A stretch of DNA of 64,000 nucleotides from Pseudomonas sp. p1(2021b) (GTDB lineage: Bacteria; Pseudomonadota; Gammaproteobacteria; Pseudomonadales; Pseudomonadaceae), in NCBI RefSeq assembly GCF_020151015.1, contig NZ_CP083746.1, forward strand, positions 2,509,001-2,573,000. The letters are read 5' to 3'. A program made the position numbers and the translations under genes. Below the pieces are notes generated by a model. That model saw only the letters and a list, made by a program, of their open reading frames with translations, made no database searches and had not been told where the DNA came from. Below are positions 1 through 64,000 of this stretch, piece by piece (the first letter of the stretch is position 1; every line of letters starts with the position of its first letter).

Positions 1-581
1 TCCGCCGGCAACGGCCGGACCTGGTGGTGCTCGACCTCATGCTCCCCGGCCTGGACGGCTTGCAGGTGTGCAGGTTGCTGCGCCAGGAGTCGCAGACCTT
101 GCCGATTCTCATGCTCACGGCCCGCGATGACAGCCATGACCAGGTACTGGGCCTGGAGATGGGCGCCGACGACTACGTCACCAAACCCTGCGAACCGCGA
201 GTGCTGCTCGCCCGAGTGCGTACCCTGTTGCGCCGCAGCAGTGTCAACGAGCCTCGGCTGGACAGCGACCTGATCCAGGTCGGCGGGCTGCGCATCGACC
301 TGGCTGAACGCGTGGTGACCTGGCGGGGCGACGAAGTGGAGTTGTCCAGCGGCGAGTACAACCTGCTGGTAGTGCTGGCGCGCAACGCTGGCGAAGTGCT
401 CAGCCGCGACCGCATCCTCCAGCAACTGCGCGGCATCGAGTTCAACGGCACCGACCGCTCGGTGGACGTGGCGATCTCCAAGCTGCGGCGCAAATTCGAC
501 GACAACGCCGGTGAAGCCCGCAAGATCAAGACCGTCTGGGGCAAGGGCTACCTGTTCAGCCGGGTCGAGTGGGAGTACTGA
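1..581 (+). CDS. OmpR-family response regulator, 5' end outside window
   Basis: The open frame runs in from the left edge (codons in phase from base 3), so the first part of the receiver domain is missing. The phosphoacceptor region is visible as LVVLDLMLPGLDG with the Asp codon at 33, followed by the conserved Thr (MLTARDD) and the KP dipeptide (YVTKPCEPR). The C-terminal half is an OmpR/PhoB winged helix (ELSSGEYNLL, SVDVAISKLRRKF, VWGKGYLF). It ends 6 bp before a sensor kinase gene, so the two form one operon and a phosphorelay pair. Sequence style suggests the RstA/CusR-like group; the signal cannot be read from the sequence. Confidence 0.93.
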   Translation, partial: RRQRPDLVVLDLMLPGLDGLQVCRLLRQESQTLPILMLTARDDSHDQVLGLEMGADDYVTKPCEPRVLLARVRTLLRRSSVNEPRLDSDLIQVGGLRIDLAERVVTWRGDEVELSSGEYNLLVVLARNAGEVLSRDRILQQLRGIEFNGTDRSVDVAISKLRRKFDDNAGEARKIKTVWGKGYLFSRVEWEY

Positions 582-587
582 CACGTC

Positions 588-1886
588 ATGCTCAAGATCC
601 TGGTGCGCCTGTATGTGGTGATCATCGCCGCCTATGCCGGGGCGATCCTGTTCATTCCCGACTCCATCGTCGCGCTGTTCCATGACCGTTTCATGGCCTA
701 CAACCTGGAGCAGACCAAGGGCGTGCAGTCGTTGATCGTCCGCCAGTTCCGCCAAGCACCGCGCGACGAATGGCCAGCGGTCGAGCAGCAATTGGCGCAG
801 AGCTTCGCGCCCCTGGAAGTGAAGCTGCAGCCCATGAGCCAGGCCGGGCTCACGGTGGAGGAGCAGGCACGCCTGGAGCATGGCTTGAACGTGGTGCGTA
901 TCGGCGACTGGGGCTATTACGACACGGCCCTCGCGCCGCTCGACCGTGACTGGCTGGTAAGCCTGCACACCCCGCCGGACCCGATCGACATCAACCTGCT
1001 GTCCTGGGGCGTCACGGTGCTGATCGGTGCCGCCCTGCTGGGCTGCCTGCTGCTGTGGGTATGGCCGCACTGGCGCGACCTGGAGCGACTCAAGGAAACC
1101 GCCCGGCGCCTGGGGCAGGGGCAAATGTCCGAACGCACGCACATCTCGCCACGCTCGAACATCGGTGAGCTGGCGGGGGTGTTCGACACCATGGCCAGCG
1201 ACCTGGAGCGCCACGTCAACCAGCAGCGCGAATTGCTCAACGCGGTGTCCCACGAGCTGCGCACACCCTTGACCCGCCTGGACTTCGGCCTGGTGCTGCT
1301 GTTCGACGAAGTGCCACCGGCCAGCCGCAAGCGCCTGCTGGAACTGGTGGGGCATGTGCGCGAGCTGGATGAGTTGGTGCTGGAGCTGTTGTCCTACAGC
1401 CGCCTGCAGAATGCCGACCAGGCGCGTGAACGGGTCGAGGTGTCGTTGCTGGAGCTGGTCGACAGTGTGCTGGGTGGGTTCGCCGAGGAGCTCGACAGCC
1501 GGGGTATCCAGTGGGAAGTGCGCGCCGAGCACAACCTGCCACGGTTCGTCCTGGACCCCAGGCTGACCGCCCGTGCGGTGCAGAACCTGGTGCGCAACGC
1601 GATGCGCTATTGCGATGAAAGCCTGCTGCTGCGCCTGCGCCGTGAGGACGATGGCGCCTGCCTGTTGACCGTGGAAGACGACGGCATCGGCATTCCGCCC
1701 GAGGAACGCGAGCGGATCTTCCAGCCGTTCTACCGCCTCGATCGCAGCCGCGACCGCAACACGGGCGGCTTCGGGCTGGGGTTGGCGATCAGCCGCAGGG
1801 CCATCGAAGGGCAGGGCGGGTCGCTGACCGTGGCACAGTCGGCCCTGGGTGGGGCACAGTTCAGGATTCGCCTGCCGGCAGGATAG
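588..1886 (+). CDS. Sensor histidine kinase, RstB-like
   Basis: Membrane sensor kinase of 432 aa, partner of the regulator just upstream. Two membrane segments (about residues 5-30 and 138-160) flank a periplasmic loop of about 105 residues. A HAMP linker follows (about 160-212). The H-box is NAVSHELRTPLTR with the phosphorylated His at 222, and the ATPase carries N-box (NLVRNAMRY), G1 (DDGIGIP), F (FQPFYRLD) and G2 (GFGLGLAIS) motifs. All catalytic motifs look intact. In E. coli the nfrAB locus also lies beside a two-component system (cusRS), but nothing here shows metal sensing. It converges on the NGR-type cluster. Confidence 0.93.
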   Translation: MLKILVRLYVVIIAAYAGAILFIPDSIVALFHDRFMAYNLEQTKGVQSLIVRQFRQAPRDEWPAVEQQLAQSFAPLEVKLQPMSQAGLTVEEQARLEHGLNVVRIGDWGYYDTALAPLDRDWLVSLHTPPDPIDINLLSWGVTVLIGAALLGCLLLWVWPHWRDLERLKETARRLGQGQMSERTHISPRSNIGELAGVFDTMASDLERHVNQQRELLNAVSHELRTPLTRLDFGLVLLFDEVPPASRKRLLELVGHVRELDELVLELLSYSRLQNADQARERVEVSLLELVDSVLGGFAEELDSRGIQWEVRAEHNLPRFVLDPRLTARAVQNLVRNAMRYCDESLLLRLRREDDGACLLTVEDDGIGIPPEERERIFQPFYRLDRSRDRNTGGFGLGLAISRRAIEGQGGSLTVAQSALGGAQFRIRLPAG

Positions 1887-1900
1887 CCTGTAACGCCCCA

Positions 1901-1974
1901 ATCGCGGGACAAGCCCCACAGGGATTTCGCACGTCTTCAGAGCGGCAGCAATCTCGGTGGGCTTGTCCCGCGAT
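1901..1974. repeat. Inverted repeat between convergent genes (REP-like or bidirectional terminator)
   Basis: Arms at 1901-1919 (ATCGCGGGACAAGCC core) and 1957-1974 are reverse complements with one bulged C. The element fills the space between the convergent kinase and DUF4434 genes. The same GCGGGACAAG/CTTGTCCCGC core recurs at 39043-39154, so it belongs to the genome's family of dispersed palindromes. It has no U-run and could still stop transcription from both sides. Confidence 0.7.
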
Positions 1975-1984
1975 GAACCCTCGC

Positions 1985-2821
1985 TCAGTTCAACGGCAAC
2001 GCACGCGCCCAAGGTCGGTAGCGCAAGGCGAACACCGCTTCGGCATGGCACCCTCCAGTCAACGCCGGTTGTGCCGGCTCGGCGCGAAACGGCTGGCTCG
2101 GTGCGCTGACCTGGCGGAATGCTTCGCGCACGATACCCACGCGGCAGGGCAAGGCTTGCTCATAGGCTTGGCGTACCTGCGCCGGCAGGCGACTGGTGCC
2201 CGCGCCGTCCTGCCACCACACAGTCAAGCCCAGCTCGGCCAGCTGGTCCAGCCAGGCCGCGTTGACCCGCGGCGCCAGGTGCCCGGCGCTGAAGGCGCTC
2301 AGGTGCAACGGCTGGTCCAGCTGCCGGTTGAAGGCCTGCAACTGACGATACAGCGCGTCGCGGCGGCTGGCCTCGTGAAAATGCAGGTCGTCCAGCTCCA
2401 GGGGCAGGTACCAACCCGCGACAGGCAGATCCCAGTGCTGGCGGACCTGGTTGTACTGGGTCAGGGCGCGGCCCAGTTGGGCCTTCCAATAGTTGGCCAG
2501 GCCTTCGCCATCGAGTTCTTCCAGACGTTGGTAGTAGGCCGGGTCCATATACAACCCCAGCACCAGTTCCAGCCCCTGGGCCTGGGCTTCGCGCAGGCTG
2601 TTGGCCAACCACCCCTGGGCGCCGCCGAAGTCGCTGTCGCCATAGACGGTCCACTGCACGATGAGGGTCTTGCCTCCCTGGGCCTTGGTGTCCCGCCACA
2701 GCTGTTGCCATTGGCTGGACGTCACGGCGGCGTCGCGGTTGAGTGGCTGGTAGAACAGACGCTGGTCGGCCACGGTCGGCAGGCACAGGGCAAGCATGCA
2801 AATCGCCAGGATCGTACGCAT
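1985..2821 (-). CDS. Secreted DUF4434-type protein of the NGR cluster (YbcH-like)
   Basis: A 278 aa protein with a cleavable signal peptide (MRTILAICMLALCLPTVAD). The body has features of a TIM-barrel glycosidase-like fold: repeated strand-helix units, LVLGLYMDPAYYQRL, and an acidic WYLPLELDDLHF segment. E. coli has a gene of similar type (ybcH) next to nfrA. A periplasmic role in trimming or handling the secreted glycan fits, but catalysis is unproven. Its start codon overlaps the nfrA stop by one base, so it is the last gene of the wecB-nfrB-nfrA unit. Confidence 0.75.
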   Translation of the reverse strand: MRTILAICMLALCLPTVADQRLFYQPLNRDAAVTSSQWQQLWRDTKAQGGKTLIVQWTVYGDSDFGGAQGWLANSLREAQAQGLELVLGLYMDPAYYQRLEELDGEGLANYWKAQLGRALTQYNQVRQHWDLPVAGWYLPLELDDLHFHEASRRDALYRQLQAFNRQLDQPLHLSAFSAGHLAPRVNAAWLDQLAELGLTVWWQDGAGTSRLPAQVRQAYEQALPCRVGIVREAFRQVSAPSQPFRAEPAQPALTGGCHAEAVFALRYRPWARALPLN

Positions 2822-5817
2822 CAGAAGGTCAACTCCACACCCAGCAACACGCCATTGGCGCGCTCATAGAGATTGCCGCCCAGCGACTGCTGGTATTCGG
2901 CGCGTACTTTCAGCGAGCCGCGGTAGGCGTTGTAGCGGTCGTCGTCGAACCACCACTGCCAGCGCACGCCCACGCCGGTGCGCAGGTCCTGGCGCCAATC
3001 ATTGCTCGGGTCCTGGCTGGCGAACTCGAGGAAACCATAGGGCATGACCGTCTGTGGTGAGTTGCCAGGCAGTTTCCAGGCGTGGCCTTGCTGGTAGCGT
3101 GACAACCACGCATGGTCGCCGGCGCGGGTCCACCAGGCGGCATCCAGGTAGAGGAAGCGCTCGTTCCATTGGTCCTCGTCCACCCGCCAGTCGTTGCGCC
3201 AATCGCCCTGGTCGAGGAACGAGGCGGTGGCCCGCAGCAGCAGGTCATTGCTCGATTCGGCATGGTGGCGCAGGTCGCCCCAGTTGCCGCCCACCTTGGC
3301 CGGGCTGAGCAGCTCCCCCAAGCTCAGCCCGTTGTAGTGGTCGCTGTCGACCTGGCGCTGGTGATAGAGCTCGGCATACAGGTTGAGGTTGGCCTGGCCG
3401 AACGGCTTGTAGCGCAGGCCGACGCCGGTGCCCAGGCTCTGGGCGTAGTCGGTGCGGCTCTGGCCGCCGAACAGCACGCGGCCATAGACCGACAGGGTGC
3501 TGCCGTTGCGGCTGGGCTCTTCGCCCAGGGCATGGTCCCACATGGCGATCTGCACGTTCTGCGAGCGGGCCCGGCGTTCGGTGCTGCGTGCCCCGTTCTC
3601 GAGAAACTTGTCGTTGGTCGAGGTGCCGGCGGGCGACCAGGTGCTGGCCAGGGTGACCGTGTCACGCCGCGACAGCGTTTCGTGGGCTCGGCGCTGGCGG
3701 TACTTGCGGGCCTCGAGGCTGCCGTACTCGTCATCACCGTCCACCAGGTTCTGTTCCTCGTCGATGACCCGGCGCAGCTCACGGCGGGCCGCGGCGCTGT
3801 CCTCGGCTTCGTCGTAGCGCAGTGCCAGGGTCTCGCCCAGGCGGTAGTCCTCGGGGAAGTCGCGGGTGGCCCGCTCCAGATAGGGAATGGCGGCCAGGCG
3901 TTGCTGCCTGTGCGCTGAACCGGCCAGGCGCATGCCATAGTCGGCACGGTAGCGTGGCTGGTCGGGTGCCAGGCGCACGGCCTCGGCCAGCCAGGCCATG
4001 GCCAGGGTGCTTTCGCCGGCTTGCTGGGCGGTGTTGGCCGCCGCGTAGTAGTGCTCGGCGCGGGGGGCATGGGCCAGGGCCTGGCGCTGGAATTCCAGAG
4101 CCTTGGCCAGGTCGCCCTGGCGCTGCGCGATGGCGGCGCCCAGGGCCCAGTCGTCGGCGCTTTGGTGGGCGGCTGCGTCCCAATGGGCACGGGCTGCGTC
4201 GGCATCGCCGGCATTGAGCGCGCCCTGGGCGGCGGTCATCCGCGCATTGTCGTTCCAGGCGTCGGCAGGCAGGCTGCGCCAGATAGGCGCGGCGGCCTCG
4301 AAATCGCCGGCAGCCTCCAGGGCATAGGCCAACGGCAGGCGGCTGCCCGGGTCGCCCAGGCGTTCGGCGGCCTGGTAGTAGACCACTGCCTGCCCGGGCT
4401 GGCCGGGCATGGCGCAGCGCCCCAGGGCGCGGTACTGTCCGGCCTCGGTGGGCGTGGGCACAGCCTGGCGCACGGCGTCGCATTGGCCGGCCTCGGCCAG
4501 TCGGCCCAGCAGCTGGGCACGGGTGTCGGCATCGACTCGGGGCACCAGGTGCAGCATGCGACGGGTATCCAGGGGCGCGTCGTTGCGGGCGTAGAGGTTG
4601 CCCAGGCGTTGCAGCAGGTTCGCTGTCAGGCGGCCCTGGCGGCGATCGTAGGCGGGTACCAGCAGCTGTCGGGCGCGGTCCGGGTGGCCTTGTTCGAGCA
4701 GCAGGTAGCTGGCCTGTTCGAGGGCGGCCAGGTCGCCGGTCTGGTGGTAGCGCTGCTCCCATTGCGCGGCGGTGCGCGGTTGGGGCGGCGCAGGCGGGTC
4801 GCCATACAGGCGCTGCTTGAGCACCGCATGGGCACGTGGGTCGGCGCTGGCATTGCAGCCGGCGAACTGTTCACGGGCCTGTTGCGGGTCGTGACGGGAA
4901 AGCCAGTCGACGGTTTCCAGGCAGGGCCGCTGCAGTTCGTTGCTGAGGGTGCGCACCAGGGCGGCGTCGTCGCCTTCACGGGCCAGCTCCCACAATTGTT
5001 GGCGTTGTTCGGGTTGTTGCAGCTGCTCGGTCGGCAGAGCCTGCAGCCAGCGTTGCGCCTGCTGGTTGTGGCCGACTGCGATGGCGCGGTTGGCCATGGC
5101 CAGGCGCGCCTCGTTGGCGGCCTTCTCGGACGGCGCGCTGGCCAGCAGCTTTTGCAGGCCTTGTTCGTCGATTTGCTGGATATAGGCATTGGCCAGGCGG
5201 TGCCAGTCTTGCACCGGCAAGGTGCCTTGCTCGGCCAGTGGCTGCAACTGCTCGATGGTTTCGCCCCAGTTGCGCAATTGCTCGGCGAAGTTGGCGCGGG
5301 TCAGGCGCAGGACCATGCCGTCATCTCGCGGTGGCAGGTGGTTGAGCCAGTCCAGGGCGCGGGCAGCACCGCCGAACTTGGCCAGGCTCAGGCTATAGGC
5401 CTGCCACAGGCGCACCCGCTGGTGGCCTTCGCTGTTGGCGAGCCAGCCTTCGACCTGGCTGGCCGGTGGCGGGTCCTGTTCGATCCAGGTCAGGCGCAGC
5501 TCGAGCAAGGCATCGACATGCTCGGGGGTATCGTCGAGCTGTTCGGCGAGCGCCTCGGCCTCCTTGTAGCGGCGCTGGTGGGCCAGGGCCTGCATCAGCA
5601 GGGCCCTGGCTTCGTCGTTGTTGGGCACCCGCTGCAGCACGTGGCGGGTCAGGCGTTCGACCTCCTGCCAGTTGTCGCGCTGCGCTTCGCGGTAGCTGCG
5701 CTCCATGAACGGGTAGCTGCGAAAACGCTGGAAGTCGCTCATCGGCGCGGCCGCCGTGGGCAGGGAGGCGGTGCACAGCAACAGGCCAGTGAGGGTCAGG
5801 GAAAGACGGGGCTTCAT
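2821..5817 (-). CDS. nfrA: NfrA-type outer-membrane glycan exporter / phage N4 receptor homologue
   Basis: A 998 aa protein, close to the size of E. coli NfrA. It has a signal peptide (to about residue 24) and a long helical TPR-rich periplasmic part (repeated YKEAEAL, ALDWLN, AMAWLAEAVRLAPDQ units, about residues 30-680). The C-terminal region of about 300 residues is rich in aromatic alternating strands and ends in VLLGVELTF, a typical outer-membrane barrel end. In E. coli NfrA and NfrB are needed for export of the N4 glycan receptor. The start overlaps the nfrB stop by 4 bp, indicating translational coupling. Barrel loops, which would decide phage binding, cannot be judged by eye. Confidence 0.88.
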   Translation of the reverse strand: MKPRLSLTLTGLLLCTASLPTAAAPMSDFQRFRSYPFMERSYREAQRDNWQEVERLTRHVLQRVPNNDEARALLMQALAHQRRYKEAEALAEQLDDTPEHVDALLELRLTWIEQDPPPASQVEGWLANSEGHQRVRLWQAYSLSLAKFGGAARALDWLNHLPPRDDGMVLRLTRANFAEQLRNWGETIEQLQPLAEQGTLPVQDWHRLANAYIQQIDEQGLQKLLASAPSEKAANEARLAMANRAIAVGHNQQAQRWLQALPTEQLQQPEQRQQLWELAREGDDAALVRTLSNELQRPCLETVDWLSRHDPQQAREQFAGCNASADPRAHAVLKQRLYGDPPAPPQPRTAAQWEQRYHQTGDLAALEQASYLLLEQGHPDRARQLLVPAYDRRQGRLTANLLQRLGNLYARNDAPLDTRRMLHLVPRVDADTRAQLLGRLAEAGQCDAVRQAVPTPTEAGQYRALGRCAMPGQPGQAVVYYQAAERLGDPGSRLPLAYALEAAGDFEAAAPIWRSLPADAWNDNARMTAAQGALNAGDADAARAHWDAAAHQSADDWALGAAIAQRQGDLAKALEFQRQALAHAPRAEHYYAAANTAQQAGESTLAMAWLAEAVRLAPDQPRYRADYGMRLAGSAHRQQRLAAIPYLERATRDFPEDYRLGETLALRYDEAEDSAAARRELRRVIDEEQNLVDGDDEYGSLEARKYRQRRAHETLSRRDTVTLASTWSPAGTSTNDKFLENGARSTERRARSQNVQIAMWDHALGEEPSRNGSTLSVYGRVLFGGQSRTDYAQSLGTGVGLRYKPFGQANLNLYAELYHQRQVDSDHYNGLSLGELLSPAKVGGNWGDLRHHAESSNDLLLRATASFLDQGDWRNDWRVDEDQWNERFLYLDAAWWTRAGDHAWLSRYQQGHAWKLPGNSPQTVMPYGFLEFASQDPSNDWRQDLRTGVGVRWQWWFDDDRYNAYRGSLKVRAEYQQSLGGNLYERANGVLLGVELTF

Positions 5818-7988
5818 GCCACCTCCCGGGTCAGGTCATAGGCGGCCTGCTGCTCGCTGGCCTGTTCGGCGAGGGCTTGCTGCAGCACGTCCTCGGTGAT
5901 GATGCCGCGGGCGACCAGGTGCTGGCCCAGGGTCATGTGCTCGGGGTCGAAATCGATCAGCGCCTGGTTGAACAGGGTCACCGGCACCATGCCGCGTACT
6001 TGCAGCAGGGCGCCGAGCATGACCAGGTGCACGCATACCCGCTCCAGCAGCGCGGCATCGTCCTGGTTGCGCTCCAGCACAGCGAGCATCTGCCGGGTTT
6101 CCTCCTTCTGCCACGGGCTGGGGTAGTGATGGTGCAAGCCTAGAGCGACCCGGCCCTGGGGCGCCAGGCGATTGCTGACCGGGCGCTTGAGCTGGCGGCT
6201 GATGACCCCGAGCGAGACCTGGCTGACCGGGCTTTCACTGGCCAGTACCAGGGTTTCGCCGTCCTCGGCGACTGGGAGTACGCCGTAGTGGGTGGCCAGG
6301 CGTCGGGGCAGCTGGGCGATCAGTTGCGGCGAAACCTTGAATGGGTTGAGGGGGGCCCAGGGCAGGTCCATCTGTTCGGCCAGGGCCTCGACCAGCTGCT
6401 CGCTGGTGAGCCAGCCACGCAACAGCAATTCGCGGCCGAGGCGCCGGCGCACCGGGCTGGTGATCGCCTGTTGCAGCTGCTCGTCGGTGATCAGGCCCTT
6501 GGCTACCAGGCGCTGGCCCAGGGGTGTGCGGGCGGGCGAGGCGATGGCAGGGAACTCGTGGGTGGTCTTGTCCCAGGCCACGCGCCGCGAATCGCCCATC
6601 TCCATGACCTGGCGCAGGGCCCGCAGGTTGGCGAAGAAGTTGACGAAGTTGCTCCACATCATGCGCGGCGCCGACAGCAGCCCTTCGCCGATGCCGTAGT
6701 AGCGGGTGACGAACCAGCCGCGCTGGAACAGGCGGTTGATCAGCAGCAGGCCGTTGAGCCAGAGCAAGGTGGACAGCAGCCAGCTGTCGCCCAGGATCGA
6801 CATGAAGCGCCACGACTCAGGGGCGATGGTGGTCACCAGCCAGATGGCCAGCAACACCAGCAGCAACAAGTTGACCAAAAAACTCAGCAGGTAGGCGAAC
6901 AGCCCGCGGCGGTCACGCCAGAGGAAGTAGTTGAGTGCGCCCTTGCGGCTCCAGCCCAGGTTACTGGTGCCCTGGAACACGATGCCGACGATCCATCGCG
7001 ACTTCTGGCGAATGGCGTGTTGCCAGTCGCGCGGGAAGTGCTCGCGCACACAGATCACCTGGGAGAACCGCCGGCTCATGCCCCAGCGCCATTCCTGCTT
7101 GAGGGCCAAGGCCGGGTCGGTGATGGAGTAGCGGGCGAAGATGCACTTCATGCCCTTGTGCTTGAGGCGAAAACCGATGTCGTAGTCTTCGGTCAGGCTC
7201 TGCACGTCGAAGGCGATGCCGTCGCCATCTTCGAGCAGGGCGCTGATGGCGCGGCGGCTGAAGCAAGTGCCGACCCCGGCGCTGGGCACCTGACCGGTCA
7301 GCGCCTCGCGTACGATCACGTCCTTGCCGTGGTTCTCGGCGAACTCATCGACGTAGTGCCCGGCGGTGAAGCCTTTCCATTCCGGTGCGTAGGGGTAGAC
7401 CGGGATCTGGATCATGTCCTTGTTCGGCAGCAGGTAGTTGAACAGGCGCAGTTCCATGGGCGAGATCACGTCTTCGGCATCGTGCAGGATGAAACCGGCG
7501 AATTCGATGCGTGCGTCCTGCTGGAAGCGCAGGATCGCGTCGATGATGTTGTTCAGGCAGTCGGCCTTGCTGGTCGGGCCGGGGCGTGCGCAGACCACCT
7601 TGTGCACGTTGGGGTAGTGCAGGCACACGGCATCGACGTCGGCCTGGGTCTGCGGGTCGTTTGGGTAGGTGCCGACGAAGATCTGGTAGTTCTCGTAGTC
7701 GATGGTCGAGGCGGCCAGGCGCGCCATCTCGCCGACCACGCCCACTTCGTTCCAGGCCGGGACCATGATCGCCAGGGGTTTTTCCGGTACTTCGAACAGG
7801 CGCTTCTCGTCGGCCGGCTCGAAGCGGTCGTAGATGCGAAAACGCCGGATCAGCTTGCGGCCCCAATAGCAGATGTCGATGAACAGGTCGTCCAGGCCCA
7901 GCAGGAACATCAGGCTGGCCAGGGCGATAGCCAGCAGCTTCAGGCCGAACAGCACATAGACGAGGAAGTCGATGAAGGCCAGGCTCAT
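5814..7988 (-). CDS. nfrB: NfrB-type processive glycosyltransferase with c-di-GMP-binding MshEN repeats
   Basis: Inner-membrane polysaccharide synthase, 724 aa. Membrane segments lie at about 10-35, 365-388 and 400-420. The GT2 domain between them carries HDAED (169-173), TED (266-268) and QKSRW (328-332, the QxxRW motif of processive synthases). The C-terminal third holds three MshEN-like units: PLGQRLVAKGLITDEQLQQA (489-508), RRLGRELLLRGWLTSEQLVE (515-534) and LGQHLVARGIITEDVLQQAL (687-706). MshEN domains bind c-di-GMP, and E. coli NfrB is c-di-GMP activated. The likely donor is UDP-ManNAc from the overlapping wecB. Confidence 0.92.
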   Translation of the reverse strand: MSLAFIDFLVYVLFGLKLLAIALASLMFLLGLDDLFIDICYWGRKLIRRFRIYDRFEPADEKRLFEVPEKPLAIMVPAWNEVGVVGEMARLAASTIDYENYQIFVGTYPNDPQTQADVDAVCLHYPNVHKVVCARPGPTSKADCLNNIIDAILRFQQDARIEFAGFILHDAEDVISPMELRLFNYLLPNKDMIQIPVYPYAPEWKGFTAGHYVDEFAENHGKDVIVREALTGQVPSAGVGTCFSRRAISALLEDGDGIAFDVQSLTEDYDIGFRLKHKGMKCIFARYSITDPALALKQEWRWGMSRRFSQVICVREHFPRDWQHAIRQKSRWIVGIVFQGTSNLGWSRKGALNYFLWRDRRGLFAYLLSFLVNLLLLVLLAIWLVTTIAPESWRFMSILGDSWLLSTLLWLNGLLLINRLFQRGWFVTRYYGIGEGLLSAPRMMWSNFVNFFANLRALRQVMEMGDSRRVAWDKTTHEFPAIASPARTPLGQRLVAKGLITDEQLQQAITSPVRRRLGRELLLRGWLTSEQLVEALAEQMDLPWAPLNPFKVSPQLIAQLPRRLATHYGVLPVAEDGETLVLASESPVSQVSLGVISRQLKRPVSNRLAPQGRVALGLHHHYPSPWQKEETRQMLAVLERNQDDAALLERVCVHLVMLGALLQVRGMVPVTLFNQALIDFDPEHMTLGQHLVARGIITEDVLQQALAEQASEQQAAYDLTREVA

Positions 7989-9139
7989 GCGTCGCCCCGC
8001 CCGGCGGCTTGCTCTTCGAGCCAGCGACTCAAGCGCTCGGCGATGCGCTCGCTGGCGTGGCCGTCACCGAAGGGGGTGTACACCCTGGCCATGCGTGCGT
8101 AGGCCTCGGGGTCATCGAGCAGCAGGCTGGTCTGGGCGACGATCTGGTCGGTATCGGTGCCCACCAGCTTGACCGTGCCGCCCTTGAGCACCGCCGGGCG
8201 CTCGGTGACCTTGCGCAGCACCAACACCGGCTTGCCCAGGGCGGGGGCTTCCTCCTGCACGCCGCCGGAGTCGGTGAGGATCACGTCGGCACGGTTCATC
8301 AACCAGACGAAATGCGGGTAGTCCTGGGGCGGCACCAGGTGGATGTTGCCACGCCCGGACAACACGCCGTACACCGCCTGCTGGACCTGCGGATTCAGGT
8401 GCACCGGGTAGACGAACTGTACGTGCGGGTAGCGCTCGCCCAACTGGGCCAGCGCCTTGCAGATGCGCTCGAAGCCCTGGCCGAAGTTCTCCCGGCGGTG
8501 GCCGGTGATGAGCACCATGCGCTGGTCGTTGTGCAGTACGGCCAGCGGCGAGTCGGCGGCAGGTTGCCAGTTCTGCGCGGCCAGGTGGTCGCGCATCCAC
8601 AACAGGGCATCGATCACCGTGTTGCCGGTGACTTCGATCTGGTCGGGGTGCACGCCTTCGCGGATCAGGTTGGCATCCGAGTCGCGGGTCGGCGTGAAGT
8701 GCAGGTCGGCCAGTACGCCGGTGAGGCGGCGGTTGGCTTCTTCCGGCCAGGGCTGCCTGAGGTTGCCAGTGCGCAGGCCCGCCTCGACATGGCCGATGGG
8801 GATCTGGCGGTGGAAGGCGGCGAGGGCGGCGATGGCGCTGGTGGTGGTGTCGCCATGGACCAGGACGATCTGCGGCTTGACCTGTTCGTAGGCCTGGTCG
8901 AGCTTGTCCAGCAGGTCGCGGGACAGGCCGTTGAGGGTCTGGCTGTGGGTCATCACCTTGAGGTCCTGGTCGACGCCAAGGCCAAAGGCGGTCAGCAATT
9001 GCTCGAGCATTTCCCGGTGTTGGCCGGTGGAGCAGATGTGCAGGTCGATCCCGGGCCATTGACGCAACACGCGGGCCAGGGGCGCCATCTTGATCGCTTC
9101 AGGGCGGGTACCGAATACCATCATGACGGTATGTGCCAT
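7985..9139 (-). CDS. wecB: UDP-N-acetylglucosamine 2-epimerase (non-hydrolysing)
   Basis: Converts UDP-GlcNAc to UDP-ManNAc in the cytoplasm. The 384 aa protein carries GTRPEAIKMAP at the N-terminus, HGDTTTS, HVEAGLRT, GHRRENFG and TDSGGVQEEAP, all hallmarks of the family. I start at 9139 (MAHTVMMVFGTRPEA) because GGAGG lies 8 nt upstream; a longer open frame to 9376 adds a non-homologous basic stretch. The stop overlaps the nfrB start (ATGA), so this is probably a cluster-dedicated copy supplying the NGR synthase, in contrast to the distant shared wecB used in E. coli. Confidence 0.94.
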   Translation of the reverse strand: MAHTVMMVFGTRPEAIKMAPLARVLRQWPGIDLHICSTGQHREMLEQLLTAFGLGVDQDLKVMTHSQTLNGLSRDLLDKLDQAYEQVKPQIVLVHGDTTTSAIAALAAFHRQIPIGHVEAGLRTGNLRQPWPEEANRRLTGVLADLHFTPTRDSDANLIREGVHPDQIEVTGNTVIDALLWMRDHLAAQNWQPAADSPLAVLHNDQRMVLITGHRRENFGQGFERICKALAQLGERYPHVQFVYPVHLNPQVQQAVYGVLSGRGNIHLVPPQDYPHFVWLMNRADVILTDSGGVQEEAPALGKPVLVLRKVTERPAVLKGGTVKLVGTDTDQIVAQTSLLLDDPEAYARMARVYTPFGDGHASERIAERLSRWLEEQAAGRGDA

Positions 9140-9447
9140 GGTTTGAATCCTCCGTTCTATTCCCTGGACGAAGTGACGCGCGCTGCGGCACGTCATAGAC
9201 AAGCAGTCGAATGCGGGGTTGTCCAATATCGACTCGCGCCGACGCGAGACGTTCGGAGCGCGGCAGAGAGCATCCGGGGAAGGGCACGTACGGGCGCCAA
9301 GACACCGGGATGCCAGGGAAGGGTGGGTGTTTGCTGAAACGGTTATTCTAGTACTTTTGTTCCGCTTTCTCTGCAAGATGTATTACAAGCTTTTACTTGT
9401 GGGCTTCTGCTTGTAACTTTGTAGGCCTTATTACCAAGGAGTCGTTC
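9140..9447. other. Divergent intergenic region, wecB / PACE transporter
   Basis: 308 bp without a convincing gene. It must hold the promoter of the wecB-nfrB-nfrA operon (minus) and of the PACE gene (plus). The right part (9340-9447) is AT-rich and contains ACAAG (9385-9389), CTTGT (9396-9400) and a second CTTGT (9410-9414), an imperfect operator-like arrangement. An AAGGAG ribosome site precedes the PACE start. I see no clear -35/-10 pair on either strand. Confidence 0.5.
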
Positions 9448-9894
9448 ATGCAAGGCAAGGCACGCAAGGTGGTCCAGGCCATCCTCTATGAAGTCATCGC
9501 CGTGGCTTGCGTAGCGCCGGCCCTGTCGCTGATGTTCGATGCGGGCATGGCCCATTCGACGGTGCTGTCGATTCTCATGTCGGCCATCGCCATGAGCTGG
9601 AACATGGGCTACAACTGGGCATTCGAACGTTGGGAGGCACGCCAGGACAAGCGCAGCCGGACCTTCCTGCGTCGGCTGCTGCATGCCTTGGGCTTCGAAG
9701 GCGGGCTGGTGCTGATCCTGCTGCCGCTGGTGGCATTCTGGATGGACATCAGCCTGTGGGCGGCGCTGCTCACCAATCTGGCACTGTTCCTGTTCTTTTT
9801 CGTTTACGCGTTCGTGTTCCAATGGGGATTCGACAAGGTGTTCGACGTACCGGTCTCAGCCCAGGAGGTTCGTGAAGGGTCACAGGGGTGTTGA
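9448..9894 (+). CDS. PACE-family multidrug efflux transporter (AceI-like)
   Basis: Small inner-membrane pump of 148 aa with two tandem bacterial transmembrane pair domains, four helices in all. Residue 15 is the Glu of AILYE, matching the essential membrane-buried Glu15 of AceI. FNMGYNW-like sequence appears as WNMGYNWAFE between helices 2 and 3, and FFFVYAFVFQWGFDKVF near the end, as in the family. PACE members export biocides such as chlorhexidine and, in some cases, short diamines. The start at 9448 has AAGGAG 8 nt upstream; a longer frame from 9397 lacks such a site. No LysR regulator sits beside it, unlike aceI/aceR. Confidence 0.88.
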   Translation: MQGKARKVVQAILYEVIAVACVAPALSLMFDAGMAHSTVLSILMSAIAMSWNMGYNWAFERWEARQDKRSRTFLRRLLHALGFEGGLVLILLPLVAFWMDISLWAALLTNLALFLFFFVYAFVFQWGFDKVFDVPVSAQEVREGSQGC

Positions 9895-9918
9895 CTCGGC
9901 GCCTGGCGCCGGGATAAC
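9891..9918 (+). promoter_or_regulatory. Candidate sigma-70 promoter of the ilvA leader
   Basis: TTGACT (9891-9896) and GATAAC (9913-9918) are separated by 16 bp. The -35 overlaps the stop codon of the PACE gene. Transcription would start near 9925, only a few bases before the leader peptide ATG at 9929. Confidence 0.5.
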
Positions 9919-9928
9919 TTCCCTGCCC

Positions 9929-9994
9929 ATGAACACATTCCCGCAGCGTCACGCCATCCGCATTATTACCGCCATTATTCGTTTGGCGGGCTAG
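9929..9994 (+). CDS. Isoleucine-rich leader peptide of ilvA (attenuator)
   Basis: A 21-codon reading frame beginning MNTFPQRH and ending AIRIITAIIRLAG, then TAG. Five of its 21 codons are Ile (one ATC, four ATT), packed within 24 nt, next to Thr and Leu codons. It ends 14 bp before a strong intrinsic terminator in front of ilvA, whose product makes the first isoleucine precursor. This is the standard layout of ribosome-mediated attenuation. No Shine-Dalgarno is seen, which fits the predicted start of transcription only a few bases upstream. Confidence 0.78.
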   Translation: MNTFPQRHAIRIITAIIRLAG

Positions 9995-10008
9995 CGCGTA
10001 CGTGCACC

Positions 10009-10038
10009 GAACCCGCCCTGGAGGCGGGTTTTTTCTTT
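10009..10038 (+). terminator. Attenuator terminator before ilvA
   Basis: Stem 10009-10017 (GAACCCGCC) pairs with 10023-10031 around the loop CTGGA, followed by a T-rich run through 10038. An alternative pairing is possible: GGCGGG at 9985-9990 (end of the leader peptide) with CCCGCC at 10012-10017, which would prevent the terminator. GCGGG 9986-9990 can instead pair with CCCGC 9940-9944 early in the leader. These are the three competing states expected of an attenuator. Confidence 0.85.
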
Positions 10039-10075
10039 CCGGCTCCTGGGTACTTGAAACCACCAGGAGTCATCG

Positions 10076-11635
10076 ATGACCAGCCTTAGCGTCAGCCTTC
10101 GTAGCACCTCGCCCCAGCAACTGCTGTCGGAACAGGTTCGCCGCATTCTCAGTGCCCCCGTGTATGACCTGGCCATCGAGACGCCCCTGCAACCGGCCCC
10201 GGCGCTGTCGGCTGCCCTTGGCAACCAGGTGCTGCTCAAGCGCGAGGACCTGCAGCCGACCTTCTCGTTCAAGATCCGGGGAGCCTACACCCGGCTGTCG
10301 CGGCTGACCCCGGTGCAACGGGAACGTGGGGTGATCACCGCATCGGCGGGCAACCATGCCCAGGGCGTGGCGATGGCGGCATCGCACCTGGGGATGCGCG
10401 CGACCATCGTCATGCCCACCACCACCCCGGAGCTCAAGGTCCAGGGCGTACGCGCGCGAGGCGGCCATGTGGTGCTGCATGGCGAAAGCTTCCCCCATGC
10501 TCTGGCCCATGCCCTGCAACTGGCGGACAGCGAGAGAGCGACCTTCGTGCCGCCGTTCGACGACCCGGACGTGATCGCCGGACAGGGCACGGTGGCCATG
10601 GAGATCCTGCGTCAGCACCCGGGCGCATTGGATGCGATCTTCGTCCCGGTCGGTGGCGGCGGGCTGATCGCCGGCATCGCCGCCTACGTCAAGTATCTGC
10701 GTCCGGAAGTGAAGGTGATCGGTGTCGAGCCGGAGGACTCCAACTGCCTGCAAGCGGCCCTGGCCGCCGGCGAACGGGTGATCCTGCCGCAGGTGGGAAC
10801 CTTCGCCGATGGCGTCGCGGTGGCCCAGGTCGGTGCCCATTGCTTCGAGCTGTGCCGCCATTTCGTCGACGAAGTGGTGACGGTCAGCAGCGATGAACTG
10901 TGCGCCGCGATCAAGGACATCTACGACGACACCCGCTCGATCACCGAGCCGTCCGGCGCCCTGGCGGTGGCCGGCATCAAGAAGTACGTGGCCCGCGAAG
11001 GGGTTGGCGGACAGACGCTGGTGGCGATCGATTCCGGTGCCAACGTCAACTTCGACCGCCTGCGCCATGTGGCCGAGCGTGCCGAGCTGGGCGAGCAGCG
11101 CGAGGCGATCATCGCCGTGACCATCCCGGAGCGCCCGGGCAGCTTCCGGGCCTTCTGTCAGGCCCTGGGCAAGCGCCAGATCACCGAGTTCAACTACCGC
11201 TATTACCCCGGCAAGGAGGCGCGGCTGTTCGTCGGTGTGCAGACCCACCCGCAACACGACCCGCGCCAGGCGCTGCTGGCCAGCTTGCGCGAGCAGGGCT
11301 ACAACGTGCTCGACCTGACCGACAACGAGCTGGCCAAGCTGCATGTGCGCCACACGGTCGGCGGGCATGCCGCGCCAGGTGCGCAGGAGCGGGTGCTGCG
11401 CTTCGAGTTCCCCGAGCGGCCAGGCGCGCTGCTGGGCTTTCTCGAGCGGCTGGGCAAACGGTGGAACATCAGTTTGTTCCATTACCGCAACCATGGTGCG
11501 GCCGAGGCGCGGGTATTCGCGGCCCTGGAGGTGCCTGACGAGGAACTCGCCGGGTTGCCCCAAGCCCTGGACGAGATGGGCTATCGCTATTGGGACGAGA
11601 CCGAGAACCCGGCTTACCGGTTGTTCCTGGGTTGA
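10076..11635 (+). CDS. ilvA: Threonine ammonia-lyase, biosynthetic (threonine dehydratase)
   Basis: PLP enzyme converting threonine to 2-oxobutanoate, the first step to isoleucine. The 519 aa length matches biosynthetic IlvA with a catalytic domain and two C-terminal ACT-like regulatory domains. The PLP lysine is K66 in FSFKIRGAY; ASAGNHAQGVA follows, and GGGG at 193-196 binds the phosphate. The regulatory half shows two matching segments, IPERPGSFRAFCQALG and FPERPGALLGFLERLG, each followed by an FNYR or FHYR strand. The ribosome site AGGAG lies just upstream. An Ile-codon leader and terminator precede it, so expression is probably set by charged tRNA-Ile, in addition to feedback inhibition by isoleucine. 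Confidence 0.96.
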   Translation: MTSLSVSLRSTSPQQLLSEQVRRILSAPVYDLAIETPLQPAPALSAALGNQVLLKREDLQPTFSFKIRGAYTRLSRLTPVQRERGVITASAGNHAQGVAMAASHLGMRATIVMPTTTPELKVQGVRARGGHVVLHGESFPHALAHALQLADSERATFVPPFDDPDVIAGQGTVAMEILRQHPGALDAIFVPVGGGGLIAGIAAYVKYLRPEVKVIGVEPEDSNCLQAALAAGERVILPQVGTFADGVAVAQVGAHCFELCRHFVDEVVTVSSDELCAAIKDIYDDTRSITEPSGALAVAGIKKYVAREGVGGQTLVAIDSGANVNFDRLRHVAERAELGEQREAIIAVTIPERPGSFRAFCQALGKRQITEFNYRYYPGKEARLFVGVQTHPQHDPRQALLASLREQGYNVLDLTDNELAKLHVRHTVGGHAAPGAQERVLRFEFPERPGALLGFLERLGKRWNISLFHYRNHGAAEARVFAALEVPDEELAGLPQALDEMGYRYWDETENPAYRLFLG

Positions 11636-11783
11636 GTGTCGGGCAGGCTCGGCCCACAGCGGGGCAAGCCCGCGCCCACAGGTTCGGTGGTGTTCGCTGA
11701 CGGTGCGTTGCGCTGGGTCAATACTGCTCCGCGCCAGCAGGCGGATCCTCAAGGGCAGATAGACCTTCCAAGAGGATCCGGCC

Positions 11784-12932
11784 ATGAGCAGCACCTTCTT
11801 CATCCCCGCCGTGAACATCATGGGCATCGACTGCCTTGACGAGGCGATGGCGGCCATCGCCGGCTACGGCCTGCGCAAGGCCCTGATCGTCACGGACCAG
11901 GGCCTGGCGAAAGCCGGCGTGGCCGAGCGTATTGCCGGCTTGCTGGCCAGGCGCGACATCGATTCGGTGATATTCGACGGCGCCAAGCCGAACCCGAGCA
12001 TCGCCAACGTCGAGGCCGGGCTGGCCTTGTTGCAGCGTGAGCGTTGCGATTGCGTGGTGTCCCTTGGCGGCGGCTCGCCCCACGACTGCGCCAAGGGGAT
12101 CGCCCTGTGCGCGACCAACGGTGGGCGGATCAGCGACTACGAAGGCGTCGACCGCTCCAGCAAGCCGCAACTGCCGCTGATCGCCATCAATACCACCGCC
12201 GGCACCGCCAGCGAGATGACCCGCTTCTGCATCATCACCGACGAGGCGCGCCACGTGAAGATGGCCATCGTCGACCGCAACGTCACGCCGATCCTTTCGG
12301 TCAATGATCCGGCGCTGATGGTCGGCATGCCCAAGGACCTGACCGCCGCCACCGGCATGGATGCCTTGACTCATGCCATCGAAGCCTACGTATCGACTGC
12401 CGCCACGCCGATCACCGACGCCTGCGCGCTCAAAGCCGTGACCCTGATCAGCACCAACCTGCGCCAGGCCGTCGCCGATGGCAACGACCTGCAGGCACGG
12501 GAGAACATGGTCTATGCCCAGTTCCTCGCCGGCATGGCGTTCAACAATGCATCCCTGGGCTACGTACATGCCATGGCGCACCAGCTGGGGGGCTTCTACG
12601 ACCTGCCGCACGGGGTGTGCAACGCCATCCTGCTGCCCCATGTGCAACGTTTCAACGCCAAGGTCTGTGCCGCGCGCCTGCGCGATGTGGCCAAGGCCAT
12701 GGGTGTGAAGGTGTGTGGGTTGGACGCAGAGCAGGGCGCAGGTACGGCGATTTCAGCCATCGAGCACCTGGCGGCGGCGATCGGCATTCCGGCCGGGCTG
12801 GCAGAGCTCGGGGTCAAGGTGGAGGACGTACCGGTGCTGGCAGCCAATGCTCTGAAGGATGCCTGTGGCTTGACCAACCCGCGGCCGGCGAACCAGGCAG
12901 AGATCGAGGCGATCTTCAGGGCGGCGTTCTAG
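11784..12932 (+). CDS. Iron-containing alcohol dehydrogenase (YiaY-like)
   Basis: Group III NAD-dependent alcohol dehydrogenase, 382 aa. [11 protein letters not shown] binds the dinucleotide. Metal ligands fall at D193 and H197 ([12 protein letters not shown]), H262 (GYVHAMAHQ) and H276 (LPHGVC), matching the D-H-H-H set of FucO-type enzymes. AGAGGATC lies upstream of the ATG. It follows ilvA on the same strand but after 148 bp that include an unrelated GC-rich hairpin region, so it is probably its own transcription unit. Substrate is not readable; short-chain alcohols or aldehydes are likely. Confidence 0.92.
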
Positions 12933-12979
12933 CAACTAAGAGGTTCGCCGACCCTGCAGGAGTGGCCTTGCACCGCGAT

Positions 12980-12996
12980 GGGCTGCGCAGCAGCCC
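12980..12996. terminator. Hairpin between convergent genes
   Basis: GGGCTG (12980-12985) pairs with CAGCCC (12991-12996) around CGCAG. It lies in the 78 bp between the convergent alcohol dehydrogenase and the Cys/His protein, with no U-run. It may serve as a weak bidirectional terminator. Confidence 0.4.
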
Positions 12997-13010
12997 TGCA
13001 GACGGGGCCT

Positions 13011-14192
13011 TCACCGCTCACGCATAAAGAACCCTGCCACATACTTGCGGAACGTCTCCAGGCTCTTGAAGTCGGCATAGCGCTTGAAATTCTCGGCATC
13101 CGGTTCAGGGCCGATGGGTTGCGCGAGCAGGGACACCGACAGCACCCGGTCCTGGTCCGACGTGAGCACCAGCTCATCCATCACCTGCCCACCGATGACC
13201 GGCCGACGCATCAGCACCTTGACGCCTTTGCCCGCCATCCAGTCGATCAGCGACACCAACGCCTTGAGCGGCTCGCGCTCTTCGTCGCGGTATACCGGGA
13301 ACAGGTGCCCGCGCGACAGCACCGGTACGCTGGCGACGTGGATCAGCTCATAGAAATGGCTGCCGGCGGTGGTGGGTGAATAGAGTATCAGGGCCAGCAA
13401 TGGCCCGCTGGTGCGGCCACCGTCCCAGAACAGATGGTGGCCTTGGAAGTCGAAGCCGTCCTCGGTGCGGGCGTTGAATAGCTTGCGCCCCTTGACCTGG
13501 TCGATGCAGTCGAGCAGCAGGCCATGACGGCGGTGGGTGCCGAAGGCCGTGGCGTCACGCAGGCGGGACTTGAGCATCATCATGTGCTTCATGTCCAGGC
13601 GGGTTTCCAGGTAGTTGCTCGCCGGTACCCGCTCCACCAACGGGTAGCGACCGGCCACGCCGCGCAGGTCGGCGAATTGGGCCGTGAGGTCCTTCTTCAG
13701 GTGGGTGGCGTAGACGTTCAAGCCACTGGCTTCGATCCAGGTCAGCAGCAACGACAGCAAGCGTTGCTGTTCACGGCGCTCTGTCGTGGCGCCGGGGCCG
13801 CCGACACCCGCCCGATTGAAATCACCCAGCAGGCGCAGCGGGGTATCCGGTGGCAGCCAGGCGGCAGGCACGGCGGTTTGCTCGCTACGTTCGCCGGTTT
13901 CGCGCTCGACCTTGGTGAACGGGCAGCCGGGCGCATGCTCGGGGGTGTCCGGGTTGTTGCGTAGGAACAGGGTGCCGGTGCTGCCGTTGAGGCTGACGTT
14001 GAGCACTGGCATGGCATCCCGACGGCAGTCGCAGGCCAACCACTGGTTGGCGCTGCGTACCTTCATCAGCCACTGGTTGGCCTGCAACAGGCGCGGGCCG
14101 GCGAGGGTACCGGAGGCAAAACCGACCAGCAGTTCCTCTTCGGCCGAGGTGAGGCTGCGCACCTGCGCAGCGTTCTTTTCGATGATTCGCAT
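13011..14192 (-). CDS. Uncharacterised protein with CxC...HxxxC motif
   Basis: A 393 aa soluble protein that I do not recognise. Near the N-terminus C54-x-C56 (WLACDCRRD) and H86-x3-C90 (HAPGCPF) form a possible zinc site, a little like a SWIM-type finger. The middle (LTWIEASGLNVYATHLKKDL, KSRLRDATAFGTHRRHGLLL) and the C-terminal part (FQGHHLFWDGGRTSGPLLAL, FPVYRDEEREPLKALVSLID) look like a mixed alpha/beta domain. No signal peptide or membrane segment is present. It stands alone with its own downstream hairpin. The Cys/His arrangement hints at nucleic-acid binding, which is only a guess. Confidence 0.7.
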   Translation of the reverse strand: MRIIEKNAAQVRSLTSAEEELLVGFASGTLAGPRLLQANQWLMKVRSANQWLACDCRRDAMPVLNVSLNGSTGTLFLRNNPDTPEHAPGCPFTKVERETGERSEQTAVPAAWLPPDTPLRLLGDFNRAGVGGPGATTERREQQRLLSLLLTWIEASGLNVYATHLKKDLTAQFADLRGVAGRYPLVERVPASNYLETRLDMKHMMMLKSRLRDATAFGTHRRHGLLLDCIDQVKGRKLFNARTEDGFDFQGHHLFWDGGRTSGPLLALILYSPTTAGSHFYELIHVASVPVLSRGHLFPVYRDEEREPLKALVSLIDWMAGKGVKVLMRRPVIGGQVMDELVLTSDQDRVLSVSLLAQPIGPEPDAENFKRYADFKSLETFRKYVAGFFMRER

Positions 14193-14203
14193 TCAGCAGC
14201 TCC

Positions 14204-14272
14204 AAGCTACGAGCCTCAAGCTTCCGGCAAAGTCAGGGCGCTTTCAACCCGAACGCCCGAAGCTCGCAGCTT
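14204..14272. repeat. Inverted repeat between two minus-strand genes
   Basis: AAGCTACGAGC (14204-14214) and GCTCGCAGCTT (14262-14272) pair with one wobble in the minus-strand transcript. It sits between the VOC gene and the Cys/His gene and may be a REP-like palindrome. The Cys/His gene ribosome site must lie between this element and 14192. Confidence 0.5.
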
Positions 14273-14277
14273 GTGCT

Positions 14278-14745
14278 TCACTGGCCGCCGAACAGTTTAG
14301 CGGCGCGGGCGCGGATTTCCTCTGGGCTGAGGTCTTCCTTATGAGTGGAGACGAACCACAGGTTGCCGAACGGGTCTTTCAGCGTGCCGCTGCGGTCGCC
14401 GTAGAATTGGTCCTGCACCGGGCGCAGGGACAGCGCGCCGGCGGCGATGGCCTGGTCGTAGATTTTGTCGCAGTCTTCGACATACAGGTGGAGACCGACA
14501 GCCGTGCCACCCAGTGACTGGCTGGCGGTGAGCCCGCCTTCCATGTCGCAGGGGTCGGCGAGCATCAGCGAGGAGTCGCCGATCTTGAGCTCCGCATGGC
14601 CGATGCGGCCGTCGGGGCCTTCGAGACGGAACATCTCCACCGCACCAAAGGCCTGCTTGTAGAACTCGATGGCCTTTGCCGCGTCCTTGATGCCCAGGTA
14701 GGGCGTGATGCTGTGTTGTCCTTCGGGAACAGGTTTGACCGCCAT
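14278..14745 (-). CDS. VOC-superfamily protein (PhnB/glyoxalase-like)
   Basis: Cytoplasmic protein of 155 aa with the paired beta-alpha-beta-beta-beta fold of the vicinal oxygen chelate family. Typical PhnB-like segments are visible: HSITPYLGIKDAAKAIEFYK, GRIGHAELKIGDSSLMLAD, LHLYVEDCDKIYDQAI and DRSGTLKDPFGNLWFVSTHK. Members bind metal or small ligands; many are of unknown function. AAGGAGG lies 8 nt upstream of the ATG at 14745. It is a monocistronic gene separated by 142 bp from the dehydrogenase gene upstream in the same direction. Confidence 0.85.
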   Translation of the reverse strand: MAVKPVPEGQHSITPYLGIKDAAKAIEFYKQAFGAVEMFRLEGPDGRIGHAELKIGDSSLMLADPCDMEGGLTASQSLGGTAVGLHLYVEDCDKIYDQAIAAGALSLRPVQDQFYGDRSGTLKDPFGNLWFVSTHKEDLSPEEIRARAAKLFGGQ

Positions 14746-14887
14746 TGCAAGGTTCCTCCTTCAGGTAAGGTCAGTACCGACCCGCCGCAGAGATACCCGC
14801 GACAGGCTTCACGCATTTACCGAGCCTGTATGTTTGTACAGTTTCGGCAAATGCGCAAATGCCTTTTCCCTATTAGAGGCTGACCGG

Positions 14888-16507
14888 CTAGAAGATGTAG
14901 TCGGTGGTCAGGAAGCTCGACTGGCGGTTGCGGATGATCTCGCTGATCAGCGCCTTGTTGGCTTCCTGGAACCTGGTGGCCACCAGGGTGCGGATGGAGA
15001 ACACACGCAGGGCGTCGTGTACCGACAAGGTGCCTTCGGCACTGTTCTTGCGGCCGTTGAACGGGTAGGTGTCCGGGCCACGCTGGCACTGGGCATTGAT
15101 ATTGATGCGGCCAACCTGGTTGGCGAAGGTATCGACCAGCATGCCGATGGTTTGCGGGTCGTTGCCGAACAGGCTCAACTGCTGGCCATAGTCGGAATCG
15201 AGCACATAGTCGATCACCGTCTGCAGGTCGCGGTAGGGCACCACCGGCACCAGCGGGCCGAACTGTTCCTCGTGATAGACGCGCATGCTGGGCGCCACCG
15301 GGTAGAGCAGGGCCGGGTAGAAGAACGAGCCGCGGCTGGTGCCGCCTCCCTCGTTGAGTACCCGGGCACCCTTGGCCATGGCGTCGGCCACCAGGCCGTC
15401 GAGGTAGTCGACCTTGCCAGGCTCGGGCAACGGCGTCAGGGCCACGCCCGGCTCCCAGGGCATGCCGGGCTTGAGCGCGGCGAGCTTGCGCTGGAACTTG
15501 TCGAGGAACGGCTCGACCACATCTTCGTGCACGAACAGGATCTTCAGCGCGGTGCAGCGTTGGCCGTTGAACGACAGAGCGCCGGTGACCGCTTCCTCGA
15601 CGGCGTTGTCCAGGTCCACCTGGGGCAGGACGATACCAGGGTTCTTGGCATCCAGGCCCAGGGCCGCACGCAGGCGGTGCGGGCGCGGGTGCAGCTTCTT
15701 CAGGTCGCTGGCGGCCTTGTGGGTGCCGATGAAGGCGAATACGTCGATCTTGCCGCTGGCCATCAGGGCGCTGACCGTTTCCCGGCCACGGCCATAGATG
15801 ACATTGATGACCCCTGGCGGGAAGCTGTCGCGGAAGGCTTCGAGCAACGGGTGGATCAGCAGCACGCCGAACTTGGCCGGTTTGAACACCACGGTGTTGC
15901 CCATGATCAGCGCCGGGATCAGGGTGGTGAAGGTCTCGTTGAGCGGGTAGTTGTACGGGCCCATGCATAGCGCGACGCCCAGTGGTGCGCGGCGGATCTG
16001 GCCGAGGGTGCCTTGCTCGAGTTCGAAGCGGCTCGACCGTCGGTCGAGGTCCTTGAGGGCATTGATGGTGTCGACGATATAGTCGCAGGTACGGTCGAAC
16101 TCTTTTTCCGAGTCCTTGAGGTTCTTGCCGATCTCCCACATCAGCAGCTTGACCACCGCCGTGCGCTGTTCGCGCATGCGTCCCAGGAAGGCTTCGACAT
16201 GCTGGATACGCTCGGCCACGCGCATCGTCGGCCAGGCTCCACGCCCCTTGTCGTAGGCCTGTACGGCGGCATCCAGTGCGGTGAGGGCGGTATCGGCGTC
16301 GAGCAGCGGGGCACTGCCGAGGATCACTTGCTGTTCACTGTCGCCGTGCTTGAGCCAGACCGGGCTGCGTACCGTGGCCAACGGGCCGTCCCAACGCCTG
16401 AGCTGGCCACCGACCAGGTAGTCGCGTTGCTCCAGGGGCTCGCCCAGGCGCCAGGCCTCGGGGATAGCGTCGGGGGTGGGAAACAGCGAATCGAGCAGAC
16501 GGTCCAT
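14888..16507 (-). CDS. NADP-dependent glyceraldehyde-3-phosphate dehydrogenase type (ALDH superfamily)
   Basis: Aldehyde dehydrogenase of 539 aa in the GapN-like branch, predicted to oxidise glyceraldehyde 3-phosphate to 3-phosphoglycerate without phosphate. Evidence: MGPYNYPLNETFTTLIPALI, NTVVFKPAKFG, the catalytic Cys in FNGQRCTALKILF, and YHEEQFGPLVPVVPY. I start at 16507 (MDRLLDSLFPTPDAIPEAWR); the open frame continues far upstream without homology. Some ALDH enzymes of this branch act on other aldehydes, so the substrate is likely but not certain. It is divergent from a GGDEF-EAL gene across 140 bp. Confidence 0.83.
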   Translation of the reverse strand: MDRLLDSLFPTPDAIPEAWRLGEPLEQRDYLVGGQLRRWDGPLATVRSPVWLKHGDSEQQVILGSAPLLDADTALTALDAAVQAYDKGRGAWPTMRVAERIQHVEAFLGRMREQRTAVVKLLMWEIGKNLKDSEKEFDRTCDYIVDTINALKDLDRRSSRFELEQGTLGQIRRAPLGVALCMGPYNYPLNETFTTLIPALIMGNTVVFKPAKFGVLLIHPLLEAFRDSFPPGVINVIYGRGRETVSALMASGKIDVFAFIGTHKAASDLKKLHPRPHRLRAALGLDAKNPGIVLPQVDLDNAVEEAVTGALSFNGQRCTALKILFVHEDVVEPFLDKFQRKLAALKPGMPWEPGVALTPLPEPGKVDYLDGLVADAMAKGARVLNEGGGTSRGSFFYPALLYPVAPSMRVYHEEQFGPLVPVVPYRDLQTVIDYVLDSDYGQQLSLFGNDPQTIGMLVDTFANQVGRININAQCQRGPDTYPFNGRKNSAEGTLSVHDALRVFSIRTLVATRFQEANKALISEIIRNRQSSFLTTDYIF

Positions 16508-16647
16508 GGGTACTGCACCTCGTTTGTTCTTGGGTAGGTGAATCGCTTCAGCTGCGAGCATGCACCCACTGGAAGAAAAACACCAGTCTGGCTCAAATTT
16601 GCCTTTGCCGGGCCGATAAACAATTAATCGCCGCCGATTTCCGCCCA

Positions 16648-18873
16648 ATGAAGACTCTCCACGTATCCCCTGACCAGCCGCCGTCCTGCAAAGGCACGCT
16701 GCGGCGCACTGTGCACCGCTTGCTGCCGGTCGGCTTCGCCCTGGTGGGCATCGGCCTGTCCATCGCGCTCGGGCACTTGGACATGCGCCGTGAGCAAAGC
16801 GAACAGCTGGCGAACATCGCCGCACGCCTTTCCGGGGTGCGCAGCGCCCTGGAGGCGCAGCTGCGGGCGGCATTCGCCGAGGCTGAAGGCATCGCCCAAC
16901 TGATCTCCACCGATGGGCGGATCAGCCCTGGGCACTTCCATGGGATGGCCCAGGACGCGCTCGAGTCGGTGCCCTACATGCACCACATCGCCCTGGCGCC
17001 GGACGATGTGATCAGTGCGGTCTATCCCGAGCAAGGCAACCAGTCGATCCTGGGCCTGGACTATCGTCGGCTGCCTGACCAGTTCCCCATGTTGCAGTCG
17101 GCCCGTGAGCACCGCGAGGCCGTGCTGGCCGGCCCGGTCGGCCTGTACCAGGGTGGGCGGGCATTGATCTATCGGCGGCCGGTGTTCGTCTCCGGCAAGC
17201 GAGGGGTGAAGCTCTATTGGGGCAACGTGTCGATCGTCGCCGATATCGACAGCCTGCTATGGGCCGCAGGCCTGCGCCCGGACCTGGATATTCAGGTGGC
17301 GCTGCGCGGGGCCGACGGCAAGGGCACGGATGGTGCGCTGATCTGGGGCGATCCGCAGCTGTTCGACGACCCGCTGCTCAGCCAGTTGGTGACGGTGCCG
17401 GGCGGGCACTGGCAGATGGCCGCCGCGCCTCGCGATGGCTGGCCGGTGCTGGGCCTGTTCGCCTCGCCGCTGTTTCTTTTCGCCCTGACCTGCACGGGGC
17501 TGTTCAGCCTGTTCGTCGCCCAGCTCAACGGCAACCAGCGCCTGTTGCAGCAGCGCAACCGCGAGCTCCGCCAGTCCCAGGCGCAGCTCGAACGCCTGGC
17601 CCACTACGACACCATCACCGGCCTGCCCAATCGCGTGTTGTTCCAGAAACAGCTGGCAGAGGCCATTGCCAGAGGCCATGGGCTGGCTGTGCTGATCCTC
17701 GATATCGACGGGTTCAAACAGGTCAACGACAGCCTGGGCCATCCGATGGGCGACCTGCTGCTACAGCAGGCCACGGCGCGCTTCCTGCAGGAGCTGGACA
17801 GCGCCGACCGGCTCTGCCGCCTGGGCGGCGACGAGTTCGTGTTCATGCTCCAGGGCAGCCAGGGCCAGGTCAGCCACCAGGTATGCGCCTTGCTGCGCTG
17901 CCTGCAGCGGCCATTCGACCTCAACGGCAATGCCGCGCTGGTCACCGGCAGTATCGGCCTTGCCCGCTGCCCGCAGCATGGCGAGGCGGTGGACAGCCTG
18001 CTGCGCCATGCCGACACCGCCATGTACGCGGCCAAGGAGGGCGGTCGCAATGCCTGGCGGCCTTATCACCCGGACATGACCGAGCGCCTGCAGCAGCGCC
18101 TGGAGCTGGAGCGCAACCTGCGCCGGGCCTTGCAGCATGACGAGTTCGAGTTGTGGTACCAGCCCAAGCTCGACCTGTTCAGTGGTCGCGTGAAAGGGGT
18201 AGAGGCGTTGCTGCGCTGGCGTGACCCTGAACGCGGGCTGGTGTCGCCGGCCGAATTCATCCCCCTGGCCGAACGCACCGGCCTGATCATCCCGTTGGGT
18301 GAGCGCGTGCTGGAGCTGGCCTGCGCCCAGCTGGCCGCTTGGCGCGCCGTCGACTGCCTGCCCGGGTCGATGGCGATCAACGTGGCGGCGTTGCAGATCG
18401 AGCGCAGCGACTATGTCACCAGCCTGGCCACGACCCTGGCCCGCTACGACCTGCCGGCGAGCCTGCTGGAAGTGGAGATCACCGAAAGCCTGCTGATGGA
18501 AAGCCAGCAGCAGGCCTGCGCGGTGCTCGCACAATTGCGGGCCATGGGTGTGGCCACGGCAGTGGATGACTTTGGCACCGGTTATTCGTCGCTGGCCTAC
18601 CTGCGCGCCTTGCCCATCGATCACCTGAAGATCGACCGGGCGTTCATCAAGGACCTTCCAGGCGATGACGATGCCCAGGCGGTAGCCTGCGCAATCATCG
18701 ACCTGGGCCACGCCCTGGGCTTTCGGATCACCGCCGAGGGTATCGAGACCCAGGCGCAATATGACTTCCTGCGCAACGCTGGGTGCGATCAGGGGCAGGG
18801 CTTTCTGCTCGCGCGACCGATGCCGGCGGCGGACCTGGCCCGTTGGCTGCAGGCCAGCCGGGACTGCGGCTGA
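16648..18873 (+). CDS. CHASE-GGDEF-EAL cyclic-di-GMP enzyme
   Basis: Membrane protein of 741 aa: first helix at about 21-42, periplasmic CHASE-type sensor (about 45-250, with PYMHHIALAPDDVISAVYP), second helix near 268-292, then GGDEF and EAL domains. The GGDEF signature is intact at 393-397 (CRLGGDEFVF), so cyclase activity is possible. The EAL motif at 519-521 reads EALLRW, and the downstream EITESLLM, DDFGTGYSSLAYL and KIDRAFIKDL motifs are intact, so phosphodiesterase activity is possible too. It converges on the 3' end of the EPS operon with only 26 bp between. Confidence 0.95.
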   Translation: MKTLHVSPDQPPSCKGTLRRTVHRLLPVGFALVGIGLSIALGHLDMRREQSEQLANIAARLSGVRSALEAQLRAAFAEAEGIAQLISTDGRISPGHFHGMAQDALESVPYMHHIALAPDDVISAVYPEQGNQSILGLDYRRLPDQFPMLQSAREHREAVLAGPVGLYQGGRALIYRRPVFVSGKRGVKLYWGNVSIVADIDSLLWAAGLRPDLDIQVALRGADGKGTDGALIWGDPQLFDDPLLSQLVTVPGGHWQMAAAPRDGWPVLGLFASPLFLFALTCTGLFSLFVAQLNGNQRLLQQRNRELRQSQAQLERLAHYDTITGLPNRVLFQKQLAEAIARGHGLAVLILDIDGFKQVNDSLGHPMGDLLLQQATARFLQELDSADRLCRLGGDEFVFMLQGSQGQVSHQVCALLRCLQRPFDLNGNAALVTGSIGLARCPQHGEAVDSLLRHADTAMYAAKEGGRNAWRPYHPDMTERLQQRLELERNLRRALQHDEFELWYQPKLDLFSGRVKGVEALLRWRDPERGLVSPAEFIPLAERTGLIIPLGERVLELACAQLAAWRAVDCLPGSMAINVAALQIERSDYVTSLATTLARYDLPASLLEVEITESLLMESQQQACAVLAQLRAMGVATAVDDFGTGYSSLAYLRALPIDHLKIDRAFIKDLPGDDDAQAVACAIIDLGHALGFRITAEGIETQAQYDFLRNAGCDQGQGFLLARPMPAADLARWLQASRDCG

Positions 18874-18899
18874 CCGGCTTACCTGCTTGGCCAGCAGCC

Positions 18900-19676
18900 T
18901 CAGGACTCGACGAGCCTGGGCACGGCTCCATAGCCAATGCGCTGGGTTTGCCTGAGCTGCTGCTCGACCAGCGATTGCAGTGATTCGCCGGTGGGCAGGT
19001 AGGCGTCGCCGAAGTCCTGACCGCCCAGGGCACTGGGGTGCGTGACGATTTCCAGGATGCCATGGGCCGGGGCCAACCCGGCCTTGAGGTCCGCCGGGGT
19101 GCAGACGTAGTCGGCCGTGGCACCACTGAGCTGGCGCAGGCGGCGGTTGAGCAGGCTCTTGTACAGGTGCTTGACCGGGCCGATGTTGCGCCCGAGGTTG
19201 CGTGCCAGGCGCACGGGGACGCCTTGGCTGCGGGCAAAACGCGCGACCACTTCGCCGACCGGCCAGATATTGTGCACGTGCTGGTGCGAGTCGAGGTGGC
19301 TGGGCACAAGGCCGTGGGCCAAGCAGTGTTGCCATTGCGCGTGCAGTTCCTGCTCCACGGCGGCACGCTCGCGCCGGGACAGGCGCAGGGTCGTGCGTTT
19401 GAGCGCGAAGGCGAACTCCCCGGTAGGCGAACAGAATCGTGGCTCGGCGAGAATCGCCTGGCTCAACGGCCGCCCCTGGGTGAGGTTGAAGTGCAGGCCT
19501 ATCCGGCCCAGCAGTTCGGGCTGGCGAGCCAGGGCGCAGGCCGCAGCGAAGGCGGGCATGTTGGCCATGGCCGTGGCCGAACTGATCAGCCCGGCCTGGA
19601 ACGCTTGCAGGATCACCGCATTGGTGTGTGGGCTCATGCCGAAGTCGTCAGCGTTGACTATGACCTGGGAGGGCAT
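18900..19676 (-). CDS. ChbG/HpnK-family (YdjC) carbohydrate deacetylase
   Basis: A 258 aa metal-dependent deacetylase-type protein. The N-terminus VIVNADDFGMSPHTNAVI holds the conserved Asp-Asp, GLHFNLTQGRPLS holds metal His, and SHLDSHQHVHNIWP a further His cluster, as in chitooligosaccharide and hopanoid deacetylases. It is the last gene of the 15-gene EPS operon and overlaps the preceding gene by 29 bp. In this setting it may remove N-acetyl groups from a lipid-linked repeat unit in the cytoplasm. No signal peptide is present. Confidence 0.85.
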   Translation of the reverse strand: MPSQVIVNADDFGMSPHTNAVILQAFQAGLISSATAMANMPAFAAACALARQPELLGRIGLHFNLTQGRPLSQAILAEPRFCSPTGEFAFALKRTTLRLSRRERAAVEQELHAQWQHCLAHGLVPSHLDSHQHVHNIWPVGEVVARFARSQGVPVRLARNLGRNIGPVKHLYKSLLNRRLRQLSGATADYVCTPADLKAGLAPAHGILEIVTHPSALGGQDFGDAYLPTGESLQSLVEQQLRQTQRIGYGAVPRLVES

Positions 19677-20811
19677 CGGGGTTCTCCTGTGGCAAATGGG
19701 ATGGTGCCGGGGCGGCCAAAGGCCGCCGGTGTCCGTTCAGGTAGGGTTTGAGCAGCCGCCAGGCGCGCAGAGCCAGGCCCAGCAGGCGACCGTCCAGGCG
19801 CTTGCTGTAGAGGCTAAGGCGCCATTGTTCGAGCGAGTCGGTCATGCGTTCGTGCAGCTGGTGGCTGGAGTTGTGCAGGCTGACCCGGGAGGCGTCGACC
19901 CAGGTCCATCCTTCGTCCAAACCCCAGCGAATCCACTCGTCCAGCAGCACGCGGCCGCTGCCGAGGTCGCGATGCTCCGGCACGAAGGCCAGGTTGTAAT
20001 CGTAGAGCCGGCCTTGTTCGAGCAGGCCGAGGCGGTAGCTGATGCAGCGACCGTCCAGCTCCAGCAGCACCAGGCACACCAGGCCTTCGGCGGCCAGGGC
20101 GGTGAACGCCTGGTATATCCATTGGCGGCGCTGCGTACCCGAGAAGATCCCGACCTCCTCATCACCTTTCCAACTGGCGGCCTCCACGGCGCTGACGGCC
20201 TCGATCAGAGCGTGGATGTCGTTTAGGCTGGCTTGCACGCGCCGTACCCGGGCTCCACAGGCGGCGATGCGTTTGCGCGCCCGGCGCAGCTTGTAGCGTG
20301 GCGCGCCGCTGGGCTCCTGGCGATCGGCCGGGCTGATCCGGTGCAGCGGGACCATGCAGCTCAGTCGCTGCTCGCAATGTGAACTCGCTGTGGCCCACCG
20401 GCCCAGCCAGCCATAGGGCTGCACCGACACTTCGTTCAGTTGCAGCAATGCGTGGGGCAAGTGTTTGCCGATGGCCTGGAGCACGCTGTCTGCATCCGCT
20501 TCGGGGAGATCGACGAGCAGGGCGATGCGGTCGCTCAAGGGGTAGCCCAGGTGGCGTACCACCGGAAGGTTGAACGGGCCGTACGGTTCGCGCATGCGCA
20601 CCAGTGGCAGGCAAAGCCGCAATTGCGCTCCCCGAAAACCCAGCAGCACCTGCAGGCGTTGCCCGGGCTGCAGGGCGCCCTCGGCGGCCTGCAGCCAACC
20701 TAGGTGGTTGAACGGGGTGCTACCCGGCACCCGCCGGCGCAGGGCCTCGTATTCGTCAGCCGGGAAGTCGGGGACGAACAGCGAGTCGTGCCAGCTCAGT
20801 CGTAGGTCCAT
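19648..20811 (-). CDS. GNAT-fold acyltransferase (CelD/FemAB-like)
   Basis: Cytoplasmic protein of 387 aa. The C-terminal half matches the BcsL/CelD acetyltransferase fold: ASWKGDEEVGIFSGTQRRQW, EGLVCLVLLELDGRCISYRLG, LYDYNLAFVPEHRDLGSGRV and VDASRVSLHNSSHQLHERMT. Such proteins occur in many exopolysaccharide clusters and are thought to acylate sugars or add amino acids. It starts 3 bp after the glycosidase-like gene stop and overlaps the ChbG-like gene. Confidence 0.78.
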   Translation of the reverse strand: MDLRLSWHDSLFVPDFPADEYEALRRRVPGSTPFNHLGWLQAAEGALQPGQRLQVLLGFRGAQLRLCLPLVRMREPYGPFNLPVVRHLGYPLSDRIALLVDLPEADADSVLQAIGKHLPHALLQLNEVSVQPYGWLGRWATASSHCEQRLSCMVPLHRISPADRQEPSGAPRYKLRRARKRIAACGARVRRVQASLNDIHALIEAVSAVEAASWKGDEEVGIFSGTQRRQWIYQAFTALAAEGLVCLVLLELDGRCISYRLGLLEQGRLYDYNLAFVPEHRDLGSGRVLLDEWIRWGLDEGWTWVDASRVSLHNSSHQLHERMTDSLEQWRLSLYSKRLDGRLLGLALRAWRLLKPYLNGHRRPLAAPAPSHLPQENPDALPGHSQR

Positions 20812-20814
20812 GGC

Positions 20815-22812
20815 TCAAGGCTCCTTGACGGTGGTCTGGTGCGTAGGTGCAAAGCGTTTGGCGTATATGCGCCGCCCTGTCGAGGGTGTGTCGGGGAGCG
20901 CCTGCGCAGCGTTCCAGCCAAGGGCGAACAAGGTCTGCCCGGGTACCTGGAAGTGCACCTGGCCGGCGTTGCACGCGAAGGTGGCCAATTGCGGCTGGTT
21001 GTCCGGGCCGAACAGCTCCAGACGCGCATCCGGGCAGGTGCCCAGGGTGAGTTCGACCTGCTGCAGGCGGTCAGCCTTGTTCACCCCCAACAGGCTGCGC
21101 CGATGTCCTTCGGCCATGGCCAGGGCATCGACTTCGAACCCGTCGTTGTCCAAGGCCAGTACCTGGCCCAGCCAGTGCTGTTGGATGAACTGCTGGGCCA
21201 GGCCGACCGGCTTCAGTTGGAAGTGCGTGTCGTCGATGACTTGGACCATGCCTTTGGGCCATTCCGGCTCGTCGGCGACATGGAACCAGTTGAGCATGTC
21301 CAGCAGACCATCGGCCGAGGCATTGATCACCACCGACGCCCACCAGACCCCGGCGTAGTGGGTGTTCTGGTCGTAGGGGCTCAGGCTCGAGCCGCTGGAC
21401 AGATTGGTCTGGTCCAGCAGTAGCGCCTTGCGCGGCCTGCCCCGGTCGTCCAGCCCCACCAGGGCGGCGGCCTGGCGCACGCTGTCGCGGTAGCTGCGGG
21501 TAGCCAGCAGGTCGCGAACCATCCACTCGTGCCAGGCCAGGGCATCGACTTGTGCGCCCTGTTCCTCGAGCAGGCGCCGGGCCCAGTCGATACCGCGCTG
21601 GCCCTTGGCGTCATCCCTGAACGGGCCGCCGAGCCAGCGCGAAGAGGCCGGGATGGCGATGCGGACGCCGGCTTCGCGGGCGCCGGGCCAGTTGTGCACC
21701 ACAGCGGTCATGAGGCGAAAGTAGTCGCGGAAGCTAGCGTAGTCGGGGTAGTTGAGGTTGGGTTCGTCGGCCACGCTCAGGTAGTGCACGCCCTTGCCGC
21801 CGAGCCTGGTGGTCGCTGCAAGCCAGGCCTGCAGGCCGTTGCGGGTGGGCGCATCGGCTGCCAGCACGGCGCGCCGGCCGGTGCCGGCCAGCAAGGTGAT
21901 GTCCTGGGCGATGGCGAAGCGCTCCTGGTACAGGCGTCGCCAGGCGTCTTCGTAGTGCGGCTTGCGCACCAGAACGTCGACGAAACTGTAGAAGCCCGCC
22001 GCCTGTGGGCGCAGGGCATCCAGGGCGGCAAAACTGGACGGTGGGGGCGCCACGTAGTGCATGGCCACGCCCAGCCGTGGCGTAGGGCCTACTGCCCGTT
22101 CAGCAACCTTGAGCGCTACCAAGCCTTGGGCGAGTGGCAGGTCGCCGAGATGTTCGGCGCGCTGGGCGAACAGGTTGGCCGTGCCGTCCAGCCAGAACGC
22201 AGCCTTGCCGCTGCCTTGCAGGTACAGGCGCCAGGTTTCGTCGCGGGTACTGAGTGGCAGCTTGTGCTGGTCGAACTGCCAGTAGGCCGGGTGGGGCGCG
22301 AGCGCGACCTCTACCTTGTAGCCGTCGCTCAGGCGCTGGGCCAGCAGGCGACTCACGCCGCCATGGTATTTACCGGCCAGGCTCGCCTGTTCGCCTGCCT
22401 TGACGCGAAAGAACAGGGAGGTGCCCGATGCCATTTCGGCACTGAAATGCACTTTCGCCGGTGCGAACAGCGCCCGGGTCGTATCCCGGTGCTCGACCTG
22501 GTAGCCGCGGAAGCTGTAGCCGGGGATTTCCAGCCGGTAGGGGCCTGCGCCGGGCTCCAGGGACCAGGTTTGTTCGCCCCGCACCTGCTCGGCGCGAATC
22601 GCCCGCTCGGCACTCAGGCGCCCCTGGCCATCGAGTAGGTACAGATGCTCGCCGTTGGCATCGGCCTGCCAGGCCGGACGCCACTGGATGCGCAGTTCGT
22701 CGGTGCGTTCGGGCAGCAGGTACAGGCTGCCGTCGCGGATGTCTCCCCAGTGCAGGCTGGCGGCCAAGGACCACGACGGCACCAGTGCCGCGAGCAGGGC
22801 CAGGCACTTCAC
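20815..22812 (-). CDS. Secreted glycosidase-like protein of the EPS operon
   Basis: A 665 aa protein with signal peptide (cleavage near residue 18, WSLAAS). Residues about 25-240 look like beta-sandwich material, and about 245-590 like a clan A glycoside hydrolase barrel. Candidate catalytic acid E350 lies in VADEPNLNYP, and ALAWHEWMVRDLL and MLNWFHVADEPEWP supply further acidic positions late in the barrel. EPS operons often carry such a hydrolase (PslG, AlgL in P. aeruginosa). I do not recognise a named family. It overlaps the flippase gene by 4 bp. Confidence 0.68.
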   Translation of the reverse strand: MKCLALLAALVPSWSLAASLHWGDIRDGSLYLLPERTDELRIQWRPAWQADANGEHLYLLDGQGRLSAERAIRAEQVRGEQTWSLEPGAGPYRLEIPGYSFRGYQVEHRDTTRALFAPAKVHFSAEMASGTSLFFRVKAGEQASLAGKYHGGVSRLLAQRLSDGYKVEVALAPHPAYWQFDQHKLPLSTRDETWRLYLQGSGKAAFWLDGTANLFAQRAEHLGDLPLAQGLVALKVAERAVGPTPRLGVAMHYVAPPPSSFAALDALRPQAAGFYSFVDVLVRKPHYEDAWRRLYQERFAIAQDITLLAGTGRRAVLAADAPTRNGLQAWLAATTRLGGKGVHYLSVADEPNLNYPDYASFRDYFRLMTAVVHNWPGAREAGVRIAIPASSRWLGGPFRDDAKGQRGIDWARRLLEEQGAQVDALAWHEWMVRDLLATRSYRDSVRQAAALVGLDDRGRPRKALLLDQTNLSSGSSLSPYDQNTHYAGVWWASVVINASADGLLDMLNWFHVADEPEWPKGMVQVIDDTHFQLKPVGLAQQFIQQHWLGQVLALDNDGFEVDALAMAEGHRRSLLGVNKADRLQQVELTLGTCPDARLELFGPDNQPQLATFACNAGQVHFQVPGQTLFALGWNAAQALPDTPSTGRRIYAKRFAPTHQTTVKEP

Positions 22813-24113
22813 GCGGGCCTCCGTTGCAGCATTTCACGCAGCGGGGTGTGGTCGCCGGGCAGGATGATCAAGGTCCGCCACAGCGGCACATTGCTCAGCT
22901 GGCAATACACCACGAGCATCGCCAGGGTCACGGCCAGGTAGGCGACCGATGATGCCAGGGCTGCGCCGACGATGCCCCAGGCCGGGATCATGAAGATATT
23001 GAGCAGCAGGTTCAGCGCCGCGCCGCCGCCCATGATCAGCGACACCGTGCCGGGCCGGTTCTTGCCCAGCAGGTCCAGGCGCAGGATGCTGGCGTAGCAC
23101 AGGCCCAGCAGCCCTGGCAGCAGCGCGAGCAGGGCTGGATAGGCAGGCGCGTACTCGATGCCGAACAGGGTGATGATCAGCCACTTGCCGATCAGCGCCA
23201 TGCTCAGGCAAGCCAGCAGCATCACCGTGGCGGTCAGGCGCAGGGCCAGGGGCGTGAGGCGCTGCATGTCGGTATCCTGCTGCAGCAGGTGCTTCATCAG
23301 AGGGGTGGTGACAGCTTCGGGGACGATCAGCAGCAGTTCGGCCGCGGCGGTGGCCATGGCGTAGTGGCCCAGGGCGGTACTGCCGAGGACGGCGCCGATG
23401 AATAGATAGTCCGAACGCAGGATCACCTGCTGGAACAGGAGGTCAGGGTGGCTCTTGGCACTATAGCTCAACAGTTCGCGCTGGCCGCTGCGGTCCCAGC
23501 GCAGGTGCACCGGGTATTGGCGCGCCAGCCAGGCCACGCCCAGCAGCAGTACCACGCCAAGCCCCAGCAGCCAGCTGATCAGTGCGGCCTCCATGGCCTG
23601 CTCGCGCCACATCCAGAAGAGCGCCAGGAACAGCAGCAACGGTGCCAGCGACTCGGTCAGGCGCAGGGCGTTGAAGGCATCCACGCCGCCACTAGCATTG
23701 TGCAGGGTCAACAGGCCGCTCTTGAGCACGGCCATCGGCACGGCCAGCAGCAACAGCCAAGCCAGCAGACCAAGCTGCTGAGTCACTTCCAGTTGGCCAC
23801 CGAACTGGCGGACCAGAAAGACCCACAGCAGGGTCAGCAAGCCGGCGAGCAGACAGCCGTAGACCAGCACCTGGGTCAGCAGCAGGCCCATGTCGCGGCG
23901 CTTGGCGGCCTGGTAGCCGACTGCGCTGTTGAGCCCACCACTGGTGACGGCGCTGATCAGGTCGGGCAGGGCGCTGAGCAGGGCAAACAGGCCCCGTTCG
24001 CTGGGCCCGAGGATCCGCGCCAGCAGCACGTTGCGCAACAGGCGCAGGACGATCATCGCAAGCTTGGTGCCCATGCTCAGCGCCAGGTGACGCAGGTAGG
24101 TGCTACGGATCAT
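22809..24113 (-). CDS. Wzx-type polysaccharide flippase
   Basis: Polytopic inner-membrane protein of 434 aa with about 12-14 hydrophobic segments and the MOP-superfamily start (LALSMGTKLAMIVLRLLRNV, LGPSERGLFALLSALPDL). It should flip undecaprenyl-linked repeat units across the membrane for polymerisation. Both ends overlap their neighbours by 4 bp (deacetylase upstream, glycosidase-like downstream). Confidence 0.88.
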   Translation of the reverse strand: MIRSTYLRHLALSMGTKLAMIVLRLLRNVLLARILGPSERGLFALLSALPDLISAVTSGGLNSAVGYQAAKRRDMGLLLTQVLVYGCLLAGLLTLLWVFLVRQFGGQLEVTQQLGLLAWLLLLAVPMAVLKSGLLTLHNASGGVDAFNALRLTESLAPLLLFLALFWMWREQAMEAALISWLLGLGVVLLLGVAWLARQYPVHLRWDRSGQRELLSYSAKSHPDLLFQQVILRSDYLFIGAVLGSTALGHYAMATAAAELLLIVPEAVTTPLMKHLLQQDTDMQRLTPLALRLTATVMLLACLSMALIGKWLIITLFGIEYAPAYPALLALLPGLLGLCYASILRLDLLGKNRPGTVSLIMGGGAALNLLLNIFMIPAWGIVGAALASSVAYLAVTLAMLVVYCQLSNVPLWRTLIILPGDHTPLREMLQRRPA

Positions 24114-25120
24114 GCAAGACCTCCACGGGCGATGCGCCAGGCCAGCAGCGAAGGGCAGGCAGCGGTGTGCTGGCTGACGCCGATACGCGGCAGGGCGAGA
24201 GGGTCGTCGTCATCACGGAACAGGCCCTGCCGGGTGCTCAGGGCATAGGCATAGCTATGCCGGGCGACCCATGAACGGACCCGGTCGTCGTGGTCGCCGT
24301 TGGGGTAGCAGTACACCGGCAGCGGGTGTTCGCAGTGCTGTTGCAACGCGGCGTGGCTGCGCTGCAGCTCGTCGTTCAGGCCCTGTTCGTCGAGCTCGGG
24401 CAGCAAGGCATGGCTGGCGCCATGGGGGCCGAAGTGTATCAAGCCGGTCGCCTCCAGCTGGCGCACTTGATGCCAGTCCAACGCTTGCGGTTCAGGTTCG
24501 GCCGGGCAGGCGTCGGTCACTCGCTGCAAGGTGGGCTGGCCAAGGTTCTTGAGACTTTGCAGGTAGCGGGCCAGCACCTGGCTGCGGGTATGGGATCGGC
24601 TGTTCAAGAAATACGCCGCTGGCAGCGGGCGACCGGTCTCACGCAATTGCTCGGCCAACGCCAGGCGTGCATCCTCGCCGCGGGTGCCCCACAGGGTTTC
24701 GCCGATGCTTTCCCACCAGAAGCGCTGGCGGCTGCCGATGTAGTCCGTGGACAGGAAGATGCTGGCCGGCACGCGATAGCGCAGCAGCAGCGGAAAGGCA
24801 TTGACTGCATTGTCGCGCCACCCGTCGTCGAAGGTCAGGGCGACCCTGGGCTGGCCGTGGCCGTTGGCGCGCCGAGGGCCTTGCAGCAGGTCCATCAGGG
24901 AGACGCATTCGAAATGCTGCGACAGCCAGCGCAGCAAGCGCTCGAAGGCCTGCGGGCCCAGGCACAGCTCGTTGCGATGGGGCAGCGCCGCGAGGCTGTC
25001 GTCCTCGAGCACCCGGTGCAGCATGAGGATCACGCCGGTGTTGTGCAGGCGGGCCAGGGTCCTGGGCAAATTGAAGTACAGCCAACCGCTGGCCTGCTTG
25101 ATACGGGTCTTGATCGGCAT
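24110..25120 (-). CDS. Polysaccharide deacetylase (NodB/CE4)
   Basis: A 336 aa protein with the NodB homology domain: VILMLHRVLEDD, then VALTFDDGWRDNAVNAFPLL carrying the catalytic base and metal Asp pair (TFDD), then PASIFLSTDYIG. C-terminal FGPHGASHALLPEL offers metal His residues. No clear signal peptide or anchor, so it may act in the cytoplasm on lipid-linked sugars. It is the first of two deacetylase-type proteins in this operon, suggesting that the polymer contains or passes through amino sugars. Confidence 0.85.
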   Translation of the reverse strand: MPIKTRIKQASGWLYFNLPRTLARLHNTGVILMLHRVLEDDSLAALPHRNELCLGPQAFERLLRWLSQHFECVSLMDLLQGPRRANGHGQPRVALTFDDGWRDNAVNAFPLLLRYRVPASIFLSTDYIGSRQRFWWESIGETLWGTRGEDARLALAEQLRETGRPLPAAYFLNSRSHTRSQVLARYLQSLKNLGQPTLQRVTDACPAEPEPQALDWHQVRQLEATGLIHFGPHGASHALLPELDEQGLNDELQRSHAALQQHCEHPLPVYCYPNGDHDDRVRSWVARHSYAYALSTRQGLFRDDDDPLALPRIGVSQHTAACPSLLAWRIARGGLA

Positions 25121-25130
25121 AGGGGTGTAC

Positions 25131-26267
25131 TCATCGATTCTGGTCGGGGTTCCACTGGCTGTAGCTGTACCCGCGCAGGAACTGCCACACGCCGATGCTC
25201 ATGCCGGCCACCGTGACCAGCATGAAGGCGGCCAGGCGAAACGGCTTGGGCAGTCGGCGACGGGCATCCAGCAGGCCGAGCACTGCAGCGCCATAGCCGA
25301 GCAACTGGGCGGCCAGGCAGAGCAGGTAGAAGCCACCTTCGGTGGCCAGCCAGAGGTTGGCCAGCAGCAACGGCACCAGTAATACCGGAGCCAGGCGGCG
25401 GATCAGCTTGTGGCTGGCCAGGGCAATCGCGTACAGGCCATGCCTGAAGGGATTGAGCAGCTCGCGCCGGGCGGCCAGGCTCAGCAGCCCCCCGACGGTG
25501 ACCCGCTGGCGACGGCGGAACTGCTTGCCGGCCTCGTCCACCCCTTGGTCCAGCACCACGGCCTCGGGCACGTAGACGATGCGCTTGCCGGCAACCGGCG
25601 CGCAGGTGCTGATGAAGAAGTCGTCGTTGACCTGGCGGGGAATCGGCTGGAACAGTTCGCGGCGCAGGGCGAGCAGGGCGCCGTCGGCCGAGACCATGCA
25701 GCCGGTGCGGTTCTCGACCTTGCGCAGCCAGGCTTCGTAGTGGCGGTACAGGCTGTCGCCCAGGCTCAGGCCTTGCCCGGGTTCGGGAATGATCATGTGC
25801 CCGGCGGTGCAACCGACTCGTGGATCGGCGAACGGGGCCAGGAGCCGGCGCAGGGTGTCGCCGGACCACTGGTTGTCGGCATCGGTGAATACCAGGATCT
25901 CGCCCTGGCAGCTTTGTACCGCTGTGTTCAGCGTGGCCCCCTTGCCCTGACGCGGCAGGTCCAGCACCTGTACACACACAGCACCGATGGCACGGGCACG
26001 GGCCACGGTGAGGTCGGTGGAGCCGTCGCTGGCTACCAGCACCTGCAGGTCAGCGGCCGGGTAGTCCTGGGCCAGCACGCTGGCCAGCTTCTGTTCGATG
26101 TGCCGCTCTTCGTTATAGGCGGCGATGACCACACTGACCCGTTGCGGGGCCAATGGGCCAGGTACCCGGCGGGGGAAGAAGGGCGTGGCCAGGGTCAGCA
26201 ACAGCGGGTAGCCGACCCAGGCGTACAGCGGCAGCAACAGGCATGACCAGAAAATGACCTCAGCCAC
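25131..26267 (-). CDS. Membrane-anchored family 2 glycosyltransferase
   Basis: A 378 aa protein with an N-terminal membrane helix, a GT2 catalytic domain and at least two C-terminal membrane helices. Motifs are VVIAAYNEERHIEQKL, LVASDGSTDLT, the metal-binding FTDADNQWS, and QFRRRQRVTVGG, which resembles the QxxRW position of synthases. It should extend the lipid-linked EPS repeat. The start overlaps the preceding glycosyltransferase by 8 bp, and a 10-bp gap separates it from the deacetylase gene. Confidence 0.9.
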   Translation of the reverse strand: MAEVIFWSCLLLPLYAWVGYPLLLTLATPFFPRRVPGPLAPQRVSVVIAAYNEERHIEQKLASVLAQDYPAADLQVLVASDGSTDLTVARARAIGAVCVQVLDLPRQGKGATLNTAVQSCQGEILVFTDADNQWSGDTLRRLLAPFADPRVGCTAGHMIIPEPGQGLSLGDSLYRHYEAWLRKVENRTGCMVSADGALLALRRELFQPIPRQVNDDFFISTCAPVAGKRIVYVPEAVVLDQGVDEAGKQFRRRQRVTVGGLLSLAARRELLNPFRHGLYAIALASHKLIRRLAPVLLVPLLLANLWLATEGGFYLLCLAAQLLGYGAAVLGLLDARRRLPKPFRLAAFMLVTVAGMSIGVWQFLRGYSYSQWNPDQNR

Positions 26268-27225
26268 GGGCAGGCCTCCTTGCGGTGCGGTTGAACAGGT
26301 TCAGCACGATGGCGGCGCCGGCCAAGTGCAGGCGGACCCAGTGCAACGCCCACAATTGCAGGGTGAACATCGGGGCACGGTGCTTAAGGCTCTGCCTCAG
26401 GCTCAGTGCCAGGGCCGGCACGGCGCCCAGCACCATCAGCAACAGGGCGAGCCGACCGGCCCCCTGGAGCAGTGCCAATAGTGCCAGGGCGGCCAACGCC
26501 CAGGGCGCCAGCGACAACAGTGGGAAGCGCAACATGCGCAGGCTTGCGCCATGGTTGCGCAGCAGTTGCAGGTGGCTGCCCTGGCGCCACAGTTCCTTGC
26601 CCAGCCATTCGCCCCAGCTGCCCTCGAAGCCCCAGTGCAGCACCGTCGGCTGACGCAGGGCGCGCAGGCGCGCGCCGGCCTGGTGCAGGCGCAGGGTGAA
26701 GTCCTTGTCCTCACCGGTGCGCAGGCGTTCGTCGAAACCGCCCACCCGCTCGAACCAGTCGCGGCGCAGCAGCAGGTTGGGCGCCGGCAACCAGGTGCTT
26801 GGCTGCAGGGTTGGCCCGGCGCGCAGCGTGCGCCGCTGCCAGGCGTAGGCGAACCAGGGGGCCTGACGGGGGGTATCGCAATCGAGGGCGAAGACATCGC
26901 CTTGGTCACGTTGGTGCAGACCGACCAGCAGGGCGAGCCAGTCGCCAGGCACTTCGATGTCGGCATCCAGGAACGCCAGCCAGTCGCTGCAGCTGGCCCG
27001 GGCACCCAGGTTGCGCAGGGCGCCGATGGTCGCGCCCGGCAGCGTCAGTACCGTGGCCCCGAACTCGCGGGCGATATCGGGGCCGGCGTCGGTAGAGCCG
27101 TTGTCCACCACCAGCAGTTCACACGCCAGGCCCGCCTGCAGGGCCGCTGCCCGGGCGCACGCCAGGGTACGGCCGATGTGGCGGGCTTCGTTGAACATGG
27201 GGATGACGATGCTCACCTGGTTCAT
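26260..27225 (-). CDS. Family 2 glycosyltransferase
   Basis: A 321 aa GT2 enzyme. VSIVIPMFNEARHIGRTLAC, VVDNGSTDAGPDIAREFGA and the LAFLDADIEVP metal motif are visible, and FDERLRTGEDKDFTLRLHQA carries the ED base. A hydrophobic tail (about 250-300) probably anchors it. I start at 27225 because this ATG forms an ATGA overlap with the polymerase stop; a longer frame to 27297 adds a non-homologous extension. Sugar specificity is unknown. Confidence 0.9.
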   Translation of the reverse strand: MNQVSIVIPMFNEARHIGRTLACARAAALQAGLACELLVVDNGSTDAGPDIAREFGATVLTLPGATIGALRNLGARASCSDWLAFLDADIEVPGDWLALLVGLHQRDQGDVFALDCDTPRQAPWFAYAWQRRTLRAGPTLQPSTWLPAPNLLLRRDWFERVGGFDERLRTGEDKDFTLRLHQAGARLRALRQPTVLHWGFEGSWGEWLGKELWRQGSHLQLLRNHGASLRMLRFPLLSLAPWALAALALLALLQGAGRLALLLMVLGAVPALALSLRQSLKHRAPMFTLQLWALHWVRLHLAGAAIVLNLFNRTARRPARG

Positions 27226-28592
27226 CGCGACACCGCCGTGGACGGGGCCTCTGCGGCTTGACGCACCAGCACGCTGGACAACGCCAGCATCATCCACAGG
27301 TACTTGTGGCTGGGCACGCTGAGGAACATCAGGAACAGCCCGATGGCTACCAGGCTCATGCTCAGGTGGGCGGCGAGGTCGGCATGGTAGTGGTCTGCGG
27401 CGGCGCGCCAGCGGGCGCTGGCCCTGGTGAAGTTGCGCAGCGCCAGTAGCATCATGCCGATGAACAGCAGGCCGGCGGGTATGCCGGTTTCGGTGATCAG
27501 TTCCAGGTACGTGTTGTGCGCCTGCCGATAGAGGTCATCGCTGGTGCGCTTGGCCGGAGCGAAGGCTTTGGAAAAACCGGTATTGGCATAGTGCAGTGGG
27601 AAGGTGCCGGGGCCGGTACCGAGCAGCGGGCTGTGGCTGATCATGTCCTTGCCGACCACCAGGTAGGAGGCACGTCGGCCCAGGGATTCGTCCTTGTGCG
27701 CACTGATCCCCGACTTGAGCTGGGCCAGCGACTGGATGCGCTCCAGGTATGCCGGCGGCATCAACGCCGCGCCCAACGGCAGCACGATGGCCAGGCCCAG
27801 CATGGCGAAACCCAGGTGCCGTGGCCGAATACGCGCCAGTTGCACACGGTAGACGTACAGCACGGCAACCAGGGTGGCCAGTAGCACGAGCAGGCCGGAA
27901 CGCGACTCGGTGCGGGTCATCCCGGCAAGCATCAGCAGGCAGCAGGCCGTCCAGAACAGCTTGGCCGGTACCTGCCGGGCCTTGATCAGCAACCACAATG
28001 CCAAGGGCATGGCGAAGGTGATCAGCAGGGCCAGCACGTTAGGGTCGAGCAGGGCCGAGGCGCGACCTTGTTGTTGGTATTTGCTCGAGAGCATGGCGAA
28101 CAGGCAGGTGACGCACACGCTCAGGGTCACTACCCGGCACAAGGTCGGCAGGCTGAGCTCGCGCCCCACCAGCAGGGTGATCACGAACACCACCAAGCCT
28201 ACGGTGAATTCGCGCAGGTGGTTGAGCGAGAGCGCCGTATCGTCGCTGGTCCAGAGGCTGAGCAGGTACAGGGCCAAAAACGGCACCAACAGACGCCACT
28301 GGTTGCTGTGCAGGCGCTCACCCGGCAGCTGGCGCACCGCCAGTTGCAGGCCGAGGGTCAGGACCAGGCCGAGGCCGACGATCTTGGCCGCGGACACCTC
28401 GCTGTCCTTGAGCAGGCCTTCCAGCGGGACCAGCAGGGCAATCGCCAGCAGGCCCCAGGCGGGCTTGCGGTACAGCACCAGGGCACCGGCCAGGCCCACC
28501 ACCGCCCCTGGCGCGAGATACGGGAAAGGGCTGGCGAGCAGGGCCAGGCTGAGCAGGGCCGCAAGGCCAACCAGTGACAGGGGCATGATCAT
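27222..28592 (-). CDS. O-antigen ligase/Wzy-type polymerase
   Basis: A 456 aa polytopic protein with roughly 11-12 membrane helices. The large periplasmic loop includes GRRASYLVVGKDMISHSPLLG with the TGPGTFPLHYA and RQAHNTYLELITETGIPAGL motifs of the Wzy_C/O-ligase family. In an EPS operon with flippase, co-polymerase and exporter it most likely polymerises repeat units in the periplasm. It overlaps both neighbours by 4 bp. Confidence 0.88.
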   Translation of the reverse strand: MIMPLSLVGLAALLSLALLASPFPYLAPGAVVGLAGALVLYRKPAWGLLAIALLVPLEGLLKDSEVSAAKIVGLGLVLTLGLQLAVRQLPGERLHSNQWRLLVPFLALYLLSLWTSDDTALSLNHLREFTVGLVVFVITLLVGRELSLPTLCRVVTLSVCVTCLFAMLSSKYQQQGRASALLDPNVLALLITFAMPLALWLLIKARQVPAKLFWTACCLLMLAGMTRTESRSGLLVLLATLVAVLYVYRVQLARIRPRHLGFAMLGLAIVLPLGAALMPPAYLERIQSLAQLKSGISAHKDESLGRRASYLVVGKDMISHSPLLGTGPGTFPLHYANTGFSKAFAPAKRTSDDLYRQAHNTYLELITETGIPAGLLFIGMMLLALRNFTRASARWRAAADHYHADLAAHLSMSLVAIGLFLMFLSVPSHKYLWMMLALSSVLVRQAAEAPSTAVSR

Positions 28593-29689
28593 GCGACAAC
28601 CTCCTCGGTGGCGCCCTGGTAGACCAGGGCCCAGCGTTGTGCCAGGGTCGGCAGGTGGTAGCGTTCGCGTTGGGTTCGCTGTGCCCGGGCTGCCAGTTCG
28701 GCAGCCTGGGCGGGGTCTTCGATCAGGGCTTGCAGGTGCTGGGCGAGTTCGTCCACGGCCAGGGGCCTTGCCAGCAGCCCGCTACGGCCGTGCTCGATGA
28801 CATCCGGGATGCCGCCAACGCCGAAGGCCACCACCGGTACCCCATCCTGCATGGCCTCGAGCAGGACCATCGGCGTGCCCTCGGTGCGCGAACTGATGAC
28901 CAGCGCATCCAGGCGTGCCATCCAGCTGCGCATGTCGCGCTGGAAGCCCGGCAGTTCGATGCGCGAACCCAGGCCCGCGGCGTCGATGCGCGCCTGCAGC
29001 CGCTCGCGCTCGGGGCCGTCGCCGAGCATGACGGCCTTGATCTTGGCGTAGCGCCGGCACAAGGGGATCAGTGTGTCGAGGAACAGGTCCGGGCCTTTTT
29101 CGCGGGAAAGGCGCCCCACGTAGCCGGCCAGCCAATAGCCCTTGACATGGCGTTCGGGCAGGCCGCGTGCCGGCGGCAGGCCATTGGGGATCACCCGCAG
29201 CTTGCCGGGCGCCACCCCAGCCTGGTGATGCAGGCCGGCGATGCTGTCGGCGACGCACACCACCGTGCCTACCACCGGCGTGCGGCATAGTTGCAGGCCA
29301 AGCCAAATATAGAAGCGCTGCTTGAGGCTGCGCGGCGTGAAGCCGTGTTGCGTGGTGACCAGAGGCAACCCGCACAGGGCCGCTCCTAGCCAGCCGAGGG
29401 CCAGGCCCTTGAAATTGTGGGCATTGATCAAGGGCCGTGCATTGCGCTGGGCGAGCAACTGCCTGAGTACCGCGGCCGAACCACGGCAGGTCAGGCAGTC
29501 GATACCGGCCTGGCGAAAGCGCGCCGTCAGCTCGACCGGAGCGTCGAGCAACAGCACCCGGTGCCGGCCAGGCGTGGCCAGGCAGTGATCCAGGAGCATG
29601 CGCTCGGCGCCGTAGAACCCGCCACTGCTGAGCAGGTGCAGGATCGGCCGTTCGCCAGGGTGGGCAGCGCTGTTCAATTGCGCACCCAA
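28589..29689 (-). CDS. Family 4 glycosyltransferase
   Basis: A 366 aa GT-B fold enzyme. N-terminal ILHLLSSGGFYGAERMLLDH is typical of GT4, and the nucleotide-sugar site is shown by YVGRLSREKGPDLFLDTL and SSRTEGTPMVLLEAMQDGVP. The start shown is a TTG at 29689, 16 bp inside the co-polymerase gene; a second TTG 12 bp further in is also possible. No ATG fits before the first conserved strand. The unusual start suggests low, coupled translation. Confidence 0.87.
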   Translation of the reverse strand: MGAQLNSAAHPGERPILHLLSSGGFYGAERMLLDHCLATPGRHRVLLLDAPVELTARFRQAGIDCLTCRGSAAVLRQLLAQRNARPLINAHNFKGLALGWLGAALCGLPLVTTQHGFTPRSLKQRFYIWLGLQLCRTPVVGTVVCVADSIAGLHHQAGVAPGKLRVIPNGLPPARGLPERHVKGYWLAGYVGRLSREKGPDLFLDTLIPLCRRYAKIKAVMLGDGPERERLQARIDAAGLGSRIELPGFQRDMRSWMARLDALVISSRTEGTPMVLLEAMQDGVPVVAFGVGGIPDVIEHGRSGLLARPLAVDELAQHLQALIEDPAQAAELAARAQRTQRERYHLPTLAQRWALVYQGATEEVVA

Positions 29690-31248
29690 TGCATCAGCCG
29701 TGGCAACGTCCAGGCCTTGTGCGGGTTGGGCAGGCCAGGGGCCTGATCGTTGATCACCAGCAGTACCGGCAGCCCCAGTTCCTGGGTGATCTGCGCCGGG
29801 TGCTTGAAGCGATGGTCGAAGAACTCCTTGACATAGACCAGGGCGATGGCCAGCAGCAAGCCGGTGAGCAACCCGAACGGAATGATCAAGCCGGGGCGCG
29901 GGAAGGCCGCGGTGGTAGGCTCGTAGGGGGCACTGAGAATGCGCGCGTTGGACTGGCTGCCGTCGAACAAGCCCTGACCGCGGCTTTCCTCGTAGCGTTG
30001 GGCATAGGTGGAGAAGGCCTTGTGCAGGGCGTCGATCTCGGTGTCCAGTTGGCGGGTCTTGCTCTGGGTTTCACGCAACTGGTGGATGCGCTCCTTGAAC
30101 TCACCGATGCGCTGGGTCTTCTGCGCGATCACCTGCTGGGTCACGGCCAGGTCCTGCTGGCGTTCCTGGATGCGGTTGGCGATCACCTTGAGGAACTGCG
30201 CACGCAACTGGGCGATCTGCTGGCGGGCCAGTACCATCTGCTCGGCACCGGGCAGGAACACCGTGGTGTCGGCATTGTAGCGGGCCATCTGCGAGGTCAG
30301 CTGTTCACCGATCTGGCGGATCTCACGGTCCTCGAAGGCAACGTTGTCCACCGTGGTGGTAAAGGTGTAGGGGAAGGCGTAGTCGGCCATGCGCGCCTTG
30401 CGTGCATCAGCCAGGCTGCCTTGCAGGTAGTCCAGCCATTGCTGGTTCTGCAGCTGCCGGTCGCGCTGGGCATTGAGCGCCTGTTCCTCGGTGTTGATGG
30501 CGTTGAGACGGAAGGTGATTTCTTCCTTGGGGTCGGAGGAGCCGATCGCCGCCAGCAACGCCAGGCGCTGGTTCTCCAGGTCGCCCAGACGGGCCTGGTA
30601 ATGCAGCTTCTTCTGTTGGTAGAAGGCTTCGGGCAACTCGTTGGACTGCAGGTCCTGGCGGTTCTTCAGGAAGTTGTCCAGCAGACGTGCGACGAACAGC
30701 GTGCCAAGCTCGGCATCCGCGGCGCTGTAGGACACCGAAATGACATTCGAACCTGGCAGGGTCTTGATGTCCAGGTCATCGAGCGCCTGTTCGGTGAGGG
30801 TGTCCAGGGTCTTGTCGCGGCTATTGTCGGCGGGCCCGGCCAGCCAGCGGCGCACCGGCTCGATCACCTGCTGCTGCAGCGGCATGAACAGTACCCGCTG
30901 GAGCAGGCCCGGCTCGTGCTGGTAGTGGCCTTCCTGGCGCAGCTGGCTGATGGTCTGGCGGATCAGGCTGGGCGAGCGCAGGATATTGCTCTCGGTCTCC
31001 ATGTCGGCCAGCGTCGGCGGGATGAACTGGTCGGCTTCCTGGGACAGGGCCGAGCTGGTATCGCTCTGCGACAGCTTCTTGGACTGCACGATCACTTCGG
31101 CGGTAATGTCGTAGCGCTGTTGCAGTACCAGGGGCAACACCAGGGCGATCGCGGCGAACACCAGGAACACCCGCTTCACCAGGTGGCGGTTGGCGAAGAA
31201 GATGCGGAAGAACTCATGCACATGGTTTTCTTTCGGTTGCGTGATCAT
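29674..31248 (-). CDS. Wzc/GumC-type polysaccharide co-polymerase lacking the kinase domain
   Basis: A 524 aa inner-membrane chain-length regulator. One N-terminal helix (about 27-44), a large periplasmic coiled-coil domain (about 60-430, rich in Q, R and L heptads), and a C-terminal helix (PGLIIPFGLLTGLLLAIALVYV) preceded by the Pro-rich segment typical of Wzz-like proteins. Only about 50 residues follow, so there is no fused tyrosine kinase. The kinase-like partner is the separate small gene at 32306-32953. The gene follows the exporter by 15 bp. Confidence 0.88.
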   Translation of the reverse strand: MITQPKENHVHEFFRIFFANRHLVKRVFLVFAAIALVLPLVLQQRYDITAEVIVQSKKLSQSDTSSALSQEADQFIPPTLADMETESNILRSPSLIRQTISQLRQEGHYQHEPGLLQRVLFMPLQQQVIEPVRRWLAGPADNSRDKTLDTLTEQALDDLDIKTLPGSNVISVSYSAADAELGTLFVARLLDNFLKNRQDLQSNELPEAFYQQKKLHYQARLGDLENQRLALLAAIGSSDPKEEITFRLNAINTEEQALNAQRDRQLQNQQWLDYLQGSLADARKARMADYAFPYTFTTTVDNVAFEDREIRQIGEQLTSQMARYNADTTVFLPGAEQMVLARQQIAQLRAQFLKVIANRIQERQQDLAVTQQVIAQKTQRIGEFKERIHQLRETQSKTRQLDTEIDALHKAFSTYAQRYEESRGQGLFDGSQSNARILSAPYEPTTAAFPRPGLIIPFGLLTGLLLAIALVYVKEFFDHRFKHPAQITQELGLPVLLVINDQAPGLPNPHKAWTLPRLMHWVRN

Positions 31249-31263
31249 GGTTCGTTCCCCCGT

Positions 31264-32292
31264 TCAGTTGTCGTTGTTCTTGTTGTCGACGCGGTAGCTG
31301 AAGCTGAAACCGAAGCCCTGGAACAGCACCACATCGGCCAGTTGCCGGGACAGCTCGGCAGCGCTGGCCAGGGAGGTCTTGGGCACGTAGAGCATGTCTT
31401 CGGGCTGCAGGTAGGCCAGCTTCTGGCTGCCGCCGGACAAGGCCTCGTCGACGTCATAGTTCACCGCATGGACCATGTTGCCTTCGCGGCGCATGATCAC
31501 CACCGAGCCGAGCTTGGCCTTGAGGGTCGGGCCGCGGGCCAGGGTCAGTGCCTCGAGCACCGAGACCGGGCGGCGGATGGCGAAGGCCCCAGGCTGGCCC
31601 ACTTCACCGAGTACGTAGATCTCGTTGGCGGCGGTCGACTTGAGCAGCACATCCACGGTCATCCGGCCGGGCAGGCTGGCGTAGCGCTCATTGAGGTAGT
31701 CGCGCAACTGGTTGACGGTCATGCCCTGCAGCGGCACCGAGCCGATTTCCGGGAAGGTGGCGCGGCCATCGTTGCCCACGGTGATGTCGCGGCTCATGCC
31801 CGTGGTGGGGTGCACCAAGGTATCGCGCAGGGCCGTTTCGCTGGTCATCGGGCTCAGCACCCGGACGCTGACTTGGTCGCGGTTGGGCTTGAACACGCGC
31901 TTGTCGTTGTAGGCCTGGCGTATGGCACCCTCGGCCTCGGCGGTGGTCATGCCCTCCACGCGCACCGTGGAGTTGGTGCTGGGCAGGGTGATGGTGCCGT
32001 CCGGCTGCACCAGCTGGCTGCCGTTCAGGCCGCTGGCGGCCATGAAGGACAGGTCCAGGGTGTCGCCGGACTGGATGCGGTAGACACCGGCCGAGCGGTT
32101 GCTGACGTGGAAGATCACTTCTAGTACATCCTGTGGGCGCAGCACCTGCTCGCGACGTGCCACCTCGGTGGCCTGGCTCTCGGCGGGCGAGGCCGTGAGG
32201 ATCTGTACCGGCATCTCGCGGTTCTGCTGGCTGGCGCAGCCGGCGAGGGCCAGCAGGCACAGGGCTATCGATGGGTATCTCATGGCGTTCAT
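31264..32292 (-). CDS. Wza-type outer-membrane polysaccharide export lipoprotein
   Basis: A 342 aa lipoprotein: signal peptide with lipobox LALAGCAS, then the polysaccharide export domain (LRPQDVLEVIFHVSN, YRIQSGDTLDLSF, VQPDGTITLP) and SLBB repeats (VYVLGEVGQPGAFAIRRPVS, LAYLQPEDMLYVPKTSL). It should form the outer-membrane exit of the EPS machine. Two ATG codons are possible, at 32292 and 32283; the second (MRYPSIALCLLA) has AGGA at better spacing and gives a cleaner signal peptide. Confidence 0.9.
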   Translation of the reverse strand: MNAMRYPSIALCLLALAGCASQQNREMPVQILTASPAESQATEVARREQVLRPQDVLEVIFHVSNRSAGVYRIQSGDTLDLSFMAASGLNGSQLVQPDGTITLPSTNSTVRVEGMTTAEAEGAIRQAYNDKRVFKPNRDQVSVRVLSPMTSETALRDTLVHPTTGMSRDITVGNDGRATFPEIGSVPLQGMTVNQLRDYLNERYASLPGRMTVDVLLKSTAANEIYVLGEVGQPGAFAIRRPVSVLEALTLARGPTLKAKLGSVVIMRREGNMVHAVNYDVDEALSGGSQKLAYLQPEDMLYVPKTSLASAAELSRQLADVVLFQGFGFSFSYRVDNKNNDN

Positions 32293-32305
32293 CCTGTGCG
32301 GCCTC

Positions 32306-32953
32306 TCAGAGGTTGTCGTACAGCCACTTGGGCATGTAGTACTTGCGCTTGTTGAACACGCTGCCGATCAGCCGCGCGCCGGCCTGGGACAGGCGCTGGG
32401 CCGCCGCCTGGGCCACTTCCCAGCGGGTCTGCTCACCGCATACCACCAGGATCACGCCATCGACCAGGGGCGCGATCACCAGGCTGTCGGCGCTGGCGTA
32501 GATCGCCTCACCGTCGATCACCACGAAGCGGTACTGCACGCCCAGATGGCGCAGCAGCACGCGCAGACGCTCGGGGTCCAGGTGCTCGCGCTCGCGCTTC
32601 CAGGTGCCGCCAGGCAACAGGTCGAACGGCTGCTCGGTGAGGCGCACGATGCAGTCCTGGGCCAGCGGCGGGGTGTCCTGGTCGAACAACAGATCGGTGT
32701 AGCCGCGCAACTTGCCCAGGCCCAGTTGCTGGCTCAGGCTATTGGCGCCGCTGCTGCTGTCGATCAGCAACACGCTGCCGGCGCTCATCATTGCCAGCTG
32801 GCTGGCGAAGGCCAGGGCGCTGGTGCTGGTGCCGGTTCCGGTATTGGCCGCGGTCAGCAGCAGGGTACGCTGCTCGAGGTCGAGTACGGTGGCGGTCAGG
32901 TTGGTTTCGCTCGGCGGGGCGACACTCAGGCTTCTTGAAGTAGAACCGTCCAT
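32306..32953 (-). CDS. Degenerate BY-kinase (CpsD/Wzc kinase-like) with broken Walker A
   Basis: A 215 aa protein with the fold and length of a stand-alone bacterial tyrosine kinase domain, in the position where such a kinase is expected. The Walker A region (about 35-44, AANTGTGTST) has Thr where the essential Lys should be, Walker A-prime (VLLIDSSSGANS, 61-72) lacks the DxD of active kinases, and Walker B reads FVVIDGEAI. A C-terminal cluster KYYMPKWLYDNL keeps three Tyr residues. It is probably an inactive regulator of the co-polymerase. It overlaps nothing and begins 1 bp after the sugar transferase stop. Confidence 0.82.
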   Translation of the reverse strand: MDGSTSRSLSVAPPSETNLTATVLDLEQRTLLLTAANTGTGTSTSALAFASQLAMMSAGSVLLIDSSSGANSLSQQLGLGKLRGYTDLLFDQDTPPLAQDCIVRLTEQPFDLLPGGTWKREREHLDPERLRVLLRHLGVQYRFVVIDGEAIYASADSLVIAPLVDGVILVVCGEQTRWEVAQAAAQRLSQAGARLIGSVFNKRKYYMPKWLYDNL

Positions 32954-32954
32954 C

Positions 32955-33701
32955 TCAACTTGCTCCGTGGCCAGTGAAGACTTTGAACGGAGTCTTGAGA
33001 AGGATCTTCAGGTCCAGCATCAGGCTCTGTTCGTTGATGTAGCTCAGGTCCAGCTGTACGCGTTGGTCGAAATCGATGTCGCTGCGCCCGGAGATCTGCC
33101 AGAGGCCGGTCATGCCCGGATAGATGCACAGCCGCACCAGGTGGCTGTCCTTGTAGCGGTAGGCGTTGAAGGACGTAGGGCGTGGGCCGACCAGGCGCAT
33201 GTCGCCGGTGACCACGTTGATCAGGTTGGGCAGCTCGTCCAGGCTGCTGCGCCGCAGCCAGCGACCCACCGGGGTGATGCGCGGGTCATTGTCGATCTTG
33301 AAATCGATGGCGTCCGCGCCGTGCTTGTTCAAATGGCGCACCGATTCCTTGAGCGACTCGGCGTCGGCGACCATGGTGCGAAACTTGAACATGCCGAACA
33401 GGCGACCGCGGTAGCCGGTGCGCTTCTGCACGAAGAACACCGGGCCTGGGCCCGAGCGCTTGATCAACACGGCGAGTACCAGGAACAACGGTGACAGCAC
33501 CAGCAGCAGGCCCAGCGCCGCCAGGCATGACAACACTCGGTTGGTGCGCGAGAGCGACCAGGGCCGCCCACCGGCCCGCCCGCTGATCCAGCCGCGGCCC
33601 TGGATATGGATGGCCGCGTCGATGCGCTGCCGGTGGCTGGGGTCCATGCGCTTGTCCTGGTACAGCGCCTGGGCTTGCGCACTTTGAGGTTGTCCTGTCA
33701 T
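32955..33701 (-). CDS. Undecaprenyl-phosphate sugar phosphotransferase (initiating enzyme)
   Basis: A 248 aa monotopic PGT of the small WbaP/PglC-like type. One membrane-dipping hydrophobic segment (VLSCLAALGLLLVLSPLFLV) is followed by the signature GPVFFVQKRTGYRGRLFGMFKFRTM, the DPRITPVGRWLRRSSLDELP motif and VGPRPTSF. It transfers the first sugar phosphate to undecaprenyl phosphate and so starts each EPS repeat. It overlaps the epimerase gene by 4 bp. The first sugar cannot be deduced. Confidence 0.92.
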   Translation of the reverse strand: MTGQPQSAQAQALYQDKRMDPSHRQRIDAAIHIQGRGWISGRAGGRPWSLSRTNRVLSCLAALGLLLVLSPLFLVLAVLIKRSGPGPVFFVQKRTGYRGRLFGMFKFRTMVADAESLKESVRHLNKHGADAIDFKIDNDPRITPVGRWLRRSSLDELPNLINVVTGDMRLVGPRPTSFNAYRYKDSHLVRLCIYPGMTGLWQISGRSDIDFDQRVQLDLSYINEQSLMLDLKILLKTPFKVFTGHGAS

Positions 33702-34735
33702 ACGGCCCTCCGTTGATCTGCCTGCCCGTGGGGGCAGTACCCTTGAAACCAGGCGACGAAGCGCTTGAGCCCCTCATCGAGGGAAACCTGCGGCGTGAAC
33801 CCAGTCAGCTGGGCCAGGGCGCTGGCGTCGGCACAGGTGCTCAGGACATCGCCCGGCTGCAGCCCGAGCAGTTCGACTTGGGCGTTGCGCTGCAGGTGGC
33901 GCTCCAGCAGGGCGAGGTAGTCGCGCAGCGCGACGGGGCGCTGGCCGCCGATGTTGAACAGCCGCCAGGGGGCGCTGCTGCTGGCGGGATCCGGGGCGTG
34001 GGCGGACCAGCCCGGATCACCGCTGGGCGCCAGCGGGAGCAGGCGCACCAGGCTTTCGACGATGTCGTCGATGTAGGTGAAGTCACGCTGGTGGTTGCCG
34101 TGGTTGAACAGCTGGATCGGTCGCCCGTCGGTGATCGCCTGGGCGAACTGCATCGGCGACATGTCCGGGCGCCCCCAGGGGCCGTAGACCGTGAAGAAGC
34201 GCAGGCCACTGCAGGGGATCCGGTACAGGTGGCTGTAGCTGTGGGCCATGGCTTCGTTGGCCTTCTTGGTGGCGGCATACAGCGACAGGGGGTGGTCGAC
34301 GGCGTCCTGGACCCGATACGGGGTGCGCTGGTTGGCGCCGTACACCGAGCTGGACGAGGCGTACAGCAGGTGCTCGACCGGGTACTGGCGGCACCCTTCG
34401 AGAATATTGAGAAAGCCCACCAGGTTGCTCGCCACGTAGGCCTGAGGGTTGTGCAGCGAGTAGCGCACGCCGGCCTGGGCGGCCAGATGGATCACCACCT
34501 GTGGGCGTAGCGTGGCGAACAACCGGAGCATGGCGTCCTGGTCGCACAGGTCCAGACAGTGCAGTTCGAAGGGGCCGGCCTGCTCGCGCACCCACTGTAC
34601 CCGGGCGTGCTTGAGCGCTGGGTCGTAATAGTCGTTGAAGTTGTCCAGGCCCTGCACCTGGTGGCCATCGCGCAGCAGGCGCAGGCAGGTGTGAGCGCCG
34701 ATGAAGCCGGCAGCGCCGGTGACCAGGATCTTCAT
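33698..34735 (-). CDS. NAD-dependent epimerase, probable UDP-glucuronate 4-epimerase
   Basis: A 345 aa short-chain dehydrogenase-type epimerase. GAAGFIGAHTCLRLL binds NAD, LAAQAGVRYSLHNPQAYV and YASSSSVYG precede the catalytic YAATKKANE (Tyr-x3-Lys). LDNFNDYYDPALKHAR and FFTVYGPWGRPDMSPMQFA match UDP-glucuronate 4-epimerases (UDP-GlcA to UDP-GalA). The gene directly follows ugd with a 4-bp overlap, so the two would convert UDP-glucose to UDP-galacturonate. Confidence 0.87.
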   Translation of the reverse strand: MKILVTGAAGFIGAHTCLRLLRDGHQVQGLDNFNDYYDPALKHARVQWVREQAGPFELHCLDLCDQDAMLRLFATLRPQVVIHLAAQAGVRYSLHNPQAYVASNLVGFLNILEGCRQYPVEHLLYASSSSVYGANQRTPYRVQDAVDHPLSLYAATKKANEAMAHSYSHLYRIPCSGLRFFTVYGPWGRPDMSPMQFAQAITDGRPIQLFNHGNHQRDFTYIDDIVESLVRLLPLAPSGDPGWSAHAPDPASSSAPWRLFNIGGQRPVALRDYLALLERHLQRNAQVELLGLQPGDVLSTCADASALAQLTGFTPQVSLDEGLKRFVAWFQGYCPHGQADQRRAV

Positions 34736-36084
34736 TGGTCGGTCACCCGCGCGGCTACGTGGCGCAGGCCGATGCCGCAGTAATGCAGGCCGTGGGCTGC
34801 GACTTGTTCGGGGTTGTACAGGTTGCGCCCGTCAACGATCACCCGCGCCCGTAGCTTGCTGGCCAGCAAGGTGAAATCGACCACGCGGAAGTTCTTCCAT
34901 TCGGTGCAGATCACCAGGGCATCGGCATCCTGCAGGGTGTCGTCACGGGTGGCGCACAGTTGCAGGTCGTCGCGGTAGCCATAGAGCCGCCTGCATTCGT
35001 CCATGGCCTCCGGGTCGTAGGCTCGCACCGTGGCACCTTCGGCCCACAGCGCTTCCATCAGGTAGCGACTGGGCGCTTCGCGCATGTCGTCGGTATTGGG
35101 CTTGAAGGCCAGCCCCCACAAGGCGACCGAGAGCCCGGCAAGGTTGCCGCCCAGGTGCTGCTTGAGCTTGGCGAAGAGGATCCGCCGTTGCCGGTCGTTG
35201 ACCTCGTTGACACTCTGCAGCAGGCGCAGGGGCATGCCGCTGTGCTCGGCGGTGCGCAGCAGGGCCTGGATATCCTTGGGGAAGCATGAGCCGCCGAAGC
35301 CGCAGCCGGGGTAGATGAAGTGGTAGCCGATGCGTGGGTCCGAGCCGATGCCCTTGCGCACCGCCTCGATGTCGGCGCCCAGGTGCTCGCTGAGGTTGGC
35401 CAGCTCGTTCATGAAGCTGATGCGCGTGGCGAGCATGGCGTTGGCGGCATATTTGGTCAGCTCGGCGCTGCGGTTGTCCATGAACATCAGCTTTTCGCGG
35501 TTACGGCAGAAGGGCGCGTAGAGCTCGGTCAACTGTTCACGGGCCAGTTCGTCATGGGTACCGACGATGATCCGGTCGGGTCGCATGCAGTCGGCCAGGG
35601 CGCTGCCTTCCTTGAGAAATTCCGGGTTGGACACCACGCGCACCTGCAGCCGCTCCTTGCCCAAGCGCTTGAGCTCGTCGCAGGCCAGCGTCAGAACCTG
35701 GTCGGCCGTGCCTACCGGCACGGTGGACTTGACGATCAGGGTGCGGTCGCCGTCCATCAGCTGGACAATCTGGCGGGTGACCTCCAGCACATGGGAAAGG
35801 TCTGCCGAACCGTCCTCGTCGGGCGGGGTGCCGACAGCGATGAAGATCAGCTCGGCGTGGGTGACCGCATCGCTGGCCTGAGTGCTGAACAGCAGGCGCC
35901 CATCGCGGATGTTGTCCTCCAGCAGGTCCGACAGCCCCGGCTCGCTGATCGGGGGCACACCTTGGCGCAACTGGTTGATCTTGTGGGTATCGACGTCCAC
36001 GCACAGGACGCGGTGCCCCATGTCGGCCATCGCCGCCGCTTGTACCAGTCCGACATAGCCAGTGCCAAACACGCTCACGTCCAT
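34732..36084 (-). CDS. ugd: UDP-glucose 6-dehydrogenase
   Basis: Oxidises UDP-glucose to UDP-glucuronate with two NAD. The 450 aa protein has the Rossmann start MDVSVFGTGYVGLVQAA, STVPVGTADQV, EFLKEGSA, KYAANAMLATRISFMNE and the catalytic Cys in PGCGFGGSCFPKD. It is the first gene of the EPS operon, with GGAGG 16 nt upstream of the ATG. Position and overlap with the next gene indicate a dedicated copy for the uronic acids of this polymer. Confidence 0.95.
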   Translation of the reverse strand: MDVSVFGTGYVGLVQAAAMADMGHRVLCVDVDTHKINQLRQGVPPISEPGLSDLLEDNIRDGRLLFSTQASDAVTHAELIFIAVGTPPDEDGSADLSHVLEVTRQIVQLMDGDRTLIVKSTVPVGTADQVLTLACDELKRLGKERLQVRVVSNPEFLKEGSALADCMRPDRIIVGTHDELAREQLTELYAPFCRNREKLMFMDNRSAELTKYAANAMLATRISFMNELANLSEHLGADIEAVRKGIGSDPRIGYHFIYPGCGFGGSCFPKDIQALLRTAEHSGMPLRLLQSVNEVNDRQRRILFAKLKQHLGGNLAGLSVALWGLAFKPNTDDMREAPSRYLMEALWAEGATVRAYDPEAMDECRRLYGYRDDLQLCATRDDTLQDADALVICTEWKNFRVVDFTLLASKLRARVIVDGRNLYNPEQVAAHGLHYCGIGLRHVAARVTDQ

Positions 36085-36416
36085 GCCCAGTGCCTCAGTG
36101 AACAGTAAGGGAGGAGAAACATTGCGTGACTTTGGTATAGCTCAGCTCTCTGGATTTGCGTCAAACCTATGGCGTGTTTCGCTTAACTTACAAGCGCTGA
36201 TGGGCAGAGCTGCTGGCAAGTAACCCTATTCAAGTCCATGGGTTAGCTTTGAAAGCTAGTGGCGTTTAGCCGGTCGGCGAGCCGATGAGTGGTAGAGACC
36301 TCTAAAACAGTGGGCTGCAGGTAATAGAGGCGCTTGTGGGGAGCGGAAAAAGTCGTCGGATTTCGGCTTAGGTAAAGTGGCGGAAAATTGACTTTTGTCG
36401 TTCTGTGGGTGGGGTC
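36085..36416. other. Regulatory region upstream of the EPS operon
   Basis: 332 bp without a gene, markedly AT-richer than its surroundings. It must carry the EPS promoter on the minus strand and receives read-through from the LysR gene. A weak minus-strand pair TTGACG (36159-36164) and TATACC (36134-36139) has a 19-bp spacer. Notable symmetric elements are TAGCTTT-G-AAAGCTA (36244-36258) and TAGAG-AC-CTCTA (36293-36304), with another TAGAG at 36325-36329. No sigma-54 or AlgU-type promoter is evident. Confidence 0.5.
36244..36258. promoter_or_regulatory. 15-bp perfect palindrome, candidate operator of the EPS operon
   Basis: TAGCTTT-G-AAAGCTA is a perfect 7-bp inverted repeat around one central base, 160 bp upstream of the ugd start. 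Its symmetry and position in the only sizeable intergenic gap before the operon suggest a dimeric regulator site. The regulator is unknown. Confidence 0.45.
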
Positions 36417-37376
36417 TCAGGCAGGCTGGCCGGCTTCCCGCAGCTCAAGCGTATGCAACACCCGGAACGCCTGCGCTTCTTCCACCAGCCAATCATGCAC
36501 CGCGCGGGCCCCCGGCTGGCTCAGGCCTCCGGGTGGGTAATGCAGCATGTAGCGCTTGTGGTTGGCGATCGGCACGCCGAAAGGCACGATCAGCGTGCCA
36601 CGCTCCAGCTCGTCATTGAGCAGGGTACGCCGGGCGATGGCCACACCCACACCGGCGATGGCCGCCTCGATGGTCAGGTGGTTGCGGTTGAAGGTGTGGC
36701 CGCGACGCACGTCCAGGCTGCCGGCACCGATGCCCTCGAGGTAGAACTCCCACTCAGCGTACTCGGAGCTGCCACGCCAGGCGGTGATGTCGTGCAACAG
36801 TGGGTAGTGCACCAGGTCGGCCGGGCCGTGCAGGGGCGGGCGACCACGCAGCAAGGCCGGCGAGCACACCGGGAACACCTGCTCGTCCAGCAGCGGCGTG
36901 GAGAGCATGCCGGGGTAGCTGCCGTCATTGAGGTCGATGGCCAGGTCGAAGTCGTCCGGGTGCAGGGCCTGGTTGCTGTCCTCGGCCACCAGGCGCAGCT
37001 CGATGTCCGGGTAGCGTTGTTGGAAGCGTGGCAGGCGCGGCGTCAGCCATTTGGCCAGGAACGAGGGGATCGAACGCAGGCGTAGGGTGCCACGGATCTC
37101 GCCAGCATCCAGGCGCAGCAGTTCGGCCTCGATGCTGCCATAGGCCTCGGCCACGGTCTGCGCCAGGCGCTGGCCCTCGGCGCTCAGCTCCACCCCGCGG
37201 GCCCGGCGCAGGAACAGGCGATAGCCCAGGCGCTCTTCGAGCTGGCGCATCTGCTGGCTGACCGCGCCCGGGGTGATGTGCAGCTCCTCGGCGCAGCGGG
37301 TGAACGACAGGTGCCGTGCCGCGCAGGAAAACACGTTCAGCCAGACGAACATCTGGCCATTGAGTTGACGCCTCAT
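36417..37376 (-). CDS. LysR-family regulator, GcvA-like
   Basis: A 319 aa transcription factor. The N-terminal winged helix ([38 protein letters not shown]) is followed by the effector domain ([35 protein letters not shown]). It is divergent from sdaA across 146 bp, and GcvA-like LysR proteins next to serine catabolic genes suggest that it controls sdaA. It could also influence the EPS operon downstream, though nothing in the sequence requires that. Confidence 0.9.
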
Positions 37377-37378
37377 GG

Positions 37379-37393
37379 TTTAGTACCGCTAAA
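37379..37393. promoter_or_regulatory. Candidate LysR operator between lysR and sdaA
   Basis: TTTAG (37379-37383) and CTAAA (37389-37393) form an inverted repeat with a 5-bp centre, with a further CTTAG half-site about 10 bp downstream. It lies immediately before the LysR start and upstream of sdaA, where LysR regulators usually bind to repress themselves and activate the divergent gene. Confidence 0.5.
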
Positions 37394-37522
37394 GCCTTGC
37401 TTAGGAATTTTCGTTGGTCATTGCCAAAGATGCGCGGCAGTATCGCGCAACTTCGCAATAGCGTTCAATTTTTCCGGAGGAGCGGGCAGCAGCCAGACAA
37501 GCTGTCAAGCTCAGGCATTAGC

Positions 37523-38899
37523 ATGGCTATCAGTGTTTTCGATCTCTTCAAAATCGGCATCGGCCCGTCCAGTTCCCACACCGTAGGCCCGATGCGTGCC
37601 GCGGCGACCTTCGCCCAGGCCCTGCGCGAGCGTGGTCTGTTGGCGCGGGTAGCCCGTGTCCAGGTGCGCCTGTACGGCTCGCTGTCGGCCACCGGCGTCG
37701 GCCACGCCACTGACCGCGCGTGCCTGCTGGGCCTGATGGGCCAGTGGCCGGACCGCATCGACCCGCACAGCATCGAGCCGCGTATCGCCCAGCTGATGCA
37801 GGCGCGTTGTCTGCTGCTCGATGGCAGCCACCCGCTGGCCTTCGAGTATGGCCGTGACATGCTGCTGCTCGACGAGAGCCTGCCGTATCACCCCAATGCC
37901 ATGACCTTGGAAGCGATGGATGGGCACGGCAGCCTGTTCAGCCAGACCTACTACTCCATCGGCGGCGGTTTCATCGTCGAACAGGGCGAGATCGATGCGC
38001 CGAAGGACGATGCCGCTCAGGTCAGCCTGCCCTACGAGTTCGGCAGCGGCGCCGAGCTGCTGGCCCTGTGCAAGGCCCACCGGCTGAGCGTCAGCCAACT
38101 GATGATGGCCAACGAATGCGCCTGGCGACCCGAGGCCGAGGTGCGCGCGGGGTTGCTGAAGATCTGGGGGGCCATGAAGGACTGCGTCGACAACGGCCTG
38201 CGCAACGAGGGCATCCTGCCGGGTGGCCTGCAGGTCAAGCGCCGCGCGGCCAAGCTGCACCGCAGCCTGCAGGAGCTGGGCAAGCCGAACGTGATCGGCT
38301 CGACCTTGAGCGCCATGGAATGGGTCAACCTGTTCGCCTTGGCGGTCAACGAAGAGAATGCCGCCGGTGGGCGCATGGTCACCGCGCCCACCAATGGTGC
38401 GGCGGGGATCATCCCGGCGGTGCTGCACTACTACATGAAATTCAACCCCAGTGCCTGCGACGACGACGTGGTCGCCTTCCTGCTGGCCGCCGCAGCGGTG
38501 GGCATCCTGTGCAAGAAGAACGCCTCCATTTCCGGCGCCGAGGTCGGCTGCCAGGGCGAGGTCGGCTCGGCCTGCTCGATGGCGGCGGCCGGCCTTGCCG
38601 AAGTACTCGGCGCCACGCCGCCGCAGTTGGAGAATGCCGCCGAGATCGCTCTGGAGCACAACCTGGGCCTGACCTGCGACCCGGTCGGCGGCCTGGTGCA
38701 GGTGCCCTGCATCGAGCGCAACGCCATTGCCGCGGTCAAGGCGATCAATGCCGTGCAGATGGCCTTGCGCGGCGATGGCGAACACTTCATCTCCCTGGAC
38801 CGGGTGATCCGCACCATGCGCGACACCGGCGCCGACATGCACGCGAACTACAAGGAGACCTCCCGCGGCGGCCTGGCCGTGGCCTTCGTGGAGTGCTGA
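37523..38899 (+). CDS. sdaA: L-serine ammonia-lyase, iron-sulfur dependent
   Basis: Deaminates L-serine to pyruvate. The 458 aa single-chain enzyme shows [12 protein letters not shown] near the N-terminus, the Cys-containing [17 protein letters not shown] and [17 protein letters not shown] that bind the [4Fe-4S] cluster, and [21 protein letters not shown] start at 37523 ([20 protein letters not shown]), the family start; the open frame extends 42 codons upstream without homology. A serine carrier follows 420 bp downstream on the same strand. Confidence 0.95.
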
Positions 38900-38970
38900 A
38901 CCTGGGTTGCGTGCGCGCATACCTTGTAGGTGCGGGTTCACTTACGAAGCGTGTGGCGCATTGCATGGCA

Positions 38971-39011
38971 CCGGCTTTGCCGGTGTTCGCGGGTAAACCC
39001 GCTCTCATAGA
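38971..39011. repeat. REP element, P. putida type
   Basis: Contains CCGG, TTCGCGGGTAAACCCGC and CTC in the order of the 35-bp REP known from P. putida, preceded by its own CACCGGCTTTGCCGGTG hairpin. Located after sdaA, where it may limit read-through or protect the 3' end. The downstream CTCCTACA of the consensus has decayed to CTCTCATA. Confidence 0.75.
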
Positions 39012-39042
39012 ACAACGCATGACCGTTTGATTTGCGGCACCC

Positions 39043-39154
39043 TGTAGGAGCGGGCTTGTCCCGCGATTAGGCCGGGCCCGATATCACCGTCGCCTGGCAA
39101 GGGCTTCGCCCTTGATCGCGGGACAAGTCGGACCGCCGCACCGCCACTCCTACA
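39043..39154. repeat. Long palindromic REP pair
   Basis: Left arm 39043-39067 (TGTAGGAGCGGGCTTGTCCC...) is answered by 39115-39127 (ATCGCGGGACAAG) and ACTCCTACA at 39146-39154. The interior holds CAAGGGC-TTC-GCCCTTG (39098-39114), a 7-bp hairpin. The outer ends GTAGGAG/CTCCTAC are the same as in the element at 53580-53692. It is non-coding and typical of Pseudomonas intergenic BIME-like repeats. Confidence 0.75.
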
Positions 39155-39182
39155 GAAGAAGGCGGCGCTAGCCACTTGTTCT

Positions 39183-39229
39183 CTGCGCGACAGCGCAGCC
39201 CGAAGGGCTGGGTAATCTCCCACAAGGAG
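39183..39229 (+). promoter_or_regulatory. Structured 5' leader candidate of the serine carrier gene
   Basis: Three consecutive hairpins: CTGCGC-GACA-GCGCAG (39183-39198), GCCC-GAA-GGGC (39198-39208) and CTCC-CACAA-GGAG (39217-39229). The last could sequester a GGAGG that otherwise looks like a ribosome site with no matching start. The series ends about 90 nt before the ATG at 39320. I do not recognise a known riboswitch; a regulatory leader or small RNA is possible. Confidence 0.4.
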
Positions 39230-39319
39230 GTACCGCGCTGCCATAACGGGGCGCCGCGTCATCGAAACAATGCAACACCCGCTGTACCGAGCAACAAAAA
39301 CAACTACAAGGCGATACCC

Positions 39320-40627
39320 ATGACTGATGTACAAAACACCACGAGCATTCGTGTGGATTCGGCCGCCCCGGTTTCGACCGAGGGCACGACCAGCTGGAAC
39401 CGGCACGACACCACCTGGGCCCTGGGGCTATATGGCACGGCGATCGGGGCGGGGACCTTGTTCCTGCCGATCAATGCCGGCGTGGGAGGCTTCTGGCCCT
39501 TGCTGATCCTGGCCATGCTGGCGTTCCCCATGACTTTCTACGCGCACCGGGCGTTGACCCGCTTCGTGTTGTCCGGCCGCAAAGGCGGCAGCGAGGACAT
39601 CACCGAAGTGGTGGAAGAGCATTTCGGCACGGGAGCCGGCAAGCTCATCACCTTGTTGTACTTCTTCGCCATCTTCCCCATCCTGCTGGTCTACAGCGTG
39701 GCCCTGACCAACACCCTCACCAGCTTCCTGGAGCACCAGCTGCAGATGACCGCTCCACCGCGGGCGCTGTTGTCGTTGTTGCTGATCCTGGGCTTGATGG
39801 TCGTGGTGCGCTGTGGCCAGCAGATCATCGTCAAGGCCATGAGCGTACTGGTCTATCCCTTCGTCGCCTCCTTGCTACTGCTCGCCCTGAGCCTGATTCC
39901 CAACTGGAACGGCGCTTTCTTCGCCCAGGCCAATGAGGGGTTGGACGCATCGAAGCTGCTGCTGACCCTGTGGCTGGCGATACCGGTGATGGTGTTCTCG
40001 TTCAACCACTCGCCGATCATCTCGGCCTTCGCCGTGGACCAGAAGCACCGCTACGGCGCCGATGCCGACCGCAAGAGCGGCCGCACCCTGGCCACTGCCC
40101 ACCTGATGATGGTGGTGACGGTGATGTTCTTCTGCTTCAGCTGCGTGCTGGCCTTGAGCCCGGATGACCTGGCGGCGGCCAAGGCGCAGAACATCTCGAT
40201 CCTGTCGTACCTGGCCAACCACTTCCAGACCCCGGTGATCGCCTTCGTCGCCCCGCTGATCGCCCTGGTGGCGATCACCAAGTCGTTCCTGGGCCATTAC
40301 ATCGGTGCCAGCGAAGGCTTCCAGGGCATGATCATCAAGAGCCTGCGCGGGCGTGGCAAGGCCTGGCCGGCCAAGCGCCTGGAGCGGGTGACGGCGTTGT
40401 TCATGGTGCTGGCCTGCTGGTTGGTCGCGACACTCAACCCGAGCATCCTCGGCCTGATCGAGAGCCTGGGCGGGCCGGTGATCGCCTGCCTACTGTTCCT
40501 GATGCCGATGTATGCCGTGCGCAAGGTGCCGAGCCTACGCCAGTACTCGGGCAGGCTGTCGAACCTGTTCGTGGTGTTGGTAGGGCTGATCACCTTGTCG
40601 GCGATCGTCTATACCTTCGTGGCTTGA
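39320..40627 (+). CDS. sdaC: Serine transporter, HAAAP family (SdaC-like)
   Basis: Inner-membrane amino-acid/proton symporter of 435 aa with 11 predicted helices. Family segments GLYGTAIGAGTLFLPINAGV, DITEVVEEHFGTGAGKLI, MVFSFNHSPIISAFAVDQ and KSFLGHYIGASEGFQGM are visible. I start at 39320 (MTDVQNTTSIRVD) since AAGG lies 9 nt upstream and the family begins near here; the longer frame includes the structured leader. Together with sdaA it forms a serine uptake and deamination pair. Confidence 0.92.
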   Translation: MTDVQNTTSIRVDSAAPVSTEGTTSWNRHDTTWALGLYGTAIGAGTLFLPINAGVGGFWPLLILAMLAFPMTFYAHRALTRFVLSGRKGGSEDITEVVEEHFGTGAGKLITLLYFFAIFPILLVYSVALTNTLTSFLEHQLQMTAPPRALLSLLLILGLMVVVRCGQQIIVKAMSVLVYPFVASLLLLALSLIPNWNGAFFAQANEGLDASKLLLTLWLAIPVMVFSFNHSPIISAFAVDQKHRYGADADRKSGRTLATAHLMMVVTVMFFCFSCVLALSPDDLAAAKAQNISILSYLANHFQTPVIAFVAPLIALVAITKSFLGHYIGASEGFQGMIIKSLRGRGKAWPAKRLERVTALFMVLACWLVATLNPSILGLIESLGGPVIACLLFLMPMYAVRKVPSLRQYSGRLSNLFVVLVGLITLSAIVYTFVA

Positions 40628-40636
40628 GTGGGCGGG

Positions 40637-40657
40637 CAGGGCTGCTTCGCAGCCCTG
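40637..40657. terminator. Bidirectional hairpin after the serine carrier
   Basis: CAGGGCTGC-TTC-GCAGCCCTG, a perfect 9-bp stem, lies between the convergent sdaC and PhoD-like genes. No U-run follows, but the 41-bp gap leaves no other place for termination. Confidence 0.65.
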
Positions 40658-40668
40658 TCGCCCCAGGT

Positions 40669-42324
40669 TCACTTGAGCAGCACTCGCCGCTTGGTCAGCT
40701 CACCGTCGTCGCCACCCGGCCAGTGCAGTTCCACCAGTACCTCTGTATGAGTGCCGTCGAGCGACGGGCGGACCTGGAGCATGGCGAAGTTCTTCGAGCC
40801 GGCCATGGCGTACCAGCGCTCGCAGACAATGTCGTTGATCCCGGGCATGCTGCCGCCTGCACTGATCGCCAGCTTCAGCACCCCTGGCGCCGGCATCCGG
40901 GAAATGGCGCTGGAGGTGACCTGGAACACCTTGGCGGTCGGGTAGCGCTTGTGCAGCAGGCGGAACACTGCGGCGCAATGCACGTCGCCACTGAGGAACA
41001 CCACCGGTTTGCCACTGCCGCCCAGGGTCGCGAACACCTGGTCGAGCAGGTGCTTGCGCTCGGCCTGGTTGGTCTTGTGGTCCCATTCATCCATGCAGTC
41101 GTCCTTGAACGAGCCGATGTCGGCGTAGTTGGTCACGGCATTGCGCCAATGCATGACTGGTACCGGCGACACCACGAACACCGCATCGGCAGCCTCGACC
41201 GCCGGGCTTCTCAGCCAGCTTGCGAAGCGCTTCATCTGCGCGCTGCCCAGCAGCTTGTACGGGTCGTCTGCCTCGACGTCGTGATGGCCACGCATGTCCA
41301 GCACGTAGAAGGCCGAGCGGCCCTGCTCGAAGGCGTAGTCCCACTGGCAGGCGTCGGGGTCGTTCAGGTCGATCGGCGTTGGCGGGTTGTGGCTGTGCTG
41401 GTACTCGTAGTACACCCGGCAGGCGGCTCGCCACATCAGATCGACGAGCATCTGGTTGGTCGCGGTGTTGTTGCTGCTCTCGAACAGCAGGGCGATGCGC
41501 TTGCGCCGCTCGGCATTGGTCAACGAGCCCCAGCCGTCCATGATCTCGTGGTCATCCCAGATCATGTACTGAGGCAGGCGCTCGTAGATTTCCCGCTGGC
41601 TGGGCACATTCCAGTAGACCCGGTAGAACCAACGGTAGAGGTTGCACAGGTAGCGCTCGATGCCAGGCTTGTCGTAGCCCTTGCCTTGCTTGTAGGCCTG
41701 CAGCAGTTCGTCCTTGTTGTCCTTTAGCCATTCCCAGATATCCAGGAAGCCGTTCTTCTTGTTGGTGTCCACGTACACCTGGTCGCCACCGCCGATGACG
41801 AAGGTGGCGCGCTGATCGGTCAGTTGTTGGTGCATCAGGGGCCAGGCTCCGGCGCTGCCGTCGGCGCTGATCGGATCGTGGCAGCTGTAGAAACCGAAGG
41901 TGAGGGTAGCAGGTGCCTGCGGCGGGGTGACGAAGAAGCGTGGGCGGTCGCCGCCGATCTCGGTGCGCCGGCCCACCTTGGCCGGGTCGCGTTCGTCGCT
42001 GATCAAGGCGTAGTAGTAGGTAGTGTCGGGTTTCAGCCCGTCGACATCGAACACCCCGGTCACGTCCGTCTCGAAGCTCAGCGTCTGGGCCTTGAGGTAC
42101 ACGGTCTTGATGCCCTGGCTCTTGAAGTACTGGGCCACGGGCAGGTCGCCCAGGCGAACCAGGTCGCCACGCAGTGGCTGGGCGCTCACCGCCAGGTACC
42201 AGGTCCCGGGGCGATACAGGCGTACCCACAGGCGAGTGCTGGTCGGCGTGGTGGCGCCGATCAGGGCGGCGCTGGAGAGTTTGGAATACTTGCTTTCGTT
42301 GGAGGTGGGGTCAAGCAGGGGCAT
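40669..42324 (-). CDS. PhoD-like alkaline phosphatase family protein
   Basis: A 551 aa metallophosphatase-like protein. FGFYSCHDPIS, VIGGGDQVYVDTNK, MIWDDHEIMDGWGS and VVFLSGDVHCAAVF supply the metal-binding Asp, Asn and His positions of the PhoD family. Unlike classical PhoD it has no Tat signal, so it is probably cytoplasmic or peripheral; about 140 N-terminal residues form a Fn3-like or DUF7800-type domain. Actual substrate is unknown. It is followed by its terminator-like hairpin and preceded by a lipoprotein gene 99 bp away. Confidence 0.83.
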   Translation of the reverse strand: MPLLDPTSNESKYSKLSSAALIGATTPTSTRLWVRLYRPGTWYLAVSAQPLRGDLVRLGDLPVAQYFKSQGIKTVYLKAQTLSFETDVTGVFDVDGLKPDTTYYYALISDERDPAKVGRRTEIGGDRPRFFVTPPQAPATLTFGFYSCHDPISADGSAGAWPLMHQQLTDQRATFVIGGGDQVYVDTNKKNGFLDIWEWLKDNKDELLQAYKQGKGYDKPGIERYLCNLYRWFYRVYWNVPSQREIYERLPQYMIWDDHEIMDGWGSLTNAERRKRIALLFESSNNTATNQMLVDLMWRAACRVYYEYQHSHNPPTPIDLNDPDACQWDYAFEQGRSAFYVLDMRGHHDVEADDPYKLLGSAQMKRFASWLRSPAVEAADAVFVVSPVPVMHWRNAVTNYADIGSFKDDCMDEWDHKTNQAERKHLLDQVFATLGGSGKPVVFLSGDVHCAAVFRLLHKRYPTAKVFQVTSSAISRMPAPGVLKLAISAGGSMPGINDIVCERWYAMAGSKNFAMLQVRPSLDGTHTEVLVELHWPGGDDGELTKRRVLLK

Positions 42325-42423
42325 GGGGCTCGTCCTGAGTGCGGGTCACGGTGTACCGGCCATTAAAGACCGGGTTTTGCCGTTTCGCTTGCCCAGGCCG
42401 CCCCATGCCAGGGGCAGGGGGCG

Positions 42424-43101
42424 TCAGCGGGCCTTGTCGCGCAGGGCGACAAAGCTGCGGCGCATGTCGCTGGCCCAGCCGTCGAGCACGGGCTTGACGT
42501 CCTCGAGGGTGAGCTTCTGGGTGTCGTTTTCCAGTTCCGTGCCGCTGCCCTTGCGCACCACCTGGGCCAGTACCTTCTGGTTGGCCCCATCCAGGAAGGC
42601 CGCTTCCACGGCGACCTTCACGTCCTGATCGCGGCCCCCGGCAGCGGTGTTAACCGCCGCGATCACCAGCGCGATGGGGATCACCTCGTAGGGCTTGAGG
42701 CCTTCGGTGCTGGTGGACACCGCCGTGATCGCCGGGCGCACCACGATGGTATTGGGCCCCGGGGCCTTGGCCAGGGTCAGCACGCTGCCCATCTCGCGGC
42801 GCATCGCCTCGTTGAAGTAGCGGGTGATCTGGCCCAGGGTCTGCGCCGAGATCACCTCGGTCGGTTGCGGCTTGGGGTAGAACTGGCTGGGTTCGATGAA
42901 CACGTGGGTGTACTGGCTGGCCTTGACGTTCGGGTCGATCCAGCGCATCACTGGTACGCCAGAGGCACTTTCCGCCGGTTGCAGGCGGCTGTAGTCCTTG
43001 AGGAAGCCGGAATAGTCGCTGGGGTCGACGCGGTTGCTGGAGCAGGCGGTCAGCGCCAGCAGGGTAGCGCACAATAGGGTGACGCGGGGCAGTGCTTTCA
43101 T
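42424..43101 (-). CDS. DUF3313 lipoprotein
   Basis: A 225 aa lipoprotein with a clear signal and lipobox (LLCATLLALTACSSNRVD). The body (SGFLKDYSRLQP, YTHVFIEPSQFYPKPQP, YEVIPIALVIAAVNTAAGGR) matches the DUF3313 family of outer-membrane-directed lipoproteins. Function is unknown. The following hairpin-poor gap and the same-strand PhoD-like gene suggest possible cotranscription. Confidence 0.85.
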   Translation of the reverse strand: MKALPRVTLLCATLLALTACSSNRVDPSDYSGFLKDYSRLQPAESASGVPVMRWIDPNVKASQYTHVFIEPSQFYPKPQPTEVISAQTLGQITRYFNEAMRREMGSVLTLAKAPGPNTIVVRPAITAVSTSTEGLKPYEVIPIALVIAAVNTAAGGRDQDVKVAVEAAFLDGANQKVLAQVVRKGSGTELENDTQKLTLEDVKPVLDGWASDMRRSFVALRDKAR

Positions 43102-43273
43102 GGGTTCGGCATCCTTGAGAGAGCGGCCAGAACAACGCTAGCAGGACATTACGAGTTGGCCAGTGGCCATGTGTTTGGATGGGGTACCGATGGCTACGAA
43201 GCCTTGAAAGCCCATATCGAGCCGTTTCCTACGCGGTTTGGTGAAAGCACTGGTTTTGCTATGGAGGCAACCC

Positions 43274-43302
43274 TTGGAAAATGTGCCCGTTACGGGTATG
43301 TT
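43274..43302 (+). promoter_or_regulatory. Toxin-antitoxin promoter with embedded operator
   Basis: TTGGAA (43274-43279) and TATGTT (43297-43302) are 17 bp apart, and the spacer is closed by the palindrome CCCGT-T-ACGGG (43286-43296). Transcription would start near 43309, a few bases before the toxin ATG. A repressor bound at the palindrome would block RNA polymerase, as expected for antitoxin autoregulation. Confidence 0.6.
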
Positions 43303-43316
43303 TTGGAACGTTCAGG

Positions 43317-43700
43317 ATGAACATCTACAAGCGAAGGGCGTTTGCCCGATGGCAGGTAAGCGAAAATCTGCCCGACACAATGCTCTGCAAGGCGGTGGAG
43401 GAAATGCGTAACGGCCTAGTCGATGCAAGCCTGGGAGGCTTGCTGTTCAAGAAACGGATCGGTGGCGGCGCCAGCGGTAAGCGAGGAGGATATCGTACGT
43501 TGTTGTCCGCACGCATCGGCGATCGGTATGTCTTCTTGCATGGGTTCGCAAAGAATGAAAAAGCGAATGTAACGCCTGGTGAGCAGAAGGCCTTGCAGTT
43601 CGTGGGTCGGGTATTCCTGGAAATGTCAGTAGATGCCTTGGCCAAAGCGCTGGCCAGTAGTGTTTTGATGGAGGTCTGCTGTGAGCAGCAAACTGATTGA
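43317..43700 (+). CDS. Type II toxin, RelE/ParE (HigB) superfamily
   Basis: A 127 aa protein. The N-terminal MNIYKRRAFARWQVSENLPD leads into AVEEMRNGLVDASLGGLLFK, GASGKRGGYRTLLSARIGDR and YVFLHGFAKNEKANVTPGEQ, a recognised signature of the RelE-type family with DUF1044-like sequence. These toxins are usually ribosome-dependent RNases. The toxin gene precedes the antitoxin, as in higBA. The start at 43317 fits the promoter; no better start is present. The 3' end overlaps the antitoxin start by 20 bp. Confidence 0.87.
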   Translation: MNIYKRRAFARWQVSENLPDTMLCKAVEEMRNGLVDASLGGLLFKKRIGGGASGKRGGYRTLLSARIGDRYVFLHGFAKNEKANVTPGEQKALQFVGRVFLEMSVDALAKALASSVLMEVCCEQQTD

Positions 43701-43986
43701 ATCCTTGCGCGATGACCTATCCGCCCTGCACGAAGCAGGTGCGGTCGGCAAGGTCACGATGCGCGAGTTCGAAGCAATTTGTCCGGCGCCTGTCCGGGAT
43801 TTCAACCCAGTGGATATCCGGCGTCTGCGCGAGGCGCTCAACTTCAGCCAGCCGGTGTTCGCGTTGCACCTGCATACAACGGCTTCCACCGTTCGCAAAT
43901 GGGAACAGGGCGAAACGCGCCCCGCAGGACCGGCGCTGAAGCTGCTCAACGTGATCGCCAGCAAAGGGTTGCAAGCCATTCTTTGA
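43681..43986 (+). CDS. XRE-family antitoxin
   Basis: A 101 aa antitoxin with GTG start. The C-terminal helix-turn-helix (DIRRLREALNFSQPVFALHL, TASTVRKWEQGETRPAGPAL) should bind the palindrome in its own promoter. The N-terminal 40 residues probably cover the toxin. The 20-bp overlap with the toxin gene indicates coupled translation of a HigBA-like pair. Confidence 0.88.
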   Translation: MSSKLIESLRDDLSALHEAGAVGKVTMREFEAICPAPVRDFNPVDIRRLREALNFSQPVFALHLHTTASTVRKWEQGETRPAGPALKLLNVIASKGLQAIL

Positions 43987-43991
43987 TCTGG

Positions 43992-44023
43992 CGGCCCGTG
44001 CGCACCCACCTGCGAACGGGCCG
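43992..44023. terminator. Hairpin between antitoxin and oxidase genes
   Basis: CGGCCCGT (43992-43999) pairs with ACGGGCCG (44016-44023), and GCGCA/TGCG extends the stem inside. It lies between the convergent antitoxin and gamma-glutamylputrescine oxidase genes. No U-run is present, so a bidirectional terminator is likely but not certain. Confidence 0.6.
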
Positions 44024-44029
44024 TCGACG

Positions 44030-45322
44030 TCAGCCCAACACCTCCCGCAGCCGATACCACAGCATCCCCAGGGCCAACAGTGGCGAGCGCAGGGCCTTGC
44101 CGCCGGGGAAGGTCAGGTGCGGCACGGCGCTGAACACGTCCAGTCCCTGGCTGTGGCCAACGGCGATGGACTCGGCCAGCAATCGTGCGGTCCAGTGGGT
44201 GACGTTCAGGCCATGCCCGGAATAGCCCTGGGCGTAATAGACATTGGGGTGCTGGCTCAGCCGGCCGACCTGGGGGAAGCGGTTGGCGGTGATGCCGATC
44301 ATCCCACCCCACTGGTAGTCGATGCGCACATCGCCCAGCTGCGGGAATACCTTGAGCACCTTGGGCCGCATGTAGGCGGCGATGTCCTTCGGATCGCGCC
44401 CGGAATAGTGGCAGGCGCCGCCGAACAGCAGACGACGGTCGGCGGTCAGGCGGTAGTAGTCAAGCCCCACTTTCTGGTCGCACAGGGCCATGTTCTGCGG
44501 GATCAGCGCACGCGCCACGCGTTCGGGCAACGGCTCGGTGGCCACCACGTAGCTGCCGGCGGGCAGCACCTTGCCGCTCAGGCGCGGCTCCAGCTCGTCC
44601 AGGTGGGCATTGCAGCCCAGCACCAGGCGCTGGGCCCGGACCTTGCCGCGAGCACAGTGCAGGGTCACGGTAGGGCCATGTTCGATGCGCTGCACCGGGC
44701 TCTGCTCGAAGATCCGTACCCCCAGCTGCGCTGCGGCGCGGGCCTCGCCCTGGACCAGGTCCAACGGGTGCAGGTGGCCCGAGCCCATGTCCACCAGGCC
44801 GCCGGCGTACTGGTCGCTGGCGACCACCTCGTGGATTCGCTCGGGGCTCACCAGGCGGGTCTGGTGGCGATAGCCGAGCGCGGCCAGGTCGTCCTGTTCG
44901 TCCTTGAAGGCGGCGAACTGCGCCGGGGTGTTGGCCAGTTCGCAGAAGCCCCAGCGCAGGTCGCATTCGATGCCGTAGCGGGCGATGCGCTCGGCGACCA
45001 GTTCGACCGAATCGATGCCGGCCTGCTTGAGGTAGCGCACGCCGTCCTGGCCGACGTAGCGGGCAAAGCCGCTGACGTCGTGGCCGATGCCGCGGATCAG
45101 TTGCCCGCCGTTGCGCCCGCTGGCGCCCCAGCCGATGCGCCGGGCCTCCAGCAGGACCACCGAGAGCCCGCGCTCGGCCAGTTCAAGGGCGGTGTTGACG
45201 CCCGTCAGGCCGCCACCGACCACGCAGACATCGGCGCAAAGCTCGCCCTCGAGCGCGGGGTAGGGTGCGCTGTGGCGCGCCGTGGCGGCGTAGTAGGACG
45301 CGGTGTGTTGGGTAGTGTGCAT
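44030..45322 (-). CDS. puuB: FAD-dependent gamma-glutamylputrescine oxidoreductase (PuuB-like)
   Basis: A 430 aa DAO-family flavoenzyme. The FAD site is VCVVGGGLTGVNTALELAERG followed by VVLLEARRIGWGASGRNGGQ; QWGGMIGITANRFPQVG and AQGYSGHGLNVTHW complete the fold near the C-terminus. It should oxidise gamma-glutamylputrescine to the aldehyde with release of ammonia. It is the third gene of a putrescine unit (synthetase, binding protein, oxidase), 12 bp after the binding protein gene. Confidence 0.88.
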   Translation of the reverse strand: MHTTQHTASYYAATARHSAPYPALEGELCADVCVVGGGLTGVNTALELAERGLSVVLLEARRIGWGASGRNGGQLIRGIGHDVSGFARYVGQDGVRYLKQAGIDSVELVAERIARYGIECDLRWGFCELANTPAQFAAFKDEQDDLAALGYRHQTRLVSPERIHEVVASDQYAGGLVDMGSGHLHPLDLVQGEARAAAQLGVRIFEQSPVQRIEHGPTVTLHCARGKVRAQRLVLGCNAHLDELEPRLSGKVLPAGSYVVATEPLPERVARALIPQNMALCDQKVGLDYYRLTADRRLLFGGACHYSGRDPKDIAAYMRPKVLKVFPQLGDVRIDYQWGGMIGITANRFPQVGRLSQHPNVYYAQGYSGHGLNVTHWTARLLAESIAVGHSQGLDVFSAVPHLTFPGGKALRSPLLALGMLWYRLREVLG

Positions 45323-45334
45323 GACGGGCTCGGC

Positions 45335-47886
<2,552 letters not shown>

Positions 47887-48005
47887 ACAGACCTCTTGGT
47901 TGGGTTTTGTGGGCGAGTCCGCGTTGGAATCTTCCCAGGCGACGCGCTGAGGTCTATCTTGGTCGCAGCCCCTCGGGGCGATCTATCCACTTTCTTCGCG
48001 AACAA

Positions 48006-48024
48006 ATGCACCAAAAGAGTGCAT
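48006..48024. promoter_or_regulatory. Inverted repeat, candidate operator in the puuA/araC gap
   Basis: ATGCAC (48006-48011) and GTGCAT (48019-48024) form a perfect 6-bp inverted repeat around 7 bp, 13 bp before the GTG of the AraC gene. It may be a regulator site for the divergent pair, although AraC proteins more often bind direct repeats. Confidence 0.4.
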
Positions 48025-48037
48025 AAGGGACGAGCGC

Positions 48038-48940
48038 GTGACAACGGCCAATGCCTTGCAGGTCCAGGCTTTCCATACTCATGACGTGACCGAACAGGTG
48101 CGCGCCACCCCGGGGTGGCAGCAGCAATACCGGCAGATGTCCCCCGGGCATTTCAACGGCCAGCTGCGTTGCCTGGGGCTCGATGGCGTGGAGGTTTACG
48201 AAGAGTGCCTGAACACGCGGGTCGAGCAGTTCTTCCGCGCGCCGAGCGGGTCGTTGGCGTTCTGCTTCGACCGCAGCGACAACAGTCTCTACCTGCTCAA
48301 CGAAGACAGCCGCAATATCTGGATCACCCCGGAGAACTACCAGGAAGTGGCGGTGGTCTTCGACCAGGCGTTCATGGCACGTCATGGGTTGAACCTGGAG
48401 CGGCTGGACGGGTTGTTCATGGTGCCCCTCGGCAGTGGGCAGAACGCCTTGTTCGGCAGTTGGCTGAGCGCGACCCTCACGCGCCTGGGCGATGCCAATT
48501 ACCCGCTGGAGGGCAAGGCGCTGGCCGAGCAGCTGTTGGAAGACTGCCTGTTCATCCTCGACAACGCCTGCCAGCGCCTTCAGGGCGATGCCCTGGGGCG
48601 GCGTGACGAAGAGCGGACGATCATGCGCCGGGTCAGCGAATGGGCGGCCGATTGCCCAGAAGAAACCCTCAACTTGATGGAGCTGGCCGATGTGGCCGGG
48701 GTGTCGTTGCGTCAGTTGCAACAGGCGTTCAAGGCCTTCACCGACATGCCGCCGGGGCAGTGGCTGCGGCTGCGCAGGCTCAACGGGGCCAGGCGTGACC
48801 TGCTACGCCATGGCGCCGGGGACGTGACCGTGGCCGAGGTGGCGATGCGTTGGTCGTTCTGGCACCTGGGGCGGTTTTCCGAAAGCTATCGGGAGCTGTT
48901 CAAGGAGTTGCCGAGCGAGACCCTCAGGCGTTCGCCATAG
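48038..48940 (+). CDS. AraC-family regulator
   Basis: A 300 aa regulator with GTG start and an N-terminal sensor domain (about 1-190, including FDRSDNSLYLLNEDSRNIWI) followed by the C-terminal AraC DNA-binding domain: LNLMELADVAGVSLRQLQQA and GDVTVAEVAMRWSFWHLGRF. The EutR-like arrangement is clear. Its divergent position suggests that it controls the putrescine operon, in place of the PuuR repressor used in E. coli. The inducer is unknown. Confidence 0.88.
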   Translation: MTTANALQVQAFHTHDVTEQVRATPGWQQQYRQMSPGHFNGQLRCLGLDGVEVYEECLNTRVEQFFRAPSGSLAFCFDRSDNSLYLLNEDSRNIWITPENYQEVAVVFDQAFMARHGLNLERLDGLFMVPLGSGQNALFGSWLSATLTRLGDANYPLEGKALAEQLLEDCLFILDNACQRLQGDALGRRDEERTIMRRVSEWAADCPEETLNLMELADVAGVSLRQLQQAFKAFTDMPPGQWLRLRRLNGARRDLLRHGAGDVTVAEVAMRWSFWHLGRFSESYRELFKELPSETLRRSP

Positions 48941-49028
48941 CCGCTCCGGTGTCTATGAGATCGAGCGCCGCCCGCGCGGCGCTCGATTCCACAGGCGCCA
49001 AAGCTACCCCGGCGAATATATGCCAGAA

Positions 49029-50414
49029 TCAGTTGCGATCCAGCCACACGGTCTGCACGTTGCAGAACTCGCGTACGCCGAAATGCGACAGTTCCCGCCC
49101 AAAGCCGCTCTTCTTCACACCGCCAAAGGCCACGCGGGGGTCGGAGGCGCAGTAGCCGTTGATGAACACGCCACCGGTATCCAGCGCCGCGGTCATGCGC
49201 TCGGCCAAAGCCAGGTCGGCGGTGTAGAGGGTCGCGGCCAGGCCGAACTCGCTGTCGTTGGCCAGTTCGACGGCATGGTCTGCGTCCCGAGCAGTGACGA
49301 TCGCCGCCACCGGGCCGAACAGTTCCTGTTTGAAGGCGGTCATGTGCGGGGTAACGTCGCCGAACACGGTGGGTTCGTAGTAGTTGCCCACGCCTTCGGC
49401 CTTCTTGCCGCCCAACAGCAGGGTCGCGCCTTCGGCAAGGGTCGCCTGGACCTGGCCGTCGAGTTCGTCGCGTAGGTCGAAACGGGCCATCGGGCCGATG
49501 TAGGTGTCGTCATCCAGCGGGTTGCCGATCTTGAGCTGGCGGGTGGCTTCGACGAACTTTTGCGTGAACGCTTCGACGATGCCTTGCTCGACGATCATGC
49601 GCTTGGCAGCCGCGCAGACCTGGCCGGTGTTCTGGTAGCGACCGATGACCGCCGCCTTGACTGCAGCGTCGAGGTCAGCGTCAGCCAGGACGATGAACGG
49701 GTCGGAGCCGCCCAGTTCCAGCACGCATTTCTTCAGCGCGGCCCCGGCCTGGGCACCGATGGCCATGCCGGCCCGCACGCTGCCGGTGAGGGTGACCGCG
49801 GCGATGCGCGGGTCATTGATGGCGCGGGTAACCCCTTCAGGCGTGACGTTGATCACCTCGAACACGCCTTCCGGCAAGCCGGCCTGCTTGAACAAATCGA
49901 GCAGCAGGTAGGCGCTGCCCATCACGTTCGGTGCGTGCTTGAGCACATAGGTGTTGCCGGCCAGCAGCGCCGGTACGGCGCCCCGCAGCACTTGCCAGAC
50001 CGGGAAGTTCCACGGCATCACGGCGAGGATCGGGCCCATCGGGCGGTACTCGATGCGGGCCTTTTCGATCTGGGTCGGCTCCGGCGCGAGCATGGCCGGG
50101 CCGTGTTCGGCGTACCACTGGCACAAGCCTACGCACTTGCTGACTTCGCCACGGGCCTGGGTGATCGGCTTGCCGATTTCGCGGCTGATCATCTGCGCGA
50201 AGGTTTCGTGCCGGGCCTGCAGGGCAGCGGCCAGGGCGAGCAGGTATTCGCTGCGCTGACCCGGCGACACCTGGCGCCAGTGGCCGAAGCCTGCCTTGGC
50301 GCGTTGCAACGCTGCTTCCAGTGCGGCGTCGGTATCGAAGGGGTAGTGGCCGATCCGCTCGCCACTGTGTGGGTCGATGGAAATGGCGTGGGTCAGGCTG
50401 CTGATCTCGCTCAT
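49029..50414 (-). CDS. sad: NAD(P)-dependent succinate semialdehyde dehydrogenase (Sad/YneI type)
   Basis: Oxidises succinate semialdehyde to succinate, the last step of putrescine and GABA catabolism. The 461 aa protein shows PWNFPVWQVLRGAVPALLAG, LTGSVRAGMAIG, the catalytic pair in LELGGSDPFIV and NTGQVCAAAKRM, and QELFGPVAAIV. It is divergent from a PtrR-like LysR gene, the same arrangement as E. coli sad-ptrR, which supports Sad over generic aldehyde dehydrogenase. Confidence 0.88.
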   Translation of the reverse strand: MSEISSLTHAISIDPHSGERIGHYPFDTDAALEAALQRAKAGFGHWRQVSPGQRSEYLLALAAALQARHETFAQMISREIGKPITQARGEVSKCVGLCQWYAEHGPAMLAPEPTQIEKARIEYRPMGPILAVMPWNFPVWQVLRGAVPALLAGNTYVLKHAPNVMGSAYLLLDLFKQAGLPEGVFEVINVTPEGVTRAINDPRIAAVTLTGSVRAGMAIGAQAGAALKKCVLELGGSDPFIVLADADLDAAVKAAVIGRYQNTGQVCAAAKRMIVEQGIVEAFTQKFVEATRQLKIGNPLDDDTYIGPMARFDLRDELDGQVQATLAEGATLLLGGKKAEGVGNYYEPTVFGDVTPHMTAFKQELFGPVAAIVTARDADHAVELANDSEFGLAATLYTADLALAERMTAALDTGGVFINGYCASDPRVAFGGVKKSGFGRELSHFGVREFCNVQTVWLDRN

Positions 50415-50498
50415 GGCGGGCTCCTCATTGTTGTGTCCAGCGAGCGCCCAGACTAGTGGCGTGCAACCTTAATGAAAACTGAATAATAATGAGCGAAA

Positions 50499-50510
50499 CA
50501 TTCACGAATG
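50499..50510. promoter_or_regulatory. Palindrome in the sad/ptrR gap
   Basis: CATTC-AC-GAATG lies directly before the GTG of the LysR gene and overlaps its probable ribosome site. An AT-rich patch (50471-50492) just upstream could supply the promoter elements. Position suggests autorepression by the LysR protein; sequence alone cannot prove it. Confidence 0.35.
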
Positions 50511-50520
50511 GAGAAAGCCT

Positions 50521-51387
50521 GTGGACCTGGTGCAACTGGAAATCTTCAAGGCCGTCGCCGAGCACGGCAGCATCAGCGCGGCCGCCCAGCAGATCCACCG
50601 GGTGCCTTCGAACCTCACCACGCGGATCAAGCAATTGGAGGAAGACCTGGGCGTCGACCTGTTCATCCGCGAGAAAAGCCGCTTGCGCCTGTCGCCTGCC
50701 GGGTGGAACTTCCTCGAGTACACCCGGCGCATCCTCGACCTGGTGCACGAGGCGCGCCTGACCGTGGCGGGAGAGGACCCACAGGGCACCTTCGCCCTGG
50801 GCTCGCTGGAAAGTACCGCTGCGGTGCGCATCCCCGGGCTGCTGGCGGCTTACAACCAGCGCTACCCGAAGGTCGACTTGGATCTGTCCACCGGGCCGTC
50901 GGGGACCATGCTCGAAGGCGTGTTGTCCGGGCGCTTGGTGGCGGCATTCGTCGATGGCCCGGTGTTGCACCCCACCTTGGAGGGCATGCCGGTTTTCCAG
51001 GAGGAGATGGTCATCATCGCACCGCTCAATCATGCCCCGGTGGGCCGTGCCCGCGATGTGAACGGCGAGAGCATCTATGCCTTTCGCGCCAACTGCTCCT
51101 ACCGCCACCATTTCGAGAACTGGTTCGTCCAGGACCAGGCGGTGCCGGGCAAGATCCATGAAATGGAGTCCTACCACGGCATGCTGGCCTGCGTGAGCGC
51201 CGGTGCCGGGCTTGCCTTGATGCCCCGCAGCATGCTCGACAGCATGCCCGGTTGCAGCACGGTGAGCGTCTGGCCGCTGTCGGAGGACTTTCGCTACCTC
51301 AGGACCTGGCTGGTCTGGCGCCGGGGCACGGTGTCGCGCAGCCTGAGCATGTTCATCAAACTGCTCGAGGAGCGCCGCGCCGCCTGA
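50521..51387 (+). CDS. ptrR: LysR-family regulator, PtrR/YneJ-like
   Basis: A 288 aa LysR protein with GTG start. The start [20 protein letters not shown] and [20 protein letters not shown], with [33 protein letters not shown] and [20 protein letters not shown], closely resemble E. coli PtrR (YneJ). PtrR controls sad in E. coli and responds to putrescine. The conserved divergent sad-ptrR pair next to Puu-type genes supports the same role here. Confidence 0.88.
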
Positions 51388-51470
51388 CAGACGGCCCTGC
51401 CGGGCTCGAACGCCGCTGCGGGTGCGGCGTCGAACATTGTGTAGACCATCCCTCGAGGGAGGAATGCACC

Positions 51471-51914
51471 ATGCGCAACCATCATTTCGGCTTGTGCGCG
51501 GCGCTGCTGGTGGCCCTGGTCATGCCCTGGACCTTGGCCGCCGCGGCCGACCTGAACGCACCGATCGACCCGCAAGGCGTGCACCTGCAGCCGCAGGAAC
51601 AGAACGGCGTGCGCTACCTGCAGGGTGGTATCGGCCAGGACGAAGCCAATGCCCTGCGTCGTACCCCGGGCTATGACCTGCACGTTACCCTGTCGATCGG
51701 CCCGGAAGGCAAGTTCCAGAGCGGCGCCGCCGTGGACATCCAGAATGCCCAGGGCCAGTCGGTGCTGGCATTGCAGGATGTTGGCCCATTGCTGTTCGTG
51801 CAGTTGCCGCCAGGGCAGTACCGCGTGACCGGTACCGCCGACGGCGAAACCGTGCAGCAGCAAGTGGCAGTGGACGGCAAGGCGCCGGCCAATGTGAACC
51901 TGCACTGGCGTTAG
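51471..51914 (+). CDS. Small secreted protein with carboxypeptidase-regulatory-like fold
   Basis: A 147 aa protein with signal peptide (MRNHHFGLCAALLVALVMPW ... AAA) and a single predicted beta-sandwich: YDLHVTLSIGPEGKFQSGAA, VDIQNAQGQSVLALQDVGPL, LFVQLPPGQYRVTGTADGET. Function is not known. GGGAGG lies 10 nt upstream, which fixes the start. It is followed by a strong terminator at 51969-52016. Confidence 0.8.
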   Translation: MRNHHFGLCAALLVALVMPWTLAAAADLNAPIDPQGVHLQPQEQNGVRYLQGGIGQDEANALRRTPGYDLHVTLSIGPEGKFQSGAAVDIQNAQGQSVLALQDVGPLLFVQLPPGQYRVTGTADGETVQQQVAVDGKAPANVNLHWR

Positions 51915-51968
51915 GGCTCGCCCGAAAAAGAGTGGAGCACACATGTACTCCATGGATTCAGCAGCCAA

Positions 51969-52016
51969 GGCTCGATCCGGCGTCACACGGCGCCACGGAT
52001 CGGGCCTATATTTTTT
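51969..52016 (+). terminator. Rho-independent terminator
   Basis: GGCTCGATCCG (51969-51979) pairs with CGGATCGGGCC (51996-52006), one wobble pair, and TATATTTTTT follows. It ends the transcript of the small secreted protein and lies before the PhyH-family gene. Confidence 0.85.
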
Positions 52017-52075
52017 GAACGATCCTGAATCCTCGCCCTTCTGATACTTCAGAGCGTGCCTGCCGGAGCATGGCC

Positions 52076-52822
52076 ATGAACCTGGACGTCCAGTTGCAAT
52101 CCCTGCATGACCGCGGATACGTACTGATTTCGGGCGTACTCGACCCGCTGCGCATTGCCTTGCTGCGTTGTGCCATCGACGACCTGCAACCGCTGCACTG
52201 GGATTACCAGGGCCTGCTCGAACACTACAAGTGCGTATTCAACCGGGACCCGTTGTGGCTGTCGTTTCTCGACCTGCCACCCCTGATCGAGCTGGCTGAA
52301 GCGGTGCTGGGCGCCGATTGCCATGTGATCGGCCAGACAGCCTGGCGCAGCCATCCGGGGTACCCCGGCATGGGGCTGCACCTGGACTATCTGCCGATGG
52401 AAATGCCTGACTGGATACGTGCCCGTGAGGACTTCAGCCAACCGGCGCAGATCCTTACCGCCCAGGTGTACCTGTGCGATATCGACGAGGCCGTGGGGCC
52501 GACCTGGGTCGTGCCTGGCAGCCACCGGGCCGCCCGCCCGCCCCGCGATGGCGAGGACAGCTGGCTGGGGCAGGGCGCACGGGCGTTGCTGTGCCAGGCG
52601 GGTGACGCATTGGTCTTTCGCAGCGATGTCTGGCACAGCGGCGGGGCCAACAGCAGTGGCGGGCGAGTCCGCGACATGCTCCAGGTGCACTATGGCCGGC
52701 GCATGGTCGCGCAGAAGTTTTCGCCTTACTTGACGTGGCGGTTCAATCCCGAAGTCGTGGAAGAAGCGACACCGCGACAACGAAGGTTGTTGGGAGAACA
52801 CCAAGAATCGGTCTATGACTGA
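52076..52822 (+). CDS. Phytanoyl-CoA dioxygenase (PhyH) family protein
   Basis: A 248 aa Fe(II)/2-oxoglutarate dioxygenase. The HxD motif is GLHLDYLPMEM, the distal His is in VWHSGGANSSGGRVRDML and the 2-oxoglutarate Arg follows in that stretch. QVYLCDIDEAVGPTWVVPGS matches the PhyH core. I use the second of two ATG codons (52076), because GGAG sits 7 nt upstream; the first would be only 1 nt from it. Substrate is unknown. Confidence 0.87.
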   Translation: MNLDVQLQSLHDRGYVLISGVLDPLRIALLRCAIDDLQPLHWDYQGLLEHYKCVFNRDPLWLSFLDLPPLIELAEAVLGADCHVIGQTAWRSHPGYPGMGLHLDYLPMEMPDWIRAREDFSQPAQILTAQVYLCDIDEAVGPTWVVPGSHRAARPPRDGEDSWLGQGARALLCQAGDALVFRSDVWHSGGANSSGGRVRDMLQVHYGRRMVAQKFSPYLTWRFNPEVVEEATPRQRRLLGEHQESVYD

Positions 52823-52879
52823 AAATGCATTGCTGACAAAAATGCAACAGTCTGTTGTCGACCTTAGTGGCAAATGAGT

Positions 52880-52908
52880 TTCAACTTTTTGTTTAACTGG
52901 TCGATAAT
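52880..52908 (+). promoter_or_regulatory. Candidate promoter of pagL
   Basis: TTCAAC (52880-52885) and GATAAT (52903-52908) are 17 bp apart in an AT-rich stretch between the PhyH-family gene and pagL. The long leader to the pagL ATG (53049) contains GC-rich hairpins and no second good promoter. Confidence 0.4.
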
Positions 52909-53048
52909 CCAAAAAGTATTACGCCTTGTTACTTGGTTGGATGCACCAGGTTCGACAAGCAAGAACGAGGGGCACGAGCCCCCGACTGGCAACAAGCCGG
53001 CAGGCAATGCACCGGCTTGTCCGTGAAGACCATCAGGAGATGTCATTG

Positions 53049-53570
53049 ATGAAAACCCGTCTCGCCGCTTCGCTGGCCGCCGCCGTCCTGGCTTTGGCCG
53101 GCGCCAACATGGCCCAGGCCGCACAAGTGTCCGGCGCCGTTGGTGCCACCGGCCAAGGCGACATGACCTACCGCATCGGCCTTTCGTTCGACTGGGACAA
53201 GAAGTGGTTCGAAAGCAACACTGGCCATCTGACCGGCTATTGGGATGCGGCCTACACGTACTGGGAGGGCGGTGAAGCCAGTGGTGCCCACTCGCTGTCG
53301 TTCAGCCCGGTGTTCGTCTATGAATTCAGCGGCTTCACCTATACCCCGTTCATCGAGGCGGGTATCGGCCTCGCCGCATTCTCCAAGACCGATGTTGGCG
53401 ACCAGCGCCTGGGTTCTTCGGTCAACTTCGAAGACCGCATCGGCTTTGGTCTCAAGTTGCCGCAAGAACAGAAAATCGGTATTCGCGCGATGCACTATTC
53501 CAATGCTGGTCTGAAACAGCCGAACGACGGTATCGAATCGTACTCGCTGTACTACAGCAAAGGCTTCTGA
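53049..53570 (+). CDS. pagL: Outer-membrane lipid A 3-O-deacylase
   Basis: Removes the 3-O acyl chain from lipid A in the outer membrane. The 173 aa protein has a signal peptide (ending near AQAAQVSG) and an eight-strand barrel-like pattern. The catalytic His and Ser lie in AMHYSNAGLKQPNDGIE, with a Glu or Asp partner, and the protein ends YSLYYSKGF as expected for assembly. I start at 53049 (MKTRLAASL); AGGAG is 9 nt upstream, while the ATG at 53040 is right against it. Length equals P. aeruginosa PagL. Confidence 0.92.
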   Translation: MKTRLAASLAAAVLALAGANMAQAAQVSGAVGATGQGDMTYRIGLSFDWDKKWFESNTGHLTGYWDAAYTYWEGGEASGAHSLSFSPVFVYEFSGFTYTPFIEAGIGLAAFSKTDVGDQRLGSSVNFEDRIGFGLKLPQEQKIGIRAMHYSNAGLKQPNDGIESYSLYYSKGF

Positions 53571-53579
53571 CCGCCTCTA

Positions 53580-53732
53580 TGTAGGAGCGGCCTTGTGCCG
53601 CGAAAAGGCTGCGCAGCAGCCCCGAGCCTGCTGACAAGTGGGCAGGTTTACGGCTGCTGCGCAGCCGATCGCGGCACAAGGCCGCTCCTACAGGGACGTA
53701 TGATGCGAGACCTGTAGCAGCGGGCTTGCTAC
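53580..53732. repeat. REP pair and terminator-like hairpin
   Basis: Outer arms at 53580-53603 (TGTAGGAGCGGCCTTGTGCC...) and 53669-53692 are exact inverted copies, 23-24 bp each. Inner GGCTGCGCAGCAGCC and GGCTGCTGCGCAGCC give further hairpins. A separate GTAGCA-GCGGGCT-TGCTAC follows at 53714-53732. It fills most of the 180 bp between the convergent pagL and usp genes and probably terminates both. Confidence 0.8.
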
Positions 53733-53750
53733 GCGATTGGGGCTATAGCC

Positions 53751-54641
53751 TCACCGCACCGCCTTGATCGCCAGCACATTGCACAGCGGGTGTTCCACCA
53801 CATGCGCCGTGGTCCCACCGAGGAACGTCTGCATCGCATCGTGCCGGTGGCTGCCCATGACGATCACGTCCACCCGGCTTTGGCTGACGAATTGGGCGAT
53901 CGCCCGTATGGCCGGCCCTTCGAGAAAATGCCTGCGCTCCAGGTCGATCTGGTGATGATCGCCCAGGCGGTTGAAGGCTGCCCGCTGGGCGGTGCGCACG
54001 CTGCCCTCGAAGCCTGGCATGGTCACGGTACCGGCACCGAAGTCGGCAATATGTGTCTTGGCCGCATCGCAGACGTGCAACAGGTGCAGTTCGGCGTTGC
54101 ATTGCAAGGCCAGGGCATGGGCACAGCGGATGACCTGTTCGTCCAGGTGCTCGGTACCTTCGTGGCAGTTCAGATCTACCGCAGCGGCGATCTGCCGGGG
54201 CAGCGGCAGGCGGATATCGCTGACCAGGTGCACGGCGATGGGGCTGTCCTTGAGCAGTTGCCAGTCCAGGGGCGTCACCAGCAGGCGCTTGAGCACCGGC
54301 TCGTGCTGTACATCCTTGACCAGCAGGTCGCAGCCCAGGCGTTCGACCTGTTCCAGCACGCTGCCCAACGGGTCGCGGGTGAGTAGCAGCTCGGTGGACA
54401 CATCCAGCCCGGCGTTGCGTAGCTGCTCGGCCTCGTCGGCCAACCATTGACGGTTGTGTTCGAGCAGGCGCTCACGTTCGCGACTGTCGCTCATCAGGCC
54501 GAAGGTGTCGACATCGTCGACGAACACGTTGATATCCAGCAGTGCGCCGCTGGACTCGGCCAGCGCCGCCGCCCGCTGCAGGGCAGGGGTGTGGCGCATC
54601 TGCGGTCCGAGCATGACGAACAATCGCTTGAACTGGCTCAT
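53751..54641 (-). CDS. Tandem universal stress protein (UspE-like)
   Basis: A 296 aa cytoplasmic protein with two consecutive Usp domains. The first (FKRLFVMLGPQMRHTPALQR ... SPIAVHLVSD) has lost the full nucleotide loop, while the second carries VDVIVMGSHRHDAMQTFLGG and VVEHPLCNVLAI, the GSHR-type ATP motif. Such double-domain proteins resemble UspE. I start at 54641 (MSQFKRLFVMLG). Oxygen limitation or stress is the usual inducer in pseudomonads. Confidence 0.88.
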   Translation of the reverse strand: MSQFKRLFVMLGPQMRHTPALQRAAALAESSGALLDINVFVDDVDTFGLMSDSRERERLLEHNRQWLADEAEQLRNAGLDVSTELLLTRDPLGSVLEQVERLGCDLLVKDVQHEPVLKRLLVTPLDWQLLKDSPIAVHLVSDIRLPLPRQIAAAVDLNCHEGTEHLDEQVIRCAHALALQCNAELHLLHVCDAAKTHIADFGAGTVTMPGFEGSVRTAQRAAFNRLGDHHQIDLERRHFLEGPAIRAIAQFVSQSRVDVIVMGSHRHDAMQTFLGGTTAHVVEHPLCNVLAIKAVR

Positions 54642-54801
54642 CTCATACCTCCACGTGCGGCAGCCCCCATTCCTGCCAGCGCTGGTTGTCCGGGCCAAAT
54701 GGCCGAATCCCTCATTCAGTCTAGACCCTGCCGGCCGACCAGCCGGCGCGTCGGGACCTGGGGTATGATGCGAACCCTTTCTCCACATCGAGGCCCGATC
54801 C

Positions 54802-55593
54802 ATGTCCCTGAGCGTTGAACAGATTGGCGAATTCCGCGCCTTCGCCGAGCAGTTGGCCGATGCCGCCGCCGAGGCGATCCAGCCGTATTTCCGTGCAAGC
54901 CTGGACGTCGAGGACAAGGGCGGGCGTCTGTACGATCCGGTGACCGTGGCCGACAAAGCCGCCGAAGACGCCATGCGCACGCAGATCCTGGCCCGTTACC
55001 CGGAGCATGGCATTCTCGGCGAGGAACACGGCGCGGCCGTCGGCAGCAGCCCGCTGACCTGGGTCCTGGACCCGATCGATGGCACCCGCGCCTTCATCAC
55101 CGGCCTGCCGCTGTGGGGCACGCTGATCGCCCTGAACGACGGTACCCGCCCGGTCGTGGGGGTGATGAACCAGCCCTTCACCGGCGAACGTTTCGTCGGC
55201 ACCCCCGCCGGCGCCTGGCGCAGTGGTACGCCGCTCAAGACCCGGGCCTGTGCCGACCTGGCCGCGGCCACATTGATGTGCACCACCCCTGACATGTTCG
55301 ACACGCCCGAGCGCAAGGCAGCCTTCGAAGCCGTGGCGCAGAAGGCGCGGCTGATGCGCTACGGTGGCGACTGCTATGCGTATTGCATGCTGGCCTCGGG
55401 CTTCGTCGATGTGATCGTCGAGGCCAGCCTGCAGCCGTACGATGTGCAGGCGCTGATGCCGATCATCGAAGGTGCCGGCGGGGTGATCACTGCCTGGGAT
55501 GGCAGCTCGGCGCAAAATGGCGGTTGCGTGGTGGCGTGTGGCGACCCGGCGCTGCATGCGCAGGTGGTGGAGATGTTGCGTCACGCCATGTAG
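54802..55593 (+). CDS. hisN: Histidinol-phosphatase, inositol-monophosphatase fold
   Basis: A 263 aa Mg-dependent phosphatase. Metal motifs are DPVTVADKAAEDAM, GEEHG and LDPIDGTRAFITGLPLWGTL, and YDVQALMPIIEGAGGVITAW closes the site. Features of this branch (DGTRAFITG, RYGGDCYAY) agree with HisN rather than SuhB or CysQ. GAGG lies upstream of the ATG, and TATGAT at 54764-54769 is a likely -10. It is divergent from the stress protein gene and would remove phosphate from histidinol phosphate. Confidence 0.87.
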   Translation: MSLSVEQIGEFRAFAEQLADAAAEAIQPYFRASLDVEDKGGRLYDPVTVADKAAEDAMRTQILARYPEHGILGEEHGAAVGSSPLTWVLDPIDGTRAFITGLPLWGTLIALNDGTRPVVGVMNQPFTGERFVGTPAGAWRSGTPLKTRACADLAAATLMCTTPDMFDTPERKAAFEAVAQKARLMRYGGDCYAYCMLASGFVDVIVEASLQPYDVQALMPIIEGAGGVITAWDGSSAQNGGCVVACGDPALHAQVVEMLRHAM

Positions 55594-55605
55594 CAGCGGG
55601 GCGCT

Positions 55606-55661
55606 TTGCAGCCCCAATCGCGAGGCCTGGAGGGAGTCTTGCATCGCGATTGGGGCTGCAA
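55606..55661. repeat. 18-bp perfect inverted repeat after hisN
   Basis: TTGCAGCCCCAATCGCGA (55606-55623) and its exact reverse complement (55644-55661) surround a 20-bp loop. It lies 12 bp after the hisN stop. No U-run follows, so it may be a REP-type element that terminates or stabilises the transcript. Confidence 0.75.
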
Positions 55662-55772
55662 GGTAGTCCCGGCGTGTTGCCCACCATCGCACTTTTTCGC
55701 ATTTACGGGCTCTATCCATGGCCAGGCTGGGCCGATGTCCGCCCCAGCCGTTGACCCCAGACCCCGGTGCCG

Positions 55773-56504
55773 ATGGTTGTATCACTGCTGAAACCTTCCT
55801 TGCGCCTGCTCTTGGCAGGCGCCACGCTCGCCCTGTGCGCCTGTACCCAGGAGCAAGGCCGCGACATCATCACCCAGTTCGGTGACGGCAAGCCCAGCGA
55901 GCTGTTCCAGACCAGCGTCGATCGCATGGCGACCCTGGCCATGCGCGACAACCTGCAGAGCTTGTACCTGTTGATGAACAAGCTCTACCAGCGCAACCCC
56001 AGCCAATGGAAACTGTCCGGCTACCTCGATGCCGCCACTGCCGAGCGGCAGATCCGCGTGGCCATTGAGCAGCGTCAGCCCTTGCCTCAGCTGGGCAACC
56101 GCCGTGACCTGGCGGCCTTGAGCTACGCCTTGAGCCCGGAATTTCGCGGCGACCGGGTAGGGGCGTTCATCTACGCCATCGGCAGCATGGTGATCACTGC
56201 CCACGGCGGGCGCACCGAGTTCTATATGACCGACACCATCGACCCGCTGTTCGTCAACAATGCTGCGCGCAACATCGAGAAGGCCACCTGGATGCTCAGC
56301 CAGCGCCAGGATGCCAACGGGGTGTTGCTGCTGTTCTCCAACGAGATTTCCGAAGAAGGCAGCAACCTGAGCTTCGCCGTGGAGTTCGGCAAGATCGTGG
56401 CGCGGCTGGACCTGCTGGCCCAGATGCTCGACGAACGCTACCGGCGCATCGGCCTGAACTACGCCCAGAGCCTGTTGCTGATGAACTTCCTGCCGGTGCA
56501 GTAG
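55773..56504 (+). CDS. Lipoprotein of unknown function
   Basis: A 243 aa protein with a signal peptide and lipobox (LLLAGATLALCACTQEQ). The body is mostly helical (FQTSVDRMATLAMRDNLQSL, RNIEKATWMLSQRQDANGVL, GKIVARLDLLAQMLDERYRR) with a hydrophobic stretch VGAFIYAIGSMVITAHGG. I do not recognise the family. The start is ATG at 55773, or GTG at 55767; no good ribosome site precedes either. It precedes the YdjM-like gene by 112 bp on the same strand. Confidence 0.78.
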   Translation: MVVSLLKPSLRLLLAGATLALCACTQEQGRDIITQFGDGKPSELFQTSVDRMATLAMRDNLQSLYLLMNKLYQRNPSQWKLSGYLDAATAERQIRVAIEQRQPLPQLGNRRDLAALSYALSPEFRGDRVGAFIYAIGSMVITAHGGRTEFYMTDTIDPLFVNNAARNIEKATWMLSQRQDANGVLLLFSNEISEEGSNLSFAVEFGKIVARLDLLAQMLDERYRRIGLNYAQSLLLMNFLPVQ

Positions 56505-56616
56505 CGCCTTTGCATGTGTCGAACCCGCAACCGGCTTCCTCCCCCTGCGATAAGGTTTGCACTGCCGGCCGGGATGAAGGTAGCTTCCGGAAAACGACTT
56601 TTCAGGGACTCATACC

Positions 56617-57708
56617 TTGGACTCACTGACCCAAGCCGTCCTCGGCGCCGCCCTGCAAGGTGCGGTGCTGGGGCGCATCCAGGGCCGTCGATCATTGTTG
56701 TATGGTGCGGCCCTTGGCACCCTGCCAGACCTCGACGTGGTCATTCGCTACGCCGACCCAGTCTCGCAGATGACCTTCCACCGAGGCTTTTCCCATTCGA
56801 TCTTCGTGCTCACCGGCCTGGCCTTGCTGCTGGCGTGGCTGGTGAGTGCGATCGGCCGTAGGCGCTGGCCCGAGAAGGGCTACCGCTGGCCGAGGTTGTT
56901 CCTGGCGTTCTGGCTGGCCCTGGTGACCCACCCGATCCTCGACGCCTTCACGGTCTATGGCACCCAGCTGTTCTGGCCGTTGCACCTGACCCCGGAAAGT
57001 TGGGCGGCGGTGTTCATCATCGACCCGGTGTACACCGTGCCGTTACTGGGCGCTGTGCTGTACGCTGCGTTCAAGGGGATGCAGGGCAGGGCGATCTCGC
57101 TGCTGACCCTGGCGCTGGTGTTCAGCACCGCCTACCTGGGCTTTGGCCTGGCCGGGCGCATGGCGGCCGAACAACGCTTCCAGTTCGCGCTGGACCAGCA
57201 GGGCATCGCCGTCAGCGAGGTGCGGGCCGTGCCGCTCGCCTTCAACAGCCTGGTATGGCGGGTATTGGCCAAGACGCCCGATGGGCACTACTACGAAGGC
57301 GTCAGCAGCCTGTTCGACCGCCAGCCGCCGGAAATGCAGCGTCAGTCGTTGAACCTGGAGGCGGCCAAGGTGCTCGACGGCGTGCCGCTGCACGAACGCC
57401 TGCGCTGGTTCACCGATGGCTGGCTGCGCTATGACGTGGTAGGCGATGCCCTGGTGGTGACCGACCTGCGCATGGGCATCCCGGGCAACTACACCTTCCG
57501 CTTCAGCATGGCCCACCGTGACGACACAGGCCACTGGACCGCCGGCACCCCCACGCTGTGGCTGGGCGATGGTGTGGGCTCGATGTTCAACGCCCAGGAC
57601 CTGGCACTGATCTGGCGGCGCATCGTCGAGCAACAACCCCCCCTGCCGCTGGCGGCCTGGACCCAGAAGTACCTGGGCCCGGCACAGGCCGCCGAGGCAG
57701 AGCGCTGA
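56617..57708 (+). CDS. YdjM-like membrane-bound metal-dependent hydrolase family protein
   Basis: A 363 aa inner-membrane protein with TTG start. The N-terminal DUF457/YdjM core has LTQAVLGAALQGAVLG, GTLPDLDVVIRY, FHRGFSHSIFVLTGLALLLA and THPILDAFTVYGTQLFWPLH, with conserved Asp and His residues in the membrane. About six helices are followed by a soluble C-terminal domain of about 150 residues. Substrate is unknown. The TTG start, the absence of a clear ribosome site and the distance to the neighbour suggest modest expression. Confidence 0.85.
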   Translation: MDSLTQAVLGAALQGAVLGRIQGRRSLLYGAALGTLPDLDVVIRYADPVSQMTFHRGFSHSIFVLTGLALLLAWLVSAIGRRRWPEKGYRWPRLFLAFWLALVTHPILDAFTVYGTQLFWPLHLTPESWAAVFIIDPVYTVPLLGAVLYAAFKGMQGRAISLLTLALVFSTAYLGFGLAGRMAAEQRFQFALDQQGIAVSEVRAVPLAFNSLVWRVLAKTPDGHYYEGVSSLFDRQPPEMQRQSLNLEAAKVLDGVPLHERLRWFTDGWLRYDVVGDALVVTDLRMGIPGNYTFRFSMAHRDDTGHWTAGTPTLWLGDGVGSMFNAQDLALIWRRIVEQQPPLPLAAWTQKYLGPAQAAEAER

Positions 57709-57721
57709 GCGCGATATCGGA

Positions 57722-58732
57722 TCAGGAACGAGGCAACCGGCCAGTGACGAAATGCGCCACATCGTTGAAGCCGGGTGTCGAGGCATGCCCTGGGGTCACC
57801 AGCGAATCGATGAAGGCTTCGTCCTCGGCGGTGATCTTCACTTCCAGCGCACCCGCGTAGGTGTCCCACTGGGCCTCGGTACGCGGGCCTACGATCGCAG
57901 AGCTGACCAGGCGATTGTTCAGCACCCAGGCGATGGCGAATTCGACGATACCCACGCCCTTGGCGTCGGTATAGGCGTGGATTTTCTGGGCGATGGCCAG
58001 CGACTCCTGGCGCCACTCCACTTCCATGATGCGCTTGTCCTGTCGCCCGGCACGGCTGCCGGCATCAGGTGTCGAGCCTGGCGCGTACTTGCCGCTGAGC
58101 ACGCCACGGGCCAGTGGGCTGAAGGGCACCACGCCCAGGCCATGGTAGGCGGCGGCGGTCAGCTGCTCGGGCTCGGCCTGGCGGTTGACGATGTTGTACA
58201 GCGGCTGGCTCACCACAGGCTTGGCCACGCCCAGGCGCTCGGCCAGGTTGCAGATCTCGGCGATGCGCCAGCCACGGAAATTGGACACGCCCCAGTAGCG
58301 GATCTTGCCCTGCTGCAGCAGGTCGCCGATCGCCCGCACGGTCTCTTCCAGCGGCACGTTGTGGTCTTCGCGGTGCAGGTAGTAGATGTCCAGGTAGTCC
58401 AGGCCCATGCGCGTCAGGGACGCGTCGAGGGCATTGAACAGGTGCTTGCGCGACAGCCCGCTGCGGTTGGGCACCCCGTCCACCGGGCCATAGCCGGCCT
58501 TGGAGGCGACGATCCAGTCTTGGCGATGGCGCGCCACGGCTTCACCGACGATCTCTTCGGAACGGCCATTGTTATAGACATCGGCGGTATCGATGAAGTT
58601 GATGCCCTGGTCCCAGGCCTTGTCGATGATGCGCAGCGAGTCCTCGGTGCTGGTCTGCTCGCCGAACATCATGCTGCCCAAGGTGAGCGCGGAAACCTGG
58701 AGGCCGCTATGGCCGAGGGGGCGGTAGATCAT
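57722..58732 (-). CDS. Aldo/keto reductase
   Basis: A 336 aa NADPH-dependent reductase of the YajO/Tas-like group. The catalytic tetrad falls in NFIDTADVYNNGRSEE (Asp, Tyr), IVASKAGYG (Lys) and DIYYLHRED (His). NADPH-binding residues follow in AIVGPRTEAQWDTY. It converges on the YdjM-like gene. The physiological carbonyl substrate is unknown. Confidence 0.9.
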   Translation of the reverse strand: MIYRPLGHSGLQVSALTLGSMMFGEQTSTEDSLRIIDKAWDQGINFIDTADVYNNGRSEEIVGEAVARHRQDWIVASKAGYGPVDGVPNRSGLSRKHLFNALDASLTRMGLDYLDIYYLHREDHNVPLEETVRAIGDLLQQGKIRYWGVSNFRGWRIAEICNLAERLGVAKPVVSQPLYNIVNRQAEPEQLTAAAYHGLGVVPFSPLARGVLSGKYAPGSTPDAGSRAGRQDKRIMEVEWRQESLAIAQKIHAYTDAKGVGIVEFAIAWVLNNRLVSSAIVGPRTEAQWDTYAGALEVKITAEDEAFIDSLVTPGHASTPGFNDVAHFVTGRLPRS

Positions 58733-58866
58733 GCTGGAGGGCCTTCTGTTAGGGAGTGTCGGGTTGTTTTACACATATCCCCACAGCAATAAAAGACTTT
58801 GGCCGTCAGCCACAAGGCTTCTCCCTGAGTTTCAAGGGTTGCTCATGCGTAGGTTAAGTCTGATTC

Positions 58867-60399
58867 TCAATCCGGCCACGCATCGATCAATTCTCGTGCC
58901 TCACGACTGCTCAAGGGGCGCTTCATGCGCTGTGACAATGCCGCCATGGCCCTGGAATAGCCTTTGGCGATCACCGCTTCGACCTGGTCATCAACGCACT
59001 GCAAGGCGATGAAATTGCCTTGCTCCGGTTCACCGACATACTCGATGCGGTTCCAGTGACGCCCGTGCCCGAGCACTTCCAGGGTACGCCCGTGCTGGTA
59101 GGTCCAGAAGAATGGTACGTCATCGTAGCGGCGCTGCTCGCCGAGCATGTTGGCAGCGGCGATGACGCCATGCTGTTGGGCCAGGCGCCAGTGTTCGATA
59201 CGCGCCGGGCGACCGGTGAGCGGGAAGGTGGCGATGTCCCCAGCGGCCCAAAGGCCTTCGGCGGCCTGCATCTCGGCGTTCACCGACAGCGACTGGTCAT
59301 CGGCCAGCACCAGACCATGGACAAAGGCGGTGGCCGGTTTGACACCGACGCCCAGCAGGACCAGCGACGTCTCCAGCCGCTCGCCATTGGACAGCACCAC
59401 CGCCTGGACCCTGTCCGCACCTTCGAAGCGCAGCACCTCGGTGGGGCCATGGAACAGCACGCCCTTGCGCTGGTGCAGCTCACGCAGGGTGCGACCGATA
59501 CGCTCGCCCAGCTGTTTGGCCAACGGAATGTCATGACGGGTCACCACATGGACCTGCAGACCATACTTGCGCAAGGCCGAGGCTGCCTCCAGGCCGATGA
59601 AGCCATCGCCAACGATGACCACTGGTTGGCCAGGCTCGGCGGCGTCGAGCAGGTGGGCGGCGTCTTCGCGCGAGCGTAGCAGGCAGATGCCCGGCAATTG
59701 TGCACCTGGGATGTCGAGGCGCCTGGGCTTGCCGCCCGTGGCCAGCAGGGCGGCGTCGTAGTCCAGTCGCTTGCCATCGGACAGGACCACCTGGCGCTTG
59801 GCGACATCCAGGATGCGCACTTTGCCCTGTACACGATCCAGGTGGCCACGGCGCAGGTCGGCGGGGTCCAGCAGGGCAGGGACCTCGTCGGGTGGCATCT
59901 GCCCGGCGATGACGAATTTGTTCAGGGCGGTACGGTCATAGGAGGGCTGGCGTTCCTGGTCCACCCACACCAGACGGCCGCCGAAACCGTGGCCCAGTAA
60001 CGTGGCCACGGCCGCACTGCCGGCGGCGCCCGCACCGATGACCACGAAACAGCGAGCATCGCTGTGACGGGGCGGGTCGCTCTCGGGCACAGCCTGGTCA
60101 TCGACCCAGAGCTCGCCATCTTTGACCTGCACCGGGTAACGGCGCAGGTCCGACAGGGCCGGGGGTTCGCACACGGCGCCTTCGTCCACGGCGAAGGCCG
60201 CCTTGTGCCAAGGGCAGACCAACAGGCCCCCACACACGGCGCCTTCTTCGAGCGGGGCGCCCGCGTGGGGGCAGTTGCCTTGGTAGGCATGGACCTGGTC
60301 GCCCTGGCGAATGAGGATAATCTCTTCGTTGCCGGCCTGGGCTCGCAGGGGCTTGTGTTCGTCGAGCTGGTCGAGGCGGGCCACGCGGTGCTGGGTCAT
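58867..60399 (-). CDS. Rieske-FAD reductase (AIF-like NAD(P)H oxidoreductase)
   Basis: A 510 aa fusion. The N-terminal Rieske domain (about 1-95) has YQGNCPHAGAPLEEG and LLVCPWHKAAF, giving the Cys-His and Cys-His cluster ligands. A pyridine-nucleotide-disulfide-type flavoprotein follows, with VIGAGAAGSAAVATLLGHGF for FAD and VVIVGDGFIGLEAASALRKY for NAD(P)H, then AAGDIATFP. It resembles apoptosis-inducing-factor-like reductases and ferredoxin reductase partners. A 134-bp gap separates it from the upstream aldo/keto reductase start on the same strand. Its electron acceptor is not encoded nearby. Confidence 0.9.
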   Translation of the reverse strand: MTQHRVARLDQLDEHKPLRAQAGNEEIILIRQGDQVHAYQGNCPHAGAPLEEGAVCGGLLVCPWHKAAFAVDEGAVCEPPALSDLRRYPVQVKDGELWVDDQAVPESDPPRHSDARCFVVIGAGAAGSAAVATLLGHGFGGRLVWVDQERQPSYDRTALNKFVIAGQMPPDEVPALLDPADLRRGHLDRVQGKVRILDVAKRQVVLSDGKRLDYDAALLATGGKPRRLDIPGAQLPGICLLRSREDAAHLLDAAEPGQPVVIVGDGFIGLEAASALRKYGLQVHVVTRHDIPLAKQLGERIGRTLRELHQRKGVLFHGPTEVLRFEGADRVQAVVLSNGERLETSLVLLGVGVKPATAFVHGLVLADDQSLSVNAEMQAAEGLWAAGDIATFPLTGRPARIEHWRLAQQHGVIAAANMLGEQRRYDDVPFFWTYQHGRTLEVLGHGRHWNRIEYVGEPEQGNFIALQCVDDQVEAVIAKGYSRAMAALSQRMKRPLSSREARELIDAWPD

Positions 60400-60494
60400 G
60401 GGGCGTCTCCTGGGAACCGTTCAGGTCCATTTGACGCCGTTGTCGCGTAGAGGGTGCAGGCAACCGACGATCGGGGATCGCAACCCCAAGCTTG

Positions 60495-61823
60495 TCAGTC
60501 GGCGCGCACGGCTTTCAGTGCGCCGGCACGGGTCACCCGCAGCGCCACCAGGCTGCCGAACACGATCAAGGCCGCCAGCGAATACAGCGCGGCATCGGTC
60601 GAGCCGGTCTGGTCCTTGATGAAACCGACCAGGTAAGGGCTCAGGAAGCCCGCCATCTGGCCTACCGAGTTGATGATCGCCAGGCCCGCCACGGCGGCAC
60701 TGGCGCTGAGCAGGGCCGTCGGCATCGGCCAGAACATCGGCAGGCCGGTGAGCGCGCCCATGGTGGCGATGGACAGGCCGAGCAGGGCGATGGTCGGGTT
60801 CTGGGCGAAGTTCACCGCGATCAGCAGGCCGATGGCGCCCATCAGCATCGGTACCACCAGGTGCCAGCGGCGTTCGTTGCGCAGGTCTGCCGAGCGGCCG
60901 ACGACGATCATGAACACCCCGGCCAGCAGGTACGGGATGGCGCTCAGCCAACCGATCAGCAGCGGGCTGTCGAAGCCCAGGTTCTTGATGATCGACGGCA
61001 GCCAGAAGTTGATCGCGTACACACCGCTCTGGATGCAGAAGTAGACGAAGCCGAAGGTCCAGATCAGCGGGTTACCCAGCACGGCGAGCACGCCATCACC
61101 GCGTGCGGCTGGCTTGGAGGCGGCGTCGGCCTTGAGGTCGGCCTCGATCAGCTGGCGTTCGGCTGGGCTCAGCCAGGCCGCTTTCTGGTAGCCGTCGCTG
61201 AGCAGCATGATTGCCAGGATACCCAGGGCTACGGTGGGCAGGCCCTGGATCAGGAACATCCACTGCCAGCCGGCCAGGCCATGCTGGCCGGCGGCGAAGT
61301 GGTCGAGGATCCAGCCGGAGAATGGCCCGCCGAGCAGGCCGGAGACCGGGATCGCCGACATGAACAGCGCCATGATACGGCCACGACGGTCGGCCGGGAA
61401 CCAGCGCGAAAGGTACAGCACCACACCCGGGAAGAAGCCCGCCTCGGCGGCGCCGGTGAGCAGGCGCAGGGCGTAGAACTCGGTGGGGGTGGTGACGAAC
61501 AGCAGGCAAGTCGAAAGGCTACCCCAGGCGATCATCATCACCGCGATCCAGCGCCGCGGGCCGAAGCGGTTGAGCGCCAGGTTGCTGGGCAGGCCGCACA
61601 GCACGTAGCCGATGAAGAAGATCCCGGCCCCGAGGCCATAGACGGTTTCGCTGAACTGCAGCGCATCGAGCATCTGCAGCTTGGCGAAGCCGACGTTGAC
61701 GCGGTCCAGGTAGTTGAACAGGTAGCAGATGAAAATGAACGGAATCAGCCGCAGGGTGATGCGCCGGTAGAGCGCATCGCGGGTGATGTCTTTGCCTTGG
61801 TCAGGGGCGGGGCTGTATGCCAT
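60495..61823 (-). CDS. MFS transporter, anion:cation symporter group (sugar acid carrier)
   Basis: A 442 aa carrier with 12 predicted helices. YRRITLRLIPFIFICYLFNY, LDRVNVGFAKLQM and LRLLTGAAEAGFFPGVVLYL are typical of the ACS family (glucarate, galactonate, tartrate, phthalate). I start at 61823 (MAYSPAPDQGK); a longer frame upstream reads into the divergent regulator region. It is divergent from cdaR across 157 bp, and glycerate kinase lies after cdaR, so the likely substrate is a sugar diacid or glycerate. Confidence 0.88.
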   Translation of the reverse strand: MAYSPAPDQGKDITRDALYRRITLRLIPFIFICYLFNYLDRVNVGFAKLQMLDALQFSETVYGLGAGIFFIGYVLCGLPSNLALNRFGPRRWIAVMMIAWGSLSTCLLFVTTPTEFYALRLLTGAAEAGFFPGVVLYLSRWFPADRRGRIMALFMSAIPVSGLLGGPFSGWILDHFAAGQHGLAGWQWMFLIQGLPTVALGILAIMLLSDGYQKAAWLSPAERQLIEADLKADAASKPAARGDGVLAVLGNPLIWTFGFVYFCIQSGVYAINFWLPSIIKNLGFDSPLLIGWLSAIPYLLAGVFMIVVGRSADLRNERRWHLVVPMLMGAIGLLIAVNFAQNPTIALLGLSIATMGALTGLPMFWPMPTALLSASAAVAGLAIINSVGQMAGFLSPYLVGFIKDQTGSTDAALYSLAALIVFGSLVALRVTRAGALKAVRAD

Positions 61824-61980
61824 GATCGGGTTCTCTTTTGTTATGGTTGTCGCCGCGTCGCCTGTTCCGGCGCTCGCCCTGACGAGTCTCGGTGAGCGCA
61901 GCGCGGCTGTCTTTGTGCTTTTGCACAGCCTCTGGCACGGCCTGCTGTGCCGGCGACCAAAGCCTACCAAGGATCCTTGC

Positions 61981-63078
61981 ATGTTCGAACTGGACCACGA
62001 CCTGGCGCAGGACATCGTCGACCGGGCGATGGCCATCCTCCCGTGCAACGTCAATGTCATGGACAGCCAGGGCCTGATCCTGGGCAGTGGCGAGCCGGAG
62101 CGGATCAACACCCGCCACGAGGGCGCGCAACTGGTACTGGCCAACGGCCGGATCGTCGAGCTGGACGTGGACGCGGCCAAGTGCCTGAAGGGCGTGCAGC
62201 CGGGAGTGAACCTGCCCTTGATGCTCGATGGCCGGCTGATCGGGGTGCTGGGCCTGACGGGTGACCCACAGCAGTTGCGCACCTATGGCGAATTGGTGCG
62301 CATGACCGCCGAGATGCTCCTGGCCCAGCGCCACCTGCAGGTGGAGCAGCAATGGCGGCGCCAGCGCTGCGATGACCTGCTGGCCTTGCTGCTGGGCAGC
62401 AGCGGCGACTCGCCACGTTTGCTCGACGAGGCCCAACAGCTGGGGCTCAAACCCCAATTGGCACGGGTCCCTTGCCTGTTCGAGCTCGAGTCCGGGCCAC
62501 CGGCGGAAACCTTGGCTGGCTGGTTGATGAGTCGCTTCCCGGACAGCTGGTGCGTCAGTCCCGCACGGCATTCGCTGCTCTGGTGCCGCCCGGCGAACGT
62601 GGCCTTGGACGAGCAGCGCCTGGTGGAGCGCCTGGCGCGCCATGGCTGGAAGGTCGAACGCCTGGCCCTGGGTAACGTGGCCCATAGCCTGGAGCAGTTG
62701 CGCCGCGGCTATCGGCGGATTCGCGACCTGCTGGCCTATGGCCGCGAAGTGCTGCCAGGCGAGCGCCTGCTCAGCCTTGGTCGTTACCGGTTGCCGGCCT
62801 TGCTCTGGCGCCACCGCAACGACGACGCCCTGGACGAACTGCTCGAGCCGTTGCAGCGCATCCGCGCCAAGGACACCAGCGGGCAATTGCTGGCGACCCT
62901 ACGCGCCTGGTGCGCCCACGACGGGCAGAGCCAGGCCTGTGCAGACGCGCTGGGCATTCACCGCAACAGCCTGCGCTACCGCCTGGAGCGCATTGCCGAA
63001 GTCGGCGAGGTGGACCCATTGCGGCTGGAAGGCATGCTGAGCTTGTATTTGGGGTTGCAGTTGCTGCCGGCGGAATAG
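61981..63078 (+). CDS. cdaR: Sugar diacid utilisation regulator
   Basis: A 365 aa regulator. The N-terminal diacid recognition domain (DHDLAQDIVDRAMAILPCNV, NVMDSQGLILGSGEPERINT, AAKCLKGVQPGVNLPL) is followed by a C-terminal PucR-type helix-turn-helix (TLRAWCAHDGQSQACADALG, IHRNSLRYRLERIAEVG). In E. coli CdaR activates glucarate, galactarate and glycerate genes. Here it sits between an ACS carrier (divergent) and glycerate kinase, so it is likely to activate both. Confidence 0.93.
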   Translation: MFELDHDLAQDIVDRAMAILPCNVNVMDSQGLILGSGEPERINTRHEGAQLVLANGRIVELDVDAAKCLKGVQPGVNLPLMLDGRLIGVLGLTGDPQQLRTYGELVRMTAEMLLAQRHLQVEQQWRRQRCDDLLALLLGSSGDSPRLLDEAQQLGLKPQLARVPCLFELESGPPAETLAGWLMSRFPDSWCVSPARHSLLWCRPANVALDEQRLVERLARHGWKVERLALGNVAHSLEQLRRGYRRIRDLLAYGREVLPGERLLSLGRYRLPALLWRHRNDDALDELLEPLQRIRAKDTSGQLLATLRAWCAHDGQSQACADALGIHRNSLRYRLERIAEVGEVDPLRLEGMLSLYLGLQLLPAE

Positions 63079-63232
63079 GCCTGGCTGTGTAGCGCGTGCT
63101 CCGCCCGATCGCCGGCAAGGCTGGCGCGAAGGCATTCGCCCAAACACCACCACCACGCTTTTGTGCATTCGCCAGAGGCCACCTTGCGCTACACCTGTCA
63201 GCATGCGGGCTATCTGGATCAGGAGAATCCCC

Positions 63233-64000
63233 ATGAAAGTCGTCATCGCCCCCGATTCGTTCAAGGACAGCCTCGACGCTGCCGGTGTCGCCCGTGCCAT
63301 CGGCACCGGTCTGGCCGAAGTCTGGCCGGACGCGGAGCTGGTCGAATGCCCCATGGCCGACGGTGGCGAAGGCACCATGGAGGCGATCCTCGCCGCCAGC
63401 CAGGGCGAACTGCGCCGTCAGGTGGTGCGTGGCCCGCTGGGTGCGCCGGTCGAAGCCGGTTGGGGATGGCTGGCATCCAGCCGCACGGCGATCATCGAAA
63501 TGGCCCAGGCCAGCGGCCTGCAACTGGTGCCCACCGGCCAGCGCGACGCCTGCCGCAGCAGCACCTGGGGCACCGGCGAGCTGATCGCCGCCGCCCTGGC
63601 GGCCGGTGCCACGCGTATCGTCCTGGCCATCGGCGGCAGCGCCACCAACGATGGCGGCAGCGGTATGCTGCGTGCGCTGGGCTTACGCTTGCTGGATGCG
63701 AACGGCCAACCGCTGGCAGAAGGCGGGCAGGCCTTGGCCGGCCTGGCGCACATCGACGCCAGCGACCTGGACCCTCGTTTGGCGGAAGTCCAGGTGGAAG
63801 TGGCTGCCGATGTCGACAACCCCCTGTGTGGCCCCCATGGCGCTTCGGCGATCTTTGGCCCGCAAAAAGGTGCAAGCCCAGAGCAAGTGCAGGCGCTGGA
63901 CCAGGCCCTGGGGCATTTCGCCGACCATTGCGCGCAACTGCTGGGCGAAGATGTACGCGATTTCCCAGGCTGCGGTGCGGCCGGAGGCATGGGTTTCGCC
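63233..64000 (+). CDS. garK: Glycerate kinase, 3' end outside window
   Basis: The first 256 codons of a GarK/GlxK-type glycerate 2-kinase; the gene runs off the right edge. VIAPDSFKDSLDAAGVARAI is the family start, followed by CPMADGGEGTMEAIL, IGGSATNDGGSGMLRALGLR and CGPHGASAIFGPQKGAS. AGGAG lies 8 nt before the ATG. The enzyme makes 2- or 3-phosphoglycerate from D-glycerate. It follows cdaR on the same strand after 154 bp. Confidence 0.95.
   Translation, partial: MKVVIAPDSFKDSLDAAGVARAIGTGLAEVWPDAELVECPMADGGEGTMEAILAASQGELRRQVVRGPLGAPVEAGWGWLASSRTAIIEMAQASGLQLVPTGQRDACRSSTWGTGELIAAALAAGATRIVLAIGGSATNDGGSGMLRALGLRLLDANGQPLAEGGQALAGLAHIDASDLDPRLAEVQVEVAADVDNPLCGPHGASAIFGPQKGASPEQVQALDQALGHFADHCAQLLGEDVRDFPGCGAAGGMGFA

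Follow-up and report, generated by a model that had tools for sequence, protein, structure and literature searches.

A predicted isoleucine attenuator with a near-leaderless leader peptide in front of Pseudomonas ilvA, coinciding with the Rfam small RNA P9

IlvA catalyzes the first committed step to isoleucine, and the ilvA gene studied here, from Pseudomonas sp. p1(2021b), follows a short reading frame rich in Ile codons whose ATG lies close to a predicted promoter. The question is whether this frame and the RNA stems behind it could control ilvA by attenuation with almost no 5' untranslated region. The locus was analyzed within a window of 64,000 nucleotides, and its features are listed in Table 1. 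Our reading, based on sequence comparison, is that it carries an Ile-responsive, ribosome-dependent attenuator of ilvA with a leaderless or nearly leaderless leader peptide, to which we assign a probability of about 0.85.

Table 1. Features of the ilvA leader region and its neighbours (positions in the window).
Feature	Coordinates	Strand	Basis
PACE-type efflux transporter gene	9448..9894	+	NCBIfam NF033664, 163.6 bits; Pfam BTP PF05232, 149.2 bits
-35 box TTGACT	9891..9896	+	sequence and conserved TTGAC-to-ATG spacing; here 38 nt
-10 region	9913..9920	+	GATAAC 9913-9918 or TAACTT 9915-9920; register uncertain
Leader peptide frame, 21 codons	9929..9994	+	start site predicted from promoter spacing
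Stretch with five Ile control codons (putative)	9956..9979	+	sequence; Ile enrichment in 108 peptides
Rfam RF00624 (Pseudomonas sRNA P9)	9959..10032	+	84.7 bits, gathering score 43, E 1e-16, model positions 1-74 of 74
Arm 1 of the 1:2 hairpin	9969..9974	+	CCGCCA, partner TGGCGG 9984-9989, -10.9 kcal/mol
Arm 2, common to 1:2 and the antiterminator 2:3	9984..9990	+	folding and covariation
Arm 3, partner of arm 2 (antiterminator) or arm 4 (terminator)	10012..10017	+	2:3 hexamer unbroken in 49/49
Intrinsic terminator (predicted)	10009..10034	+	stem-loop 10009-10031, T-run 10029-10034, -14.9 kcal/mol
Hairpin pairing the ilvA Shine-Dalgarno sequence AGGAG (10065-10069)	10041..10071	+	9 bp, -16.7 kcal/mol
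ilvA, threonine ammonia-lyase (biosynthetic), 519 aa, with C-terminal regulatory region	10076..11635	+	TIGR01124, 787.6 bits, cut-off 411.3

The first-pass annotation of this DNA had described a 21-codon frame with five Ile codons within 24 nt, and direct reading of positions 9891-10075 confirmed it: the frame at 9929-9994 is translated as MNTFPQRHAIRIITAIIRLAG followed by a stop codon, and its Ile codons (9956, 9962, 9965, 9974, and 9977) span exactly 24 nt. The probability of at least five Ile in eight preset codons is ~9e-6 at 4.5% Ile, and that of at least five in 20 codons is ~0.001 at 4.3% Ile. Relatives were compared in a set of 164 distinct ilvA-type leaders with enough flanking sequence, which excluded L051-L058 and L186 (other genes downstream), four loci with short flanks, and exact repeats. 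The Ile codons are kept among these relatives. In 108 distinct ilvA-type leader peptides, Ile makes up 19.4% of the residues compared with 3.8% in the proteins of the window (5.1-fold), and Thr is also raised, at 10.5% compared with 4.3% (2.4-fold). The sequence ATTATT is constant in L071-L190 because these 120 loci were retrieved by an exact pattern containing ATTATT. The leader frame of one locus (L064) departs from the usual ending.

All 163 ilvA-linked relatives having a TTGAC-spaced ATG keep it in frame with the Ile core, at offsets of -36 (12 loci), -33 (138), or -30 (13), so changes in leader length come in threes. The peptide changes quickly in its first half, with a synonymous share of 0.40 against 0.24 expected, for pairs that are not independent. 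This variation, together with the AT-richness of the Ile pair and its position outside the stems, would fit a leader in which ATTATT is kept as an unpaired AT-rich RNA segment and the peptide is incidental. The in-frame length changes in 163/163 loci argue against such an RNA role, as does the replacement of ATT by ATC in copies before one of the other downstream genes (kinase B, described below), and we regard it as highly improbable.

Whether Ile is the sensed amino acid was considered in the same way. The leaders before kinase B swap synonymous Ile codons (ATT 33, ATC 21, ATA 4), which together with Ile being the most enriched residue and with the place of IlvA in the pathway points to Ile itself. 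A switch that senses a general slowing of translation, another amino acid such as Thr, or a protein would agree with the Thr enrichment and with those kinase-linked leaders that read SIIPTL or RIFTA and hold two or one Ile, but in view of the preceding points it appears unlikely. The single-Ile leaders (RIFTA...) are the kinase A copies L213, L216, and L219, from one family outside the class. As Thr is enriched too, the leader could sense Thr together with Ile.

Two mutually exclusive pairings had been claimed, GGCGGG 9985-9990 with CCCGCC 10012-10017 (the 2:3 pairing) or the terminator stem at 10009-10031, and both fold, at -15.5 and -14.9 kcal/mol, respectively. The 1:2 stem, which was absent from the first-pass annotation, completes the classical set of three, and the leader is thus predicted to have the mutually exclusive 1:2, 2:3, and 3:4 pairings by which a ribosome-dependent attenuator is recognized. 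Scans of the single sequence from 9500 to 10300 gave one terminator compared with 0.7 expected and no promoter-like site; neither is above chance, so the significance comes from conservation.

Covariation was evaluated on 49 diverged sequences, obtained from 212 segments by dropping near-copies and then aligned; the terminated-state structure was drawn by hand from the same 49 sequences. For the 1:2 and 3:4 stems, 93.7% of the cells are paired and 8 pairs have changed on both sides, in a set whose members were found by covariance models or by pattern, which favours these stems. None of 500 shuffles was as high on any of five measures. One pair of the 1:2 stem occurs as GC in 29 and as AU in 19 of the 49 sequences, with one exception; at the corresponding terminator pair, 46 sequences have GC and 3 have AU. 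Stems 1:2 and 3:4 thus covary among relatives. The 2:3 hexamer is paired throughout, its sole variable pair being CG in 30, UG in 16, and UA in 3 sequences; its covariation score was reached by 18 of 500 shuffles. The 2:3 helix shows little covariation because it hardly varies, and taken alone it is weak evidence.

These elements suggest the following course of events. RNA polymerase would begin transcription at or near the A of the leader ATG, and direct loading of a ribosome on that AUG would follow. With ample charged tRNA-Ile, the ribosome would reach the stop codon at 9992 and cover arm 2, leaving 3:4 to form the terminator, and the terminated product would be an RNA of ~105 nt, the P9 of Rfam. 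With uncharged tRNA-Ile, the ribosome would stall at Ile12/Ile13; because these codons lie just before arm 1, the stalled ribosome would mask arm 1, leaving arm 2 available for pairing with arm 3, so that transcription would proceed into ilvA. If no ribosome loads, 1:2 would form and termination would follow. The hairpin over the ilvA Shine-Dalgarno sequence would additionally hold the ribosome site of the gene.

The promoter had been proposed as TTGACT/GATAAC. Both boxes are present, although the scan did not place them above chance, and the -10 box is weak and of uncertain register: TAACTT, 8 nt before the ATG, is a possible -10 box in register with the relatives, whose consensus was anchored at the ATG. 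An ATG was sought 28-42 nt after the start of TTGAC in the 164 distinct ilvA-type leaders and was found in 163, at 31 (1 leader), 35 (40), 36 (33), 37 (71), or 38 nt (18); the exception, L061, has no TTGAC. A Shine-Dalgarno match of at least 5 nt occurs in none of the 163 leaders in the 15 nt from -18 to -4 of the leader ATG, compared with 148/163 in a 55-nt stretch reaching the start of ilvA itself in most species, a rough contrast as the two lengths are unequal. The missing leader ribosome site noted in the first-pass annotation is therefore shared by the relatives, and so is the promoter spacing that predicts a near-leaderless layout. With the usual spacing of a sigma-70 promoter, transcription would begin only a few bases from the leader ATG; the leader is predicted to be leaderless or to have a 5' untranslated region of about 0-4 nt. 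We consider the predicted near-leaderless start conserved because the TTGAC-to-ATG spacing and the in-frame ATG are kept and no Shine-Dalgarno sequence is seen.

The PACE gene that overlaps the -35 box is the upstream neighbour and lies outside the switch. A PACE gene is upstream in 16 of the 143 other loci with 600 nt of upstream sequence, and loci with a different upstream gene keep the spacing as well, which bears indirectly on the possibility of a transcription start inside the PACE gene. In another family of the class, 26 of 29 distinct copies show the spacing again, at 35-37 nt (the other three have no TTGAC), and so do 13/13 copies before kinase B, at 34-36 nt, with peptides such as MNTQRTQTTGRIIIIIP. 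Some copies depart from it. Before the near ATG of L194-L196, which are SnoaL-kinase A copies, the best -35 box matches 3 of 6 positions at most, the same applies to L051 and L214 at the expected distance, and the Pseudomonas kinase A copies L054-L056 and L058 have a 5-nt Shine-Dalgarno match before the leader ATG. The near-leaderless design thus appears widespread, with exceptions. A mapped start of the leader transcript was sought in the main texts of two Pseudomonas transcriptome papers (PMC3460626, PMC3247240) and not found; neither "ilvA" nor "leaderless" occurs there.

Control of a single ilvA by such a short, almost leaderless leader had been called little described in Pseudomonas. The element is already in Rfam, as the small RNA P9 (RF00624) and not as an attenuator, so that the same RNA is listed, yet under another kind of function. 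RF00624 is the sole Rfam family above its gathering score in the 64-kb window; the leader ATG and the first ten codons fall outside the match. No riboswitch or T-box model scored above gathering in the window, and a T-box or an amino-acid riboswitch was rejected on this basis. P9 reportedly goes back to Livny in 2006, and attenuators are said to have been surveyed by Vitreschak in 2004. RF00624 is not mentioned in the open-licence papers that were searched, and among the titles and abstracts listed from them none dealt with ilvA attenuation in Pseudomonas; an earlier prediction, for instance in the two works just named, is possible. The accessible part of a survey of premature terminators (PMC2965389) does not include ilvA.

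At E 0.001, RF00624 matched 149 of 199 Pseudomonas genomes, 142 of them over the cut-off, and none of 14 control genomes. Wider searches, with genomes of the own genus included, gave 28 of 244 genomes of the order (9 over the cut-off) and 34 of 398 of the phylum (18 over the cut-off), also at E 0.001. From the RF00624 matches listed in the genus genomes, 70 loci were fetched, and none was taken from the lowest rows of the order and phylum lists or of the list for the other family of the class described next. For further searches we built R1, a covariance-type model, which matched 13 of 369 class genomes (counting the own genome; 8 of the 14 matches were weak), 23 of 25 genomes of a sister genus, and 32 of 150 genomes of another family of the class, probably Burkholderiaceae. 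Bordetella genomosp. 5 (L138, before ilvA) and Thalassospira profundimaris (L186, before a kinase) are named outliers. Eight class-search matches of 31-36 bits (L258-L265) were rejected as chance, as by eye they had no leader and gene pattern. In the 50 Pseudomonas genomes without any RF00624 match, R1 gave only three weak matches, none of them at ilvA; these matches, of 27-29 bits (L250-L252), had no such pattern by eye either and were likewise set aside as chance. These 11 weak loci were left out of all counts.

The genes behind P9-like leaders were assigned for 247 elements, which remained from 255 distinct fetched elements (18 exact repeats and the 11 weak loci removed) after eight with too little DNA were taken out. 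In 244 of the 247, the element precedes ilvA, a SnoaL-like gene, or a P-loop kinase-like gene of either of two types: ilvA comes first in 184, SnoaL then ilvA in 8, SnoaL then kinase A in 16, kinase A in 17, kinase B in 13, and SnoaL alone in 6. The remaining three comprise L266 and L347, with no match, and one unassigned by the distance rule of the script. Some elements before these genes sit in other proteobacterial families. Control of a lone ilvA, as had been stated, therefore does not extend to all relatives, which also precede SnoaL-like and kinase-like genes. In the sister genus, the 23 elements are followed by SnoaL-kinase A (16), SnoaL-ilvA (6), or ilvA (1); in the other family of the class, the 29 fetched loci are followed by ilvA (21) or kinase A (5), and three have no match. 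A SnoaL/DUF4440-like gene stands between leader and ilvA in L097, L116, L297-L300, L302, and L303, and elsewhere between leader and kinase A. As a separate observation, a P9-like leader of 51 bits (L266, genome G851) is followed by an open reading frame that resembles a GNAT acetyltransferase by eye.

Kinase A (L051, L054-L056, L058, L186, L213, and L215-L219) was assigned to Pfam AAA_33 by profile search of L054 and L213, and the fold predicted for it (7 sequences, pLDDT 89) most resembles polynucleotide kinases; a protein search with it returned entries named, for example, AAA family ATPase or predicted kinase. Homoserine kinase was rejected as its identity, one of two sequences giving 21.3 bits, far below the cut-off of 197. 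For kinase B (L197-L205, L209, L211, L212, and L257, with L206 not counted), L198 was below the cut-off for AAA_33 and gave 82.8 against a cut-off of 215 as a DNA topology modulation protein, and neither name was adopted. Tentatively, and with more doubt than confidence, we suggest that P9 elements form a family of movable, leaderless sensors that respond to the charging of tRNA-Ile, which would drive ilvA together with a kinase/SnoaL response set that may handle a damaged or poisoned Ile-tRNA supply, and whose terminated RNA may act in trans.

The Rfam name raises the question of whether the main role of P9 is that of a small RNA acting in trans, which has a promoter and a terminator of its own and stands before ilvA by chance. 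A terminated leader would indeed be a discrete RNA, and rnTrpL, the terminated leader of trp in Sinorhizobium meliloti, has the trpDC mRNA as a target in trans, according to the accessible part of that report (PMC7298713). However, linkage in 244/247 elements, an in-frame Ile-rich peptide, and alternative pairings are unexpected for a plain small RNA, and we judge this reading to be very unlikely. A trans role of P9 may be added to attenuation.

The window ilvA is one of two ilvA genes in its own genome. Two ilvA matches were found in 18 of 20 P9-bearing genomes of the genus, own genome included, and one in the other two (G085 and G030); in G152, both matches are end pieces. The 57 Pseudomonas genomes without P9 over the cut-off (the 50 without any RF00624 match and 7 with weak ones) have exactly one ilvA match each at E 1e-100. 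A tree of 60 IlvA catalytic domains (two of 62 were dropped for length or N, and the midpoint root is for drawing only) groups the window IlvA with other P9-linked copies, and six P9-linked copies of the syringae-type group fall among unlinked ilvA. The P9-link label needs 4 changes on this tree, 4 being forced by supported branches, so the P9 leader seems to have changed partners. IlvA length was read in the 72 of 182 loci with 1850 nt of downstream sequence and was 507-530 aa in 26, 330-346 aa in 42, and other in 4. Judged from length rather than from a domain search, the 330-346 aa proteins apparently have no C-terminal regulatory region, so the switch may be the only Ile feedback there. 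Separately, P. aeruginosa ilvA2 is named among the putative targets of the small RNA SrbA in the accessible part of a study of that RNA (PMC5542712).

Control might also act mainly on ilvA translation, through the hairpin that pairs 10041-10049 with 10063-10071 over the Shine-Dalgarno sequence, rather than on termination. Besides the stability of this hairpin in the window (Table 1), stems of at least 7 bp over the Shine-Dalgarno sequence were counted in 90 of 133 distinct ilvA loci compared with 25 of 172 control genes, which were taken from the window and L071-L190; the ilvA loci are related to each other. The survey had gaps on the side of the gene start: 32 loci gave no ilvA start by the rule of the script, and in the syringae-type group the rule picks an ilvA start behind a further small frame. 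By eye, no pairing of the hairpin competes with the attenuator arms, and the hairpin may be an added layer. We thus give translation as the main control little credence and retain attenuation as the main reading. The small frame of the syringae-type group, which begins MI... and has 25-37 codons, is located between the terminator and ilvA. Its stop codon and the ATG picked for ilvA overlap as ATGA in L002, L004, L005, L008, and L014, an arrangement that suggests translational coupling of the two.

If the attenuator reading holds, it gives a likely function to P9, a listed small RNA family, and would reassign that Rfam family. It would also bring the few cases found in print one more leader peptide, conserved and apparently leaderless, and offer a natural test of how a ribosome loading without a Shine-Dalgarno sequence can keep pace with RNA polymerase closely enough to attenuate. 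Two kinase-like families and a SnoaL-like family would be linked to Ile supply, which is a lead to their role.

The enteric trp, his, and ilv leaders have a normal 5' untranslated region and a ribosome site. The ilvA leader resembles these attenuators in its codons for the end product, its 1:2, 2:3, and 3:4 pairings, its terminator, and the biosynthetic gene behind it, and differs in having its ATG at the predicted start site and, in the window, a lone ilvA downstream. Similar in layout, as far as the accessible part of the report describes it, is S. meliloti trpLE(G) (rnTrpL/peTrpL), whose RNA starts at the leader ATG, whose terminated leader is a small RNA, and where attenuation follows amino acid supply (PMC7298713). 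The likeness is one of kind; that leader has Trp codons, belongs to an alpha-proteobacterium, and precedes trpE(G). For ilvBNC of Corynebacterium glutamicum, a branched-chain attenuator with a three-hairpin model is discussed together with leaderless initiation in the accessible part of its description (PMC11857589); unlike the ilvA leader, it belongs to an actinobacterium and serves the ilvBNC operon.
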